From the NCBI GenBank assembly GCA_028685755.1, contig JAQUDJ010000006.1:19959-83958 (forward strand): a DNA stretch of 64,000 bases, read 5' to 3'. This document shows, piece by piece, positions 1 to 64,000 of this stretch; the stretch's first letter is position 1, and the number at the start of each line of letters is the position of its first letter. This DNA comes from Eubacteriales bacterium. GTDB taxonomy: Bacteria > Bacillota > Clostridia > Saccharofermentanales > UBA5734. The translations under genes and the position numbers were made by a program. The notes below the pieces were generated by a model, which saw nothing but the letters and a program-made list of their open reading frames with translations, was not told the DNA's origin and searched no databases.

Positions 1-225
1 GTCTTCCCGCTCATTGAGCATATGATAGATGATTCGCAAGGCCAAATTAGACATGCCGATTTCGTAAGTGTCTGGAAAACAGAAGGCAAATCGCAAGAAA
101 GGCCGGAGCGCCTGTTCGGCAACATCCGGCACAATCTTGGTTACGCTGTTCCATTCCCCACCAGTATAACGGGCCGGTTTCTCAACCGACGCCAACACGT
201 GTCGGGGCAAATTCACAGTTGTCAT
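1..225 (-). CDS. N-terminal part of a TIGR03960-type B12-binding radical SAM protein (truncated by window edge; not in the supplied ORF track)
   Basis: Minus-strand translation from ATG at 225: MTTVNLPRHVLASVEKPARYTGGEWNSVTKIVPDVAEQALRPFLRFAFCFPDTYEIGMSNLALRIIYHMLNERED, open to the edge; 'EKPARYTGGEWN' and 'FCFPDTYEIGMSNLALRI.YHMLNERED' match the N-terminus of this family. Confidence 0.75.
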   Translation of the reverse strand, partial: MTTVNLPRHVLASVEKPARYTGGEWNSVTKIVPDVAEQALRPFLRFAFCFPDTYEIGMSNLALRIIYHMLNERED

Positions 226-237
226 TGAATTTTTTGA

Positions 238-1584
238 TTATCCTTTCAGACGCGCTTCAAGTTCAGCTTTACGCACTTCATACCCTGGTTTTCCCAAGAG
301 CGCGTACATGTTTTTCTTGTAATCTTCGACGCCCGGTTGGTCAAAGGGATTGACTGCGAGCATGTAACCGCTGATGCCGCACGCTTTTTCAAAGAAATAA
401 ACGAGTTGGCCGAGATTGTAGGCATTTAGTTCCGGCACAATGATTCGCAGGTTCGGAACGCCGCCATCAACATGGGCAAGCACGGTGCCTTGCGATGCTT
501 TGCTGTTGACTTCCGCCATATCTAAGCCAGACAGGAAATTGAGACCGTCAAGGTTTTGCGGATCATTCGGAATTTCGACTGAGCGCCGTGCTTTTTGGAC
601 ATCAATTAAGGTTTCGAATAATTGACGTTGACCATCTTGAACATATTGACCCATTGAATGGAGATCAGTTGAATTATCGACGCCGGCAGGGAAAATACCT
701 TTACCATCTTTGCCTTCGCTTTCGCCAAAGAGCTGCTTCCACCATTCGGTCATAAAGTGATAACTCGGTTCGTAATTGACCATGATTTCAATGTTATAGC
801 CTTTGCGCAAGAGCACATTTCGCGCAGCAGCATATTGATAGCAAGTATTTTCGTCGAGATTAGGGTTTTTGAACTCCTTCATCGCATCTTTGGCGCCTTG
901 CATGACTTCGCGGATATCGATGCCTGCAGCAGCGATCGGCAAGAGACCAACAGCGGTCAAGATCGAGAAGCGACCACCGACGTCATCGGGGACGACGAAA
1001 GTTTCGTAGCCTTCTCCGTCGGCAAGGCCCTTTAATGCGCCGCGAGCGCGGTCAGTTGTGGCATAAACACGGGCGCGCGCGCCTTCTTTGCCGTAACGTT
1101 TTTCCATGTAAGCTTTGAAAATGCGGAAGGCTATCGCCGGCTCAGTCGTTGTGCCGGACTTGGAAATGACATTGACGGAGACTTCTTTGCCTTCGAGGAG
1201 ATCAAAAAGGTCAGCGAGATAGGTCGAACTGATGCTATTGCCGGCAAAAATAATTTGCGGGCCTTTGCGCTGACGTTTGGATAACAGTGAATTGAAGGAA
1301 TGCGTCAACAGTTCGATTGCAGCACGAGCACCAAGATAGGATCCGCCGATACCAATGACAATCAACACGTCAGAATCTTTGCGAATTTTGGCAGCAGCTT
1401 TACGAATGCGAGCAAATTCAACTTTGTCATATTTGGCAGGGAGTTCGACCCAACCTAAAAATTCGTTGCCGGGGCCGCTCTTCTGGTGGAGTTGAACGTG
1501 GCCAACGGTGACCTGGGGCGAGATAAAATCCAATTCTTCCTGACGGATAAAACCGAGGGCATTTTTATAGTCGAAACCTAACAT
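238..1584 (-). CDS. pgi: Glucose-6-phosphate isomerase
   Basis: [43 protein letters not shown] motifs; AGGAGG RBS precedes ATG at 1584. Confidence 0.95.
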
Positions 1585-1738
1585 GAAATTCCTCCTCAAG
1601 ATGCGTTCCAGCTGGCAAGTTTTGCTGAAACAGTCGTAGAGTCAGTATAATCAAAAGCCGAATTGTCCGCAATGTAAAATGCAGTTTACGAACGTCTATT
1701 AAGATATTTCCTTCAAATTGCGCATATTATATGGGGTT

Positions 1739-3532
1739 TTAGGTGATATTTTCTAAAGATTGCGAAAAAAGCAAAATCGGCTGCGATCCAGAAAGATCAA
1801 ACGCCAACAGGCATTGTCCCGCAGGAATGAGACAATCGCAAACCGTCGTTTCAATGACTGTGGGATCGATAGTCGCGATCCGTGACAAGACTGCCTGGAG
1901 CTTGATGGTATCTGCAAACAAAAAGTCTTCGAGCCGAAAACGATTTTGCCGCGGATAATCCCGATGCATTCGTTCGCGACCGAGTTGTTTGCGGGTCAGA
2001 CGCACCGGATCACTACTCAGATCGAGCGGATCTAAAAAAAGCGGCTGATCCTTCGCGCCTTGCAACAGATAGTCAAGTTTGAGCCGGGCATGAAAATCAA
2101 GATAAGTTAAAGCGGGCAATCGCGCCCGAGCAAACTGGTCGAGAAATTCGGTCCGGGCCGAAGGACTCGCTTTTAGGTCAAACCAACCCGCTTGGCGATT
2201 AACTGCTGCGAGTTCGGCAAAAAACGCAAAGGGGGAAGACCATTGCGCCAGTAGGGCTTTCAAGCTATGGGGGTAGCGACCACTGTTGTGATAGAGTTCT
2301 AATACCGCTTCGAGATCTTTTAAACAAGCCAGATCGGCAAAAGTCATTTGATCGGAAGCGAGGATTTCGTAAGGAGGTTCTGCCGACCACTTAAAACCGA
2401 GTGATTTTGCTTGGTCAGCCATGGGGCTACCCGGTAGGACTTTCAAAAAGCCGAGCTGCAATTGTTCTGGGTCTAAGCTAAAAACATCGTCAAATGCGTT
2501 GGCAAATTGTTGCGGCGTTTCACCTGGCAAACCGGCGATCAAGTCGAGATGGAGATGGATTGCCGTTTGGCGTTTAAGGGCACGAACATTATCGGCCAAG
2601 CGCACCCAATCGCAAGGACGCCGAATCGCTTTTAAGACTTCTGGCGTCGTTGTTTGGACCCCGATTTCAAACTGAAATAAGCCGGCAGGGGCCTTTTCAA
2701 GGATGTTGATGGCATCGTGTGTCAAGCGATCTGCCATGATTTCAAAGTGAAAATTCGTCCGAAAAGACTGGTCATGACGCTTGATCAGCCAGCGCCAAAT
2801 GTCTAATGCCCGCTCGGATTGAATGTTAAACGTGCGGTCAACGAGCTTGATCTGACGAACATCAGCTGCAATCAGTCGTTCAAAAGCGATCGTTGTATGG
2901 CTTAGATCGAGTAAACGCACGGAGCGGTCGAGCGAGGACAAACAGTACGTGCAGCCATAGGGGCAGCCACGCGATGTTTCAAAATAGAGTAACCGGTCTT
3001 TTAACGACAGCAATTCGTCATCGGTATAGGGGAAGGGCCATTTTTCTGCCGGTAAAAGCGGAGCCATCGGGTTGCTTTGAATCTCACCAGCAGGATTGCG
3101 CCAGACGACATTTGGCGTTTGTGGGGTCAAGCCATGCAAGAGTAAATCGGCAAACGCGACCTCACCCTCCCCGGCGAGAATTGCATCCACTGCGGGTACG
3201 GACTTTAGGATCAATCTGGCATCCTGACTAGCTTCTGGCCCACCCCAAATGATCGTCGCCTCCGGGCGGATTTTTTTGAGTTCATCGGTTAGTCGTTCGG
3301 TCAAACGGCGATTCCAGATATAGCAGGAAAACGCGTAAACATCAGCATTGACAGCAAAAAGCCGCATCAATAGCTGTTGCGGCAGATCGTTGATCGTCCA
3401 TTCACAAAGGCTGATATTGTCGCGCGGAAAGCCCTGCAAACAGGCGTATTCGCGCAGTTGGCGAATCGCCAGGCTCGTATGGGCAAATTGGGCATTGAGC
3501 GCGATGAGGGCGACTTTGGGGCTGGCCATCAC
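1739..3532 (-). CDS. B12-binding domain radical SAM protein (DUF4080-like C-terminus)
   Basis: N-terminal cobalamin-binding-like domain, radical SAM CPYGCTYC motif, long C-terminal domain. Confidence 0.85.
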   Translation of the reverse strand: MMASPKVALIALNAQFAHTSLAIRQLREYACLQGFPRDNISLCEWTINDLPQQLLMRLFAVNADVYAFSCYIWNRRLTERLTDELKKIRPEATIIWGGPEASQDARLILKSVPAVDAILAGEGEVAFADLLLHGLTPQTPNVVWRNPAGEIQSNPMAPLLPAEKWPFPYTDDELLSLKDRLLYFETSRGCPYGCTYCLSSLDRSVRLLDLSHTTIAFERLIAADVRQIKLVDRTFNIQSERALDIWRWLIKRHDQSFRTNFHFEIMADRLTHDAINILEKAPAGLFQFEIGVQTTTPEVLKAIRRPCDWVRLADNVRALKRQTAIHLHLDLIAGLPGETPQQFANAFDDVFSLDPEQLQLGFLKVLPGSPMADQAKSLGFKWSAEPPYEILASDQMTFADLACLKDLEAVLELYHNSGRYPHSLKALLAQWSSPFAFFAELAAVNRQAGWFDLKASPSARTEFLDQFARARLPALTYLDFHARLKLDYLLQGAKDQPLFLDPLDLSSDPVRLTRKQLGRERMHRDYPRQNRFRLEDFLFADTIKLQAVLSRIATIDPTVIETTVCDCLIPAGQCLLAFDLSGSQPILLFSQSLENIT

Positions 3533-3900
3533 GGCTTCATCTCACCTTCGGGTGGTGCATCTCCAGGGACCGCGGCGACCGTCCGTGCGACACCGTTGTC
3601 GATCGCGGTTATTAGCACTAGGCTACCAACTTTGATGCGCTCCGAGCTCGTTGCACTGAGAAAAAAAGCTTGTCCTTCGTGTTTGCCAGCGATGCGCCCG
3701 GCATGTGGTGGGCGGATGGCGCGGATGACTTTAGCTTCATGACCGATCAGGTCAAAATCGGTCTGGTCTGTCTTGACGCGGGTCAAACGGCCTAAAAGGC
3801 GCGTTGAGGCGCTAATTGCCAAAAGCATGACGAGTAGGCCGGCAATAATTTTGGCCAGCAAACTAAGAATAAAGGCGATTTCAGTTACCGAAAGATTCAT
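3529..3900 (-). CDS. Small membrane protein, NfeD/OB-fold-like
   Basis: One N-terminal TM segment then an OB-like beta domain; 4-bp overlap with the downstream radical SAM gene. Confidence 0.45.
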   Translation of the reverse strand: MNLSVTEIAFILSLLAKIIAGLLVMLLAISASTRLLGRLTRVKTDQTDFDLIGHEAKVIRAIRPPHAGRIAGKHEGQAFFLSATSSERIKVGSLVLITAIDNGVARTVAAVPGDAPPEGEMKP

Positions 3901-3912
3901 CGCTTTAGTCGA

Positions 3913-4785
3913 TCATTCGTGGTTCGACTGCTGGTACGCGATGATCAACTCTCGCAAAAGCTTGAGTGCGACAGCTGTCGATACGCCGCTAGGGTCGTAA
4001 TGCGGGGCAAGTTCGACGAGGTCCGCGCCGACGAGATTGAGAGTCGCGGCGTCGACTAAAAAACGCATGGTTGTTAAAAAATCGACGCCACCCGGCTCGG
4101 GTGTCCCGGTGCCTGAAAAAACAGACGGGTCAAGAACATCGAGGTCAATCGTCAAAAAAACCGGACGGCCGTTGATTTGGGTTTTGATCTCATCGAGATG
4201 GCCGAGGGTAAAAGGATAAAGTGTCGTGTGCCCTTCGCGCGCGAAGACGAATTCTTCAGTGGTGCCAGAACGGATGCCTAATTGAAAAATCCGACCGTCG
4301 CCGAGAATATCCCAAATACGGCGCATCACGGTCGCGTGAGACAATTCGACACCGAGGTAGTCTTGGCGGAGATCAGTGTGGGCGTCGAGATGGACAATGC
4401 AGAGATCGGGGTGCTTTTTGACGAGCGCTTCGATGACACCGAGCGTGACTAAATGTTCTCCACCCAGCATCAAGGGGAATTTACCGTCTGTAACAAGCGT
4501 CGCAACGGTTTCGCGAATCATCCGCAACGCTTGAATTTTGTCGCCCATTGGCAAATCTAAATCGCCAATATCGAGAATGACCGATGTGTCGATTTCGCGA
4601 TCTTGATACGGGCTGTAACCTTCAAGGCCGATTGCATCTTGGCGCATAGCCTGCGGACCAAAACGCGAACCCGGACGAAACGAAACCGTGCCGTCAAAAG
4701 GCGCACCAAATAAAACAATCCGAGCCTTTTCATAATCAGCCGAGCAGTCCATTAAGCGCAAACTCAAGACCGGGAAATCTGGCAT
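3913..4785 (-). CDS. speB: Agmatinase / ureohydrolase
   Basis: MLGGEHLVTLG, VHLDAHTDLR, TIDLDVLDPSV.SGTGTPEPGG metal-binding motifs; GGAGGATGT RBS before ATG at 4785. Confidence 0.92.
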   Translation of the reverse strand: MPDFPVLSLRLMDCSADYEKARIVLFGAPFDGTVSFRPGSRFGPQAMRQDAIGLEGYSPYQDREIDTSVILDIGDLDLPMGDKIQALRMIRETVATLVTDGKFPLMLGGEHLVTLGVIEALVKKHPDLCIVHLDAHTDLRQDYLGVELSHATVMRRIWDILGDGRIFQLGIRSGTTEEFVFAREGHTTLYPFTLGHLDEIKTQINGRPVFLTIDLDVLDPSVFSGTGTPEPGGVDFLTTMRFLVDAATLNLVGADLVELAPHYDPSGVSTAVALKLLRELIIAYQQSNHE

Positions 4786-4804
4786 ACATCCTCCGTGGGG
4801 TGGA

Positions 4805-4831
4805 TTGGTGTTTGGCACGTGCCTGGCACCA
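4805..4831. repeat. Palindromic intergenic repeat (REP-like, copy 2), diverged 5' arm
   Basis: TTGGTGTTTGGCACGTGCCTGGCACCA; shares TGCCTGGCACCA and hairpin form with copy 1. Confidence 0.65.
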
Positions 4832-4844
4832 TTCACCATATACT

Positions 4845-6341
4845 TTAGTCGTTGGATTCACCGAGGACTTGGATGAGGTCGGGGTCTTCGGCGTTGTTGA
4901 CAATGTTGCATTTTTGTTGGCGATAGAATTCGTAATGGTCAATGATTTTTTGGGTGAGTTTTTCGCCCGGGATGACAAGTGGGATGCCCGGTGGATAGAT
5001 CATTAATGATTCCGCGCAGATTTCGCCGACGGCGTCCTTGATTGGGATAATCCGTTTGGGACTGTAAAAGGCATCGCGAGGTGAGACGACGGACATGGGA
5101 CGTTCCATCATCCATTCGCCTTGTTCAATTTTCAAGGGTTTATTCTTTCCAGCGAAGCGATGGGAAATGGTCCGTAACCCGGCGACGAGTTGATTGACTG
5201 TCTGTTGGTCGTCCCCGATTCCCACAACTGCTAGCACCACATAGGTTTCAGCTAGTTCAAGTTGTATGCCAAATTCGCTCTTCATAATGTCGTAAATTTG
5301 GAAGCCAGTCATCCCGAGTTCATTGACGCGGATAACGATTTTGGTTTCGTCATAATCGTAAATGCCATGGCCATCGACATCATCACTCGTCAGAACATTG
5401 AGTCCTGGCATCGCGGCGATTTCGATTTTGGCGTTTTCAACGATCGTGAGGATTTCTTCGTAGATATCTTGGCCATTGAGGACAAGGTTGCGCCGGGCGA
5501 GATCGAGGCTAGCCATCAGCAAATACGATGCGCTGGTCGTCTGCATCAAGTTAATTGTGGTGCGCACTTGGCTGTAGCTGATTTCGCGCTCATTGAGGAG
5601 CAAAACGGAACTCTGCGTCAGTGATCCGCCTGTTTTGTGTAGACTAACCGTTGCCATATCGGCGTAAAGTGTCGATGCATTATCGGGGAAATCTGGATGG
5701 AATGGAAAATGGGCACCATGCGCTTCATCGACTAACACCATGATGTGATGACGTCGACACAGCTTAATAATTGCCTGGAGATCAGACACAACCCCGTAAT
5801 AGGTCGGATTGATCATGAAAAGCGCTTTGGCATCTGGATTGTCAACAACCGCTTTTTTGACGCGATCATATGATACGCCATTGGCGATCCCATATTCAAA
5901 ATTGACCTCTGGCTCAATGAAGATCGGGATTGCGCCAGATAGAATAACGGCATTAATCGCCGATTTGTGGACGTTTCGGGGCATGATAATTTTATCTTTC
6001 GGTCCACAAGCGGTCATAATCATTGCTTGTATCCCAAAAGTCGAACCATTGACGAGCATGAACGCGTAATCGGCGTCGTATGCCTCTGCCAAGAGCTGTT
6101 CAGCTTCGTAAATAATGCCGTCCGGATTCGATAACATGTCGAGCTCCCGGGTGGAGTTGGCATCGAGTCGGATGATCTTCTCGCCAAAATACTCGCCAAG
6201 ACCTGAGCGCAAGCGTTTTTTGTGCCCAGGGACATCAAAATGGACGATGTCCTTTTGCGAATACTGTTCGAGGGCTTCGTATAGGGGCGCACGAGCGTGT
6301 CTGCTCTTCATCGTCCCGCGGCGAGCGCGAACTTCAGCCAT
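4845..6341 (-). CDS. speA: Orn/Lys/Arg decarboxylase family, probably arginine decarboxylase
   Basis: VLVDEAHGAHFPFHP, SLHKTGGSLTQSSVLL PLP-lysine motif; GAGGTGAT RBS; next to speB. Confidence 0.9.
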   Translation of the reverse strand: MAEVRARRGTMKSRHARAPLYEALEQYSQKDIVHFDVPGHKKRLRSGLGEYFGEKIIRLDANSTRELDMLSNPDGIIYEAEQLLAEAYDADYAFMLVNGSTFGIQAMIMTACGPKDKIIMPRNVHKSAINAVILSGAIPIFIEPEVNFEYGIANGVSYDRVKKAVVDNPDAKALFMINPTYYGVVSDLQAIIKLCRRHHIMVLVDEAHGAHFPFHPDFPDNASTLYADMATVSLHKTGGSLTQSSVLLLNEREISYSQVRTTINLMQTTSASYLLMASLDLARRNLVLNGQDIYEEILTIVENAKIEIAAMPGLNVLTSDDVDGHGIYDYDETKIVIRVNELGMTGFQIYDIMKSEFGIQLELAETYVVLAVVGIGDDQQTVNQLVAGLRTISHRFAGKNKPLKIEQGEWMMERPMSVVSPRDAFYSPKRIIPIKDAVGEICAESLMIYPPGIPLVIPGEKLTQKIIDHYEFYRQQKCNIVNNAEDPDLIQVLGESND

Positions 6342-6488
6342 TTCAGTATCACCTCAATTCAGTCAGATTCTTCTGTCAAAAAATAAAAAAGTTGCAAACG
6401 GATTATAGCATAAAATACCGCCTACAACTTCATTTATTTGGGGGGTGGAAAAATCGGCAAAACACCGACGACTACAGCGTTCAACCGC

Positions 6489-7163
6489 CTAATTCAGCAG
6501 TTGCTTCAGCAAGACGGGATTGAGGACTTCAATTCGACCTCGTCCGAGCTGAACTGCACCTTGTGCTTTGAGTTCGCCCAACAGGCGTGAAACGACCTCG
6601 CGCGCGGTTCCAAGCTCGACTGCAATCGCTTCGTGGGTATATCGGATCGTACCTTTTTTGTGTTGGGTTTGGTCCAAAAGCCATTGCACCAAGCGATTAT
6701 CCGTGCGATCAAAAGCAACAGCTTCGAGCGTCTGCATCGTTTCCGTTAAATGGCTATAAATTGAATTGATCAAAAAATCTTTCCATGCGAGATGCTTGTC
6801 AAGGACGTCATGGTAGATCGTTGCTGGCACCATGAATAATTCCGCAGACTCTTCGACTTGCGCCAAAGCGGGGAATTCATCGCCAGTCAATTGGCAGGCA
6901 ATTGAGGCGAGACAGGTTTCACCAGAAGCAGTCCGATAAAGGGTCATTTCCCGGCCGTTAGGCGACAGTTTGTAAATCCGGAGAATCCCACTGATGACAA
7001 AAGGTACGAATTGACACTGCTGGCGCTGTTGCATCAGCATTTGGTCTTCCGGTAATTCAACGATTTGGCCTGCCGAAAATAAAATGTCGCGGTCCTTGGC
7101 TGGCAATTTTTTGAGAACTGGAAATAAGTTATCGAGTTTTGTAATTTGAACCGTTGTCAGCAT
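6489..7163 (-). CDS. Crp/Fnr-family transcriptional regulator
   Basis: cNMP-binding-like N-terminus and C-terminal HTH (THEAIAVELGTAREVVSRLLGELKAQGAV). Confidence 0.9.
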   Translation of the reverse strand: MLTTVQITKLDNLFPVLKKLPAKDRDILFSAGQIVELPEDQMLMQQRQQCQFVPFVISGILRIYKLSPNGREMTLYRTASGETCLASIACQLTGDEFPALAQVEESAELFMVPATIYHDVLDKHLAWKDFLINSIYSHLTETMQTLEAVAFDRTDNRLVQWLLDQTQHKKGTIRYTHEAIAVELGTAREVVSRLLGELKAQGAVQLGRGRIEVLNPVLLKQLLN

Positions 7164-7300
7164 GAATTCTTACCTCGGGTGTCTTTTAACTAATGTATGA
7201 TCATACGAAAGTCACTCGTGTGATTTTATTACTGTTTTGACGGTGATAAACAGTAGTATTATAGCATAACGTTACAAAAGATCTGTCATGGAGGATTATT

Positions 7301-7816
7301 ATGTCAAGTCAAACCAATTCTAAAAGTACTCGCCTTTCTCGTAATGCACGCATGATCATTTTGGCATTGACCGTCCTGATCGGAATGTTTGCCACGGGTT
7401 GTGTAGCTACGCCACAAACCGAAATGAGCGAAACCACGCTGCAAACCGAAATGAGCGAGTCCACGCCGACACAAAACTCAGAAGATAGTACCGAAGTACC
7501 GTTAGCGCAGTCCAGCTTGGTCTCCGCAGACGAAGCTTTGAAAATTCTCAAAGATAACACCCATGCAACATTGCTCGATGTGCGTACACCTGAAGAATAC
7601 GCCGAGGGCTATATCGAAGGTGCAATGAATATAGCCGTCGAGGAAATGAAATATCGCACAGATGAGTTGCCGCAGGACAAAGCTGCGCCGATCATCGTAT
7701 ACTGCCGCAGTGGTCGTCGCAGCGCTATAGGTGCGCAAATCCTCATCAATTTGGGCTACACATCGGTTTATGATCTGGGTGGCATTCAAGATTGGCCTTA
7801 CGAAATCGTTAAATAA
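7301..7816 (+). CDS. Rhodanese-like domain lipoprotein
   Basis: Lipobox FATGC; LLDVRTPEEYAEGYIEGAMNI and IVYCRSGRRS rhodanese active-site loop. Confidence 0.9.
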   Translation: MSSQTNSKSTRLSRNARMIILALTVLIGMFATGCVATPQTEMSETTLQTEMSESTPTQNSEDSTEVPLAQSSLVSADEALKILKDNTHATLLDVRTPEEYAEGYIEGAMNIAVEEMKYRTDELPQDKAAPIIVYCRSGRRSAIGAQILINLGYTSVYDLGGIQDWPYEIVK

Positions 7817-10601
7817 ATTTTGACACTGAAATGGCCGGACTGACCGTTTCGGCCATTTCCCCCACGCGATTGTGGCTCGTCAGAAGTAAGGCTTGGCCTT
7901 GCTCGGCGGCCACTTTTTCGTATAGGAATTTCAAGCCAGCCAGCGTTCGTTCATCATCATACTGCACAAAAATATCATCGAGGAGCAAGGGCATTTTCTG
8001 TGCCTCAGCCGTGATGACATCGCTGACAGCTAGGCGTAGCGCTAAATAAATCTGATCGACCGTCCCTCCACTGAAATAGTCCCATTCGTGAAAGCGACCA
8101 TCTTCAGGGGTTTCGACCCGAACATTGAAACCACGATCGATTTTAAGTCCATGATATTTACCATTAGTCAGCTTTTCTAAAACCATAGCGGCCTTTTCAT
8201 TGAGGACCGGTCCAAAGGTTTCCTGCAATTCTTCGTAGGCGTCCATGAAGCTCTTGCGGGCGAGTTCAAGTCCATCATAGTAGGCTTGGGCATCGCCAAG
8301 TTGGTGTCGCAGATTTCTGATGTCTGTATCGTATTCGACAACCATTTTCGGCATTTTGGCGCTGTGTTGGATCGCGGATCTGATCCCGCTAATTTCGGCA
8401 TGCAAGCGAGCAATCTGATCTGAGAGTTCACTATTTTGTTGTTCAAGGCTCGCGAGATCCTCTGTCCCAACAGTATCCGGAAAACCGGGTCGGTCGGTCA
8501 GGTTGGTCAGATCGGCCAAATCTTGAAGGGCTAATCCAGCACCTTCTTTGGCTACCGTTTCAAGTTGCTGAACATATTCCGGCCAGCTCAGACCGTCTGT
8601 CGCTTCGCGCAATGCGGATTCACTTTGCTTGATTTGATCGCGCAAGGCTTCGGCTTGGATATCAAGCTTTGTCAATTCGTCGATATGCGCTTCAATTGCA
8701 ATCGGTGAAGACAAATCAACTGAGCCGTTGTCCGGTTTGATTGACAGAACAAGTTCCTGCCAGTGCTTTTTTGCTAGCGACTCAAGTACTTGCTGTTGCT
8801 CGATAGCCTGCGCCAATCGATTGGCGCGCGCCGAGATCGATAAGTGTAAGGTCTCAGCCTGGGAAAATCGGACATATAGATCGGTTAGTTGTGCACAACC
8901 CGTTGCCGTGAGGTCGTTCTGCAGAGTCTGTTGAAGTGATATGACTTCCCGTTCTGCCTCAGCAAGCTCAGTTAAATCCGGAATAATCGCTGTAGCTTCT
9001 GGACGGATCTCATTGATGAGGTCTTGTATTTGACGCGACAAATTTGTCAGATTTTGGCGCGCACCGTCCGTCAAGGCCTGTGCTGCTTGTAATTTTGTTT
9101 CGAGGAGTGACCGCTGCTGGTTAGCCTGGTCTGCGGCGCGATTTGCAATTTCAGCGGCTTCAGCTTGTTTTGCAACCTGATCCGTAGCTTGTTGATCACG
9201 AGCGGATTGACGATAGGCAACTATTGCCAGCACAACCCCAATTAGCGTTAGGCCAATAAGTGGTAGCGTTATAATCGCTCCGAGAACGCCTAAAACCATA
9301 AAAATCAAGGCCACGATCATGAAGGGGTTGCGGTGAGCTTTGAGTGGAGCAGGTGGGGCATCCGATTGGGTCGTAAACGGGGCATCAAGTTGTGCGCGAG
9401 TGGGTAAATTCTCGATTTCAATCTGGAGGTTTTTTTCGGTTGCTTCTCGTTCCACCAGTTGGCTTTTAGCTTGCAAAAGCTGATCGTTTAGCGCCTGATA
9501 GCGTTGTGCATCCTTCAGTAATTTGACGCGACTGAGCAGCGTATCGCGGCGAAGTGCTTGCTGCTCGACAACCTGTCGATCAATGCCTTCCAGATCAGCA
9601 AAATTGCGGATTATTGCCTCTTCCCGTCCCTTTTCTACACGTTGCGCCTCGACTGCTTGCTGCTGACTAAGCACCTTTGCCTCAGCTTCGCGAGCGGCTT
9701 GTAATTGAAGGCGTATAGGAGCAAGTGCTTGTGTGCCGATTAATTGACCCTGTACGAATAGGAGCGATTCGTGTCGGCGAAGCTTGGTCCTCAGCTCGAC
9801 TTGTTCAGACTGTCGCGCTTTTAAACGCTCGAATTGTTGCAAACGAGCCTGGGTTTTGAGATGAGAAATTCGATCTGATAGACTCTTTTTTGATAATTCA
9901 ATCGTATCGACTTGATGGGTAAGCACGTTGAGGTGTGTGATCCGCAGTTGTTGCGTCGATTCGTTGGATATAGCTACTTCACGGTCGGAATCGGCTTGCC
10001 CGATTTTTTGTTGGAGCTCGGCTAGCAAGCCCCCGACACCACGTTCAAGTTTTAACGAGCGCTGTGCTTCACGGATTTTTTCGACGAGTGTGTTGTATGA
10101 AAGCTTTTCATCGAGCGCGCCTGAAAGGTTACCTAATTTACCAAGCGTGGAATCATCGGGTCCATCAAGTGGACTTTGTAACTGACCGATAAAAACCGTA
10201 TTTGCAAATTCATCGGCAGTCACGCCAAAAAGGGCTTGGCCGACTTCAAGAAGGCTCGGCAGCTCGACCGTTTTACCGGTGGTATCAAGCATCAGATGGC
10301 ATTGATCAGACGCTTTCGTTTTGCCAAAAACGCGTTCTAAACGATACCGAATCCCCGCGTGTTCAAAAATCAAATTAGCTGCTATTTTAGTGCCATCCCA
10401 AGGTAGGTAGCGCAACCTGTCGTTGTCTCGAATCGAACGCCTGGTGCCAGAAAAGCCAAAGAACATCGCCTTGAGGCAATTGAGGAGCGTACTCTTCCCT
10501 TGTTCATTCTCACCGGCAATCACGGATAGTCCAGGTCCAAAATGAAAGGTCTTTTGTTTGAGTTGACCGAATTGGACGATATGTAATTCAATCAGCTGCA
10601 T
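7809..10601 (-). CDS. SbcC/YhaN-like AAA ATPase with coiled coil
   Basis: Walker A GENEQGKSTLLN, coiled coils with a hydrophobic segment in the middle, Walker B PLLLDDIFVQYDDERT. Confidence 0.88.
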   Translation of the reverse strand: MQLIELHIVQFGQLKQKTFHFGPGLSVIAGENEQGKSTLLNCLKAMFFGFSGTRRSIRDNDRLRYLPWDGTKIAANLIFEHAGIRYRLERVFGKTKASDQCHLMLDTTGKTVELPSLLEVGQALFGVTADEFANTVFIGQLQSPLDGPDDSTLGKLGNLSGALDEKLSYNTLVEKIREAQRSLKLERGVGGLLAELQQKIGQADSDREVAISNESTQQLRITHLNVLTHQVDTIELSKKSLSDRISHLKTQARLQQFERLKARQSEQVELRTKLRRHESLLFVQGQLIGTQALAPIRLQLQAAREAEAKVLSQQQAVEAQRVEKGREEAIIRNFADLEGIDRQVVEQQALRRDTLLSRVKLLKDAQRYQALNDQLLQAKSQLVEREATEKNLQIEIENLPTRAQLDAPFTTQSDAPPAPLKAHRNPFMIVALIFMVLGVLGAIITLPLIGLTLIGVVLAIVAYRQSARDQQATDQVAKQAEAAEIANRAADQANQQRSLLETKLQAAQALTDGARQNLTNLSRQIQDLINEIRPEATAIIPDLTELAEAEREVISLQQTLQNDLTATGCAQLTDLYVRFSQAETLHLSISARANRLAQAIEQQQVLESLAKKHWQELVLSIKPDNGSVDLSSPIAIEAHIDELTKLDIQAEALRDQIKQSESALREATDGLSWPEYVQQLETVAKEGAGLALQDLADLTNLTDRPGFPDTVGTEDLASLEQQNSELSDQIARLHAEISGIRSAIQHSAKMPKMVVEYDTDIRNLRHQLGDAQAYYDGLELARKSFMDAYEELQETFGPVLNEKAAMVLEKLTNGKYHGLKIDRGFNVRVETPEDGRFHEWDYFSGGTVDQIYLALRLAVSDVITAEAQKMPLLLDDIFVQYDDERTLAGLKFLYEKVAAEQGQALLLTSHNRVGEMAETVSPAISVSKFI

Positions 10602-11796
10602 ATGTAATCCCTTCACCCTGCATCACGAGCAAGCCTAGTTCGAGGGCGAGTTCTGCTGCGGCTAGTTGATTGGGATCTTTGCTCGTGCGTGCTTCTTCAA
10701 TCTTGGCCTGTGCTTGGCGGACAAATGCGCCACGCAGCGAATGTTCGGTGATGAGTCTGTCAAGCTGATATGCCCGGCGTGTATTGTCGCGGATTTTGAA
10801 ATAGCAGACCTGTCCGGCTAAGCGCTGTTCAAGAATAGCTAATACCGGTGAAAAACCCTCGGGCAACGCCCCAATCAAGCGGATTTTGTATAAATTGTCT
10901 CGGAAATGTTGACCGCCAGCTTGTCCCATCATCGCGAGAATATGGTCAGCAAGTTGTTGCTGATCTGTAAGGCCTGTCACATCGACTGCCAAATCGACAA
11001 ATTGTCGACTCGCCAAGGGGGCAAATTCAAGACTGATCTTCACACTAAATGGTCTTGGCTTTTGGCCAGACAAATCGGAAAGTCGACTCGGTACGAGCTG
11101 AAGGGTACCCGCTATCACGCCTTTGCTACCCGTTTCATCGAAACCACGGCCAAAGGGGCAGCCGGCGTAAGCGAGGGACGTCTGGCCTTGTATTTTGAGA
11201 CCGCTAAACTCGTGAATATGACCGACTGCAACATAATCAAAGCCTTTGTTAGCTAAATCTGCAGATTTGAGCGCGTTATATGGTGACTGTTCGGAAGGTC
11301 CGTCGAGATCGCCATGGATCAGCAGCACATTGGCAAAATCAGAGTCAAGGTCGATCGCCTGGTCTGCGAGTAATGGTCGAGTACTCACTGTCGCGGTAAA
11401 CCCGATGCCATAGATCCGCAAGTGGTGATCGGCAAATTCAACATAGTCAAGTTGTTCCCCGAAAATCGTCACCGATTCGGGCCACTCAATCGTCCGATAG
11501 GGCGAGTCGAGGCCAAATGGGTCGTGATTGCCAGGGGCGATCAGCACACGGGTGTGGGTTAAGCTGTTAAGCATTTCACAGACTGCCAAGACAAGAGCCC
11601 GATCGGGATTGGGTTGATCAAAAAAATCCCCGGCAATTAAGAGCGCATCGGCCTGTTGCTCTTGACAGAGGCGAATGATCGACCAAAAGGTCTCAATTTG
11701 GGTTTTTTGGAGGAGGCTTGCTTGATTGGGTGCAAAAGTAAATGGACTGCCAAGATGGAGGTCGCCGGTCTGAACCAGGCGGAAAATGTCCTTCAT
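10588..11796 (-). CDS. YhaO/SbcD-like metallophosphoesterase, DNA repair exonuclease
   Basis: TGDLHLG, IAGDFFDQ, APGNHDPF, LIHGDLDG, VGHIHEF motifs; overlaps the ATPase gene. Confidence 0.9.
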   Translation of the reverse strand: MKDIFRLVQTGDLHLGSPFTFAPNQASLLQKTQIETFWSIIRLCQEQQADALLIAGDFFDQPNPDRALVLAVCEMLNSLTHTRVLIAPGNHDPFGLDSPYRTIEWPESVTIFGEQLDYVEFADHHLRIYGIGFTATVSTRPLLADQAIDLDSDFANVLLIHGDLDGPSEQSPYNALKSADLANKGFDYVAVGHIHEFSGLKIQGQTSLAYAGCPFGRGFDETGSKGVIAGTLQLVPSRLSDLSGQKPRPFSVKISLEFAPLASRQFVDLAVDVTGLTDQQQLADHILAMMGQAGGQHFRDNLYKIRLIGALPEGFSPVLAILEQRLAGQVCYFKIRDNTRRAYQLDRLITEHSLRGAFVRQAQAKIEEARTSKDPNQLAAAELALELGLLVMQGEGITYAAD

Positions 11797-11926
11797 ACGG
11801 GGCTTCCTTTCCGAGTTTTGGGTGTTGCGGTCGAAAATATGTGTATAAACTAGTGTAGCATGGCCACACGATTTTCGAAGGGCAATTGGGCAAAAAGATC
11901 GCCAGCGAAAGGCTTCTGTCCGTTTT

Positions 11927-13684
11927 TTAGGATAGATTTCGCGTCGCGATCACGTCGATACCTGTGCCACCAAGATCTGCGAGGATGACTTGCCCGATTT
12001 CGACAGGTAACGTGATTTGCGCGGCATGGATACTCGCTAAAAACGAGTTAATTTGATCTTTCGGGATTGGTTCTGCGGTTCGAACACAGAGTGGCGTTTG
12101 TCGACCGGCAACAGCTATCAAAGTCGTCAAGGTACGAACAGGCTTCGAAAATTCAGATTGGGCGTAGATTTCACCGCGTTTACACTGGTTACCTGTGACC
12201 ACAACTTGGCCTTGGGCATCGAGCTCGACAGTCATTTGACATCCGACTGGGCAAGCGATGCAGGTCATCTGAGTTGCTTGAGACGGTGTTGCAGAGGTCG
12301 CAACGTGTTGTGTCGTGGTGAGTTGGGAATTAGCGGGTTTTAGCGCGCCGGGTTGTGCTTCACCTTGATCCTGACCCTTTGCAAGGGGTGCATTTGCTGT
12401 TTTTGTCACCTGGACATACTCAATTGACAGCATCAGACTCGTTATCTCCGTAGGTGGCCAGTGATCGGCAGTCACTGTCAAACGCGCCAGTTCACCAGGC
12501 GTCAGAATTTTCCGGTGACTTGAGACGATTACGTTTCCGTGTTGATCTTTTAAACAAACCGTTGCCCCACGATATACCGCACTTGGCCGGAAATTTAGCG
12601 TCAGTGGCATTGCAAGTCGACTTTGATCGAGGCGTTGTGGTGTGAGACTACGAATGCCTTCGCCGCATGTGATGTTGCGCAAAATGGGTTTGTTAACTGC
12701 GTATTGACGAGCGATGTATGCGGTGGCCGCTCGTGCGGCCAGTTCAGCCTCAAAGGATACGTCGTCAACTAGATCGTGGACTTGCAAGACATTGCCGCAA
12801 GCAAAAATCCCCGGTTGTGAGGTATGCAGCAGTTGATCGACTAAGGGGCCACGCGTAGCTGGATCGATGACCACTTCGGCTATTTGTGATAGTTCATTTT
12901 CCGGGATTAGACCGACCGACAACAGCAACGTATCGCAGGCGATCTTTTGCACGCGGGTTAGATCCGGCGTCAAAGTTAGCGGGCTCACTGGGGCAATGGA
13001 TACGGCTTCGAGTCGCTTCGTGCCATGGATTTCAACGACGGTATGCGACAGTTTCAGGGGTATGTTAAAGTCTTGCAAGCATTGCACGACATTGCGCGTT
13101 AGTCCGCTGGAAAAAGGCATCAATTCGACGACTGCTTTGACGTTGATGCCTTCTAATTTCAAGCGGCGAGCCATGATCAAGCCGATATCACCAGAGCCAA
13201 GAATCACAGCTGATCGACCAGGTAAAAGGCCACCAAGATTCAATAAGCGTTGGGCTGTACCGGCGGTATAAATACCAGCACAGCGGGTGCCTGGAATGCC
13301 GAGCGCGCCACGTGGCCGTTCACGGCAACCCATTGCCAAGATAATCGCCTGTGCGACAATCTGTTCGACGCCGGCGGGATGGACAAGGGTCAGAACTCGC
13401 TCAGGGCTGATTGCGGTGACGTGCGTGTTGAGCAGGACCGGAATCGCTTCTTTTTCAACGGCTAAAACAAAACGATTCGCGTATTCCGGGCCAGTTAGTT
13501 CTTCCTGAAAATAGTGCAACCCAAACCCGTTGTGAATACATTGGTTTAAAATACCGCCCAGTTGCTGATCGCGTTCGATGATCAATATATCTTGAAGGCC
13601 TTGGCGGCGCGCTTCCAAGGCTGCAGCCAAACCAGCTGGACCGCCACCAATAATCACAAGGTCACACAAACGGCGCGGGATCAC
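11927..13684 (-). CDS. NAD(P)/FAD-dependent oxidoreductase (GlpB-like, anaerobic G3P dehydrogenase associated) fused to a C-terminal DUF1667 domain
   Basis: GGGPAGLAAALEARRQG dinucleotide motif; C-terminal MTCIACPVGCQMTVELD...VTGNQCKRGEIYAQSEFSKPVRTLTT typical of DUF1667. Confidence 0.88.
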   Translation of the reverse strand: MIPRRLCDLVIIGGGPAGLAAALEARRQGLQDILIIERDQQLGGILNQCIHNGFGLHYFQEELTGPEYANRFVLAVEKEAIPVLLNTHVTAISPERVLTLVHPAGVEQIVAQAIILAMGCRERPRGALGIPGTRCAGIYTAGTAQRLLNLGGLLPGRSAVILGSGDIGLIMARRLKLEGINVKAVVELMPFSSGLTRNVVQCLQDFNIPLKLSHTVVEIHGTKRLEAVSIAPVSPLTLTPDLTRVQKIACDTLLLSVGLIPENELSQIAEVVIDPATRGPLVDQLLHTSQPGIFACGNVLQVHDLVDDVSFEAELAARAATAYIARQYAVNKPILRNITCGEGIRSLTPQRLDQSRLAMPLTLNFRPSAVYRGATVCLKDQHGNVIVSSHRKILTPGELARLTVTADHWPPTEITSLMLSIEYVQVTKTANAPLAKGQDQGEAQPGALKPANSQLTTTQHVATSATPSQATQMTCIACPVGCQMTVELDAQGQVVVTGNQCKRGEIYAQSEFSKPVRTLTTLIAVAGRQTPLCVRTAEPIPKDQINSFLASIHAAQITLPVEIGQVILADLGGTGIDVIATRNLS

Positions 13685-15144
13685 AAACGACCGCCTGTTA
13701 GCAGGTCAGACTGGCTTCCAAATTTCGTCAAGGTTGTGACATCAACGGATAATTCCTCGGCCATTATTTCAAGGATGCGTGGGGTGCAAAAGCCACCTTG
13801 GCAGCGACCCATGTTGGCCCTTGTCCGACGTTTGATCGCATCAAGAGATCGCGCACCGAGCGGCCGACGAATCGCCTGCCGAATCGCAGCTTCACTAACG
13901 TGTTCGCAACGACAGACGATCCGGCCATAGGCAGGATCCTCGGCAATATGTTCGGCAAGGGCCACTAAATTGACTTCGTCGTTGCCATGTCCGAGAAATA
14001 TAGGGGCTAGCGGCGCGAGAAACAGGTTGCGGTGATGGGCTGCCAGATCGGTAGCGATCTGCTCAGCTAATTCCAAAGCGATGGCTGGTGCGGCGGTTAG
14101 ACCCGGCGATTCAATGCCAGCCGCGAGGTAATAGCCCGCAACATCGGTGGCTCGACCGACGATAAAATCACCACGATCACAATGGGCGCGCAACCCTGAA
14201 AAAGCCGTGATATAGAGGTCTTGTGGCAAACTTGGGCAGGTTCTAGCTGCCACGCGGCGAATCTCATCGAGCTTTTCACGCGTAGTCCTGGTGTCAGTTT
14301 TGTCTGCAATTGCTTCATTTGTTGGGCCGATGATCAACGTATCTTCGACGGTGGGTGTGACTAAAACACCTTTGCCTTTTTCCGTCGGTAATTGAAAAAG
14401 CGTTGCGCTGAAACGGGCGCCAATTTGCTTATCCATCATCCAATATTCACCGCGGCGAGCACTGATTTTAAATGTATCTAGACTGATATAATCATTGATT
14501 TGATCGGCATAGATCCCGGCTGCATTGACGATCGCCCGGGTTTGCAGGGGCGTGCCGAAAGCATTGCTAGTAGGGTTGCCTTCAGTGGTCAAGGTAAACA
14601 GCCCCGTGTCTGCTCGGTCTAAGCCGGTCACCGCGCAATTTAAATAAAAATCGACACCATTCACAGCGGCATGCTCAGCTAGAGCAATTGTTAAGTGATA
14701 GGGGCTAACAATCCCAGCGGTTTCTGCAAGCAAGGCACCTTGCACCGCTGGATTGACCAGTGGTTCGCGGCGTAACACGTCGTCACGATCGATCAAACGG
14801 AGGCCGGTGACGCCATTTTGCAAACCTCGCGCTAAAAGTTCCGAAAGACCTGGCTTTTCAGCCTCATTCAAAGCCAGAACCAATGATGTGTTGTTCTTGT
14901 AGGGAACATGAAGCTCGCTCGCCCATGACTGCATCCGTGCATGACCATGCACATTGAAATAGGCCTTGCGCGACCCTGGCAGTGCATCAAAACCAGCATG
15001 GACGATACCGCTGTTGGCTTTGCTCGCCCCTTCCGAGACATCGTCAGCGCGGTCAACTACGGCGATTTTCAGATCGAAGCGGGCCAGTTCACGGGCGATT
15101 GCACAACCGATTACACCTGCGCCGATTATGATTACATCGTACAT
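13681..15144 (-). CDS. FAD-dependent oxidoreductase, GlpA-like glycerol-3-phosphate dehydrogenase with BFD-like [2Fe-2S] domain
   Basis: IIGAGVIGCAIARELARFD; C-terminal IVCRCEHVSEAAI...GRCQGGFC cysteine motif. Confidence 0.88.
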   Translation of the reverse strand: MYDVIIIGAGVIGCAIARELARFDLKIAVVDRADDVSEGASKANSGIVHAGFDALPGSRKAYFNVHGHARMQSWASELHVPYKNNTSLVLALNEAEKPGLSELLARGLQNGVTGLRLIDRDDVLRREPLVNPAVQGALLAETAGIVSPYHLTIALAEHAAVNGVDFYLNCAVTGLDRADTGLFTLTTEGNPTSNAFGTPLQTRAIVNAAGIYADQINDYISLDTFKISARRGEYWMMDKQIGARFSATLFQLPTEKGKGVLVTPTVEDTLIIGPTNEAIADKTDTRTTREKLDEIRRVAARTCPSLPQDLYITAFSGLRAHCDRGDFIVGRATDVAGYYLAAGIESPGLTAAPAIALELAEQIATDLAAHHRNLFLAPLAPIFLGHGNDEVNLVALAEHIAEDPAYGRIVCRCEHVSEAAIRQAIRRPLGARSLDAIKRRTRANMGRCQGGFCTPRILEIMAEELSVDVTTLTKFGSQSDLLTGGRL

Positions 15145-15899
15145 CGCAAGTCCTCCGCACGGACGGCAGCCTGATAGGCTTGTTGAAGCTTTTGTAGATT
15201 ATCCTGATGCGTTTGGTCCAAAGGTTGATCACCGATCGCCACAACTTGGCGAATACCTATCAAGCTATTAGTCAAAAAAATGGCATCTGCATGCATCATT
15301 TCATCGAGTCGCAAAGGCCGTTGTAACACAGTCAATCCGCTGATTTTGTGAGCCCTGTCGATCACGATTTCGCGAACAATCCCAGGTAAAATTCGGCCAT
15401 CGAGTGGTGGAGTCACCAGCGTATTCTTCATGATCGCAACGATATTTGCGCCGGCTGTTTCGAGGACTTCATTTGCCTGCCCAAGCCATAAAACATCAGT
15501 AAATCCGGCCGTGATCGCTTGTTCTTGACCCAACGCATACCCGCATCGATTGAGCGTTTTGTGGCTCGCTAAAGGGGGCTGTTCGGGATGAGGCAAGGGG
15601 CTGATCCACAAGCGAGAAACCAGGGTTGGATCTTCCGGTAAAGGCCGCGTGACCAATACGAGATTGTCTGCCGATATGATGATTTTGAGTGCCGTGTCTT
15701 TGATCTGGTGGATTTGGATTAGCTTGCGGATCTCGCCTGCCCGGACTTGACGCGTCAACCCTAAAAAGCGTGCCGTTTGGTTGAGTCGCGCTAAATGGCG
15801 ATCAAGCCATAGCGGTTGTTGTAAAACAGCGAGGGTTGTAAAGGCCCCATGCTCGAAGGTATGCCCCTCTATTTGGAGCGTGCCATTAACGATCAACAT
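15132..15899 (-). CDS. pabC: Aminotransferase class IV, probable 4-amino-4-deoxychorismate lyase
   Basis: Class IV fold-type motifs (WLGQANEVLETAGANIVAI), directly downstream of pabB; ATG at 15899 (MLIVNGTLQ). Confidence 0.82.
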   Translation of the reverse strand: MLIVNGTLQIEGHTFEHGAFTTLAVLQQPLWLDRHLARLNQTARFLGLTRQVRAGEIRKLIQIHQIKDTALKIIISADNLVLVTRPLPEDPTLVSRLWISPLPHPEQPPLASHKTLNRCGYALGQEQAITAGFTDVLWLGQANEVLETAGANIVAIMKNTLVTPPLDGRILPGIVREIVIDRAHKISGLTVLQRPLRLDEMMHADAIFLTNSLIGIRQVVAIGDQPLDQTHQDNLQKLQQAYQAAVRAEDLRCTM

Positions 15900-17460
15900 C
15901 AAACAGTCCTCCGATCGCCTTCGTTTTATCAAGTGTCTCCTGATATTCAGACTGGGGGTCGGAATCCCAAGTGATCCCACCGCCAGCGTGGTAAGTCGTT
16001 TTTTGACCATCACTCAAAATCGTCCGAATTAAGATATTGAAATCTGTCTGACCATCGAGTGAAAAATAACCCATGCAGCCAGTATACAGGCCACGGCGCA
16101 ACCCTTCGAATTCGGAAATGAGTTGCATCGCGCGGATTTTGGGCGCGCCGGTGATTGAACCGCCAGGAAAGCAGGCTTTGATGCATGATACCGCATCCTG
16201 GCCCTCAGCCAATCGTCCTTCAACAGTTGCGACGAGATGAAAAACAGTAGCAAATGTTTCGAGATGAAACAGATCGCGAACGACAACGGAATCCGGCTCA
16301 CATACAGCACTGAGATCATTGCGTTCAAGATCGACAATCATCAACAATTCAGCTTGATCTTTGAGGCTCGCTTGTAATTCTTCACGGTTTTTCTGATCCT
16401 CCGCGGAATTCTTTCCACGCGGCCGCGTGCCTTTGATCGGGCGAGTTGTCACGTGGCGATCGCGGATCTGAATAAATTGTTCCGGCGAAAAACTTAAAAT
16501 ATGTTGTCCACCAGCTTGGAAAAAAGTTGCGTAAGGCGTCGGTGAGATTGCTCGCAATTGGCAATAGGTATCCCAAAAGTCTTGCGGGGTCTGAAGTTCA
16601 AAGCGTTGGGTCATATTGAGAATATAGACATCGCCGGCCTCAATAGCATTGATAATATGTTCAATTTGCCGACAATATTTTTCTTTTGAGAAATTACTCT
16701 GTTTGGACCAGTTTGATTGCATTGTGGGGTCATTCTTACGCAATGCGCCCTCAATTGAATGCTGGTAAGCATGTGCAGGCGGATGAGGCTTAATTGACGG
16801 ATAAGGTGTTGCAAGAGCAGTTTGTAAAGCGACCATAGCTTGGGTAGCAGGTTGATGCTGACCCCAAGCCATCAGATAAATCTGGTTTTGAACGTGGTCG
16901 ATGATTACCATTTGATCAAAGGCCATTAGCCGAGCTTGAGGGCTGTATAAATCATACGTCTCCGGCATTGGGACAAGGCCGTTGGATTCGAGCACCGCCA
17001 AATCATAGCTGAAATACCCGAGTAAGCCACCGCAAAATGGCAGCTGGTTTGGCCATTTTGCCAAAGATGTAAAATCAGATTCATGATTGTGTAAAAAATC
17101 CTGCGCAACCTGCCAGATGGTCTGATCAGCTGGCTGACCGTTGACGATTGTTTGGCCCGCAATGACTTGGCAATCAAACCACGGCTCTCGCGCGATGATC
17201 GCATAGCGACTTTCTGCGCCGTTTTGTTGACTGCTGTCGAGAAAAATAAACGGCTCCCCGGCAGATGATCGCAGCCGATCGGCTAAATCTACTGGTGTGA
17301 GGTCCGGCTGCAGGGGTAAGGTCAGCCCTAAAAGCGGCGTTTTTGGGGTTATTGGGGGAATTTGTGCTGTTTGGGGTGCTCGAGATAGTTGAGACTTGTG
17401 AGTTGAGTGGGATATTTCGGCAGCTTGTACATCTCGTTGGTGGTGCATATCTTCACCCAT
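15886..17460 (-). CDS. pabB: Aminodeoxychorismate synthase component I
   Basis: Chorismate-binding domain; PIKGTRPRG (Lys form of the motif, characteristic of ADC synthase rather than TrpE's PIAGT), FPGGSITGAPKIRAM. Confidence 0.9.
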   Translation of the reverse strand: MGEDMHHQRDVQAAEISHSTHKSQLSRAPQTAQIPPITPKTPLLGLTLPLQPDLTPVDLADRLRSSAGEPFIFLDSSQQNGAESRYAIIAREPWFDCQVIAGQTIVNGQPADQTIWQVAQDFLHNHESDFTSLAKWPNQLPFCGGLLGYFSYDLAVLESNGLVPMPETYDLYSPQARLMAFDQMVIIDHVQNQIYLMAWGQHQPATQAMVALQTALATPYPSIKPHPPAHAYQHSIEGALRKNDPTMQSNWSKQSNFSKEKYCRQIEHIINAIEAGDVYILNMTQRFELQTPQDFWDTYCQLRAISPTPYATFFQAGGQHILSFSPEQFIQIRDRHVTTRPIKGTRPRGKNSAEDQKNREELQASLKDQAELLMIVDLERNDLSAVCEPDSVVVRDLFHLETFATVFHLVATVEGRLAEGQDAVSCIKACFPGGSITGAPKIRAMQLISEFEGLRRGLYTGCMGYFSLDGQTDFNILIRTILSDGQKTTYHAGGGITWDSDPQSEYQETLDKTKAIGGLFDVDR

Positions 17461-18028
17461 AAAGTTGGCTCACAAAATTCTGTAGGAGAGCCAAGCCCTG
17501 TTCAGTCAGTAGCGCTTCCGGATGAAATTGGACACCTTCGATAGCCAACGTTTTATGGCGCAGCCCCATGACAAGGTGATCCTCCGCAGTTTTGGCGGTG
17601 ACTTCGAGCGTGGCAGGCAAACTTTGAGCGTCGACAATCAGCGAGTGATAACGCGTGACGGCAAAGTGGGTGGGCAATCCAGAAAATAGGCCGCGTCCTT
17701 GGTGTTCGAGAAGCGAACGATAACCGTGCATCGGGCGAGGCGCTTGGATAATGGATGCCCCAAAAGCGTGGGCGATGACTTGATGTCCAAGGCAAATTCC
17801 GAGAATCGGCAGCTGACCGGCATATCGTGCAAGCACTTGATGGGCCGTATGCGCTTGTTCAGGCCGACCGGGTCCAGGTGATAACACAAGCCCACGAAAG
17901 CCCGATAAATCAACAGTTTGGCCGTCGATTTGATCATGTTGAACGATCCTCGACGAAACGCCGAGGATCGTGAAATATCGGGCTAAATTCAGGGTAAATG
18001 AATCGTAATGATCCAGGAGCAGTAGCAT
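17453..18028 (-). CDS. pabA: Aminodeoxychorismate/anthranilate synthase component II (glutamine amidotransferase)
   Basis: LLLDHYDSFTLNLARYF, LSPGPGRPEQA, GICLGHQVIA, GVQFHPEA. Confidence 0.92.
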   Translation of the reverse strand: MLLLLDHYDSFTLNLARYFTILGVSSRIVQHDQIDGQTVDLSGFRGLVLSPGPGRPEQAHTAHQVLARYAGQLPILGICLGHQVIAHAFGASIIQAPRPMHGYRSLLEHQGRGLFSGLPTHFAVTRYHSLIVDAQSLPATLEVTAKTAEDHLVMGLRHKTLAIEGVQFHPEALLTEQGLALLQNFVSQLYG

Positions 18029-18032
18029 GGTT

Positions 18033-18797
18033 TCAGCCGGCGATGACAGGATTACTGAGCGTACCAATTCCCTCAATCGTGACAGTCACGAGGTCCTCTG
18101 GTAGGAGTGGTCCAACACCAGCAGGTGTGCCTGTTGTCACGACGTCACCCGGTAAGAGTGTCATAGCTTGGGTGATAAAGGCCAGTAATTCGCCGATCGA
18201 CCAGATTAATTGGGCAGTCGATTCGTGCTGTCGTGTATGACCATTGACTTTTGTAGTCAGCTGCAAATCACTCGGATCGACTTCATCTGTTACGATCGGG
18301 CCAATTGGGCAGAACGTGTCAAACCCCTTGGCTCGCGTCCATTGACCATCTAGTTTTTGCACATCTCGAGCTGTGACGTCGTTGAGGATCGTATAGCCGA
18401 GGATATATGACGCGGCCTCGCTGGCTTCGATATGGCTGGCGCGCTTGCTGATTACGAGGGCGAGTTCACCCTCAAAATCGACACGTTGCGAAATCATTTG
18501 ATCTGGCAAAACGATCGGTTGATTTGGATCCACGATCGCGGTCGATGGTTTCATAAAGAGTATGGGTCGTTCCGGAATCTGTGCATCGAATTCCTTGATG
18601 TGATCGTGGTAATTTTTTCCAACCGCAACAATTTTGGACGGTTCGCAAGGTGCTAATAGCGTTGCACTTTCAAGGCTTATCTGTTGCCCTGTCGGTTGTC
18701 CACCCCAATAGGGAGCCTGATCCAACACATGGATCTGCTGACCATCGAGATGGCCCCAAAAAGCTTCACCAGCGATGCGAAGACGTACATATTTCAT
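18033..18797 (-). CDS. Fumarylacetoacetate hydrolase family protein
   Basis: VAVGKNYHDHIKEF, DFEGELALVI, GYTILNDVTARDVQ, GDVVTTGTPAGVG. Confidence 0.92.
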   Translation of the reverse strand: MKYVRLRIAGEAFWGHLDGQQIHVLDQAPYWGGQPTGQQISLESATLLAPCEPSKIVAVGKNYHDHIKEFDAQIPERPILFMKPSTAIVDPNQPIVLPDQMISQRVDFEGELALVISKRASHIEASEAASYILGYTILNDVTARDVQKLDGQWTRAKGFDTFCPIGPIVTDEVDPSDLQLTTKVNGHTRQHESTAQLIWSIGELLAFITQAMTLLPGDVVTTGTPAGVGPLLPEDLVTVTIEGIGTLSNPVIAG

Positions 18798-18827
18798 ATG
18801 GAGCCCTCCTTGATTGCGAAGTACCGA

Positions 18828-20276
18828 TCAATATTCGACTTTTTGTGATCCGAGAATGACGGCGCCAGATTCGGGGTCCGGTGCTTTGCCCGTTGTGAGG
18901 TATTCATCGATTGCGGTTGCTGCGGATTTGCCAGCGCCCATCGCGAGAATTACCGTCGCTGCCCCCGTGACGGCATCGCCACCGGCATAAACGCCAGCTT
19001 TGCTTGTTGCCATGGTGTGATCATCGACAACAATACCACCCCATTTTTGGGTTTCGAGACCTGGTGTCGTCATTTTAATGAGTGGATTGGGCGTTTGCCC
19101 GATCGCGACAATGACGGTATCCATGGGCAATTCAAAGCGTGAATCTTGCTTTTCAACGGGGCGGCGGCGACCTGAACTATCTGGTTCACCGAGTTCCATT
19201 TCAACGCATGCCATGCCGGTGACCCAGCCCTTTTCATCGCCTAAGATTTCGACAGGATTGGTTAAGAGCTTTAAGATGATGCCTTCTTCTTTGGCATGGT
19301 GGACTTCTTCTAACCGCGCTGGCAATTCGTGTTCAGAGCGACGATACACAATATACACGTCTTCGGCGCCGAGGCGTTTGGCACTGCGGGCAGCATCCAT
19401 GGCAACGTTGCCACCACCAATGACGGCGCAGCGTTTACCAACGTGAATCGGCGTGTCCCAATCTGGGAATTTGTAAGCTTTCATCAGATTGATGCGGGTC
19501 AAAAACTCATTGGCGGAGTAAACGCCGTTAAAGTTCTCGCCGGGAATTTTCATAAAACTTGGTAAGCCGGCTCCCGTACCAATGAAAATCGCTTCATAGC
19601 CTTCGTCATAGAGCTCATCGAGGGTCAGAATTTTGCCGATAACCATGTTCGTCTCGATTTTGACACCAAGTTTGCGCAAATTGTCGATTTCTGATTGGAC
19701 GAGCGCTTTGGGCAGCCGGAATTCAGGGATGCCATACATTAAAACGCCACCGGGGACGTGAAACGCTTCGAAAATGGTCACATCATATCCAAGTTTGGCG
19801 AGATCGCTCGCACAGGTCAGACCAGCAGGACCGGAGCCAACAATGGCAACCTTGCGGTGTTTTGCCGGTGCAACTTCAGCCTTCTGTTGCCGGTTGGCCA
19901 TGTACCAATCGGCGACGAAACGTTCAAGGCGGCCAATGCCGACTGATTCGCCCTTGATCGCTCGCACACAGAGTTCTTCGCACTGGGTTTCTTGCGGGCA
20001 AACGCGGCCACAGATGGCCGGCATGGCGTTTGTAGAGGTGATTATGTCATAAGCGGCTTCAAATTCACCGACTGCGACTTTGCCGATAAATTCGGGGATT
20101 CGAACATTGACTGGGCAGCCGGCAATGCAAGGCTTGTGTTTGCATTGCAGGCAGCGCGTAGCTTCTTCCATGGCCATCTCGGGGGTATAGCCGATTGAGA
20201 CTTCGGCAAAATTCTTGTTGCGGGCATTAGGATCTTGTTCCGGGATGGCTACTTTTTTTAAAGACATATTGGCCAT
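18828..20276 (-). CDS. nfnB: NADPH-dependent glutamate synthase small-chain-like / NfnB subunit
   Basis: CLQCKHKPCIAGCPVNVRIPEFI Fe-S region, GSGPAGLTCASDLAKLGYDVTIFE; adjacent NfnA. Confidence 0.88.
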   Translation of the reverse strand: MANMSLKKVAIPEQDPNARNKNFAEVSIGYTPEMAMEEATRCLQCKHKPCIAGCPVNVRIPEFIGKVAVGEFEAAYDIITSTNAMPAICGRVCPQETQCEELCVRAIKGESVGIGRLERFVADWYMANRQQKAEVAPAKHRKVAIVGSGPAGLTCASDLAKLGYDVTIFEAFHVPGGVLMYGIPEFRLPKALVQSEIDNLRKLGVKIETNMVIGKILTLDELYDEGYEAIFIGTGAGLPSFMKIPGENFNGVYSANEFLTRINLMKAYKFPDWDTPIHVGKRCAVIGGGNVAMDAARSAKRLGAEDVYIVYRRSEHELPARLEEVHHAKEEGIILKLLTNPVEILGDEKGWVTGMACVEMELGEPDSSGRRRPVEKQDSRFELPMDTVIVAIGQTPNPLIKMTTPGLETQKWGGIVVDDHTMATSKAGVYAGGDAVTGAATVILAMGAGKSAATAIDEYLTTGKAPDPESGAVILGSQKVEY

Positions 20277-20279
20277 GGT

Positions 20280-21122
20280 TCAGGCCTCCTTGCCGGTTAA
20301 ACGGCAGATATGAACTGCTTCGGACTGCTTTTCTTCAGCTTTATAGATCTGGCTGCGGCGCATTGCTTCGTCGAAATTGACGAGGTGACCGTCAAAGTCT
20401 GGTCCGTCGATGCATGCAAATTTGGTTTCGCCACCTACGGTCAGTCGGCATCCGCCGCACATGCCTGTCCCATCTACCATGATCGAGTTCATGCTGACGA
20501 TCGTATGAATGTTATATTCTTTCGTCACGTTGCAGATCATTTTCATCATGATCAACGGGCCAATTGCAATAACGAGATCATAATCGCGGCCTTCTAGTAT
20601 CTTTTCACGCAAAACATCGGTGACGAAGCCTTGGCGGACATAGGAGCCATCGTCTGTTGTGATGAAAAGGTTCGTGCAGGCGACTTTCATGTCGTCCTCG
20701 AGGATCACGAGGTCCTTGTTGCGAAATCCCGCGATTATGTCAACTTCAGCACCAAGCTGATGGAGCGCTTTTGCCTGAGGATAAGCGATCGCTGTGCCAA
20801 GCCCGCCTCCAATAACAGCGACTTTTTTGTAGCCTTCAAGATGGGACGCTGTGCCAAGTGGGCCGACGAAATCGAGTAATTCATCACCTTCATCCATTTC
20901 GGCAAGCGCTTTGGTCGTTTTGCCGACAAGTTGGAAAATGATCGCTATCGTGCCCTGTTCGCGGTCATAGTCGGCGATCGTCAGTGGTACACGTTCGCCG
21001 GCCTCGTCGATTCGAAGCATGATGAATTGGCCGGGTTTGGCCTTGCGCGCGATGAGCGGTGCAGCGACATCCAAGCGGGTGACGGTCGGATTCAGGATCT
21101 GTTTGTGGACGATTTTATACAC
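20280..21122 (-). CDS. nfnA: Sulfide/dihydroorotate dehydrogenase-like FAD/NAD-binding protein / NfnA subunit
   Basis: FAD and NAD domains, C-terminal GTGMCGGCRLTVGGETKFACIDGPDFDGHLVNF; GTG start at 21122 preceded by GGGGAGG. Confidence 0.88.
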   Translation of the reverse strand: MYKIVHKQILNPTVTRLDVAAPLIARKAKPGQFIMLRIDEAGERVPLTIADYDREQGTIAIIFQLVGKTTKALAEMDEGDELLDFVGPLGTASHLEGYKKVAVIGGGLGTAIAYPQAKALHQLGAEVDIIAGFRNKDLVILEDDMKVACTNLFITTDDGSYVRQGFVTDVLREKILEGRDYDLVIAIGPLIMMKMICNVTKEYNIHTIVSMNSIMVDGTGMCGGCRLTVGGETKFACIDGPDFDGHLVNFDEAMRRSQIYKAEEKQSEAVHICRLTGKEA

Positions 21123-21386
21123 GAAACTGCCTCCCCAATTATGGTACGGGCAGTCGGTCAAGAAGCCGAAACAACCCCATTGCATCTATTATACGCTCAG
21201 ACGTTCGGCCTGCAATGTAATTTCAGCTACAAAACCTGATCAAAATCTGCTGATGTTAAAATCATTTTTGGTAACGTTACTGCTACTTTTAGGGTAGTTA
21301 AGGACTATAATGAATATATTAAAGTAATAAATAAAGCAACCGGTCGAACATTATAACGTTGACCAATTTCCAAAGGAGGCCATTCC

Positions 21387-21911
21387 ATGAAAGAACCCCT
21401 GTCTCGTGCTTTTAGTGCACAAATCAATAAAGAATATTTCAGCGCCTTTTTCTATCTCGTTATGTCAGATTATTTAGACGCTATTGGCTTTAAAGGTGCA
21501 GCTAGTTGGACTTATGTTCAATACCAAGAAGAGTTGGCTCATGCCCAGAACCTTGTGCACTATCTGCACGCTCGCAATGAAAATGTAAAATATATGACAA
21601 TTGCTGATCCGAGTGGCGAATGGAACGGCATCAAGGATGTCTTTTTGTCCATTCTTAAGCATGAAGAATCGGTGACTGAATCGATTAGTGAACTCGCAAC
21701 ACTCGCGATGCAATCTGGTGATCACGCAGCTTATACGTTCCTACATTGGTACATTGCTGAACAAGTCGAAGAGGAAGGCAATGTGCAAGATGTCATCGAC
21801 AAACTACAGATCGCCGAAGACAATCAAAATGCTTTGCTGACCATTGATAATCTCCTGGGGGCTCGAGTCTATGTCGAACCGATCGTACCAGGGGTTGGCA
21901 CCTCAATCTAA
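21387..21911 (+). CDS. Ferritin
   Basis: INKEYFSAFFYLVMSDYL, YQEELAHAQ, EQVEEEGNV di-iron ligands; AAAGGAGG RBS. Confidence 0.93.
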   Translation: MKEPLSRAFSAQINKEYFSAFFYLVMSDYLDAIGFKGAASWTYVQYQEELAHAQNLVHYLHARNENVKYMTIADPSGEWNGIKDVFLSILKHEESVTESISELATLAMQSGDHAAYTFLHWYIAEQVEEEGNVQDVIDKLQIAEDNQNALLTIDNLLGARVYVEPIVPGVGTSI

Positions 21912-21947
21912 ATTCAAGCCCTACTAATCATTCGCAAAAGTTACATT

Positions 21948-21980
21948 GATCGCATCCGTTTGTACGGGTGCGATCTTTTT
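21948..21980 (+). terminator. Rho-independent terminator downstream of ferritin
   Basis: GATCGCATCCG-TTTGTA-CGGGTGCGATC followed by TTTTT. Confidence 0.85.
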
Positions 21981-22125
21981 AAATAGAAGCCTTTTCTGCA
22001 ACTCTTCTTCTCATTTCCTGCAAGAATCAAATTCAGCGCACTGCGCTTTTGCGAAAATAATTGATTTGCACAAGTATTGTGTGCAAATTTCAGCAAAGTT
22101 TGTTCAGTTTAAAAATGAAATTTTG

Positions 22126-22170
22126 ACTTTTTCGACTTGCACAAATAATGATCTATGGTAAGATGGTTTC
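22126..22170 (+). promoter_or_regulatory. Candidate sigma70-type promoter for the glutamine synthetase leader
   Basis: TTGCAC - 16 bp - TAAGAT just upstream of the leader. Confidence 0.4.
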
Positions 22171-22187
22171 ATCAAATGAATAGTGAC

Positions 22188-22301
22188 GGCTGTGGATACT
22201 GTATTTAACTCGATTCAGCCAAGATAAACAAGGGTGTTTATTAGTCTCCTCGGAGATTATTTGGCGCCCTATTTTTTATTTTGTGGACATTACTGAATCG
22301 A
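22188..22301 (+). promoter_or_regulatory. Attenuator-like leader upstream of type III glutamine synthetase
   Basis: Stem GGGTGT (22232-22237)/GCGCCC (22264-22269) with inner TCTC/GAGA hairpin, followed by TATTTTTTATTTT; GGCTG/CAGCC and TCGATTCAG/CTGAATCGA alternative pairings; terminator lies before the gene. Confidence 0.6.
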
Positions 22302-22365
22302 ACAATAGACGAATCTGATAAGCTAGAACTGATAAAACGTTGTATCAATGGAAGGGGATTTCAAA

Positions 22366-24477
22366 ATGAGCAACACTGACACGACATCCATCAATATGGC
22401 TGAGATTTTTGGCAGCAATGTCTTTAATGATTCAGTCATGCGCACCGTCCTACCGAAAGCGATTTACAAATCGCTGCGCAAAACAATCGAAGACGGCATC
22501 TCTCTTGACGCCCAGGTCGCCGAAGTCGTCGCCTCCGCGATGAAGGATTGGGCGATTGCTAAAGGCGCAACCCACTTCACCCACTGGTTCCAGCCCATGA
22601 CCGGTGTCACCGCTGAAAAGCATGATTCCTTTATTTCGCCAACACCAGATGGCCGCGTCATCCTTGAATTCTCCGGCAAAGAATTGATCAAAGGCGAACC
22701 GGACGCATCTTCTTTTCCATCAGGTGGTTTGCGTGCAACTTTCGAAGCACGTGGTTATACAGCTTGGGACTGCACATCACCGGCTTTCGTCAAAGACGGC
22801 AGCTTATTCATCCCAACCGCTTTTGCTTCCTACACCGGCGAAGCCCTCGACAAAAAGACCCCCTTACTGCGCTCAATGGATGCGATCAATCGTCAGGCCA
22901 TGCGCGTTTTAAAACTCATTGGCAACACATCGACCTCCCGCGTGGTAACGACTGTCGGACCGGAACAAGAATACTTCCTGATCGATCAGAAGTTATTTGA
23001 AGAACGTAAAGACTTGATACTGACTGGTCGCACCCTGTTTGGTGCAAAACCACCAAAGGGTCAGGATCTCGAAGATCATTATTTTGGTCAGATCAAGGAC
23101 CGGATCGCTGCTTACATGACCGATCTCGATATCGAACTGTGGAAGCTCGGCGTATCTGCCAAAACCAAACACAACGAAGTTGCTCCGGCACAGCACGAAC
23201 TAGCCCCGATCTTCACCACCACCAATATTGCAACTGACCACAATCAGCTGACGATGGAAACGATGAAAAAAGTCGCGTTGCGTCATGGGTTGGTTTGCTT
23301 ACTCCATGAAAAGCCGTTTGCTGGTGTCAATGGTTCTGGTAAACACAACAACTGGTCAATGGGAACCGATGATGGTCAGAACTTGCTTGAACCAGGCAAA
23401 ACCCCGCATGACAACACCCAGTTCCTCCTCATCCTTTCTGCGGTCATCCGCGCCGTCGACGTCTACGCCGATCTGCTCCGCGTTTCAGCTGCTAGCCCGG
23501 GCAATGACCACCGTCTCGGCGCCAATGAAGCACCGCCAGCAATCATCTCGATCTTCCTCGGTGATCAGCTCACCGATATCCTCGAACAAATCGAAAAGAG
23601 TGGCAATGCCCTGACCAGCAAATCTGGCGGGTTCCTTGAGCTCGGCACAGCTTCCCTGCCTTCCCTTCCCAAAGACTCCACTGACCGCAACCGCACATCA
23701 CCTTTTGCCTTCACTGGCAACAAGTTTGAATTCCGCATGGTCGGTTCATCCCAGTCGATCGCACAATGCAACTTTACCCTCAACACTGCAGTCGCAGAAA
23801 TTCTGTGTGAAATTGCCGATCGTCTCGAAAAAGCAAGCGATATCGACGCCGAAATCAGCGCGATCATTCTTGAAATCATCAAAAATCACAAACGAGTCAT
23901 CTTTAATGGTAACGGCTACTCTAGCGAGTGGGTCGAAGAAGCAGCCCGTCGCGGTCTGCCAAACATCACCACAACGGTCGATGCAATCGCCGCGATCAAT
24001 GCCGAGAAAAACAAAGCCCTTATGGCCAAACACGGCGTTCTGTCCTACATCGAAATGGAATCTCGTACCGAAATCCAGTACGAAATCTACACCAAGACGA
24101 TCAACATCGAAGGACTAACCGCTGTCGAAATCGCCAAACGTCAGATTCTACCTGCTGTCATCAACTACAAAGCTGACCTCGCTTCCTCCATCGGCGCAAT
24201 CGAGTCCATTGACGGTGATGTCTCGGTCGAAAAAGAACTCTTTAGTAAAGTAAACATTTCCATGAAGTCCCTGAGCGCCAACATCGCCAAGCTCGAAAAA
24301 GCGATCGATACCGCAGCCAATTTGCATGGCGACACCAAGGCACAAGCAGAGGCCTATCGCGACCTCGTCTTCAAAGCCATGGGCGAAGTCCGTGCCGATG
24401 CTGACCTGCTTGAAACCATCGTCGACGCCGATTATTGGCCACTACCGACTTACTCCGACCTGCTGTTCAAAGTCTGA
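22366..24477 (+). CDS. glnN: Glutamine synthetase type III
   Basis: 709-aa [44 protein letters not shown] motifs of GSIII; start ATG at 22366 with GGAAGGGG RBS. Confidence 0.93.
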
Positions 24478-24547
24478 TGCCGGTTTGACCCGACAAGACG
24501 AGTCACCTGTGGAAAAGCCGATCCCCGCATCGGACCGACAGAACATA

Positions 24548-24575
24548 ATGGTGCCAGGCACATGCCTGGCACCAT
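24548..24575. repeat. Palindromic intergenic repeat ATGGTGCCAGGCA-CA-TGCCTGGCACCAT (REP-like, copy 1)
   Basis: 13-bp perfect inverted repeat with 2-nt spacer, followed by ATATTTTTTT; related copy at 4805-4831. Confidence 0.8.
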
Positions 24576-24630
24576 ATTTTTTTCGCTCGCATGGTACAAT
24601 AGCATTTATCAACATTTTGCGGAGGATCTT

Positions 24631-25740
24631 ATGTCAAAATCCTATGACTATTTGATCGTTGGAGCTGGACTATTTGGCGCAACGTTTGCTTATGAGGCAA
24701 AAAAACGGGGCAAAAAATGTCTGGTCACCGACCGTCGTGGCCAAATTGGTGGCAATCTATATTGTGAACCGGTTGAAGGGATCAATGTTCACGCATATGG
24801 GGCTCATATCTTCCATACAAGCAACAAAAAAATCTGGGATTACGTCAATCAATTCGCCGAATTTAATCGCTATACAAATTCACCGATCGCCAATTACCAC
24901 GGCGAGATTTACAATTTGCCGTTCAATATGAATACATTCAACAAGCTTTGGGGCGTGATTACACCGGAGCAAGCCCAACAAAAAATTGCCGAGCAACGTC
25001 AGCATGCGGGGACGGGCGAGCCCGCAAACCTCGAAGAACAGGCGATCTCGCTGATCGGACAAGACATTTATGAAAAGCTGATCAAGGGTTACACCGAAAA
25101 GCAATGGGGCCGCGCCTGTACGGATCTTCCAGCGTTTATCATCAAGCGATTGCCAGTCCGCTTCACCTATGACAACAACTATTTTAACGACAAATATCAG
25201 GGCATTCCAGAAGGTGGCTATAACGTAATTATCGAAAAAATGCTTGCGGGAATCGATGTGCAACTCGGTGTCGACTTCTTTCAAAGCCGCGAAAACTGGC
25301 TTAAAAAGGCGAAAAAAGTCGTTTTTACCGGTATGATTGACGAATTTTATAATTATCAGTTTGGCCAACTCGGGTATCGCAGCCTGCGCTTTGAACATGA
25401 AATCTTAGACATTGAGAATTTTCAGGGAAACGCTGTCGTCAATTACACCGACCGCGAAACGCCGTTCACCCGCATTATCGAGCACAAACATTTTGAATTT
25501 GGGACACAACCTAAGACCGTCGTTACGCGCGAATATCCGGTCGATTGGGTCAAAGGTGATGAGCCTTATTACCCGATCAACGACGAACAAAATGAAACAC
25601 TTTTCAAACAATATAAAACACTCGCCCAATATGACCAAAACATCATATTTGGCGGACGTTTAGCTGACTACAAATACTACGATATGCATCACGTCGTCTA
25701 TCACGCGTTAGAAACAGTCGCACAAGAATTCGGCGAGTAA
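24631..25740 (+). CDS. glf: UDP-galactopyranose mutase
   Basis: YLIVGAGLFGATFAYEAKKRGKKCLV, GAHIFHTSNKKIWDYVNQF, FGGRLADYKYYDMHHVV; GGAGGATCTT RBS before ATG at 24631. Confidence 0.95.
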   Translation: MSKSYDYLIVGAGLFGATFAYEAKKRGKKCLVTDRRGQIGGNLYCEPVEGINVHAYGAHIFHTSNKKIWDYVNQFAEFNRYTNSPIANYHGEIYNLPFNMNTFNKLWGVITPEQAQQKIAEQRQHAGTGEPANLEEQAISLIGQDIYEKLIKGYTEKQWGRACTDLPAFIIKRLPVRFTYDNNYFNDKYQGIPEGGYNVIIEKMLAGIDVQLGVDFFQSRENWLKKAKKVVFTGMIDEFYNYQFGQLGYRSLRFEHEILDIENFQGNAVVNYTDRETPFTRIIEHKHFEFGTQPKTVVTREYPVDWVKGDEPYYPINDEQNETLFKQYKTLAQYDQNIIFGGRLADYKYYDMHHVVYHALETVAQEFGE

Positions 25741-25812
25741 TTGATAGCTGTCATTTGGTGCCCGATTCAGCGTTAGACGCCAGGCGCCATATTTCCAAAT
25801 TCCAAATTGTCT

Positions 25813-27234
25813 TTACTGTTGTCCGCGGACTCGGATTTCGTCTTGAATCTGAAGGACAGCTTTTTCGGTGAGCGTGTAATTGCGCAGGCTAAATGATGAG
25901 AGTCCGAAGCTTAAGAGTGAACCGAGCCCAAGCAGCAAACCAAGTCCCATCGCAGTTACAGTGGACTGTTTTGGCAACGTGGCGTCAAAGCGAATAAGGT
26001 CTAGCACTATGCCAATTAAAAAAATCGCAAGCGCTTGTGATGTTTTGTAGTATAAGGTCATACTCCCAAAATAAAAGCCTTCAGCCCGCTTGCCCGTCTT
26101 GAGTTCATCGAGGTCGATTGTGTCCGAGACCATCGATAATGGCAAGGTAAACAGTGCCCCCGTCCCAAAGCCGGTCAGCATCGCATAAGGTATAAAAACG
26201 ACAAAATTTCCGGGTATCAGACGATGCCATATGACCATCACGGCGAAAATAAAGCTACCCATTCCGCAAACAAAAAGCCCGAGATTCATCGCGGGCTTTT
26301 TATCAAGGCGGCGTGAAATCATCGCCCAAAAAGGTTGAGAGACGATACTCAGTAGAAGTTGCAAGCCATAAACGAGCGCAATTTGGTGATTTGTTAGATG
26401 AAATGTATAGGTAAATACATGGAGGCCGATCGTGCTGATGAGCACGGCCGCCATATTATTAAATAGATAGCTGTTGGCAGCTGCGCGAAATGGAGCATTG
26501 GCAAAGGTTGATTTGAGTGAAGCAAGCAACAATTGTCCAATCGTGCCGCTTGGCTGTTCGATATGTTGAGCGTTGAGGTGTCTAATGTATTTTTTGGTAG
26601 CGAGATAACCTGTCGCAGCTGAAACAATAACAACCCCAGCCGCGGCAGCTCCGATTCGCCGATAAGCCTGTGGATTGAGTTGCCCGATAGGGTATTCTGC
26701 CGTTGGCGCGAAAAATAAAGACATTCCCGCGACCGATACGAGTGCAAGTCCAATCAAGAAAAAGATCGTTTTGATACCTTGGATGGCCGTTCGTTCATTG
26801 TAATCTGGGGAAAGTTCGGCACCGAGGGCTGTGTAAGGTGTGACGTAAACGGTCATCGCAGTTTTAAACATAATAATGAAAAGTAACATCAAGCCAAATT
26901 TGACTGGCGTAGAATGATCCGTGTTGATTCCCCAAACAAGATAAACGGTGGCGGCAATACCGAGCGAGCCTAAAATCAGATATAGATGGCGCCTTCCAAA
27001 TCGTTGTGATCGTGTAATATCGGAAAAATAACCCATGAGCGGATCTGTCACGGCATCCCAAAACACGCTTATGCCGATGGCTAAGCCAGCTAAACTACCC
27101 GGAATTCCGAGAATGGCGGTAGCAAAAAAGACGAGGTAAGAATTGATGACTTGCATCGCGACACCAGCACCTAAGTTGCCAGCGCCATATCCAATTTTAT
27201 CGACCAGTGGCAGATAATTTCGAGTCGTCGCCAT
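25813..27234 (-). CDS. MFS transporter, GPH (glycoside-pentoside-hexuronide) family
   Basis: 12-TM pattern; VFWDAVTDPLMGYFSDITRSQRFGRRHLYL motif. Confidence 0.9.
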   Translation of the reverse strand: MATTRNYLPLVDKIGYGAGNLGAGVAMQVINSYLVFFATAILGIPGSLAGLAIGISVFWDAVTDPLMGYFSDITRSQRFGRRHLYLILGSLGIAATVYLVWGINTDHSTPVKFGLMLLFIIMFKTAMTVYVTPYTALGAELSPDYNERTAIQGIKTIFFLIGLALVSVAGMSLFFAPTAEYPIGQLNPQAYRRIGAAAAGVVIVSAATGYLATKKYIRHLNAQHIEQPSGTIGQLLLASLKSTFANAPFRAAANSYLFNNMAAVLISTIGLHVFTYTFHLTNHQIALVYGLQLLLSIVSQPFWAMISRRLDKKPAMNLGLFVCGMGSFIFAVMVIWHRLIPGNFVVFIPYAMLTGFGTGALFTLPLSMVSDTIDLDELKTGKRAEGFYFGSMTLYYKTSQALAIFLIGIVLDLIRFDATLPKQSTVTAMGLGLLLGLGSLLSFGLSSFSLRNYTLTEKAVLQIQDEIRVRGQQ

Positions 27235-27348
27235 GCGTCGTCCCTTCAAGTGATATAATTATATTAATAATATGTAATTTAAAACATATATCGTTTATGT
27301 TTGACTTGTTTCGATTGAACCTGCGCAAGCTTGTCTTGGGTGACAGTT

Positions 27349-28599
27349 ATGAAAAAGCATAACATAGTTCGGTTCAAAATCCGTAGAAAACCACACCACA
27401 GCTTTTCTCGAGCGTTTTCTTTTTTATTGCTTATACTTATGACAATTATGACGCTACAGCAGTCGATCCAAGCTGCAGTGCTACCATTACCAACTCCAAT
27501 CGAAGTCGAAGTCGTCACTCAATACGACACACCCATGCCTGTGGGTTTAACAGTTGATCTGCGTTACAGCAACTATACAATTGACAAGGATTATGTTCTG
27601 ATCACAGCCTGGAACGCCAACATACGCCAGCAACCTGATGGAAACAGTATGAAAGTTGGCAAAGCTGCCCGCCATGAAAAACTCCAAGCGATCGCCTTGG
27701 TGCGGGGGAAATATTCGAGCAGCTATCAAACTGATCTGTGGTTTGAGGTGGTCAAACAACAAGGCAACTTAGCAATTCATGGCTATATTCTCGCATCACT
27801 TGCCGAATATCGCCAATTTCAGTTCCAGAAAATGGTCGATGCCTACACGATGCTTAAAAGCGAAGTTGATCAAAATCAGACTGCCTATATTGCCAATTAT
27901 AAAAATCGCAGTGGTATTGCGCCAATGCGCCACGGTCAAATTGTTGATGCTTTTGGTGTAAAGCGCTATCAATCTGCGCCAGCGTACTTTTCAGAATCAC
28001 CAAGTAGCGATTTTCGTTATCTGCCAGATGGAACATTGCTCACGTTCGTCGGAGAAACAGAGCAATTTTATCGCGTGCGGACCTTTCTCTTCGATTACGA
28101 CGTTTTTGTTCCTAAAAAATACGTTTCACTGAAAAACTCAATCGAACAATTGACTCAAGTCATCGTTGTTGATCGCAAAAACCAAAACGAAGGCGTTTTT
28201 GAATATGCGAATGGTCAGTGGTCTATGATCTCATTTAGTTACGCAACAACCGGTGAGAATGCGCGGTACAAGGAACCCACTCCCCTAGGATTTTACATGG
28301 CTATTGAACGAGCCAGCAAATTCATCTATCTCGACGATGTTACACGGCTCATTGCCGGGTATGCACCATACGCTATACGATTCTCCGGTGGTTCATATCT
28401 CCACGGCGTCCCAGTCGATTTTGCGCCCGGGCAAGTTGTCGATAATCGCATCCTCGCCTGGGCTCCGATGCGTGAATACCTCTCCACAATTGGCACAGTC
28501 CCACGCTCTCACAAATGCGTGCGCAACTACACTAGCCACGCTAAATTCCTCTACGATTGGGTCATACCGGGAAAGGCCTCGATTATTATAATTGAGTGA
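27349..28599 (+). CDS. Secreted L,D-transpeptidase (YkuD-like) with SH3-like N-terminal region
   Basis: Signal/TM segment, SGGSYLHGVPVDF and TVPRSHKCVRNYTSHAKFLYDW active-site region. Confidence 0.8.
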   Translation: MKKHNIVRFKIRRKPHHSFSRAFSFLLLILMTIMTLQQSIQAAVLPLPTPIEVEVVTQYDTPMPVGLTVDLRYSNYTIDKDYVLITAWNANIRQQPDGNSMKVGKAARHEKLQAIALVRGKYSSSYQTDLWFEVVKQQGNLAIHGYILASLAEYRQFQFQKMVDAYTMLKSEVDQNQTAYIANYKNRSGIAPMRHGQIVDAFGVKRYQSAPAYFSESPSSDFRYLPDGTLLTFVGETEQFYRVRTFLFDYDVFVPKKYVSLKNSIEQLTQVIVVDRKNQNEGVFEYANGQWSMISFSYATTGENARYKEPTPLGFYMAIERASKFIYLDDVTRLIAGYAPYAIRFSGGSYLHGVPVDFAPGQVVDNRILAWAPMREYLSTIGTVPRSHKCVRNYTSHAKFLYDWVIPGKASIIIIE

Positions 28600-28623
28600 T
28601 CAGGGGGCATGGTGCTAGGTGCC

Positions 28624-30180
28624 CTACTCCTCCAATTCAAGTTCGGTGTCTGAAGCGTGTCTAGTATTGAACCTAAAATAAGCTTTGTTCATGTCGGCGA
28701 TCCAATCGATGTCTAAGGCTTGGAGTTGTTCGGTTGTGGCGCGGAAGCGCCAGTTACCTTCACTGGTGCCGGGCGTGTTGATTCGAGCTTCGGCGCCGAG
28801 TCCTAGGAAATCTTGGATGGGGGCGACGGCTAAATGGGCTGGGGATAGCCAGAGCGTTTGCAGGAAGCTGCGGCAGAAATTGAGATCATTGGCTGCTTCC
28901 CCGGCTTTTTGATCAAGGGGTTGGTATCGGATATAGCGATTGACTTGCTCAACTTGGGCTTCATCAGCGGTTTTCCACCATGCAACGGTGGTTGTATTAT
29001 CGTGCGTACCACTGTATACGACACTATTGGGAATGTGGGAATGTGGCAAATCTTTGCCATCAAAATAGCCATCAAAGCCAAACTGCATGACTTTCATGCC
29101 TGGCAAGCCAGTTGCATTGAGGAAGGCTCTGACTTCGTCATCGATATCGCCTAAGTCTTCAGCGATAATCGGCGCATCGGGAAATGTACTCAACACGCGA
29201 TTGAAAAGGTCCATCGCCGGCCCCTTTTCCCAGACGCCTTTACGCGCAGTAGTTTCACCGGCTGGTACGGCCCAATAAGATTCAAAGCCACGGAAGTGAT
29301 CAATACGCAAGACGTCAACCTGAGTCAGTGCTGTACCAATCCGGTCTAACCACCAGGCATAGCCTTGGTCGCGCATGACATCCCAACGATAAAGGGGATT
29401 ACCCCAAAGTTGGCCGTCCGCTGAAAAATAATCCGGAGGTACACCAGCAACTCGGAGCAAGTGACTATCTGAATCCATTTCAAACAAGTCCGTTCGTGCC
29501 CATGCATCGGCACTATCTTGTGAAACATAGATCGGCATGTCCCCGATAAATTCTATGCCGAGTGCGTTGACTTGCTTTTTAAGTGCTTGCCATTGTTGGT
29601 CAAATTCATATTGCACGAACTGATGGTAACCCACTTCCGCTGAATTGACAGCGGCAAAAGTCCCTAATGCCCAATGATCGTGACGTCGAAGCCCTTCATC
29701 TTGCCATTCCCACCAGGGGCGGTCACCATTGGCTTTTTTGATGGCGCGAAAAAGCGCGTAATCTGGTAACCAACGGTGATTTTTAGCAACGAATTCGCCG
29801 ACAAACCAGCGCTTTTCGTCATTTATGCGGTAATACGCAAGATGGAGCAACTTCTCTCGGGTTTCGTAGAGGCGCCCATAATCAATTGTTGACTGATCCC
29901 ATGGGTATTTTGCGGAATCAAGTTCGTCTTGGGTCAGCAAGCCTTGGTCATAAAGTTGTTGCAGATCGATAAAGTAAGGATTGCCTGCATAGGCAGAAAG
30001 GCCCTGATATGGCGAGTCTCCAGCGCTCGTTGGATTAAGGGGTAAGATTTGCCAATATTTAAATCCGGCATCAAGTGCTTTTTGGGCGAATTGGAGGGCA
30101 TTTTCATCAAAAGAGCCGATTCCAAATGGACTAGGTAACGAAAATATGGGCATCAGGATACCGCTTGAGCGATTCATCAT
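28624..30180 (-). CDS. malQ: 4-alpha-glucanotransferase
   Basis: SSGILMPIFSLPSPFGIGSF, YWQILPLNPTSAGDSPYQGLSAYAGNPYFIDL, LRIDHFRGFESYWAVPA, IAEDLGDI, YSGTHDNTT. Confidence 0.96.
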   Translation of the reverse strand: MMNRSSGILMPIFSLPSPFGIGSFDENALQFAQKALDAGFKYWQILPLNPTSAGDSPYQGLSAYAGNPYFIDLQQLYDQGLLTQDELDSAKYPWDQSTIDYGRLYETREKLLHLAYYRINDEKRWFVGEFVAKNHRWLPDYALFRAIKKANGDRPWWEWQDEGLRRHDHWALGTFAAVNSAEVGYHQFVQYEFDQQWQALKKQVNALGIEFIGDMPIYVSQDSADAWARTDLFEMDSDSHLLRVAGVPPDYFSADGQLWGNPLYRWDVMRDQGYAWWLDRIGTALTQVDVLRIDHFRGFESYWAVPAGETTARKGVWEKGPAMDLFNRVLSTFPDAPIIAEDLGDIDDEVRAFLNATGLPGMKVMQFGFDGYFDGKDLPHSHIPNSVVYSGTHDNTTTVAWWKTADEAQVEQVNRYIRYQPLDQKAGEAANDLNFCRSFLQTLWLSPAHLAVAPIQDFLGLGAEARINTPGTSEGNWRFRATTEQLQALDIDWIADMNKAYFRFNTRHASDTELELEE

Positions 30181-30278
30181 GGCAGCTTCTCCTTTTATTG
30201 ATTAAATGGGTTATGTTATCCATGTTAGAGGTCATTTCAGGTAGTGTCAACGGCTGAAAAGCCTTGAAATATCAATTG

Positions 30279-30292
30279 TGCAACCGATTTCA
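30279..30292. promoter_or_regulatory. Candidate catabolite response element (cre)
   Basis: TGCAACCGATTTCA fits the TGWAANCGNTNWCA consensus with one mismatch; upstream of malQ. Confidence 0.35.
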
Positions 30293-30430
30293 CTAATAAT
30301 TTTTTAAACATGCTCACAATAGTCAGATATCTAACTTTATATTTAATAATATCGTTTTATTTCAAACCAATTGACGGCAAGAATTTGGCGGTGCATAATA
30401 ACCATCGATTACTGCTTTGGAAAGGATTGT

Positions 30431-31030
30431 ATGGATCAACTGACAGATTTAGAAATTCGCCTACTATTTCATCATGTCCCCTTTTTCTCGGCTACTTTTT
30501 TTCAAGAAGATGCCAACGTATTCAAAGAGCATGACGAAATCCGCCATACACACGTCCATGCGGTCATTTATTTAAAGATAAATGGGCCGAGTCCGATGTC
30601 AAAAGTAGCCCAGCTTTTAGGCCTAGAAAAAGGTTCATTCACCCCGATCGCTAATCAATTGATTAGTTGGGGCTACATTGAACGTGAGATCGACCCAACG
30701 GACAAGCGAAAATCAATGCTGAAATTAACCGAATCGGGTTGTGACTTTGCGATACGCGTTCGCGCCGCACGCAGCCAAATGTTCTCAGCTCAAATTGATA
30801 AGCTCAGCACCACAGAGCGCAAACAATTCTTTGCCGCCATGCAAAAAATGCAAGATTTGCTAGCGACAATCAATGGGAACGCCCTTAACCATCCTTATGC
30901 CAACAAGGCCTATCACAAACATCATGACCACAATCACAATCACAACCATAACCACAAACACGACTCGAATCTTGCTCACAATCCCAACCACATTTGCACA
31001 GACAACAAAGGAGTTTCACCGCATGAATAA
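30431..31030 (+). CDS. MarR-family regulator with His-rich C-terminal tail
   Basis: wHTH GPSPMSKVAQLLGLEKGSFTPIANQLISWGYIEREIDPTDKRKSMLKLTESG; tail HKHHDHNHNHNHNHKHDSNLAHNPNH; start ATG 30431 after GGAAAGG. Confidence 0.85.
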   Translation: MDQLTDLEIRLLFHHVPFFSATFFQEDANVFKEHDEIRHTHVHAVIYLKINGPSPMSKVAQLLGLEKGSFTPIANQLISWGYIEREIDPTDKRKSMLKLTESGCDFAIRVRAARSQMFSAQIDKLSTTERKQFFAAMQKMQDLLATINGNALNHPYANKAYHKHHDHNHNHNHNHKHDSNLAHNPNHICTDNKGVSPHE

Positions 31031-33191
31031 ACTGATCCGTTATCTTAAACCCTTTACCCTATCGATCATCTTGATCGTTATCTTCCTCTTTGCACAGGCG
31101 ATGACTGATTTATCACTACCAGACTATATGTCTAAGATCGTCAATGTTGGCTTGCAGCAAAATGGGATCGAACAAGCTATCCCACAACAGATTCGCAGCG
31201 AACAATTTGCTCATGTTTTACTGCTGGCATCACCGGAAGAGGCCGCTGCCCTCAATGCAGCTTACGCCGTTCTCCCAGCAGATGCTACCAGGGACATCCT
31301 AACCTATGATCCAACTGTGTTGAGCGCCGATGAAGCCACCGCACTTGAGGCAAGCCTCTCACAAACGATCATGATGGTCGCAGCGATCGACTCAGGAAAA
31401 TTCCCAGGATCCGATCAAATTCCCGCTGGTATAAGTGCATGGGACGCTTTAGCGAAAATTCCAGCCGCCCAAAAAACAGCCATGCTCAGCGCAGCGAGCG
31501 ACCAAATCGCGAACATCAGCCCAACTATTCAAAAAACGGCAGCCACCCAATGGATTGCTACTGAATATCAAGCTATCGGTATCGATATGAGCACCATTCA
31601 AAACCGCTATATCTTAAACATTGGCGGCTTGATGTTGCTGATCGCACTTTTAAGTGTGTTGTTTGCTATCATCGTCGGCTATTTTTCAGCGAAAGTTGCC
31701 GCAGGCCTTGCTAAGGATTTGCGTATTCGTATATTCCGCAAAGTTGAAAGCTTTGCCAATACCGAATTTGATCATTTCTCGACCGCATCGCTCATCACGC
31801 GGACGACCAATGACATCCAACAGATTCAAATGACAATGGTCATGCTTTTGCGCATCCTGTTCTTCGCACCTATGATGGCCATCGGCGGAATCATCAAGAT
31901 TCTCGGTGGCGATGTTTCAATGGGATGGATTATCGCCCTAGCCATTGTTGCCCTCCTGACGTTGATTGGTTCAATGTTCGCGATCGCCTTACCAAAATTC
32001 AAGATCATCCAAGCCTTGATCGACAAACTTAATCTCGTCACGCGTGAAATTTTGACGGGCTTGATGGTCAATCGCGCTTTTAATACGCAACGCAAAATGC
32101 AGGAAAAATTTGCTTCAGCCAACAAAAACCTCACGGACCTGAACTTATTTGTTAGTCGCGCGATGGTCGTCATGTTCCCGATGATGATGCTGATCATGAA
32201 CTTCACCACCTTGGCGATTGTGTGGGTCGGTGGACATCAAATCGACGCGGGGACGATGCAAGTCGGTGATATGATGGCCTTTATGCAGTACGGAATCACC
32301 ATTATTTTCTCCTTTTTAATGGTTTCCATGGTCTTTATCATGATGCCGCGCGCGAGTGTTGCGGCCGGTCGAGTCATCGACGTCATTGAAACAGATCTCT
32401 CGATTCTTGACCCGGAAAAACCCGTGCAACTGGCGCAGCCGGTGCGTGGCAAAATTGAATTTAACGATGTCATTTTTCGTTATCCGGGTGCCGATGACGC
32501 CGTTTTGACCAACATCAGTTTTACTGCTGAACCTGGTCAAACGACCGCCTTAATCGGTAGTACGGGTAGCGGTAAATCAACCTTAATCAATCTAATCCCG
32601 CGATTTTATGATGTCAGTGAGGGTCAGATTTTAATCGATGGCGTTGATATTCGCCACATAACTCAACACGATTTGCGCGAAGCAATTGGTTATGTGCCGC
32701 AAAAAGGCATCCTTTTTACCGGTGATATCGCGAGCAACATCCGATATGGCCATCAGGAGGCTGACGATAATGATCTAAAAATCGCTGCTCAAACGGCGCA
32801 GGTGCTTGATTTTATCGAAAGTTCAGAAGATCAGTTCGAGACTGTTATTTCCCAAGGTGGGACGAATGTTTCGGGTGGTCAAAAGCAACGCCTTTCGATC
32901 GCCAGAGCATTGGCTAAAAAGCCACCTGTGTTTATCTTTGATGACAGTTTTTCGGCACTCGACTACAAAACCGACGCGGCATTGCGCCGCGCTTTAAAAG
33001 ATCAGACTGCAGAAAGTACGGTCATTATCGTTGCTCAGCGGATCGGCACGATTCGCAACGCCGAACAAATTATCGTCCTTGATGAAGGCAAAATTGTCGG
33101 CCGCGGCACCCATCACGAATTGTTAGAACAATGTCCCGTCTATGCGGAAATCGCCGCATCACAGCTATCAGCGGAGGAAATGACAAGATGA
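31023..33191 (+). CDS. ABC transporter ATP-binding/permease protein (multidrug exporter type, heterodimer half 1)
   Basis: TM domain plus NBD (GSTGSGKSTLINLIPRFYD, NVSGGQKQRLSIARAL); large extracytoplasmic insert between TM1 and TM2; starts inside the marR stop region (8-bp overlap). Confidence 0.93.
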   Translation: MNKLIRYLKPFTLSIILIVIFLFAQAMTDLSLPDYMSKIVNVGLQQNGIEQAIPQQIRSEQFAHVLLLASPEEAAALNAAYAVLPADATRDILTYDPTVLSADEATALEASLSQTIMMVAAIDSGKFPGSDQIPAGISAWDALAKIPAAQKTAMLSAASDQIANISPTIQKTAATQWIATEYQAIGIDMSTIQNRYILNIGGLMLLIALLSVLFAIIVGYFSAKVAAGLAKDLRIRIFRKVESFANTEFDHFSTASLITRTTNDIQQIQMTMVMLLRILFFAPMMAIGGIIKILGGDVSMGWIIALAIVALLTLIGSMFAIALPKFKIIQALIDKLNLVTREILTGLMVNRAFNTQRKMQEKFASANKNLTDLNLFVSRAMVVMFPMMMLIMNFTTLAIVWVGGHQIDAGTMQVGDMMAFMQYGITIIFSFLMVSMVFIMMPRASVAAGRVIDVIETDLSILDPEKPVQLAQPVRGKIEFNDVIFRYPGADDAVLTNISFTAEPGQTTALIGSTGSGKSTLINLIPRFYDVSEGQILIDGVDIRHITQHDLREAIGYVPQKGILFTGDIASNIRYGHQEADDNDLKIAAQTAQVLDFIESSEDQFETVISQGGTNVSGGQKQRLSIARALAKKPPVFIFDDSFSALDYKTDAALRRALKDQTAESTVIIVAQRIGTIRNAEQIIVLDEGKIVGRGTHHELLEQCPVYAEIAASQLSAEEMTR

Positions 33192-35122
33192 GTGATCGTT
33201 TAAAACTAATTAAAGAAGGTAAGTTAAAACTCGATGTGGCGCAGGCCAACGGTGGTGCCGGAGGCCCAAAAGCAGGCAATCGCGGCGGCCCTGGTGGTGG
33301 CGGTGGTGGCCCAGGTGGTGGCCATGGCATGATGATGCCAGGTGAAAAAGCCAAGGATTTCAAGGGCTCTTTTCGCAAATTACTCGATTATTTGCGCCCC
33401 TATTGGTTGGTTGTGATCACCGTATTGATCTTCTCAATTGGCAGTACAGTCTTCTCAATCATCGGGCCAAAAGTCATGGGAGAAGCGACGAATACGCTCG
33501 TTGAGGGCCTCATGAAAAAAATGAACAATACCGGTGTGGTCGATTTTACATCGATTGGTCGGACCATGATTGTTCTCGTTATCCTCTATGGCGTCAGTTC
33601 CCTGTTCAGCTTTTTCCAAGGTTACCTGATGTCGGGTGTGGCGATGAAAATCAGCTACAGTTTGCGCGAGAAAATCGCTGCAAAAATCGATCGACTACCA
33701 CTCAAGTACTTTGATAAAACGACACATGGCGAAGTCCTTTCACGCGTCACCAACGACGTCGATACGGTCAGTAATACATTAAATCAGAGTCTTTCGCAAA
33801 TTGTCTCATCAGTGACCATGCTTGTCGGAATTATTATCATGATGCTGACGATCAGTTGGATCATGACGCTGACGGCAATTCTCGTTTTACCGGTGTCGAT
33901 GGTTTTGATTATGCTCGTCGTCAAGAAATCGCAACAATATTTTAAAAAACAACAGGCTTTCCTCGGTCATGTCAATGGTCATGTCGAAGAAATGTACAGT
34001 GGTCATTTGGTTATGAAGGCCTTCAATGGTGAAGCTCGCTCAGTCGAAACCTTCGCCGAACTCAATGATGAACTTTATACCTCCGGCTGGAAATCCCAGT
34101 TTCTATCTGGTTTGATGATGCCTTTGATGGGATTTGTCGGCAATATTGGCTATGTTGTAGTCAGCATCGTCGGTGGTCTTTTAGCTACGACAGGCGCCGT
34201 CAAAATTGGCGATATTCTCGCCTTTATCCAATATGTTCGGTCCTTCAATCAGCCAATTACCCAAGTCGCTAGCATTGCGACCGTTCTCCAGTCAACCATG
34301 GCTGCTTCAGAACGCGTCTTTGCCTTCCTCGAAGAAGCGGAAGAAAGTGCCGAATCAGACACCGCTGTTTGCCCGGTGAATCTCAAAGGCGCTGTGACGT
34401 TTGAGCACGTGCGCTTTGGCTATCTTGAGGATCAAACGATTATCAAGGATTTCTCCGTTAAAATCGAGCCTGGCCAAAAGGTCGCAATTGTTGGGCCAAC
34501 CGGCGCAGGCAAGACCACACTCGTCAAACTGCTGATGCGATTTTATGAACTCAACAGCGGCACCATCAATATCGATGGCGTAGATATCACGGAAATGACC
34601 CGCGGTGACTTGCGCAGTCAATTCGGCATGGTCCTCCAGGATACGTGGTTGTTTAATGGCTCAATCCGCGAAAACATCCGCTTTGGCCGACTCGATGCAA
34701 CTGATGATGAAGTCATTAGTGCCGCTAAAGCCGCCTATGCCGATCATTTTATTCACACTCAACCGCATGGCTACGATCTTGAGCTCAATGAAGAAGCGAA
34801 TAATATTTCACAAGGTCAGAAACAGTTGTTGACAATTGCCCGCGCCGTCTTGGCTGATCCGACGATTCTAATTCTCGACGAAGCCACCAGCTCAGTCGAT
34901 ACCCGCACCGAAGTTTTAATCCAAAAAGCGATGTCTAAACTCATGAAAGGTCGCACCAGCTTTATCATCGCACATCGCCTCTCCACCATTCGCGACGCCG
35001 ATGTTATCCTGGTTATGCGTGACGGCGACATCGTAGAACATGGTAACCATGAACAACTTCTCGCAGCCAATGGCTTCTATGCCAACTTGTATAACAGTCA
35101 GTTTGAAACGGAAGTCGCATAA
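33188..35122 (+). CDS. ABC transporter ATP-binding/permease protein (heterodimer half 2), Gly-rich N-terminus
   Basis: GPTGAGKTTLVKLLMRFYE, NISQGQKQLLTIARAV, LDEATSSVDTRTE; ATGA overlap with half 1. Confidence 0.93.
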   Translation: MSDRLKLIKEGKLKLDVAQANGGAGGPKAGNRGGPGGGGGGPGGGHGMMMPGEKAKDFKGSFRKLLDYLRPYWLVVITVLIFSIGSTVFSIIGPKVMGEATNTLVEGLMKKMNNTGVVDFTSIGRTMIVLVILYGVSSLFSFFQGYLMSGVAMKISYSLREKIAAKIDRLPLKYFDKTTHGEVLSRVTNDVDTVSNTLNQSLSQIVSSVTMLVGIIIMMLTISWIMTLTAILVLPVSMVLIMLVVKKSQQYFKKQQAFLGHVNGHVEEMYSGHLVMKAFNGEARSVETFAELNDELYTSGWKSQFLSGLMMPLMGFVGNIGYVVVSIVGGLLATTGAVKIGDILAFIQYVRSFNQPITQVASIATVLQSTMAASERVFAFLEEAEESAESDTAVCPVNLKGAVTFEHVRFGYLEDQTIIKDFSVKIEPGQKVAIVGPTGAGKTTLVKLLMRFYELNSGTINIDGVDITEMTRGDLRSQFGMVLQDTWLFNGSIRENIRFGRLDATDDEVISAAKAAYADHFIHTQPHGYDLELNEEANNISQGQKQLLTIARAVLADPTILILDEATSSVDTRTEVLIQKAMSKLMKGRTSFIIAHRLSTIRDADVILVMRDGDIVEHGNHEQLLAANGFYANLYNSQFETEVA

Positions 35123-35127
35123 AGAAA

Positions 35128-35164
35128 AAGAAGGTGCTGCATTCATGTGTACAGCACCTTCTTT
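35128..35164. terminator. Bidirectional intrinsic terminator between the ABC exporter and ilvN/ilvH
   Basis: AAGAAGGTGCTG-N12-CAGCACCTTCTT with A-tract/T-tract flanks between convergent genes. Confidence 0.85.
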
Positions 35165-35188
35165 CCGTTTTCAATGTTGAGATTTATC

Positions 35189-35686
35189 TTACATCAGCCG
35201 TTTGCCACGTTCCATCGCGATCGTGCCAGTTCGCACAATTTCCAATACGCCGAAGGTACGGAGGAGCTCGGACATTGCTAAAATTTTGTCCGGGCTGCCT
35301 GTTACGGCAATCGTCATCGATTCTGAAGCGACATCGATAATATTTCCCCGGAAGACATTGACTAAATTGATCAGATCAGTTTTTTTCTCATCCGGCGCAT
35401 CCACGCGCATCAAGCAAAGTTCCATGAGCAAGGTTTCATGCTCATTGATTTGTTTAATTTTGACTAAGTTCGTGATCCGGTTGAGGCGCACCATGACTTT
35501 TTCGACTGATTCTTGATCGCCAACGACGACAATCGTAATCCGGGCAACCCCCACTTTTTCGGTCATCCCAACTGCAAGACTCTCGATATTGCAATTTTCT
35601 TCGCCAAACAATTCGGTAACATGCCAGAGCACGCCCGGTTTGTCTTCAACCCAAACTGATAGTATTTTGCGAATTGATTTACTCAT
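35189..35686 (-). CDS. ilvN: Acetolactate synthase small (regulatory) subunit
   Basis: ACT domain ILSVWVEDKPGVLWHVTELFGEENCNIESLAVG..., full 165 aa. Confidence 0.9.
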   Translation of the reverse strand: MSKSIRKILSVWVEDKPGVLWHVTELFGEENCNIESLAVGMTEKVGVARITIVVVGDQESVEKVMVRLNRITNLVKIKQINEHETLLMELCLMRVDAPDEKKTDLINLVNVFRGNIIDVASESMTIAVTGSPDKILAMSELLRTFGVLEIVRTGTIAMERGKRLM

Positions 35687-35699
35687 GTGAATGTCCTCC

Positions 35700-36599
35700 T
35701 TATAGATCGCGAATCGCTAGGGCGAGTAGGATCGAGTAGTATTTGGCATCGCTGCTGTCGGCACGGGAAGTGACAACGATTGGGACACGAGCTCCGGTGA
35801 TTAAGCCGCAGGATTTGGCTTTGTCGAGGAAAATTAAGGCTTTGACTAAGATATTGCCGGCCTCAAGATCTGGGCAGAGCAATATATCGGCATCGCCAGC
35901 AACTGGACTGATTATCCCTTTGTGTTTGGCCGCATCTAAATCGATTGCATTATCCATCGCCAGAGGGCCGTCAACGATGCAATTTTTCAATTGGCCACGT
36001 TGGCTCATCACGGTGAGGGCAGCAGCATCTAATGTGCACTGCATCGCCGGATTAACGGTTTCAACAGCGGCTAGGGCTGCCACTTTTGGTTTCGCAACAC
36101 CTAAGGCAGTCGCAACACCGACAGCATTGCGCACGATATCCATCTTTTGTTTTAAGTCTGGAGCAATGTTGATCCCACCATCGGTGATATAAAGCAATTT
36201 ATGATAGCCGCGCAATTCGTATACGCCCACATGGCTCAATAACCGATTGGTGCGCAACCCTTTGTCTTTTTCGAGCACGGCTTTCAGTAAATCCGAGGTC
36301 TGGAGAATCCCTTTCATCAGCACATCTGCTTCGTGATCGTTGACTAAATTGACCGCAATTTCAGCGGAACGCCGATCATCAAGCTCTTTAATGATTGTCA
36401 TCGCCGAGACATCGATCGCTAGTCGATCAGCAATCGCAAAGATTTTCTCTTTATCGCCGATAAGTATCGGTAATGCATACCCTTTGCGATAAACATCGTG
36501 GACCGATTGCAGGACATGATCATCGTGCGCAGCCGCAACGGCGATTCGGCCGGGGGCTTTGCCTTGGAGCAGTGCTTCGATTTGGTCGAATTTTTGCAT
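35700..36599 (-). CDS. ptb: Phosphate butyryltransferase
   Basis: Phosphate acyltransferase family (AAAHDDHVLQSV, VLMKGILQTSDLLKAVL, SHVGVYELRGYHKLLYITDGGINIAPDL); adjacent buk. Confidence 0.88.
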   Translation of the reverse strand: MQKFDQIEALLQGKAPGRIAVAAAHDDHVLQSVHDVYRKGYALPILIGDKEKIFAIADRLAIDVSAMTIIKELDDRRSAEIAVNLVNDHEADVLMKGILQTSDLLKAVLEKDKGLRTNRLLSHVGVYELRGYHKLLYITDGGINIAPDLKQKMDIVRNAVGVATALGVAKPKVAALAAVETVNPAMQCTLDAAALTVMSQRGQLKNCIVDGPLAMDNAIDLDAAKHKGIISPVAGDADILLCPDLEAGNILVKALIFLDKAKSCGLITGARVPIVVTSRADSSDAKYYSILLALAIRDL

Positions 36600-36601
36600 T
36601 T

Positions 36602-37690
36602 TTACTCCTCCCTGATGTATTCTTTGGCCATTTCTTGACCGGTTAACACCCGAAAGGCACCTTCGGCCATGGCTTGCATTTCATTTTCGCCGGGAATGAT
36701 CATAATAGGAGCTAAAAATTGCACGGCGTCTTGGATCAGTCGGGTCAGTAATGGACTATACGCTAATCCGCCGGTCAAAACGATTGCATCAAGCTTACCA
36801 TGAAGCGTGGTCGCCATCGCGCCGATTGCTTTACTGATTTGAAAAGCCATCGCCTCGATTAATTCGAGCTTAGCCGGATCATCTGTTGCAGCCGCTTCGA
36901 TCGCTTTGGCATCAGCGGTCCCGGTATACGCCAAAAGGCCACCGCGCCCAACAAGCATACCGCGTAATTCTTTCATCGTGTAAAGACCTGATTCAACTGC
37001 ATCTAGTAGCTGGAGCGTTGGAATAGTTCCCGCTCGCTCCGGTGAAAAAGGCCCTTCTTCGAGGGCATTGTTGACATCTATGACAAGGCCTTGGCGATGA
37101 GCGGCGACAGAAATGCCCCCGCCAAGGTGAGCGATGACGATATTTAATTCAGGATATGGTCTATTTAAACGAACAGCAACGGCTCTTGCAATCGCTTTAT
37201 GATTGAGGGCATGAAAAATACTGTGGCGCTTAAACTGGGGCAATCCGGTATAACGGGCAATTGGAATCATTTCGTCAACTGTCACAGGGTCGACAATCAC
37301 GGCGAGTTTCTGGTATTGGTGAGCGAGGTCCAATGCGATTGGGGCACCTAGGTTGCTTGCATGAACGCCATAACGATTGGACACTAAATCAGCAACCATT
37401 GCCGCATTGATCGCATAAGTACCACTGGCTAGTGGTCGCATGAGACCGCCACGACCAACAAAAGCATCAATTGCAGATAGGTCGCTGAGGCCTGCTTGTG
37501 TGAGGCCATTTTCTATGGACTGTTCAATTGCTGCTAAGCGCAGCGGTAATTGTGAGGCAAGACTCGGCAATTGCAATATGGCATCGGTATTATGCCGAAC
37601 TGTTGATTCATAAATGCACGTGTGATTCTTAAAGAGTGCTGTTTTGGTCGATGTTGAACCGGGATTGATGGTGAAGATCCAATACGACAT
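36602..37690 (-). CDS. buk: Butyrate kinase
   Basis: INPGSTSTKTALF, AHLGGGISVAAHRQGLVIDVNNAL, DAIVLTGGLAYS. Confidence 0.93.
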   Translation of the reverse strand: MSYWIFTINPGSTSTKTALFKNHTCIYESTVRHNTDAILQLPSLASQLPLRLAAIEQSIENGLTQAGLSDLSAIDAFVGRGGLMRPLASGTYAINAAMVADLVSNRYGVHASNLGAPIALDLAHQYQKLAVIVDPVTVDEMIPIARYTGLPQFKRHSIFHALNHKAIARAVAVRLNRPYPELNIVIAHLGGGISVAAHRQGLVIDVNNALEEGPFSPERAGTIPTLQLLDAVESGLYTMKELRGMLVGRGGLLAYTGTADAKAIEAAATDDPAKLELIEAMAFQISKAIGAMATTLHGKLDAIVLTGGLAYSPLLTRLIQDAVQFLAPIMIIPGENEMQAMAEGAFRVLTGQEMAKEYIREE

Positions 37691-37753
37691 GAATGGAAGC
37701 TCCTCCGCGGTTATTTGGTATGAGACCACCTATTGGAGATGTCAGAACAAAAC

Positions 37754-39106
37754 TTATGAAGGCAATAATTCTAAGGTGATGACGGATTTTTCGACGGATG
37801 CTCGGTAGACGATTGATCGCACACCCGAGCGTTCACGCAGTTGAGCTATTAACATGGCTTCGACTGTTTCTTTACTTGGAATATCATTGCCAATGTATAG
37901 CAATTCAAGTCTGTTGGGTTCATTATCCTGCAGATCCGCGTCTGACACAAATGCCCCGATCCGGGCATCGAGTTCATCTATGCTGGCGACAACAAGACCT
38001 TGCGAGCGAAAAGATTGCGCGCCATCAGTTTCGGCTAAGGGATAGTTTTCGGCGGTCCAAATATGGGATTGCTGCATAATGGCGTCGGAACGCAGAAAAT
38101 GCACATGAGCTACTTGGTCGTTAGCCCCGCCATCGGGAACCGGGTCATCATGCGTCACATCGACGTGATAAGGTTGTCCATCGAGCCAGACTAAATTCCA
38201 AGCATGATCAACATTATCCGATGTTCCAGTAATCAAAGTCACTTCAAAGCCCAAGGCCTGAGTGATGAGTTGAAAAGACTGGGCATACCCTTGGCACAGG
38301 GTCAAATGTTCGAGCAACGCACTTGCGGCATTATTATTCTCTTGATTTAATGTCGTGTCATAGACAATATTTCGAACCAAGATATCGTGGACAGCCATGA
38401 GTTGTTGCCAAGGCTCACCGGCATCGGATGCCACATCGGCAATCGATCGAGCAGTCGCTAGCAATTGGTCTTGGCGAGATTTCAAGATATCGGCAGTGGC
38501 CGTCGCAAAACCTGGTGTATAGCCCATTTCAAGGGTCATCGCGCTAAAGGTTGGTTCTTCGGTCTGTAGAATTGAATAAGTAATCCGTGCCGAACCGTCG
38601 AGCCAGTAGTACTGCGGGTTGCGGCGAAAGACCTGTTCATAGAGGTCATATACACGGGAGATTAGTTCGTCGCTTTGTGCCTCAGTAAAGCGGTACCGCG
38701 TCATCGCCGTATCAAGTACGGCTTTGCCCCGATAGTTGTTTAATGCGTCTTGGATCAGACCAGTTACTAAATCATCAAAGTCTTCGCCAGCATCGGCTTT
38801 TTGCGTTGATGAAGTCGTTGAATGGGTGGTTGTTTGCGCGGGTGATCCTGTCGATTCCTCGACAGGATCAATTATCTCTTCGGTCGGTTCGACTTGCTCG
38901 ATGACCGATTGGATCACTTTTGAGGATTGATCGAGTAATTCGCCGACCGGTTCTTTAAGCTCAGATAAGTCGGATTTGAATTGGTCTGTCATGCGACAGG
39001 CAGTTAAATGACTTGTCAGTAAAGCAAGCAAGAGCATCCAGACAATGCGTTTGGACCACTGTCTGGATGCTCTTGCTGAATAATTAATTTTTGGATGCTG
39101 CTTCAA
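37754..39106 (-). CDS. Transglutaminase-like domain lipoprotein (start uncertain; TTG 39106 or ATG 39037)
   Basis: Lipobox LTSHLTAC; LTLCQGYAQSFQLITQALGFEVTLITGTSDNVDHAWNLVWLDGQPYHVDVTHDDP Cys-His-Asp triad. Confidence 0.82.
   Translation of the reverse strand: MKQHPKINYSARASRQWSKRIVWMLLLALLTSHLTACRMTDQFKSDLSELKEPVGELLDQSSKVIQSVIEQVEPTEEIIDPVEESTGSPAQTTTHSTTSSTQKADAGEDFDDLVTGLIQDALNNYRGKAVLDTAMTRYRFTEAQSDELISRVYDLYEQVFRRNPQYYWLDGSARITYSILQTEEPTFSAMTLEMGYTPGFATATADILKSRQDQLLATARSIADVASDAGEPWQQLMAVHDILVRNIVYDTTLNQENNNAASALLEHLTLCQGYAQSFQLITQALGFEVTLITGTSDNVDHAWNLVWLDGQPYHVDVTHDDPVPDGGANDQVAHVHFLRSDAIMQQSHIWTAENYPLAETDGAQSFRSQGLVVASIDELDARIGAFVSDADLQDNEPNRLELLYIGNDIPSKETVEAMLIAQLRERSGVRSIVYRASVEKSVITLELLPS
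39027..39077. repeat. 18-bp perfect inverted repeat with 15-nt loop over the signal peptide region of the transglutaminase gene
   Basis: AGCAAGAGCATCCAGACA (39027-39044) / TGTCTGGATGCTCTTGCT (39060-39077). Confidence 0.9.
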
Positions 39107-39116
39107 ATTGGATACC

Positions 39117-39974
39117 TTACCAGCGCTTTTTGTTTTCGAGGTTGCGGATTTCGTATTGGCCTTTGTACAAGTAAACTGCTTGAATGACTGCAGCCAAAGC
39201 AAATGCCCCAAGTGTCAGTAAAAAATATTCCAGTGAATCGACTTCATTGTTCATGAAGCTGGGCATTAAAACGAGCAAAACGACTGCCATGACTGCAATA
39301 TTCATGCTTTTCTTGGTGGCTGCAGTAAAGGTGATCGGCTTGCCACAGTGCTCACAAGTCATATTCATGTATGTCGGAATGTAAATTTTCCAGCTTTTGA
39401 CTGGTTTGTGATTGCAAACGTCTTCTGTTTTGTGTTGTGCATTGCCTGAGATTACAGGATCAGCAGTCACTGGGCTTGATGATTGCAAATTTTGAGCGGC
39501 CTCTGCTCGCTCTTGATCTGAATAGGACTCGTAAAGGGCGAGCAAGTCAATTTGCTCTTGGCTTAATGCTGAAGTTCCCGCTTGCGCTGCAGCTAATTTA
39601 GCCGCTTCGGCTTCGGCTTCGGCCTGAGCCACTTTGGCATCTGCGACCTCTTTCATCGCGGCAATTTCTTCCGGGGTAAGCACTTTTTCTTGATATTTGC
39701 CAAATTGAATTAACAAGTAATAGGCAACCAAGTAGGCCAAAATATAGAGCATGAGGATGCCCATATCTAAAGCAAATCCCACAAGCGTACCCGATGCTGT
39801 GCCACTTAAAACTTTGAAAAACAGCGACGCAACTAAAACCGCATTGAGGGCCCGGTTGACGGAATGCGTCATCATCGACATTTCTAATTCGACACCGCAT
39901 TTTCGACAAATAAATTTTGGTTTTCTAGCAAAAAGATTGCCTAAATTAAATTGGGGGGAATGTTTGCAAGCCAT
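39117..39974 (-). CDS. Membrane protein with two zinc-ribbon/TM modules
   Basis: MACKHSP...FICRKCGVELE and DVCNHKP...MTCEHCGKPIT, each followed by TM segments. Confidence 0.65.
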   Translation of the reverse strand: MACKHSPQFNLGNLFARKPKFICRKCGVELEMSMMTHSVNRALNAVLVASLFFKVLSGTASGTLVGFALDMGILMLYILAYLVAYYLLIQFGKYQEKVLTPEEIAAMKEVADAKVAQAEAEAEAAKLAAAQAGTSALSQEQIDLLALYESYSDQERAEAAQNLQSSSPVTADPVISGNAQHKTEDVCNHKPVKSWKIYIPTYMNMTCEHCGKPITFTAATKKSMNIAVMAVVLLVLMPSFMNNEVDSLEYFLLTLGAFALAAVIQAVYLYKGQYEIRNLENKKRW

Positions 39975-40044
39975 AGGTGATGAAAGCTCCTTGTTTGTGA
40001 TAGTCGGCTGTTATTAATGGCGAACAGTTCGTGTTTGGACACGG

Positions 40045-40935
40045 TTATTGATTATTTAAAATCCGAACTAGTGGCGAATCTTGACTGAGAATCAAGGTCT
40101 TGTCGCCGGTCAGGGCTTTACGCGTCGCGTCAAGTTCGCGGACAAAGACATAAAAATCAGCCTTTGCTGGATCATTATACAATGTTTTGAGGATCGCCAT
40201 ATACTCTTCTTCGCCTTCGCCGATTAAGCGCTGGGCTTGCGCCTTCGCTTCGCCGATGACGATTTCGATTTCTTTGTCGGTTTCATTGCGGATCTTGGCG
40301 GCTTCTAGTTCGCCTTCAGCCTTAAACGTTGCGGCCATTTGAGAGCGCTCAGATATCATTCGGTCATAAACGGCTGCTTCATTGTCACTTGGCAAATCAA
40401 AGCGTTTGATTTCGACGGTTTGAATATGGACCCCGTAGCCTTTGAGTTGTGCTGCTACCTGCTCGGTAATTTGTTTGTTAAGCGATGTGCGTCCTGCCTC
40501 CTCATCAGCAATGATCTGATTCTGATTGAGGCTACCCATGACGTTTTTGATAACACTGTAAGTACTCGCATCAATACGCTTTTGCATTTCTGTGATATTA
40601 CCCACGGTCCGAATAAATGTTGTGACGTCTTCGATCGCCCAGATTGAATAGCTGTCGACGATCATCGCTTTTTTGTCGGCAGTCAGGACTTCTGAGGGGT
40701 TGATATTGTAAATCATTTGTTTATTAGTCAAGCGATTGACATCTTGAATAAAAGGCATTTTAACTTTAAGACCTGCATCGAGTTCAATGGCTTGAATCTT
40801 TCCAAACTGGGTGACATAAACGAATTCACCTTCATTAACGGTATAAAATGAACCCGATAGAATGGCGATAACAATAACTACGACGATAACCGTTAAACCA
40901 AGTCGGCCGATTGATTTTGCTGCATTCATGGTCAA
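40045..40935 (-). CDS. hflC: HflC-type SPFH/band 7 protein
   Basis: GSFYTVNEGEFVYVTQFGKI, KRFDLPSDNEAAVYDRMISERSQMAATFKAEGELEAAKIRNETDKE. Confidence 0.93.
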   Translation of the reverse strand: MTMNAAKSIGRLGLTVIVVVIVIAILSGSFYTVNEGEFVYVTQFGKIQAIELDAGLKVKMPFIQDVNRLTNKQMIYNINPSEVLTADKKAMIVDSYSIWAIEDVTTFIRTVGNITEMQKRIDASTYSVIKNVMGSLNQNQIIADEEAGRTSLNKQITEQVAAQLKGYGVHIQTVEIKRFDLPSDNEAAVYDRMISERSQMAATFKAEGELEAAKIRNETDKEIEIVIGEAKAQAQRLIGEGEEEYMAILKTLYNDPAKADFYVFVRELDATRKALTGDKTLILSQDSPLVRILNNQ

Positions 40936-41894
40936 TTCACCCCCGATTCAGTATTCGTACTCGATCCACTTGCGGTGAACGACTCCAACGGCAGGAGCTT
41001 TGACGTGCCTGTACTGTCATCGATATATACTTTGACACCCGGCAAGATGTCTTCAATCATTTCGAGATACATGCGCTGGCGTGTGATCGCCGGGAAATTC
41101 TGGTATTCATTAAACATCGCTTGGAACTTGTCTTTTTCACCGGTAGCGAGGTTGATTTTAGCTTGTTTTGCACCTTCAGCATCTTTGACAATTTTGTCAG
41201 CCTGTGCCTGTGCTGCTGGAATTTTTCCGTTTTGATATTCGAGGGCTTGGTTGATCGCGGTAGCCTTTTGTTGTTTTGCAGTTTCTACATCGCGGAAAGC
41301 TTTGGCGACATCTTCTGTCGGCGGCTCTGAGTCATTGATTTTGACATCGAGAATCATCAGCCCAATATCATTGGTTTGCAAGCTTTCAGTCAGCATTTCT
41401 TTGACGTCTGCTTGTATTTGGATTTTGCCAATCGTCAAAACATCGTCGATATTGCGTGTCCCGACCACGGCACGCACCGCGCCTTGGATCATATTTTTCA
41501 GAATCAGATCCGGGTTATTCGTGGTGTATAGATATTTATACGGATCGCTAATTTTCCATTCGACGAAAAAATCGATGTTGACGATATTCATATCGCCTGT
41601 GATCATATTGCTTTCTTCAGGTACGCTCGTATAGGTACTATCTTCGTTTTGAAAATAGCCTAGTTCAATTTTCTGGGTCAGGTTGACGGGTAAAATTGTG
41701 ACGGATTGAATCGGCCACGGTAACTTAATATTTAAACCAGCCCCCTCGGTTCGCGTATACTTGCCGAACGTCGTGATGACTGCCTGTTCACTCTCAGCAA
41801 CCGTGAAAACGGTTGAACTGCCAAACGTGATGACGGCTAAAATGGCAACCACCACGACAATAAGGGTCGCCATTTGTTTCGGAGTTAGTTTCAT
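40932..41894 (-). CDS. hflK: HflK-type SPFH/band 7 protein
   Basis: SSTVFTVAESEQAVITTFGKY..., AFRDVETAKQQKATAINQALEYQN; overlaps hflC. Confidence 0.93.
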   Translation of the reverse strand: MKLTPKQMATLIVVVVAILAVITFGSSTVFTVAESEQAVITTFGKYTRTEGAGLNIKLPWPIQSVTILPVNLTQKIELGYFQNEDSTYTSVPEESNMITGDMNIVNIDFFVEWKISDPYKYLYTTNNPDLILKNMIQGAVRAVVGTRNIDDVLTIGKIQIQADVKEMLTESLQTNDIGLMILDVKINDSEPPTEDVAKAFRDVETAKQQKATAINQALEYQNGKIPAAQAQADKIVKDAEGAKQAKINLATGEKDKFQAMFNEYQNFPAITRQRMYLEMIEDILPGVKVYIDDSTGTSKLLPLESFTASGSSTNTESGVN

Positions 41895-41912
41895 GCTTTT
41901 ACCTCTTTTCGA

Positions 41913-42827
41913 TTATTGGCCTAACTCAATCATTTTGTCGATCGGTCGGCGAGCGTCACGCATCAATTCATCCGATAAGATAATTTCTTCACCACCAGTT
42001 CCAGCGATGGCCCGGTAAACATCCATCAGCGAGGTGATTTTCATATTGGGGCAGACGAGTTTTTTGGAGAGCATGTGAAAATGCTTGTCCGGAAATTGGT
42101 AGGTGAGATGCTCAGAAATGCTCATTTCAGTGCCGATGATAAATTCATTCGCGTCACTTTGGGCTGCAAATTCGAGGATTGCTGAGGTTGAACCAACAAA
42201 GTCAGCATGGGCGACAACTTCAGGGACACATTCTGGGTGCACGAGTAAAAGCGCACCTGGATGATCTTTCCGAGCATTGATGACATCACGTTCGGTCACA
42301 CCGGCATGGACATGACAACCACCGAGCCAGAGGTTGATTTTTTTATCAGGTAATTGGCGTTGAACGTAGTCGCCTAAATTACAATCCGGGATAAACAACA
42401 TCTCTTTTTCTGGCAAACGCGAAACAATTTTGACGGCTGTCGAAGAAGTCACGCATACATCACAAACTGCCTTGAGTTCTGCTGTTGTATTGATATACGC
42501 GACAATCGGGTGATCTGGATGCTCCTTTTTATACTGACGAACGCGTTCTGGTGCGATTTGCTCTGCCATTGGACAGCCAGCATCGGGATGCGCCAAAATC
42601 ACTTTTTTGTCCGGTGATAATAGTTTAACACCTTCAGCCATAAAACGGACGCCGGCTAGAACAACCGTCGACTCCGGTGCAAGTTGGGCCTTTTGACTCA
42701 AAACAAAAGAGTCTCCTTTGATGTCAGCGACTTCTAATATTTCAGATGCCTGATAGGTATGTGCAACCAGACATATGTTTTTTTCTTTTTTTAGGGCAAT
42801 TATTTTGTCCTGGATCTCTCGAATCAT
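41913..42827 (-). CDS. nadA: Quinolinate synthase
   Basis: VAHTYQASEILEVADIKGDSF, LAHPDAGCPMAEQ, FIPDCNLGDYVQRQL, HPECVPEVVAHADFVGSTSAI, NMKITSL. Confidence 0.95.
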   Translation of the reverse strand: MIREIQDKIIALKKEKNICLVAHTYQASEILEVADIKGDSFVLSQKAQLAPESTVVLAGVRFMAEGVKLLSPDKKVILAHPDAGCPMAEQIAPERVRQYKKEHPDHPIVAYINTTAELKAVCDVCVTSSTAVKIVSRLPEKEMLFIPDCNLGDYVQRQLPDKKINLWLGGCHVHAGVTERDVINARKDHPGALLLVHPECVPEVVAHADFVGSTSAILEFAAQSDANEFIIGTEMSISEHLTYQFPDKHFHMLSKKLVCPNMKITSLMDVYRAIAGTGGEEIILSDELMRDARRPIDKMIELGQ

Positions 42828-42884
42828 AAATCCTCCTGTTGGTGGTAGTTGCAAACTTTGATTTAAATGTGTTGCGATCGAGCA

Positions 42885-44039
42885 TCAGCCGCCAGCGGCT
42901 GTCGCTGGATTAAACCGCGGTCCGGTACGAATCGTTGCGCCACCGAGCATTTCATCGTCGCGATAAAAGACGATCAATTGGCCCGGCGTGATTGCCCGCT
43001 GTGGTTCTGAAAAGATGACGAGTAATTTGCCATCTGTTTGGATATCAATTTGGCAAGGTGCAGGTTTGGCCGAATAGCGGATTTTGGCCGTCATTTGTTG
43101 ACCATCGGTGACCGGAACGATCCAGTTGATGTGGTCAGCTAAAAGATAACGGTTGAATAAAGCTTCATTGGGTCCGACAACTAATCGGTTATCTGTTGCA
43201 TTCTTGTCAATGACGAAGGTCGGTTGGCCAAATGCCCCTAGGCCTTTGCGTTGGCCAATTGTATAATCAACAACGCCGGTGTGTTGGCCGACGATCTTAC
43301 CATCGCTGTCATACATCGGGCCAGGTTTGGCAATATCGCCGCTGTTTTCGCGGAGAAATTCAGTATAGCGGCCGTCAACAAAACAAATCTCTTGGCTGTC
43401 GGGTTTGTTATGGATGCGCAGGCCCGCTGCTAATGCAATCGCGCGAACCTCTGGCTTAGTCAGTTCTCCGAGTGGAAATAATAATTTTGATAATTGTTTT
43501 TGCGTCAGCATATAGAGTGCATAGCTTTGATCCTTCCGGTCGTCGCACCCTTTTCGCAGGTGAAAGAGGCCAGTAGCTGGGTCGAGCGTATTGCGTAAAT
43601 AATGGCCGGTTGCAACGAAATCAAAACCATATGCATCGGCTTTTTCTAATAATTCTTCAAACTTGATTGAACGATTGCACTCGACACAAGGATTAGGCGT
43701 TAACCCTTGGCGATAAGCCTCGACAAAAGGCGTGATCACTTTCTCTTCAAAGGACCGTTTCATATTGAAGGTATGGTGTTCAACCCCTATTGCATGACAT
43801 ACGCGCCGCGCATCTTCAACGCTTTCTAAAGAACAGCAAGCTCGTGAAACATATTCGTCTTCGTTTTGTCGATCAAATAACTTTAAAGTCACACCGGTGA
43901 CCTCATAGCCTTGGCGTTGTAAAAGGACTGCGGCTACCGAAGAATCAACTCCGCCGCTCATCGCGACAAGCACCCGTTTGCCATGATGCGGGTCGAGCGG
44001 CTGATCGGCTGCTGCTGAGGTATCCTGAGGTTTGGTCAT
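42885..44039 (-). CDS. mnmA: tRNA-specific 2-thiouridylase
   Basis: VAMSGGVDSSVAAVLLQ, NPCVECNRSIKF, GHYLRN, DQSYALYML, KPDSQEICFV, YTIGQRKGLG. Confidence 0.96.
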   Translation of the reverse strand: MTKPQDTSAAADQPLDPHHGKRVLVAMSGGVDSSVAAVLLQRQGYEVTGVTLKLFDRQNEDEYVSRACCSLESVEDARRVCHAIGVEHHTFNMKRSFEEKVITPFVEAYRQGLTPNPCVECNRSIKFEELLEKADAYGFDFVATGHYLRNTLDPATGLFHLRKGCDDRKDQSYALYMLTQKQLSKLLFPLGELTKPEVRAIALAAGLRIHNKPDSQEICFVDGRYTEFLRENSGDIAKPGPMYDSDGKIVGQHTGVVDYTIGQRKGLGAFGQPTFVIDKNATDNRLVVGPNEALFNRYLLADHINWIVPVTDGQQMTAKIRYSAKPAPCQIDIQTDGKLLVIFSEPQRAITPGQLIVFYRDDEMLGGATIRTGPRFNPATAAGG

Positions 44040-44148
44040 GTTGTTGCTCCCGTGATTAATGGACTGATTGTATCAGCGCATGCCCCACAGTTGCAAGTTT
44101 ATCGGCTACCAAAACCCTGTGTCTAAACGTGATGACCAAGATAATTGA

Positions 44149-45039
44149 TCAGATATTCCCTAACCCGACATCACTCAGATGGTGTCGAGCAATTGCTGCT
44201 AAATGATCCATTCGATCAAGTGCGATTGGGCCGGGCTGCAACATCCGATAGGCTGGATGATGGCGCGTCAAATGGTAAGGGATTAGGCGATCGATCGAGG
44301 CAATCCATTTGGCAGCTGCCTCGATCTCTGCATCTTCGTCATTCAAACCTGGAATGAGCAATGTAGTTATTTCGACATGGCAAACTGGAACGCTTAATTT
44401 AATTGTCCGTTTAACAGCCTCAAGTTCACCCCGACAAATTTTGTGATAAAACAAGGGGCGAAAGGCTTTTAAATCAATATTCATCGCGTCGACATACGGC
44501 AAAAGTTCTTTCATGGGATCAGGATTAATCATCCCATTTGTCACGAGGACCGTCTGTAAACCAGCAGCCTTGGCCAATTTGCACGTGTCAAGGACATACT
44601 CAAAGGTTATCAACGGTTCATTATAGGTAAATGCAAGTCCAATATTGCCGTTAGACTTTTCGGCAATTGCCAAGTCAACAAGTTCTTCTGGCGCATAATA
44701 TTCTGTCGCAACATGTTTTAAGGCGATATGCCAATTTTGACAAAACTCACAATTTAAATTGCACCCGTATGCGCCTACTGAAAGAATCGTCGAACCTGGA
44801 AAAAAGCGGCGCAACGGTTTTTTCTCAATCGGGTCTAAGGCGACAGAAGAAAGTTGGCCATAACTGGCAGCATATAATTTGCCACCTAGGTTTAGTCGGC
44901 CTAAACAACGCCCCGTTTGGCCAGGTTTGATCCGACAATAATGCGGACAGAGTTGGCATTCAACCATGCAATCGGGATGACAAATATAGTAGCGAGCCTC
45001 GTGGAGATCGTTCAACACAGAATCAGCTTGTGACAACAT
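44149..45039 (-). CDS. AmmeMemoRadiSam system radical SAM enzyme (AmrS-like)
   Basis: CQLCPHYCRIKPGQTGRCLGR, PIEKKPLRRFFPGSTILSVGAYGCNLNCEFCQNW (CxxxCxxC). Confidence 0.93.
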   Translation of the reverse strand: MLSQADSVLNDLHEARYYICHPDCMVECQLCPHYCRIKPGQTGRCLGRLNLGGKLYAASYGQLSSVALDPIEKKPLRRFFPGSTILSVGAYGCNLNCEFCQNWHIALKHVATEYYAPEELVDLAIAEKSNGNIGLAFTYNEPLITFEYVLDTCKLAKAAGLQTVLVTNGMINPDPMKELLPYVDAMNIDLKAFRPLFYHKICRGELEAVKRTIKLSVPVCHVEITTLLIPGLNDEDAEIEAAAKWIASIDRLIPYHLTRHHPAYRMLQPGPIALDRMDHLAAIARHHLSDVGLGNI

Positions 45040-45081
45040 GAGGCCACCTCCTCTTCTGGGTCTTATTTGTTATTATGCTTA

Positions 45082-46512
45082 TCAGTAGTAGCGAATGACT
45101 TCGAACCGCTGCATGAGAATCGGCTCATGGGAATCAATTCCAGCTTTGCGACATGCAATTTGTATTTGAGCTTCTGCTGAATCAACACCTTCTAAATCAG
45201 GCAAAAGCAAACCGCGACGACTGCCATGACTGACAATCACGCCATACCGATGCGGGTCTAAGTCACTTGGTGAATCGATCGTTTCCGCTGGGCCTAAGAT
45301 ATCGACACTTATCTCTAATGCTGCTAATTCATCTGCAGAAACTGGCTTGAATCGCGGGTCTTTTGTCGCTGCCCACATCGCGTTTTGGATAATTTCCAAA
45401 ACAACATGCTCAGTTGTTGGCTCCGTTGTGCCGATGCACCCGCGCAATTCACCTAACAAATGAAGCGATACGAATACCCCAGCCTGTTGCTGTAGAAATG
45501 GAGCGAGGGCACGTGTAAAATCAGCACCTTGGTGCATGTTTAGCATGTTCAAATATGTCGGACGTTGGCCCGTACGAATCAAGAATTCGATTGCATCTTT
45601 TGCAAGCTGGACCGGAATTGATACGGCTGGCGGAGGTTTATCAGGTGAAGGGGTTGGTAAAATCTGAGCAACCCCGTAACCAATGCCATACGGCGCTTCA
45701 TAATGATAGATTTTAGTCTGCACTGTTTGATCTGCAAAAGCACCTGCTAAGGCAACAAGCGGTCGATAACCACATTCTGCGGCGTGATCACGCAGTTCAG
45801 GATCAATTGTCAGAAGTTTCGACAATTCACCAGAACTTAAAATACGCAAAATTTCTTGATCAAATTGTGACCCTTCTGGACAACTCCCGTATGGGCTTTC
45901 CGGATTGACCTTATGCGAGAGGTCGCCACTACAAATCAAAACAATCCTCCGGCCCAAGTGATTTGCTGCATGTGAAATGATTTGCCCGACGCGGACGATA
46001 TCTTTTAATGGTAAACCAGAACAAGATAACGCCACGAGGCGTGCAGTGGGTATTTTCTGACCCAAATAGTAAAGTGGGACTAATACGCCGTGGTCTAAAT
46101 TGCCTGCTAATTCGTGGCGGGCTTCCTGAGCAGGAGTCAAGAAACCCCCTTCGATCTGGTCTTTGTGTAAGCCTTCTATGATCATCTGGGCCAATTCCAG
46201 ATCAGCGTGCCGCGATAATGCGACCTCTGAATGACCAAAGGATTGGAAATTGCCGGTTAAGGTTTCCCCTGCATAAAAATAAACAAAATCACTGAATTGC
46301 GGCGCATGCGGCGAAATCACAACGAGTGTTTCTGGCATTAAAAAAGCTAAATCCTCCGCGGCCGTCTCCAAGGCGGCAATCGTTAATTTAGCTTCATGCG
46401 CAGCTTGACCGATCTGCGGAATGATTATCGGTGGATGGGGAGCGAGATAAGCTGCAATTAAGTGGTTCGCCACTTTTGTGTTGGACGGGGTGCGTTCGGT
46501 CACATAAATCAC
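45082..46512 (-). CDS. AmmeMemoRadiSam system fused Memo-like (N-term) and AMMECR1 (C-term) protein
   Basis: N-term LAPHPPIIIPQIG...VVISPHAPQFSDF..ICSGDLSHKV (Memo/LigB-like); C-term VSLHLLGELRGCIGT...DPRFKPVSADELAALEISVDIL (AMMECR1). Confidence 0.93.
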   Translation of the reverse strand: MIYVTERTPSNTKVANHLIAAYLAPHPPIIIPQIGQAAHEAKLTIAALETAAEDLAFLMPETLVVISPHAPQFSDFVYFYAGETLTGNFQSFGHSEVALSRHADLELAQMIIEGLHKDQIEGGFLTPAQEARHELAGNLDHGVLVPLYYLGQKIPTARLVALSCSGLPLKDIVRVGQIISHAANHLGRRIVLICSGDLSHKVNPESPYGSCPEGSQFDQEILRILSSGELSKLLTIDPELRDHAAECGYRPLVALAGAFADQTVQTKIYHYEAPYGIGYGVAQILPTPSPDKPPPAVSIPVQLAKDAIEFLIRTGQRPTYLNMLNMHQGADFTRALAPFLQQQAGVFVSLHLLGELRGCIGTTEPTTEHVVLEIIQNAMWAATKDPRFKPVSADELAALEISVDILGPAETIDSPSDLDPHRYGVIVSHGSRRGLLLPDLEGVDSAEAQIQIACRKAGIDSHEPILMQRFEVIRYY

Positions 46513-46575
46513 CTGACTCTCTCTTGGTCAAAAACAAGTCAGATTGGGTTCTGATTTAATTATAACACCAGGCGC

Positions 46576-47406
46576 TTAGTCCGCGAGTACAAATCGTTGC
46601 ACAGCAACGGCTGCACCCCATTCAGCATTTGAAGGGGCAATCCAATCTGCATACGTTTTGATATGAGTTGGGGCATTGCCCATGACGACACTGATGCCAC
46701 CAATTTTAAGCATCCCAACATCATTTTCACTGTCGCCAATGACTAGTGTCTTGCTAATATCGATCCCTAAGTGATTGCAAATCAGCATAACCGCATTAGA
46801 TTTGTCGACGGTAGTTGGGATTACTTCAATCCCGTTCGGCATGGATTGCAAACTACGTACGCCTTCAATTCCGGCGGCATAAGATTTAATTAAGTTGAGA
46901 TGGTCAGTGTTTTGTGAAGAAATATAAAATTTATTAATCTCGATGCCGGTCGATTCAATAAAAGACAACAAATCGGGGACAACTTTTTGGGTCGCATGAT
47001 GCATCTCAATGATCGCGGGTCCCGAGCCACTTAAATGAATAGACTTGAGCGCTTTTTCTGAACATATTGGCTGATTATTGCCATAGGCATGGAAAAAAAC
47101 ATCTTCAAATGATTCGAGCAAGCGAATTATTTTTTTGACTTGCGGAAATTCAATATATTGGTGATTCAATGTTTGCTGACGATAATGATCATATATGAAC
47201 GCGCCATTCATTGAAATACTATACTCATCAGCCCCAATAGCTTCCTGGGCCTCGAGCATTTCAGCAAGCGTTCGACCCGTTGCGATAATCGTGGGGACAC
47301 CCTTAGCTTTTGCTTGTAAAAAAATCTTGCCAACCTCATCGGGAACCTGATTTTTTTCATCAATTACTGTTCCGTCAAGATCTGTGATGATTAACTCAAT
47401 CGCCAT
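46576..47406 (-). CDS. Cof-type HAD-IIB family hydrolase
   Basis: ITDLDGTVIDEKNQVPD, TIIATGRTLAEM, VIGDSENDVGMLKIGGISVVMGNA. Confidence 0.93.
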   Translation of the reverse strand: MAIELIITDLDGTVIDEKNQVPDEVGKIFLQAKAKGVPTIIATGRTLAEMLEAQEAIGADEYSISMNGAFIYDHYRQQTLNHQYIEFPQVKKIIRLLESFEDVFFHAYGNNQPICSEKALKSIHLSGSGPAIIEMHHATQKVVPDLLSFIESTGIEINKFYISSQNTDHLNLIKSYAAGIEGVRSLQSMPNGIEVIPTTVDKSNAVMLICNHLGIDISKTLVIGDSENDVGMLKIGGISVVMGNAPTHIKTYADWIAPSNAEWGAAVAVQRFVLAD

Positions 47407-47552
47407 TTCGTATAGTCCCTCCACTGTTCATTGATTATCATACTTCAGACCTCAACAAACAACAATTCGAAGACTCACCAAAAAATGAGGCTTGGAATGA
47501 CGGCCATTTGGTATATTATCCTTTAAGTATTGATTATCCTATTTTTTCATAG

Positions 47553-47577
47553 AAAAAGCGGCTCAATTTGAACCGCT
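47553..47577 (-). terminator. Intrinsic terminator for the PepSY/Asp-tail gene
   Basis: Minus strand GCGGTTCAAATTGAGCCGC followed by TTTTT. Confidence 0.65.
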
Positions 47578-47585
47578 CAATTAGC

Positions 47586-48242
47586 TTAATCATCTGATTC
47601 GTCTGTTGAATCATCGGTAGAATCATCACTTGAGTCGTCTGGCGAGTCGTCTGGTGAGTCATCGGTATGGTCATCACTTGAGTCGTCTGATGAATCATCA
47701 TTCACATCATCTTCTTGCTCAATATCAAGGACCAACCCCGTTTTGACGAGGATCTCAACATCATAATAGTGATCATTCGTTCTTACTAAAATTTCATATA
47801 CAGGAGGGTCATCATTGTCAAGTTCATAGCTGACAAACGTCGATCCTGCGATTTTAGCGATAGCGATTGCGATGGCTTGATCGATTGTTAGATCTGAATT
47901 GTTTATTGATGGCGGGGCTATGGCATCTTCCGCATCGTTTATTGGTTGAGTGGTTTGATCGTCGATTTCCGAAACAGCGTCAGTTTCAACTGCAATTTCG
48001 TCACTCGTTTTTGATGCGTCAATCGAGGATTCAAGTGACTCTTCGAGAATGGTCGGTGTAATCAGTCCACTGATAGCATGTGCCAAATTCTGACTTTTAT
48101 TTACCGAATTATCCTGCGTAGTCTTGACTGGCCTTGTCTCTTGAATTGAAGACTCTGGTAAAAACCGCATCATGAATAAAACGATGCAAAAAACCGCGGC
48201 AATACTCATAAATAAATAAAGTAAACGGTTGTTCCGAGTCAT
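47586..48242 (-). CDS. Membrane-anchored PepSY-domain protein with Asp/Ser repeat C-terminal tail
   Basis: N-term TM, PepSY-like LTIDQAIAIAIAKIAG...VYEILVRTNDHYYDVEILVKTGLVLDIEQEDD, tail DDSSDDSSDDHTDDSPDDSPDDSSDDSTDDSTDESDD. Confidence 0.7.
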   Translation of the reverse strand: MTRNNRLLYLFMSIAAVFCIVLFMMRFLPESSIQETRPVKTTQDNSVNKSQNLAHAISGLITPTILEESLESSIDASKTSDEIAVETDAVSEIDDQTTQPINDAEDAIAPPSINNSDLTIDQAIAIAIAKIAGSTFVSYELDNDDPPVYEILVRTNDHYYDVEILVKTGLVLDIEQEDDVNDDSSDDSSDDHTDDSPDDSPDDSSDDSTDDSTDESDD

Positions 48243-48327
48243 GAGTCACGCATCCTAAACGAGGCTGTGGGGAAAATGTACGATGAACTTAGTTTATGTT
48301 CTATTGTGACGATGGTCAATCGCCACC

Positions 48328-49149
48328 TTAATCATCATCCTCATCGTCATCGTCATCGTCATCGTCATCATCGTCATCGTCATCATCGTCACCGTCATCG
48401 CTGTCGTCATCACCATCACCGTCTTCGTCACCACCTGTTGCGCCAGCTGTTGCATCGACTGAAGCACTTGCTACAGTATCAACAGCTGTATTGTTTGACG
48501 AAGTCGACAATGCAACCTGAGTTCCTCCAGTTGATCCGGTTGACGGTGTTGTCGATCCAGATGGCGTAGTCGTCGCATGCGATGTAATCGACGCTGAGGC
48601 AATCACATCAGGTGCAGTCGCCGACAAGGATGAAGCACTTGTTGAAGTCGATAGTGCGGTGCCTGTCGACGGTGTTGTCGATCCAGTTGTCGCTGCCGCA
48701 TGTGCTGTAATCGAAGCCGAAGCGATCGCGTCAGGGATTGCCATTGACGCAGATATACTGTAGGGGTCAATGGTGTTTGAGTCGATGCCACTACTTGTCA
48801 AAACAGATTCACTATGGGACGTGATTGAGGCCGATGATATTGCATCAGACTCACTTTGTGTTTCGCCAGAGCCTACTAGTGCTTTAACATCAGATTCGAT
48901 ATCAGATTCTGTCGCTTGCGATTCACTTGACTCACCAATCGATTCAACTACTATTTCATTATTATCAAATAGTCCGTTATATAGCTTCGTCAAGCCATTT
49001 TCGCTGACACGCTGGCTTTGATTACTGGATAGTGCTTGTGATGACCCTTGTGATATCGGTTGAGGAATAGATACAGCGATGACTGCGCCAACATACGCAA
49101 CCGGTATTAAAACAGTCAACACCTTGAGAAATATTTTTCTTTTAAGCAT
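48328..49149 (-). CDS. Secreted or membrane-anchored Ser/Thr-rich repetitive protein with poly-Asp C-terminus
   Basis: N-term hydrophobic segment, repeats IASASIT(A/S)HA.TT...STTPSTG, tail GGDEDGDGDDDSDDGDDDDDDDDDDDDDDDDEDDD. Confidence 0.65.
   Translation of the reverse strand: MLKRKIFLKVLTVLIPVAYVGAVIAVSIPQPISQGSSQALSSNQSQRVSENGLTKLYNGLFDNNEIVVESIGESSESQATESDIESDVKALVGSGETQSESDAISSASITSHSESVLTSSGIDSNTIDPYSISASMAIPDAIASASITAHAAATTGSTTPSTGTALSTSTSASSLSATAPDVIASASITSHATTTPSGSTTPSTGSTGGTQVALSTSSNNTAVDTVASASVDATAGATGGDEDGDGDDDSDDGDDDDDDDDDDDDDDDDEDDD
48331..48420. repeat. Short tandem (3/6-bp) repeats encoding poly-Asp
   Basis: tcatcctcatcgtcatcgtcatcgtcatcgtcatcatcgtcatcg... on + strand. Confidence 0.85.
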
Positions 49150-49282
49150 GAAATGCCCCCTTCGTTGTTTGCCGTTTCATCTGTATGTCAAACGGTCAGA
49201 TCGTATGATCTACTGTCACGTTAAGGGAACAAGATAAGCTTCTCAAGTTAAAATTCCGCAGAAACTTCGTGTTTAGCGAAAT

Positions 49283-51274
49283 TTAAACACGTTTTCCACG
49301 TAAATTTCGCCGATATGCTTCGGTTGTTTGGCCCGTCTTCTTCTTAAAGACTGTGTAAAAATAACGACTATCTTGAATCCCGACTGCAAAAGCAATATCG
49401 CGCGCAGTCAAATCAGTCTCTTCTAACATCACGCAAGCTCGCTTGATTCGTTCATCAATCAAATAATCATTGAGCGTTTGGCCGGTCTCTTGTTTAAACA
49501 ATTGCCGCAAATAACCTGATGAAATACCGATTTCACGAGCAACCGCTTCCAAATTCAAATTTGAATCTGCTAGGTTCTTTTGAATATATGCAGCAGCTTG
49601 ATTAGGCGTGGATATTGTCACGTGGTTTGGACTATAAAGGCCAAGTTCATCGTATAAAACAACACGTTGGTTAACCTTATCCGTTTGATCATTATCGGTT
49701 CTTTTTTGATTAAGCAGTTGAGCTTGATTAACTGCAACTATAGCTTGGCGCAAAGACGTACGGCTATCGCTGAGTTGGGTTATACAAGAACCGATACCGG
49801 CGATCAATTCTAATTGCTGGGAACCACTCAAATGACCGAGCAGGTCAATCATATGTAGTTTGAGCTGCTCAATTGAACGGTATCTAGTTTCTGCTTGTTC
49901 GACTGTAAGTCCAACAAGTGCAACAATACTGTCCTCCGATCGCAAAAGCACCGGGCTACCCAAACCACTGCGAAAGGTCTGGAGAATTCTCTCGATTACG
50001 GCTGGTAAAAACGAACTAGCATAGGTTGGCATAATCGCAACAGCAACCCAAGTCTGAACGGCTTCTGGGTACAACGCCTGGGCTTCCTGTGACAATTTCC
50101 CATTGAGCAACTCTGCAAAGACGCGGTCACGCGCTTGTAATTCAAAGCGGAGATAAGCAGATTCAAGAATCGCAAATTCATCTTGGTGCAAGGAATGCTG
50201 TTTTGACTGACCTAACCCGTAATGTTTGACGAGTGTTTGAATCGGCTGATATAAGTATCGGACAGCGAATATTCCAGCAATTAAACTGATCAATAAGGTG
50301 ATCAGAAAATAACTGCCAATCAGCCGATTGACCGTATTCGCTTCTTGGTAAAGGCCCGACATCGGAACAAAGTCAATGATCAAAAAACCCATTTTATCGG
50401 CTTCTTGCCATGTGATCAGACTTTTACCAAAAATTGTTTCAGCAATAACGGACCCATTTGGGGTGCCTGAACTGAGAATAGCGGTTACGGTTTGCGGGTG
50501 CACAAGTATATCGGTTAAATTTCCGAAGATTTGTTCATGTTTGGTCTGAGCAATCATGTCACCGCTTGGAGAAACTAAAGTCAAAACACCTGTATCCAAA
50601 TGATCAAAGATCAAATTTTCAATTTTTTGACGATCAAGATTGACGAGTAAAATTTCTGAAAGTTTGTTATCGGGATCTCGGCGAATAAATAGGAAAGATA
50701 AAACAGCCTTGTTTTGTACCATTTGATCAATACTCATTTGTGTTTGACGGCTAAAAAACAAATTACTTTCCAGATCAGTCAAATTGTTTTCATAGGTTTG
50801 AATGAAGGTTAGCGCATCTTTGTCTTGAATGAGTTCAACAGTCGTGGGCATTCCAACACTTGACCAAACACGATCATATGAATGACTGATCAAAAAGGCC
50901 GAGTCAACGAGGTCGGCTTGACTGACCGCGTACTTCAAGCGTGACGTGATTAGTTGATCAAGCGCGATGGTCAATTGATTAGGATCACCTGCGGCATTTA
51001 AAAGCTCTTGGATATTCGGATCTTTACGCCAAAGGTGGACAAATTCGCTGTACAAGTCTGCCAACGTGTAGTCCAACGTTAAATTAACCTGACTTAATAG
51101 TTGCCGATTATTCGCATCGGTCGTGTTGACGATGCGCGTGGAAACGACCCTCGAGATAAAGAAAACGAGAAGCGCTGTCAGTACTACACTGATCAGCAAA
51201 TAAGTCGTTGCCAGACGGATCAACCAGCGACGTCGAATAAGCCATATTTTTAATGTGCTAAAAAAATTATTCAT
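49283..51274 (-). CDS. AraC-family regulator with extracytoplasmic sensor domain (two TM segments)
   Basis: N-term TM, sensor region, second TM, C-terminal double HTH (NLEAVAREIGISSGYLRQLFKQETGQTLNDYLIDERIKRACVMLEETDLTARDIAFAVGIQDSRYFYTVFKKKTGQTTEAYRR). Confidence 0.92.
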   Translation of the reverse strand: MNNFFSTLKIWLIRRRWLIRLATTYLLISVVLTALLVFFISRVVSTRIVNTTDANNRQLLSQVNLTLDYTLADLYSEFVHLWRKDPNIQELLNAAGDPNQLTIALDQLITSRLKYAVSQADLVDSAFLISHSYDRVWSSVGMPTTVELIQDKDALTFIQTYENNLTDLESNLFFSRQTQMSIDQMVQNKAVLSFLFIRRDPDNKLSEILLVNLDRQKIENLIFDHLDTGVLTLVSPSGDMIAQTKHEQIFGNLTDILVHPQTVTAILSSGTPNGSVIAETIFGKSLITWQEADKMGFLIIDFVPMSGLYQEANTVNRLIGSYFLITLLISLIAGIFAVRYLYQPIQTLVKHYGLGQSKQHSLHQDEFAILESAYLRFELQARDRVFAELLNGKLSQEAQALYPEAVQTWVAVAIMPTYASSFLPAVIERILQTFRSGLGSPVLLRSEDSIVALVGLTVEQAETRYRSIEQLKLHMIDLLGHLSGSQQLELIAGIGSCITQLSDSRTSLRQAIVAVNQAQLLNQKRTDNDQTDKVNQRVVLYDELGLYSPNHVTISTPNQAAAYIQKNLADSNLNLEAVAREIGISSGYLRQLFKQETGQTLNDYLIDERIKRACVMLEETDLTARDIAFAVGIQDSRYFYTVFKKKTGQTTEAYRRNLRGKRV

Positions 51275-52250
51275 TTAATCGTGCGATTACTTGTTCGCAT
51301 TGCAAGCGATAGGCATCTACAGCATGAGCCGGGGAAAGCACTCGGACTTTGCCCCCAAATTGAAATAACCAGCCCCAAAAAGTTGGACTCACAACGACCT
51401 TGAGATAAACGGTAAAACTATTCTCATCCTCGGCATGAATGACAATATTCTGGCCAAAACGATCCACGACCACTTGGATCAACGATTGATCAAAACGGAT
51501 CTGTACATCCTCCGGCTCACCGCTGAACATTCCAAAGGTGCTGCGAACATATTCACCAAGATCGATCGTGGAGTCAATCCGATCTCGGACCAGATGGCTA
51601 ATTTGAACATCATTCATCCGATCAATACGAAACTGCGACAAACGCCCATAACGCTCATAATGGGCAATTAAATAATAATTTTCATCATCCCAAGTCATTG
51701 CATAAGGGCTGACATGGTAGCGTTCACCACTGCGCCGAAAGCGAATCTGTTTATTGATCGTATATTCCTGATAGCGGAAAGAAATTTGCCGATCATCATC
51801 AATGGCTTGATGTAAAGTGTCGATCGTATACAGAACGGATTCATTCGACGCTTTGATTTTCCCAGTTCGAATGAGTTGATGTTGCAAGGATTTTGCCTGA
51901 TTTTTACTGGTCAAGCCAGCGATTTTCGCGACTAATTCACGCGTTTTTTTGGCGGTAACAAAGCGAGAGCTCTCAACAGCATCGACTAAGAGTTTCAATT
52001 CTGCCAATTCAAAAGGGCGACTCAACAAGCGGTAATTGCTATCACGTCCGCGTTGATTGGCGATATCTAATCCATACTCTCGCAGTAAATTGATATCGTT
52101 ATAAATTGACTTGCGCTCAGCTTCAATCCCGTGTATCTGCAAATCTTGTTGGATCGCTTCAAGGGTGACTGGATGATCTTCATCAGAATTTTCAAGAAGA
52201 AACTTCATCATATAAAGTATTTTTAGCTTTTTGGCTGAACGAGATACCAT
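51267..52250 (-). CDS. WYL-domain transcriptional regulator
   Basis: HTH plus WYL-like core (ISFRYQEYTI...YHVSPYAMTWDDENYYLIAHYERYGRLSQFRIDRMNDVQ). Confidence 0.9.
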   Translation of the reverse strand: MVSRSAKKLKILYMMKFLLENSDEDHPVTLEAIQQDLQIHGIEAERKSIYNDINLLREYGLDIANQRGRDSNYRLLSRPFELAELKLLVDAVESSRFVTAKKTRELVAKIAGLTSKNQAKSLQHQLIRTGKIKASNESVLYTIDTLHQAIDDDRQISFRYQEYTINKQIRFRRSGERYHVSPYAMTWDDENYYLIAHYERYGRLSQFRIDRMNDVQISHLVRDRIDSTIDLGEYVRSTFGMFSGEPEDVQIRFDQSLIQVVVDRFGQNIVIHAEDENSFTVYLKVVVSPTFWGWLFQFGGKVRVLSPAHAVDAYRLQCEQVIARLNE

Positions 52251-52374
52251 TTGACCACCTCCGCCGCAAATCTGGAATAACTCAATCTACCTATATCCAT
52301 AATATATAAAATGACTAGCCCACGATTTCAGATCTGTCTGTACTGCCAATTTTATCGGACATGACATTCAGAAA

Positions 52375-52398
52375 AAAGCGTTAATTGAAACGTTTTTA
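52375..52398 (-). terminator. Probable intrinsic terminator after the DMT transporter
   Basis: AAAAGCGTT-AATTGA-AACGTTTTT stem with T-run on the minus strand. Confidence 0.5.
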
Positions 52399-52404
52399 AA
52401 AGTG

Positions 52405-53313
52405 TTAAACAATTGAATTAAATGGTTCCTTTTTGCGCCAGTTAAAAGAGCCCTCAGCAACCAAGATGGCTAGAAACACAATGGCCGATCCGATTATAGT
52501 CCTAACAGTGAGTTGCTCTTTTAGCAACCAGGTCGAAAGTAAGGCCCCAAAGACAGATTCTGTTGATAATATAATTGCAGCTCGGGTTTGATTGGTCCAT
52601 TGTTGACCGACACTTTGTAATAAAAAAGCTAAAGCGGTCGAAAGTACGCCGAGATAAATGGCCGCAACGAGCGATACAATCATCGGTTGACCACCTTTGA
52701 CGGTACCTATTTGCATGGACATGTCCGCCATCGCAATCGGGATTGAAAGAACGGCTGCTGTGGCAAGTTGGATCGTCGTCAGCGCAATTGCTTCAGCACC
52801 GCGTCTAATCAATTCACCGGTGTAGTAAATATGAAAGGCAAAGCCAACCGCACATAACAAAGTCAATAAATCGCCAACATTAATCGAACCGTCAAAATTG
52901 AAACTAATAAGACCAACCCCAGCAACAGCAAGGAATGCGCCAACGACACCGGTGCGATCAACCGGACGTCGATAGAGTATCAAGCCGATAAACGGTACGA
53001 TGATAACATTGACCGATGTTAAAAAGGCGTTTTTCGCGGGTGTGGTGTAAACAAGTCCCAAGGTCTGGGCAAAAAATGACACATATAAAATGATGCCCAA
53101 TGTAAGGCCTGAGCGGATCGTCAAACGCGTGGCTTGACGCAATTCGCGGCGAAAGATCACAGCCATGACGATCGCCCCGATGATAAATCGCAGCGATAAG
53201 ACGTAGGATGCTGTCAACGCACCTAAAGCTAAATCACTCGCAACAAAACCGCTCCCCCAAATAAGGGCAACGCTAACCAAAATGATTTCGCCTCGATATT
53301 TTGCCGGACTCAA
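52405..53313 (-). CDS. DMT (EamA) family transporter
   Basis: 10-TM pattern, two EamA repeats; TTG start at 53313 overlapping the upstream stop. Confidence 0.9.
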   Translation of the reverse strand: MSPAKYRGEIILVSVALIWGSGFVASDLALGALTASYVLSLRFIIGAIVMAVIFRRELRQATRLTIRSGLTLGIILYVSFFAQTLGLVYTTPAKNAFLTSVNVIIVPFIGLILYRRPVDRTGVVGAFLAVAGVGLISFNFDGSINVGDLLTLLCAVGFAFHIYYTGELIRRGAEAIALTTIQLATAAVLSIPIAMADMSMQIGTVKGGQPMIVSLVAAIYLGVLSTALAFLLQSVGQQWTNQTRAAIILSTESVFGALLSTWLLKEQLTVRTIIGSAIVFLAILVAEGSFNWRKKEPFNSIV

Positions 53314-54392
53314 GCTAACCCTACAGTAACAAGATTGGCCTGATGTTGTTCCCACGTCACGGCATAATAATAGTTTCCAGCTTCATCCGTGACAAAATAG
53401 CGATAATCCGTGGCAGCTGGATTAAGTGCAGCCTCGATCGCCAAACGACCAGGGTTTGTGATTGGGCCAGCAGGCAATGCTGCACATTTGTATGTATTAT
53501 AAAAACTATTGTAAGCATTGATTGTGGTTGAATCTGAAGATCGAATCAGCGGTTTAATATACCATTCGATGTAATTGATTGTTTTGTCGAGCTCAAGTCG
53601 CTGACCATCTTTTAGACGATTGTGCAACACCGATGAAACAGTGGCGCGAGTATCACCTGTGAAGGCCTCTTCTTCGATAAGTGAAGCGAGCGTCAGTACT
53701 TGATCCATCGTCATACCCGGATAGGGTGTATAGCTAGCCAATACAGCATTTGTATTACTCAAAAATTTAGCCCAGATATTAACTGGTTTTTCCCCGACAT
53801 GAAATATATAGGTGTCAGGAAATAAATAACCTTCTAACGTATAGCATCGATTCGCGGTGTTGCGAGATACTTCCGTGAAAGCATAATTCGGATAGTCGCC
53901 ATTGATAGCAGCTGAAAACGTGTGATAAAACGTTTGGACGCCCTTTTTTTCTAGTAGTTTACAAATATCAACTAAGGTATAACCTTCGGGGATTGTGACA
54001 GATACCGTTTTTGCGGCATTATAGGCAATTATTGCGGGGGCTGGTTCGTACCAGATAATCTGACCCTGTTCATTTAGGGTCCAATTTGTCAGCGAAAGTG
54101 CATTGGTTGGTTGGTCAGTCGTTATCGGTTCTGGACTTGCTTCAGATGAAGTCGAAAGGACAACTTCTGTTTCAAGCGTAGTAGCGACAGCAGTTTCAGC
54201 CGTACTAGGATCCGGTTGAGTTGCCAAACTGGCTCCAGTTTCGCTAACTGACACTGTGATCTTTGTATTCGCTGTCAATTGCGTGGCACTGTTCGCCTTG
54301 CTGTTACACGCAGATAACAGCGACACCGCCATCACGACCAACAGCAGGAGGCTTATGGGGCGGACTGATCTGAAAAATTGCTTAGGAGTCAT
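53310..54392 (-). CDS. mltG: MltG (YceG)-like endolytic transglycosylase, lipoprotein form
   Basis: Lipobox VSLLSAC; LEGYLFPDTYIF, LTLASLIEEEAFTGD, YNTYKCAALPAGPITNPG. Confidence 0.88.
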   Translation of the reverse strand: MTPKQFFRSVRPISLLLLVVMAVSLLSACNSKANSATQLTANTKITVSVSETGASLATQPDPSTAETAVATTLETEVVLSTSSEASPEPITTDQPTNALSLTNWTLNEQGQIIWYEPAPAIIAYNAAKTVSVTIPEGYTLVDICKLLEKKGVQTFYHTFSAAINGDYPNYAFTEVSRNTANRCYTLEGYLFPDTYIFHVGEKPVNIWAKFLSNTNAVLASYTPYPGMTMDQVLTLASLIEEEAFTGDTRATVSSVLHNRLKDGQRLELDKTINYIEWYIKPLIRSSDSTTINAYNSFYNTYKCAALPAGPITNPGRLAIEAALNPAATDYRYFVTDEAGNYYYAVTWEQHQANLVTVGLA

Positions 54393-54619
54393 GTGTGTTT
54401 CCTTTTGTTTTATTAGAGCCCTCTTACTTTACCATTTTTCGCCAATTATTTCGTGTTCAACTGACTAGCACATTCTTGTCGATAAAATAATTCTATATCA
54501 AACGTCTGTCGATAAACAGTTCAAGAAAGTAGTGTATGACGACAAATAAATGCGGTTCACCTTGTGCTAGCCTGTCTAAGAACCCCGGAATTATCCGGTC
54601 AACTCAAGAGGAGGAAAAC

Positions 54620-55786
54620 ATGAAACTTGCCAAAAATTCCGTTGCCATGATCCTGGTTCTGACCCTTATGGTTGCACTGTTCGCTATGGCGGGCTGCACA
54701 TCAACTGCTACTACTGCAGCCGCTGGTGAAACCACCGTTGCTGAAACCACCGCTGTAGCCGCTACTGGCCTCGACGTTGGCGTTGTTCTGCCGACCAAAG
54801 ACGAACCCCGCTGGGTCCAGGACGAAACCCGTTTTACCGCTGCTCTACAAGAAGCTGGCTTTACCTCTGAAGTTCTCTTTAGCCAAGGTAACTCCGCTAC
54901 CGAAAAATCAAACGTCGAAGCACTGATCACTAAGGGCGTTAAAGTCTTGATCATCTGCCCACAAGACGGCGATGCTGCTGCCGCTGCGGCTGATGCTGCT
55001 GCCGCCGCTGGCGTTAAGGTCATCTCCTATGACCGACTGATCACTTCTTCCGAAAATGTCAACTACTATGTCACCTTTGATTCCATCGCCGTTGGTGCGG
55101 CACAAGCCCAATACCTCGTCGACAAAGCAGCTGGCAAAACTGCCGCACCGCTTTACCTGTACGCTGGTGCTTCATCTGATAACAACGCTTTCTTATTCTT
55201 TGAAGGTGCTTGGAATGTTCTCCAACCGAAAATCGCTGATGGTACTTTTGTGATCAAGAATTCCGAAGAAGCGATCAAATATCAAGACAAAGCAACCCTT
55301 ACCCGTGATGAAATGGCTGCAATCATTGGTCAGATCACCACCAACTGGGATTTCAACGAAGCCAAAAACAAAGCTGAAGCTCACCTGACTGCTGCTAAAA
55401 CAGAAGATAAAGGCGACGTCTTTATTCTGGCACCGAACGATGGTACCGCCCGTTCCATCGCGGACACCTTCGCTTCTGATAAAGATGTCACCAGCTTTGT
55501 TGTTACCGGTCAGGATGCTGAAAAAGCTTCCGTCCAGTACATCATTGACGGCAAACAGAGCATGACTGTCTTCAAAGATGTCCGTAGCCTCGTCGATGAT
55601 TCCATCGCCATGGCTGTTTCCATCCTCAAGGGTGAAACACCAGAAACCACCGGTTCCTACAACAACAAAAAAGTTGACGTCGCTGCCAAGCAGACACAGG
55701 TCATCGTTGTTGACCAGGCAAACGTCAAATCAGCCCTTGTTGATTCCGGCTACTATGCTGCAACCGACTTCACGGGTCTGAAATAA
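54620..55786 (+). CDS. Sugar ABC transporter substrate-binding lipoprotein (ChvE/XylF-like), copy 1
   Basis: Lipobox ALFAMAGC, linker, LDVGVVLPTKDEPRWVQDE..., periplasmic-binding fold; GAGGAGG RBS before ATG at 54620. Confidence 0.93.
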   Translation: MKLAKNSVAMILVLTLMVALFAMAGCTSTATTAAAGETTVAETTAVAATGLDVGVVLPTKDEPRWVQDETRFTAALQEAGFTSEVLFSQGNSATEKSNVEALITKGVKVLIICPQDGDAAAAAADAAAAAGVKVISYDRLITSSENVNYYVTFDSIAVGAAQAQYLVDKAAGKTAAPLYLYAGASSDNNAFLFFEGAWNVLQPKIADGTFVIKNSEEAIKYQDKATLTRDEMAAIIGQITTNWDFNEAKNKAEAHLTAAKTEDKGDVFILAPNDGTARSIADTFASDKDVTSFVVTGQDAEKASVQYIIDGKQSMTVFKDVRSLVDDSIAMAVSILKGETPETTGSYNNKKVDVAAKQTQVIVVDQANVKSALVDSGYYAATDFTGLK

Positions 55787-55817
55787 TTCTCATCCTCATT
55801 CAATAGTTTGCAACAGT

Positions 55818-55849
55818 AAAAGGTGGTCGTCGCAAGATGGCCACCTTTT
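55818..55849 (+). terminator. Intrinsic terminator after binding-protein copy 1
   Basis: AAAAGGTGGTC-GTCGCAAGAT-GGCCACCTTTT. Confidence 0.8.
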
Positions 55850-56016
55850 ATATTTAGCAAAATTTTGTCGCAAAAAAATCCTGCCAACTGATGATTTCTA
55901 CACATAATTAAAAATACTTAAGATATATGACAAGCAAATGCGAATAACCCTATGTTAGCCTTATCTTGTAAGGTTAAAGGAAATCCTTTAACTACTTTTT
56001 CGAGGAGGAAAAACGA

Positions 56017-57126
56017 ATGAAAATTGCCAAGAAATCAGTTGCATTGATCCTGGTTCTGACACTGATCTTCGCCCTGTTCGCCATCTCGGGTTGTGCCGCA
56101 AAGGAGAAACTCGACGTTGGCATCGTTCTACCAACAAAAGACGAACCCCGCTGGGTTCAGGATGAAGGCCGATTCACAGCTGCTCTCAAAGAAGCTGGTT
56201 TTACCTCAGAAGTTCTTTTTAGCCAAGGCTCTTCCGCTACCGAAAAAACCAACGTCGAATCGTTGATTTCCAAAGGCGTAAAAGTCTTGATCATTTGCCC
56301 GCAGGATGGCGACGCGGCTGCTGCCGCTGCTGATGCTGCTGCTAAAGCGGGAGTCAAAGTCATCTCCTATGATCGTTTAATCACATCCTCTGAAAACGTC
56401 AACTACTATGTCACTTTCGACTCCATCGCTGTTGGTGCGGCACAAGCTCAATACCTCGTCGACAAGGCAGCTGGCAAAACCGCCGCGCCACTTTTCCTCT
56501 ATGCAGGTGCATCCTCCGATAACAACGCTTTCTTATTCTTCGAAGGCGCTTGGAATGTACTCCAACCTAAAATTGCCGATGGCACATTTGTGATCAAAAA
56601 CTCTTCTGAAGCCATTGCACTCCAAGACAAAGCAACCTTGACCCGTGACGAAATGGCCAAAATCATTGGTCAAATCACCACTAACTGGGATTTCAATGAA
56701 GCCAAGAATAAGGCTGAAGCCCATTTGACTGCTGCCCCAGCCACAGACAAAGGTGATGTCTTCATTCTGGCGCCAAATGATGGTACCGCACGTTCGATCG
56801 CTGATACCTTTGCTGCTGATAAAGATGTGACTAGTTTTGTAGTCACCGGTCAGGATGCTGAAAAAGCTTCTGTCCAGTACATCATTGATGGCAAACAAAG
56901 CATGACTGTCTTTAAAGATGTCCGCAGTCTCGTCGATGACTCCATCAAAATGGCCGTTTCTATCCTGAAGGGTGAAACTCCGGAAACAACAGGCTCCTAC
57001 AACAACAAGAAAGTAGACGTTGCTGCCAAGCAAACTCAGGTCATCGTCGTTGACCAAGCCAATGTCAAAGCAGCCCTCATCGATTCCGGCTATTATGCCG
57101 CTACCGACTTCACCGGTTTGAACTAA
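56017..57126 (+). CDS. Sugar ABC transporter substrate-binding lipoprotein (ChvE/XylF-like), copy 2
   Basis: Near-identical mature domain to copy 1; lacks the Thr/Ala-rich linker after the lipobox. Confidence 0.93.
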   Translation: MKIAKKSVALILVLTLIFALFAISGCAAKEKLDVGIVLPTKDEPRWVQDEGRFTAALKEAGFTSEVLFSQGSSATEKTNVESLISKGVKVLIICPQDGDAAAAAADAAAKAGVKVISYDRLITSSENVNYYVTFDSIAVGAAQAQYLVDKAAGKTAAPLFLYAGASSDNNAFLFFEGAWNVLQPKIADGTFVIKNSSEAIALQDKATLTRDEMAKIIGQITTNWDFNEAKNKAEAHLTAAPATDKGDVFILAPNDGTARSIADTFAADKDVTSFVVTGQDAEKASVQYIIDGKQSMTVFKDVRSLVDDSIKMAVSILKGETPETTGSYNNKKVDVAAKQTQVIVVDQANVKAALIDSGYYAATDFTGLN

Positions 57127-57160
57127 AATTAGTTATAATTATTAAGTACCTTATGCTAGC

Positions 57161-57192
57161 GGGTCGCGGTAGCCGCAAGGTTACCGCGATCC
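57161..57192 (+). promoter_or_regulatory. Strong intergenic hairpin between binding-protein copy 2 and the ATPase gene
   Basis: GGGTCGCGGTA-GCCGCAAGGT-TACCGCGATCC: 11-bp stem with one G-U, no downstream U-run. Confidence 0.65.
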
Positions 57193-57220
57193 TACCATGT
57201 CAATAGAAACATGAAGGGAT

Positions 57221-58762
57221 GTGTTGAAAGAAGTGTCACATACAACGGACTACATTCTGGAAATGCGCAACATCACCAAGGAATTCCCCGGCGTAAAAGC
57301 ATTAAGCAACGTCAACTTCAGCGTCAAGCGCGGTGAGATCCATTGCCTCGTCGGTGAAAATGGTGCAGGGAAGTCAACCCTGATGAAAGTCCTCTCCGGC
57401 GTTTATCCGCAAGGTGATTACAGCGGCGACATCGTTCTGAACGGACAAGTTCAAAGCTATCGCGGGATCGCCGATTCCGAAAAAGCTGGGATTGCGATCA
57501 TTTACCAAGAACTCGCCCTCGTACCGGATATGACGGTCTACGAGAACATCTACCTCGGCCATGAAATTAAAAAAGGTCGCACTGTTGATTGGAACGAAAC
57601 CATTGTTCAAGCCACAAAAATGCTTGACAAGGTTAAGCTCAAAGTCAATCCAGAAATTAAAGTCAAAGATCTTGGCGTAGGCAAACAGCAGTTGATCGAA
57701 ATCGCCAAGGCATTTAGTAAAAATGTCAATCTCTTGATCCTCGATGAACCAACAGCCGCTTTGAATGAAGACGACTCAGCCAATTTGTTAATGCTGCTGA
57801 AAGAACTTCGCAACGAAGGCATTACCTCGATTATGATCTCCCACAAGCTCAAGGAAGTCATTGCGATCGCTGATACAGTTACTGTTTTGCGCGATGGTCA
57901 AACAATCTGCTCCTTAGACGCTGCTAAAGGTGAAGTCTCTGAGCCTGTTTTGATCAAAAACATGGTCGGTCGGGCCATTGATGACATTTATCCCAAGCGT
58001 CCCAAAAAGCCACTTGGCGAAAAAGTGCTTGAGCTTGAAAATTGGAATGCTTTTGATCCTACTGTCGGTCGGACAATCATCAAGGATGTCAATTTCAACG
58101 TCCGGCGCGGTGAAGTCATAGGCCTGTCAGGTTTAATGGGGGCCGGGCGCACTGAGTTGGCGCTTTCGATTTTTGGTAATCCTCGTGACTATAAGATCAC
58201 CGGTGATCTCAAGATCAACGGCGAGAAAATCGCCCTCAAGACCACCGGTCAGGCGATCAAAAACGGGATTGCATATGTAACGGAGGATCGCAAGGGCGAT
58301 GGCTTGATCTTGATTGACGATATCAAGCAAAACATCACCTTGGCCAATCTAAAATCGCTGGCTAAAAATGGCGTCATTGATGAAAACGAAGAAATCAAGA
58401 TCGCTAATCAATACAAAGAATCGATGACCATCAAAGCCCCGAGTATCGAAATGAAAACTGGCAAACTATCAGGCGGCAACCAACAAAAGGTTTCCTTGAG
58501 TAAATGGCTCTTCACCAAGCCAAACATCCTGATACTTGACGAGCCGACCCGCGGCATCGACGTTGGTGCCAAATTTGAAATCTATACCATTATCAACGAG
58601 CTGATCGAAAAGGGACTGAGTATCATCATGATCTCGTCTGAATTGCCGGAAATTCTCGGCATGAGTGATCGCATCTACGTTGTGGCAGAAGGCCGAATTA
58701 CCGGTGAGCTGCCGATAGAAGAAGCAACTCAGGACATCATCATGGCTATGGCGACTGTCTGA
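57221..58762 (+). CDS. Sugar ABC transporter ATP-binding protein (MmsA/GguA/XylG-like, two NBDs)
   Basis: GENGAGKSTLMKVLSGVYP, second NBD LSGGNQQKVSLSKWLFTKPNILILDEPTRGIDVGAK. Confidence 0.95.
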   Translation: MLKEVSHTTDYILEMRNITKEFPGVKALSNVNFSVKRGEIHCLVGENGAGKSTLMKVLSGVYPQGDYSGDIVLNGQVQSYRGIADSEKAGIAIIYQELALVPDMTVYENIYLGHEIKKGRTVDWNETIVQATKMLDKVKLKVNPEIKVKDLGVGKQQLIEIAKAFSKNVNLLILDEPTAALNEDDSANLLMLLKELRNEGITSIMISHKLKEVIAIADTVTVLRDGQTICSLDAAKGEVSEPVLIKNMVGRAIDDIYPKRPKKPLGEKVLELENWNAFDPTVGRTIIKDVNFNVRRGEVIGLSGLMGAGRTELALSIFGNPRDYKITGDLKINGEKIALKTTGQAIKNGIAYVTEDRKGDGLILIDDIKQNITLANLKSLAKNGVIDENEEIKIANQYKESMTIKAPSIEMKTGKLSGGNQQKVSLSKWLFTKPNILILDEPTRGIDVGAKFEIYTIINELIEKGLSIIMISSELPEILGMSDRIYVVAEGRITGELPIEEATQDIIMAMATV

Positions 58763-58824
58763 ACAACTCGGCTTGATCTTTGTAACGAATCAAGACCAAC
58801 GCACACCGAAGGGGGAATTTTCAA

Positions 58825-60000
58825 ATGGGTTTTGTCACTGAACTAAAAGATCTTTTAAAGAAAAACATCCGTGAATACGGCATGTACATTGCCTTAATCG
58901 TGATCATGGCTATATTCTCAGTTCTTACAGATGGCACATTTATCTCAGCTCGTAATATCAGCAAGTTGATCGACGCAACCGGTTATATCGCCGTATTGGC
59001 AGTCGGTATGACGCTCGTCATTGTCATCCGCCACATTGACTTGTCTGTAGGCTTTGTTGCAGGATTTCTCGGCGCAGTAGCCGCAATTCTGCTCACATCG
59101 GCCCACTTGCCCGTCATTGTCACCATCCCGATTATCCTCGCTCTGGGCGTTGTCATCGGTTTATTTAATGGTTTTCTCGTCGCCAAACTCCAAATCCCGG
59201 CATTCGTAGCATCCCTTGCTGGGATGCTGATTTTCCGCGGCGGGCTTCTGCAGGCAACCCAAAAATCCGGGACAATCATCATTCCAAATGCGAGTTTCAA
59301 TGCGATTGGTAATGGTTACATCCCTGACATCGCCGTTATCCCGGGCTTCCATCTCGTGACGTTACTCCTTGGCGCTTTGACCATTGTGGCAATGTTCATT
59401 AGTGAAAGCAAAAGCCGTCGCAACAAACTTAAATACAATTTTGAAGTTGTTTCAGCTAAAATTTTCACAGCAAAACTAATCTTTATGTCCTTAATTATTG
59501 CTTATATTGCCTTTATTCTCTCACAATTCAACGGCTTGTCATGGACCACCGTCGTTGTCATCGTTGTCACAGCAATCTATCATTTCATGACCACCCGCAC
59601 CGTGCTTGGCCGCCATATTTATGCCGTCGGCGGTAATCCTGAAGCAGCTAAGCTCTCTGGTATCAGTGTCAAAAATATTACTTTCTTTGTTTTTGGTTCC
59701 ATGAGCATGCTAGCAGCTCTGTCAGGTATTCTTTACACGTCACGTCTCCAATCTGCAACGACGACTGCTGGTGTCTTGTTTGAACTTGATGCTATCGCTG
59801 CTGCCTATGTTGGCGGTGTCTCGGCAGCAGGTGGTGTTGGTAAAGTTACAGGTTCAATTATCGGGGCGCTCGTTATGGCTTCCTTAACAAGTGGTATGAA
59901 CTTGATGGGTGTCGACATTTCGTGGCAATACATTATCCGCGGTATTGTTTTGATCCTCGCCGTCGTCTTTGACGTCATGACTCGTAACAAAAAAGGCTGA
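58825..60000 (+). CDS. Sugar ABC transporter permease (GguB/XylH-like)
   Basis: Polytopic; GMTLVIVIRHIDLSVGFVAGFLGAVAA, YAVGGNPEAAKLSGISV. Confidence 0.95.
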   Translation: MGFVTELKDLLKKNIREYGMYIALIVIMAIFSVLTDGTFISARNISKLIDATGYIAVLAVGMTLVIVIRHIDLSVGFVAGFLGAVAAILLTSAHLPVIVTIPIILALGVVIGLFNGFLVAKLQIPAFVASLAGMLIFRGGLLQATQKSGTIIIPNASFNAIGNGYIPDIAVIPGFHLVTLLLGALTIVAMFISESKSRRNKLKYNFEVVSAKIFTAKLIFMSLIIAYIAFILSQFNGLSWTTVVVIVVTAIYHFMTTRTVLGRHIYAVGGNPEAAKLSGISVKNITFFVFGSMSMLAALSGILYTSRLQSATTTAGVLFELDAIAAAYVGGVSAAGGVGKVTGSIIGALVMASLTSGMNLMGVDISWQYIIRGIVLILAVVFDVMTRNKKG

Positions 60001-60025
60001 TTGAAACAGCCACGCTTGCTTGATC

Positions 60026-60062
60026 AAAAGCCCTGTCGTTGTGAAAACACGGCAGGGCTTTT
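60026..60062 (+). terminator. Intrinsic terminator after the sugar ABC operon
   Basis: AAAAGCCCTG...CAGGGCTTTT. Confidence 0.85.
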
Positions 60063-60297
60063 GTCTAGTGTATTGATGCTAAAATTCGTTGAATTGTGAT
60101 TGACCCTGATTGTCATTTATTTATTCCTAAAAAAACAACTGTCATTATTAACTTTAAATTGTCACTATCAATCACATCCGATCATCATTGCATAAAACAA
60201 TGTCATACAGACGTCTGAAGTTTAGGCAAAAAGCGGATTGTCGGCGGCTCATCTAATGCGTACGATGAACGTGAGCCTAGTGCTCGGGAGGTCCTTT

Positions 60298-60780
60298 ATG
60301 AAATCAACTGAATATGAATCCACTTTGGATTTGGTCTTAAAGATTAAATCTGTTCACTATAAATTAATTGCTCATGAGCTACCACTAATTGACCAGTTGA
60401 CAACTTTGATGATCCGATCCGCCAAACCCGACCAGGTTGAACTTTTTGTCATCCGGAACTTGTTTGAAAAGCTCCTCAACTTATTGCCTGCTCATTTGAA
60501 TCGTGAAGCGCATGTCGTCTACCCCGTGCTATTACGCCAAGAAGAAAACCGTGTTTCCTTAGGACGTGCTGTTGAAGAAGTCGCTGACATGAAAGATGAG
60601 CATGACCTGATTCTTGATCTTTTTGGTCAATTACGACAGATCACCAATCATTATCGCTTTGAACGTGGCGCCCACGATAACATTCGTTTGGCATATGAGA
60701 AATTAGCTGCGATCGATCGGGCAGCTACGGATTTGATCCGCCTCGAAACAGACCACGCGTTCGCGGCCTTTTCAGCCTAA
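60298..60780 (+). CDS. Hemerythrin-like (HHE) / DUF438-type cytoplasmic protein
   Basis: Helical protein with LPAHLNREAHVVYPVL, MKDEHDLILDLF, RLETDHAFAAF His/Glu spacing; GGGAGG RBS. Confidence 0.6.
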   Translation: MKSTEYESTLDLVLKIKSVHYKLIAHELPLIDQLTTLMIRSAKPDQVELFVIRNLFEKLLNLLPAHLNREAHVVYPVLLRQEENRVSLGRAVEEVADMKDEHDLILDLFGQLRQITNHYRFERGAHDNIRLAYEKLAAIDRAATDLIRLETDHAFAAFSA

Positions 60781-60901
60781 AGCCGCGCTTATCAAATACA
60801 TTTCGTTATCAGTCAAATGCTGACTTAGTAACTCCAGCTACTTCGTCTCATCTTGTTCCTGCGCTATACTAGGTAGGATTAAGCAAGATGGAGCGTCTGG
60901 T

Positions 60902-62296
60902 ATGCGACTAGAACAAGACACCCTAGGTTCCTTTGAATTGACTGATCAGCAGTATTACGGCTTACAGACCGCCCGTGCTGTTGTGAATTTCCCAATTTTG
61001 GGTCAGCCAATCCACCCGGATCTGGTGTTAGCCCTTGTACAAATTAAAAAAGCTGCCGTACTTACCCATTTGGCTAACAAACATATCGATTCCACAATCG
61101 GTCAAGCAATTAACCAAGCATGTGACGACGTGTTAGCTGGAGCGTTGGCAGATCAGTTTATCGTTGATGCCTTCCAAGGTGGAGCTGGTACGTCTGCTCA
61201 TATGAATGTCAACGAAGTATTGGCCAATCGCGCACTCGAACTCATTGGCGCTGCTAAGGGTGATTACACCAAAATCCACCCGATTGACCACGTCAATCTT
61301 TACCAATCAACTAATGATGTCTTTCCAACTGCAGTTCGAATTGCAGCAATTAATCGACTAAAGTCAGTCAGTGAAGCCTTTGCCCGACTCCAGACAACTT
61401 TGCAGGCAAAAGAACAAGAATTCGCTACGGTTCTCAAGGTAGGCCGCACGCAGTTGCAAGATGCTGTCCCGGTAACTTTAGGCCAAGAATTCGGGGCATG
61501 GGCTCAGGCGATCGCTCGCGACCGCTGGCGCCTTTATAAAGTCGAAGAACGCCTGCGTCAGGTCAATATCGGCGGTACAGCTGTCGGTACGGGGATCAAT
61601 GCACCACGCAAATATCTCTTTACAATGATCGACAAACTTCGAGAAGTGACCGGTATCGGACTCGCTCGAGCTGATTATCTGATGGACCCTACCCAAAATA
61701 ACGACGTTTTTGTTGAAGTTTCTGGTTTATTAAAAACAGCAGCTGTTAATTTGACAAAGCTTGCCAATGACTTGCGATTGCTTGCCTCCGGTCCGCGCGC
61801 CGGATTTGGCGAAATTCGTTTGCCAGCTTTACAGTCGGGATCATCGATCATGCCCGGCAAAGTCAATCCGGTCATGCCAGAAGCTGTCAACCAAGTGGCC
61901 TATCAAGTAATGGCCAACGACCTAGCCATCACGCTCGCAGCGCAGGGCGGGCAACTTGAATTAAATGCCTTCCTGCCCCTAATTGCCCATAATTTATTGC
62001 AAATGCTCGATCTTCTCGATCACGTGATCCCGTTGTTCATCGACAAATGCATCGTTGGGATTGAGGCAGACGTTGATCGGTGTCAGGCTCTCCTCAATAA
62101 CAGTACCGCAATTGTCACGGCTTTGACTGGCTATATTGGATATGATCAAGCGGCAGCAATCGCCAAAGAGAGTCTCGCCACGGGTACAACCGTATCCGCT
62201 TTATTACTTCAAAAAGGTCTATTGACAGCCCAACAGCTCGAAATAATCTTAAAACCTGAAACGATGACAAGTCCCGGCATTCCCGGCAGCAAATAA
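60902..62296 (+). CDS. aspA: Aspartate ammonia-lyase
   Basis: FQGGAGTSAHMNVNEVLANRA, VNLYQSTNDVFPTAVRIAA, KVGRTQLQDAVPVTLGQEF, GSSIMPGKVNPVMPE. Confidence 0.92.
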   Translation: MRLEQDTLGSFELTDQQYYGLQTARAVVNFPILGQPIHPDLVLALVQIKKAAVLTHLANKHIDSTIGQAINQACDDVLAGALADQFIVDAFQGGAGTSAHMNVNEVLANRALELIGAAKGDYTKIHPIDHVNLYQSTNDVFPTAVRIAAINRLKSVSEAFARLQTTLQAKEQEFATVLKVGRTQLQDAVPVTLGQEFGAWAQAIARDRWRLYKVEERLRQVNIGGTAVGTGINAPRKYLFTMIDKLREVTGIGLARADYLMDPTQNNDVFVEVSGLLKTAAVNLTKLANDLRLLASGPRAGFGEIRLPALQSGSSIMPGKVNPVMPEAVNQVAYQVMANDLAITLAAQGGQLELNAFLPLIAHNLLQMLDLLDHVIPLFIDKCIVGIEADVDRCQALLNNSTAIVTALTGYIGYDQAAAIAKESLATGTTVSALLLQKGLLTAQQLEIILKPETMTSPGIPGSK

Positions 62297-62334
62297 AAAT
62301 CTATTTTAAAATGTTTCTTGAAAGGTCACTGCTC

Positions 62335-63561
62335 ATGAATAACACACCCATGGCTAACCGTGTCGCAATCTCAATTTTTGGCAAACGCAATGCTGGTAAG
62401 TCTTCGCTGATCAATGCCTTGACTGGGCAAAGTATTGCTGTGATTTCACCTGTTGCCGGTACAACAACCGACCCTGTCTATAAAACGATGGAACTCTTGC
62501 CGATTGGTCCTGTCGTGATCATTGACACGGCTGGTCTCGATGACGTCGGCGAACTCGGCAACTTGCGCATCGAAAAAACATATGAAGTCTTGCGCAAAAC
62601 ACATTTGGCAATCGTCGTGATCAGTGCTGAAACAGGCCTAACGGATTTTGAACTTGATTTTCTCGCAGATCTCAAAAAGCGCCAAACGCCAACCGTCGTT
62701 GTCTTTAATAAAATTGATCTAGCAAGTATGACTGATGAAACCTTCAAAAATGCCAAACATAAGTTAGCCTTACCTGCAGTTCGTGTCAGTGCCGCAACCG
62801 GTGAAGGGATCGGGGTTCTCAAGGAGCTGATCATCGAAAATGCTAAATTTGAAGATGAAGAACTCGGACTCGTCGGGGATCTCGTTAAGCCTGGAGAAAT
62901 TGCGATTCTTGTCACGCCGATTGATAAAGCGGCGCCAAAGGGACGTCTGATTTTGCCTCAACAACAAGTGATTCGTGATTTGCTGGAAATTGACGCGATT
63001 GCAATGATCACAAAGGAACACGAGCTCAAACAGACCTTAGAGAGTCTGAAACAAAGGCCCGCGATCGTAATAACCGACTCACAAGCTTTTTTGAAAGTTT
63101 CAGCTGACACACCTAACGACATCCCAATGACATCTTTTTCGATTTTATTTGCCCGCCAAAAAGGCGAATTATCGCCATTAGTCGAAGGCGTCCGGCGTCT
63201 TGAACAGTTGACCCCTTCAGACAAGGTGTTGATTGTCGAAGGGTGCACCCATCATCGTCAATCTGACGATATCGGCACCGTCAAAATCCCACGGTGGATC
63301 CGCCAGATTGTCGGGGGTGACGTCCAATTTGAATGGGCGTCGGGTGTGCAATACCCCAAAAACATTGCTGATTATAAACTGATCGTCCATTGTGGTGGCT
63401 GCATGCTCAATCGCAAAGAAATGCAGTATCGCATTGCTTTAGCTCGGGAACATGGTGTCGCGATCACGAATTATGGGATGTTAATCGCTTATACGATGGG
63501 CATCCTGCCACGGGCCTTAAAACCCTTCCCCGCAGCAATGTTAGCGCTCGAAGAAGACTAA
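62335..63561 (+). CDS. hydF: [FeFe] hydrogenase H-cluster maturation GTPase
   Basis: GKRNAGKSSLINALTGQ, DTAGLDD; C-terminal EGCTHHRQSDDIG and HCGGCMLNRKEM cluster ligands. Confidence 0.95.
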   Translation: MNNTPMANRVAISIFGKRNAGKSSLINALTGQSIAVISPVAGTTTDPVYKTMELLPIGPVVIIDTAGLDDVGELGNLRIEKTYEVLRKTHLAIVVISAETGLTDFELDFLADLKKRQTPTVVVFNKIDLASMTDETFKNAKHKLALPAVRVSAATGEGIGVLKELIIENAKFEDEELGLVGDLVKPGEIAILVTPIDKAAPKGRLILPQQQVIRDLLEIDAIAMITKEHELKQTLESLKQRPAIVITDSQAFLKVSADTPNDIPMTSFSILFARQKGELSPLVEGVRRLEQLTPSDKVLIVEGCTHHRQSDDIGTVKIPRWIRQIVGGDVQFEWASGVQYPKNIADYKLIVHCGGCMLNRKEMQYRIALAREHGVAITNYGMLIAYTMGILPRALKPFPAAMLALEED

Positions 63562-63583
63562 CTATCTGATTTGTGAACTTAAT

Positions 63584-64000
63584 TTAAGCATCTAACCGGG
63601 TGCCAACATCTAGGCCTTGAGGGCCATCGCCCATGTCCAAGGCGTTTTTGGTGCGACAATATTCGGCAACAGCCTCGACTTCACTGACAGTCTGATTTTT
63701 GCGAATGAGCCAGATTGCACCGATAGCCGTGACAACGAGCAATGCGCCCATGATCCCCAAGGTGATTGGCAAGGTTAGGGCGAGATCACTTGCTGATATT
63801 TGGTACACCGCAATAAAACCGAAAACGATAAATGCGCCGGCCGAAACGAGTTTAATGGTCCGTTCGGGGATGCGTTTGCATAGGACTACGCCAACAATGA
63901 TCCCAATGCCATCGGCAATTAGCATACCGGTAGTTGTCCCAGCCAATACAGCCAAGGGATTCTCCGGAATACGTGCCGCCAAGGCAATCGTTGCCAATTG
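63584..64000 (-). CDS. TMEM165/GDT1 family (UPF0016) membrane protein, 5' truncated at window edge
   Basis: Minus strand reads QLATIALAAR...AVLAGTTTGMLIADGIGIIVGVVLCKRIPERTIKLVSAGAFIVFG; the EXGDK part would lie beyond the window. Confidence 0.85.
   Translation of the reverse strand, partial: QLATIALAARIPENPLAVLAGTTTGMLIADGIGIIVGVVLCKRIPERTIKLVSAGAFIVFGFIAVYQISASDLALTLPITLGIMGALLVVTAIGAIWLIRKNQTVSEVEAVAEYCRTKNALDMGDGPQGLDVGTRLDA

Follow-up and report, generated by a model that had tools for sequence, protein, structure and literature searches.

A probable ANTAR-type attenuator with a single hexaloop in the leader of a clostridial type III glutamine synthetase gene

Introduction

The leader of glnN in the window (the whole 64,000-nt stretch of clostridial DNA analysed here) can be folded in several ways that exclude each other, which raises the question of what the leader responds to. 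An earlier note, made from the sequence alone, offered a riboswitch or a protein-controlled attenuator as possible answers and mentioned ANTAR antiterminators as a lead.

PMC3369931 places ANTAR elements upstream of glutamine synthase genes, describes ANTAR targets as having two hexaloops, and reports that deletion of the first hairpin, P1, lowers the induction by EutV. In the crystal structure of EutV, the dimer touches one hexaloop, and Tyr164 stacks on the loop base G4 (PMC8934654). As the protein contacts were confined to one hexaloop, Walshe et al. redefined the minimal binding motif as a single one, although they maintained that in vivo both hexaloops are required (PMC8934654). In Clostridium saccharobutylicum, NitR, an ANTAR protein encoded in the glnA region, induces GS/GOGAT genes under nitrogen limitation (Stutz 2007, as cited in PMC6316151). 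For dual-hexaloop targets, we used the description of Ramesh 2012, that is, a P2 hairpin with A1 and G4 in the loop and a stem of at least 3 pairs, an upstream P1 hexaloop separated from it by a linker of 5–12 nt and needed for induction, overlap of P2 with the 5′ arm of an intrinsic terminator, an ANTAR protein in the genome, and a nitrogen gene downstream.

Results

Structure of the glnN leader

The gene downstream of the leader encodes type III glutamine synthetase, as had been claimed, since it matches the GSIII_N domain (Table 1). Its likely start, read from the sequence, is the ATG at 22366 with the Shine–Dalgarno sequence GGAAGGGG in front. With this start, the distance from the terminator given in the earlier note is about right. 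The putative promoter makes a 5′ end of the RNA near 22171 plausible, and the same TTGCA...TAxxxT layout precedes P2 in three other members of the genus (leaders L002, L003, and L132).

Table 1. Features of the glnN locus, in positions of the window
Feature	Positions	Strand	Basis and remarks
Predicted promoter, TTGCAC-16 nt-TAAGAT	22137..22164	+	by eye from sequence
Upstream hairpin GGCTG...CAGCC	22188..22220	+	fold; in the P1 place of ANTAR targets, not an R1/G4 hexaloop
Outer 9-bp helix TCGATTCAG/CTGAATCGA	22210..22301	+	3′ arm past the U tract; not conserved, probably incidental
Predicted P2 antiterminator hairpin GATAAAC[AAGGGT]GTTTATT	22223..22242	+	hexaloop with A1 (22230) and G4 (22233), 7 pairs; conservation, covariation, shuffles
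Intrinsic terminator	22231..22283	+	stem 22231-22238/22263-22270; inner stem 22242-22248/22253-22259; U-rich tract 22270-22283
glnN, type III glutamine synthetase, regulated gene	22366..24477	+	PF12437 (GSIII_N) E 7e-81, PF18318, PF00120

The terminator stem with a T-rich tract noticed earlier is indeed present. Bases 22231-22238 pair with 22263-22270, directly followed by the U-rich tract TATTTTTTATTTT, and the fold is far beyond chance (−20.9 kcal/mol, z = −5.1, equalled by 0 of 200 shuffles).

All strings quoted in the earlier note are in place (GGCTG at 22188-22192, TCGATTCAG at 22210-22218, CAGCC at 22216-22220, and CTGAATCGA at 22293-22301). However, the switch built on them, with the outer TCGATTCAG/CTGAATCGA helix competing against GGCTG/CAGCC, is not a conserved pair in the genus. 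The 9-bp outer helix is uncommon by chance (17 of 1000 shuffles), but in L002, L003, and L132 the pairing is not kept, and only a 5-nt chance complementarity is seen there. Moreover, its 3′ arm lies downstream of the U tract, so RNA polymerase reaches it only once termination has been decided. We have therefore ruled out the outer helix as the switch; it is probably incidental. The conserved exclusive pair, overlooked in the earlier note, is the hexaloop hairpin 22223-22242 versus the terminator arm 22231-22238. The latter bases are common to both structures: the loop and the 3′ strand of P2 serve as the terminator's 5′ arm, so that P2 and the terminator are mutually exclusive.

Several other features were seen around the locus. 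A perfect palindrome, TTTGCACA-AGTATTG-TGTGCAAA, is situated at 22064-22088, just 5′ of the glnN promoter, and occurs only once in the genome in this exact form; it may serve as an operator, or as a terminator for the minus strand. Further upstream, a ferritin gene (21387-21911) has a terminator to itself at 21948-21975, ahead of the glnN promoter. The minus-strand neighbours at 18828-21185 resemble the two subunits of a ferredoxin-dependent NADP oxidoreductase (Nfn/GltA-like).

Recurrence of the hexaloop hairpin in GSIII leaders

We sampled loci of type III glutamine synthetase (GSIII) from relatives and from 80 GTDB genomes, and scanned 103 leaders, requiring an RANGRY hexaloop, at least 4 stem pairs, and overlap with a terminator 5′ arm. 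This strict scan found P2 over a terminator in 44 leaders, whereas ten dinucleotide shuffles gave 0.2 on average and the reverse strand gave 4. Alkalibacter mobilis (leader L082) is one of the relatives with this layout. When loops were picked without any requirement for a stem, 34 of 51 had at least 4 flanking pairs, as opposed to 0–5 when the loop was slid by 1–3 bases. In addition, the P2 stem covaries. Among 41 P2 sequences, including those from glnA leaders, covariation was 0.579 versus 0.267 after shuffling and 0.085–0.221 in slid controls, with 39 versus 13 doubly changed cells. The slid-loop test is the cleaner of the two, because the sequences used for covariation had been selected for stems. 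Comparison of the relatives' leaders, proposed in the earlier note as a check, thus gave covariation in P2 and none of the conservation expected for the outer helix.

Leaders often hold terminators, and others are called nearby, so the glnN terminator might be constitutive and unregulated, with the hexaloop being incidental. Against this, the P2 stem covaries and the loop is held to RANGRY in 44 leaders where 0.2 are expected; we regard a constitutive terminator as very unlikely.

In genera g3 and g7 (leaders L005, L009, L010, and L011), the P2 loop begins with G rather than A (GAAGGT, GAAGAC, GATGGC). Leaders L103 and L112 carry the module of P2 plus terminator twice in succession before glnN.

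Association with ANTAR genes

Of 81 leaders not scored as ANTAR-lacking, 43 have P2, compared with one of 22 scored as lacking (Fisher p = 1.9e-5); this p-value is only indicative, as the species are related and thus phylogenetically non-independent, and several genomes are incomplete, the absence of an ANTAR gene from an incomplete MAG being weak evidence. The lone P2-bearing genome in which no ANTAR gene was found, G013, is assembled in 450 contigs. Of the leaders not scored as ANTAR-lacking, 38 had no P2 call, some of them being operon-internal. Among 20 P2-positive genomes sampled, 15 have the ANTAR gene next to glnA and one more has it next to glnN.

This association also bears on whether the leader could be a metabolite riboswitch, in which glutamine or ammonium would stabilise P2 or the outer helix. 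Competing structures upstream of a nitrogen gene are what such a riboswitch would look like. However, the occurrence of the element goes with that of an ANTAR protein, and its conserved part is a hairpin of 16–20 nt, below the size of known aptamers. The Rfam search that had been suggested returned no matches at gathering thresholds in the 64 kb, and below the thresholds only eukaryotic or unrelated chance hits with E from 1 to 7. A riboswitch is scarcely credible on these grounds, and of the two options of the earlier note only the protein-controlled attenuator stands. The ANTAR lead itself gains support from the P2 hexaloop, its overlap with the terminator, the ANTAR gene in the genome, and the recurrence among relatives.

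Search for the second hexaloop

To this point, the leader agrees with the description of Ramesh 2012: it has the P2 hexaloop overlapping the terminator 5′ arm and a nitrogen-metabolism gene downstream, and the genome encodes an ANTAR protein. The P1 hexaloop of that description was not found in the window's glnN leader, and in the 44 leaders its frequency does not exceed chance. We scanned for A1/G4 and R1/G4 hexaloops with 3 or 4 pairs. In the window, there is no R1/G4 hexaloop with at least 3 pairs between 22161 and P2. Within 50 nt upstream of P2, P1-like hexaloops were found in 7 of 44 leaders, with 6.5 expected from shuffling, i.e., at chance level. As a positive control, the scan detected an 8-bp P1 before a eut gene of genome G052, a single case with a non-canonical loop; the glnA leader of the same genome has P2 alone.

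Furthermore, in 11 leaders with near-consensus promoters (L074, L075, L088, L105, L111, L112, L113, L117, L118, L125, and L127), P2 begins 2–11 nt past the predicted transcription start, so P1 cannot fit there. Automatic promoter calls are unreliable for TTGCA-type −35 boxes, that of the window's own leader among them, and for this reason the argument from the 5′ end uses only leaders with near-consensus promoters.

One may still suppose that the leader is a dual-hexaloop target with a diverged P1, the GGCTG/CAGCC hairpin with its non-canonical loop playing this role. A hairpin is predicted at the P1 position in the window, L002, L003, and L132, and EutV needs P1 in vivo according to PMC3369931. 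On the other hand, the upstream hairpins share neither sequence nor loop, the 11 leaders listed above have no room for P1, and P1-like hexaloops occur at the chance level although the scan detects the 8-bp one in G052. We consider a diverged P1 unlikely. Since P1 was looked for and not found, we do not file the glnN leader under dual-hexaloop ANTAR targets; it fits a single-hexaloop variant. The shape of the RNA corresponds to the minimal site of Walshe 2022, a single A1/G4 hexaloop, as judged from sequence.

The ANTAR protein of the genome

The window's genome encodes one ANTAR protein (PF03861, 56 bits with a cut-off of 27.3), located in the glnA operon between glnA and the gene for diaminopimelate epimerase. 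The protein (L151:1687-2277, minus strand) has 196 aa, and the ANTAR domain is its sole domain match; in particular, the domain profile search yielded no Response_reg match. The nearest solved relative is EutV (E 0.012). Unlike a EutV-type two-component regulator, it has no receiver domain with a phospho-acceptor aspartate, the aligned column being occupied by proline. The aspartate is also missing from this column in 20 of 21 aligned ANTAR proteins from P2-bearing genomes. In G052, by contrast, the eut-associated ANTAR protein retains it, together with a clear receiver domain. As the phospho-acceptor is absent, the signal is probably not transmitted to the ANTAR protein by phosphorylation, as in AmiR. 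From the gene order, we would guess that glutamine synthetase is its partner.

The position of EutV Tyr164 is occupied by histidine in 18 of the 21 aligned proteins, as counted from the alignment; ANTAR proteins of genus g7 have tryptophan where others have histidine. Four other genomes of the window's genus (G001–G004; L033 and L035–L037) additionally encode an ANTAR protein of another kind, which is missing from the window's genome.

The same element at other ammonium genes

In the window's genome, P2 with a terminator also precedes the glnA-ANTAR operon (GAGC[AAAGGT]GCTC, approximately 10 nt past the predicted start). The ammonium transporter gene amtB is preceded by a tandem of P2-type elements: its leader (L142, 1455-1600; G000:C29:8418-8520) contains a pair of hexaloop hairpins separated by 46 nt. 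A terminator is called for the second and, by eye, one seems to follow the first as well, an arrangement of tandem attenuators. The string AACRANGRYGTT has 15 matches genome-wide, of which just the glnN and amtB sites are accompanied by a terminator. Matches to the GC-closed pattern are mostly coding, and the site examined was the one at glnA. A hexaloop-like string at 28185 (AAACGAAGGCGTTT) was rejected, being inside a coding sequence with no terminator call.

In other genomes, P2 with a terminator is found before glnA (G034, G003, G010, G006, and G052) and, where an asnA-glnN operon exists, before asnA (G009 and G008). The common element suggests that glnN, the glnA-ANTAR operon, and amtB form one ammonium-assimilation regulon.

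Discussion

Taken together, the sequence data indicate that the glnN leader is very probably an ANTAR-type transcription attenuator using a single hexaloop. The default fold of the nascent RNA would be the terminator (22231-22270 and the U tract), and transcription would end ahead of glnN. Under nitrogen limitation, the one ANTAR protein of the genome, a product of the glnA operon whose receiver-like N-terminus lacks the phospho-acceptor aspartate, would bind and hold the P2 hairpin 22223-22242. This would lock away the 5′ arm of the terminator and let RNA polymerase enter glnN. In this scheme we infer that the protein binds, in which direction it acts, and that nitrogen limitation is the signal. 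The glnN gene, the glnA-ANTAR operon, and amtB would thereby be placed together under common ammonium-assimilation control.

We lean slightly towards a broader reading, in which this leader represents a widespread clostridial subclass of single-hexaloop ANTAR attenuators, often located right at the 5′ end of the mRNA and served by glnA-linked proteins without the phospho-acceptor and mostly with histidine at the Tyr164 position. In the literature searched, this variant is apparently undescribed, though the supplement of PMC3369931 or the original report on NitR may list cases with a single hairpin. If the reading is correct, the P1 hexaloop is no general requirement for ANTAR antitermination, and the signal reaches the ANTAR protein without phosphorylation, perhaps via glutamine synthetase itself. 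With natural targets of this single-hexaloop kind before glnN, glnA, and amtB, the need for the second hairpin becomes directly testable. Such targets could also account for the control of the main ammonium-assimilating enzymes in many gut and rumen Clostridia.

Among the known systems, AmiR of Pseudomonas aeruginosa, a pseudo-receiver protein, is similar in having a receiver-like N-terminus without the phospho-acceptor, and by this likeness a partner or ligand probably signals to the ANTAR protein described here. Unlike the situation with AmiR, no AmiC-like gene adjoins the ANTAR gene of the window's genome.

The dual-hexaloop targets, represented by the eut leaders of E. faecalis with EutV, nasF of Klebsiella with NasR, and ami of Pseudomonas with AmiR, share with the glnN leader an A1/G4 hexaloop on a short stem, its position over the terminator 5′ arm, the location before nitrogen genes, and an ANTAR protein encoded in the same genome. 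They differ in that the glnN leader has no P1 and that the transcripts of many relatives start almost directly with P2. In addition, in some of the genera studied here the loop may begin with G (GAAGGT, GATGGC).

A further parallel is with NitR of C. saccharobutylicum (as cited in PMC6316151), compared here at the level of the genes. Unlike for NitR, the targets here include type III glutamine synthetase (glnN) and amtB. Both systems have the ANTAR gene in the glnA operon, ammonium-assimilation genes as targets, and a proposed antitermination under nitrogen limitation.
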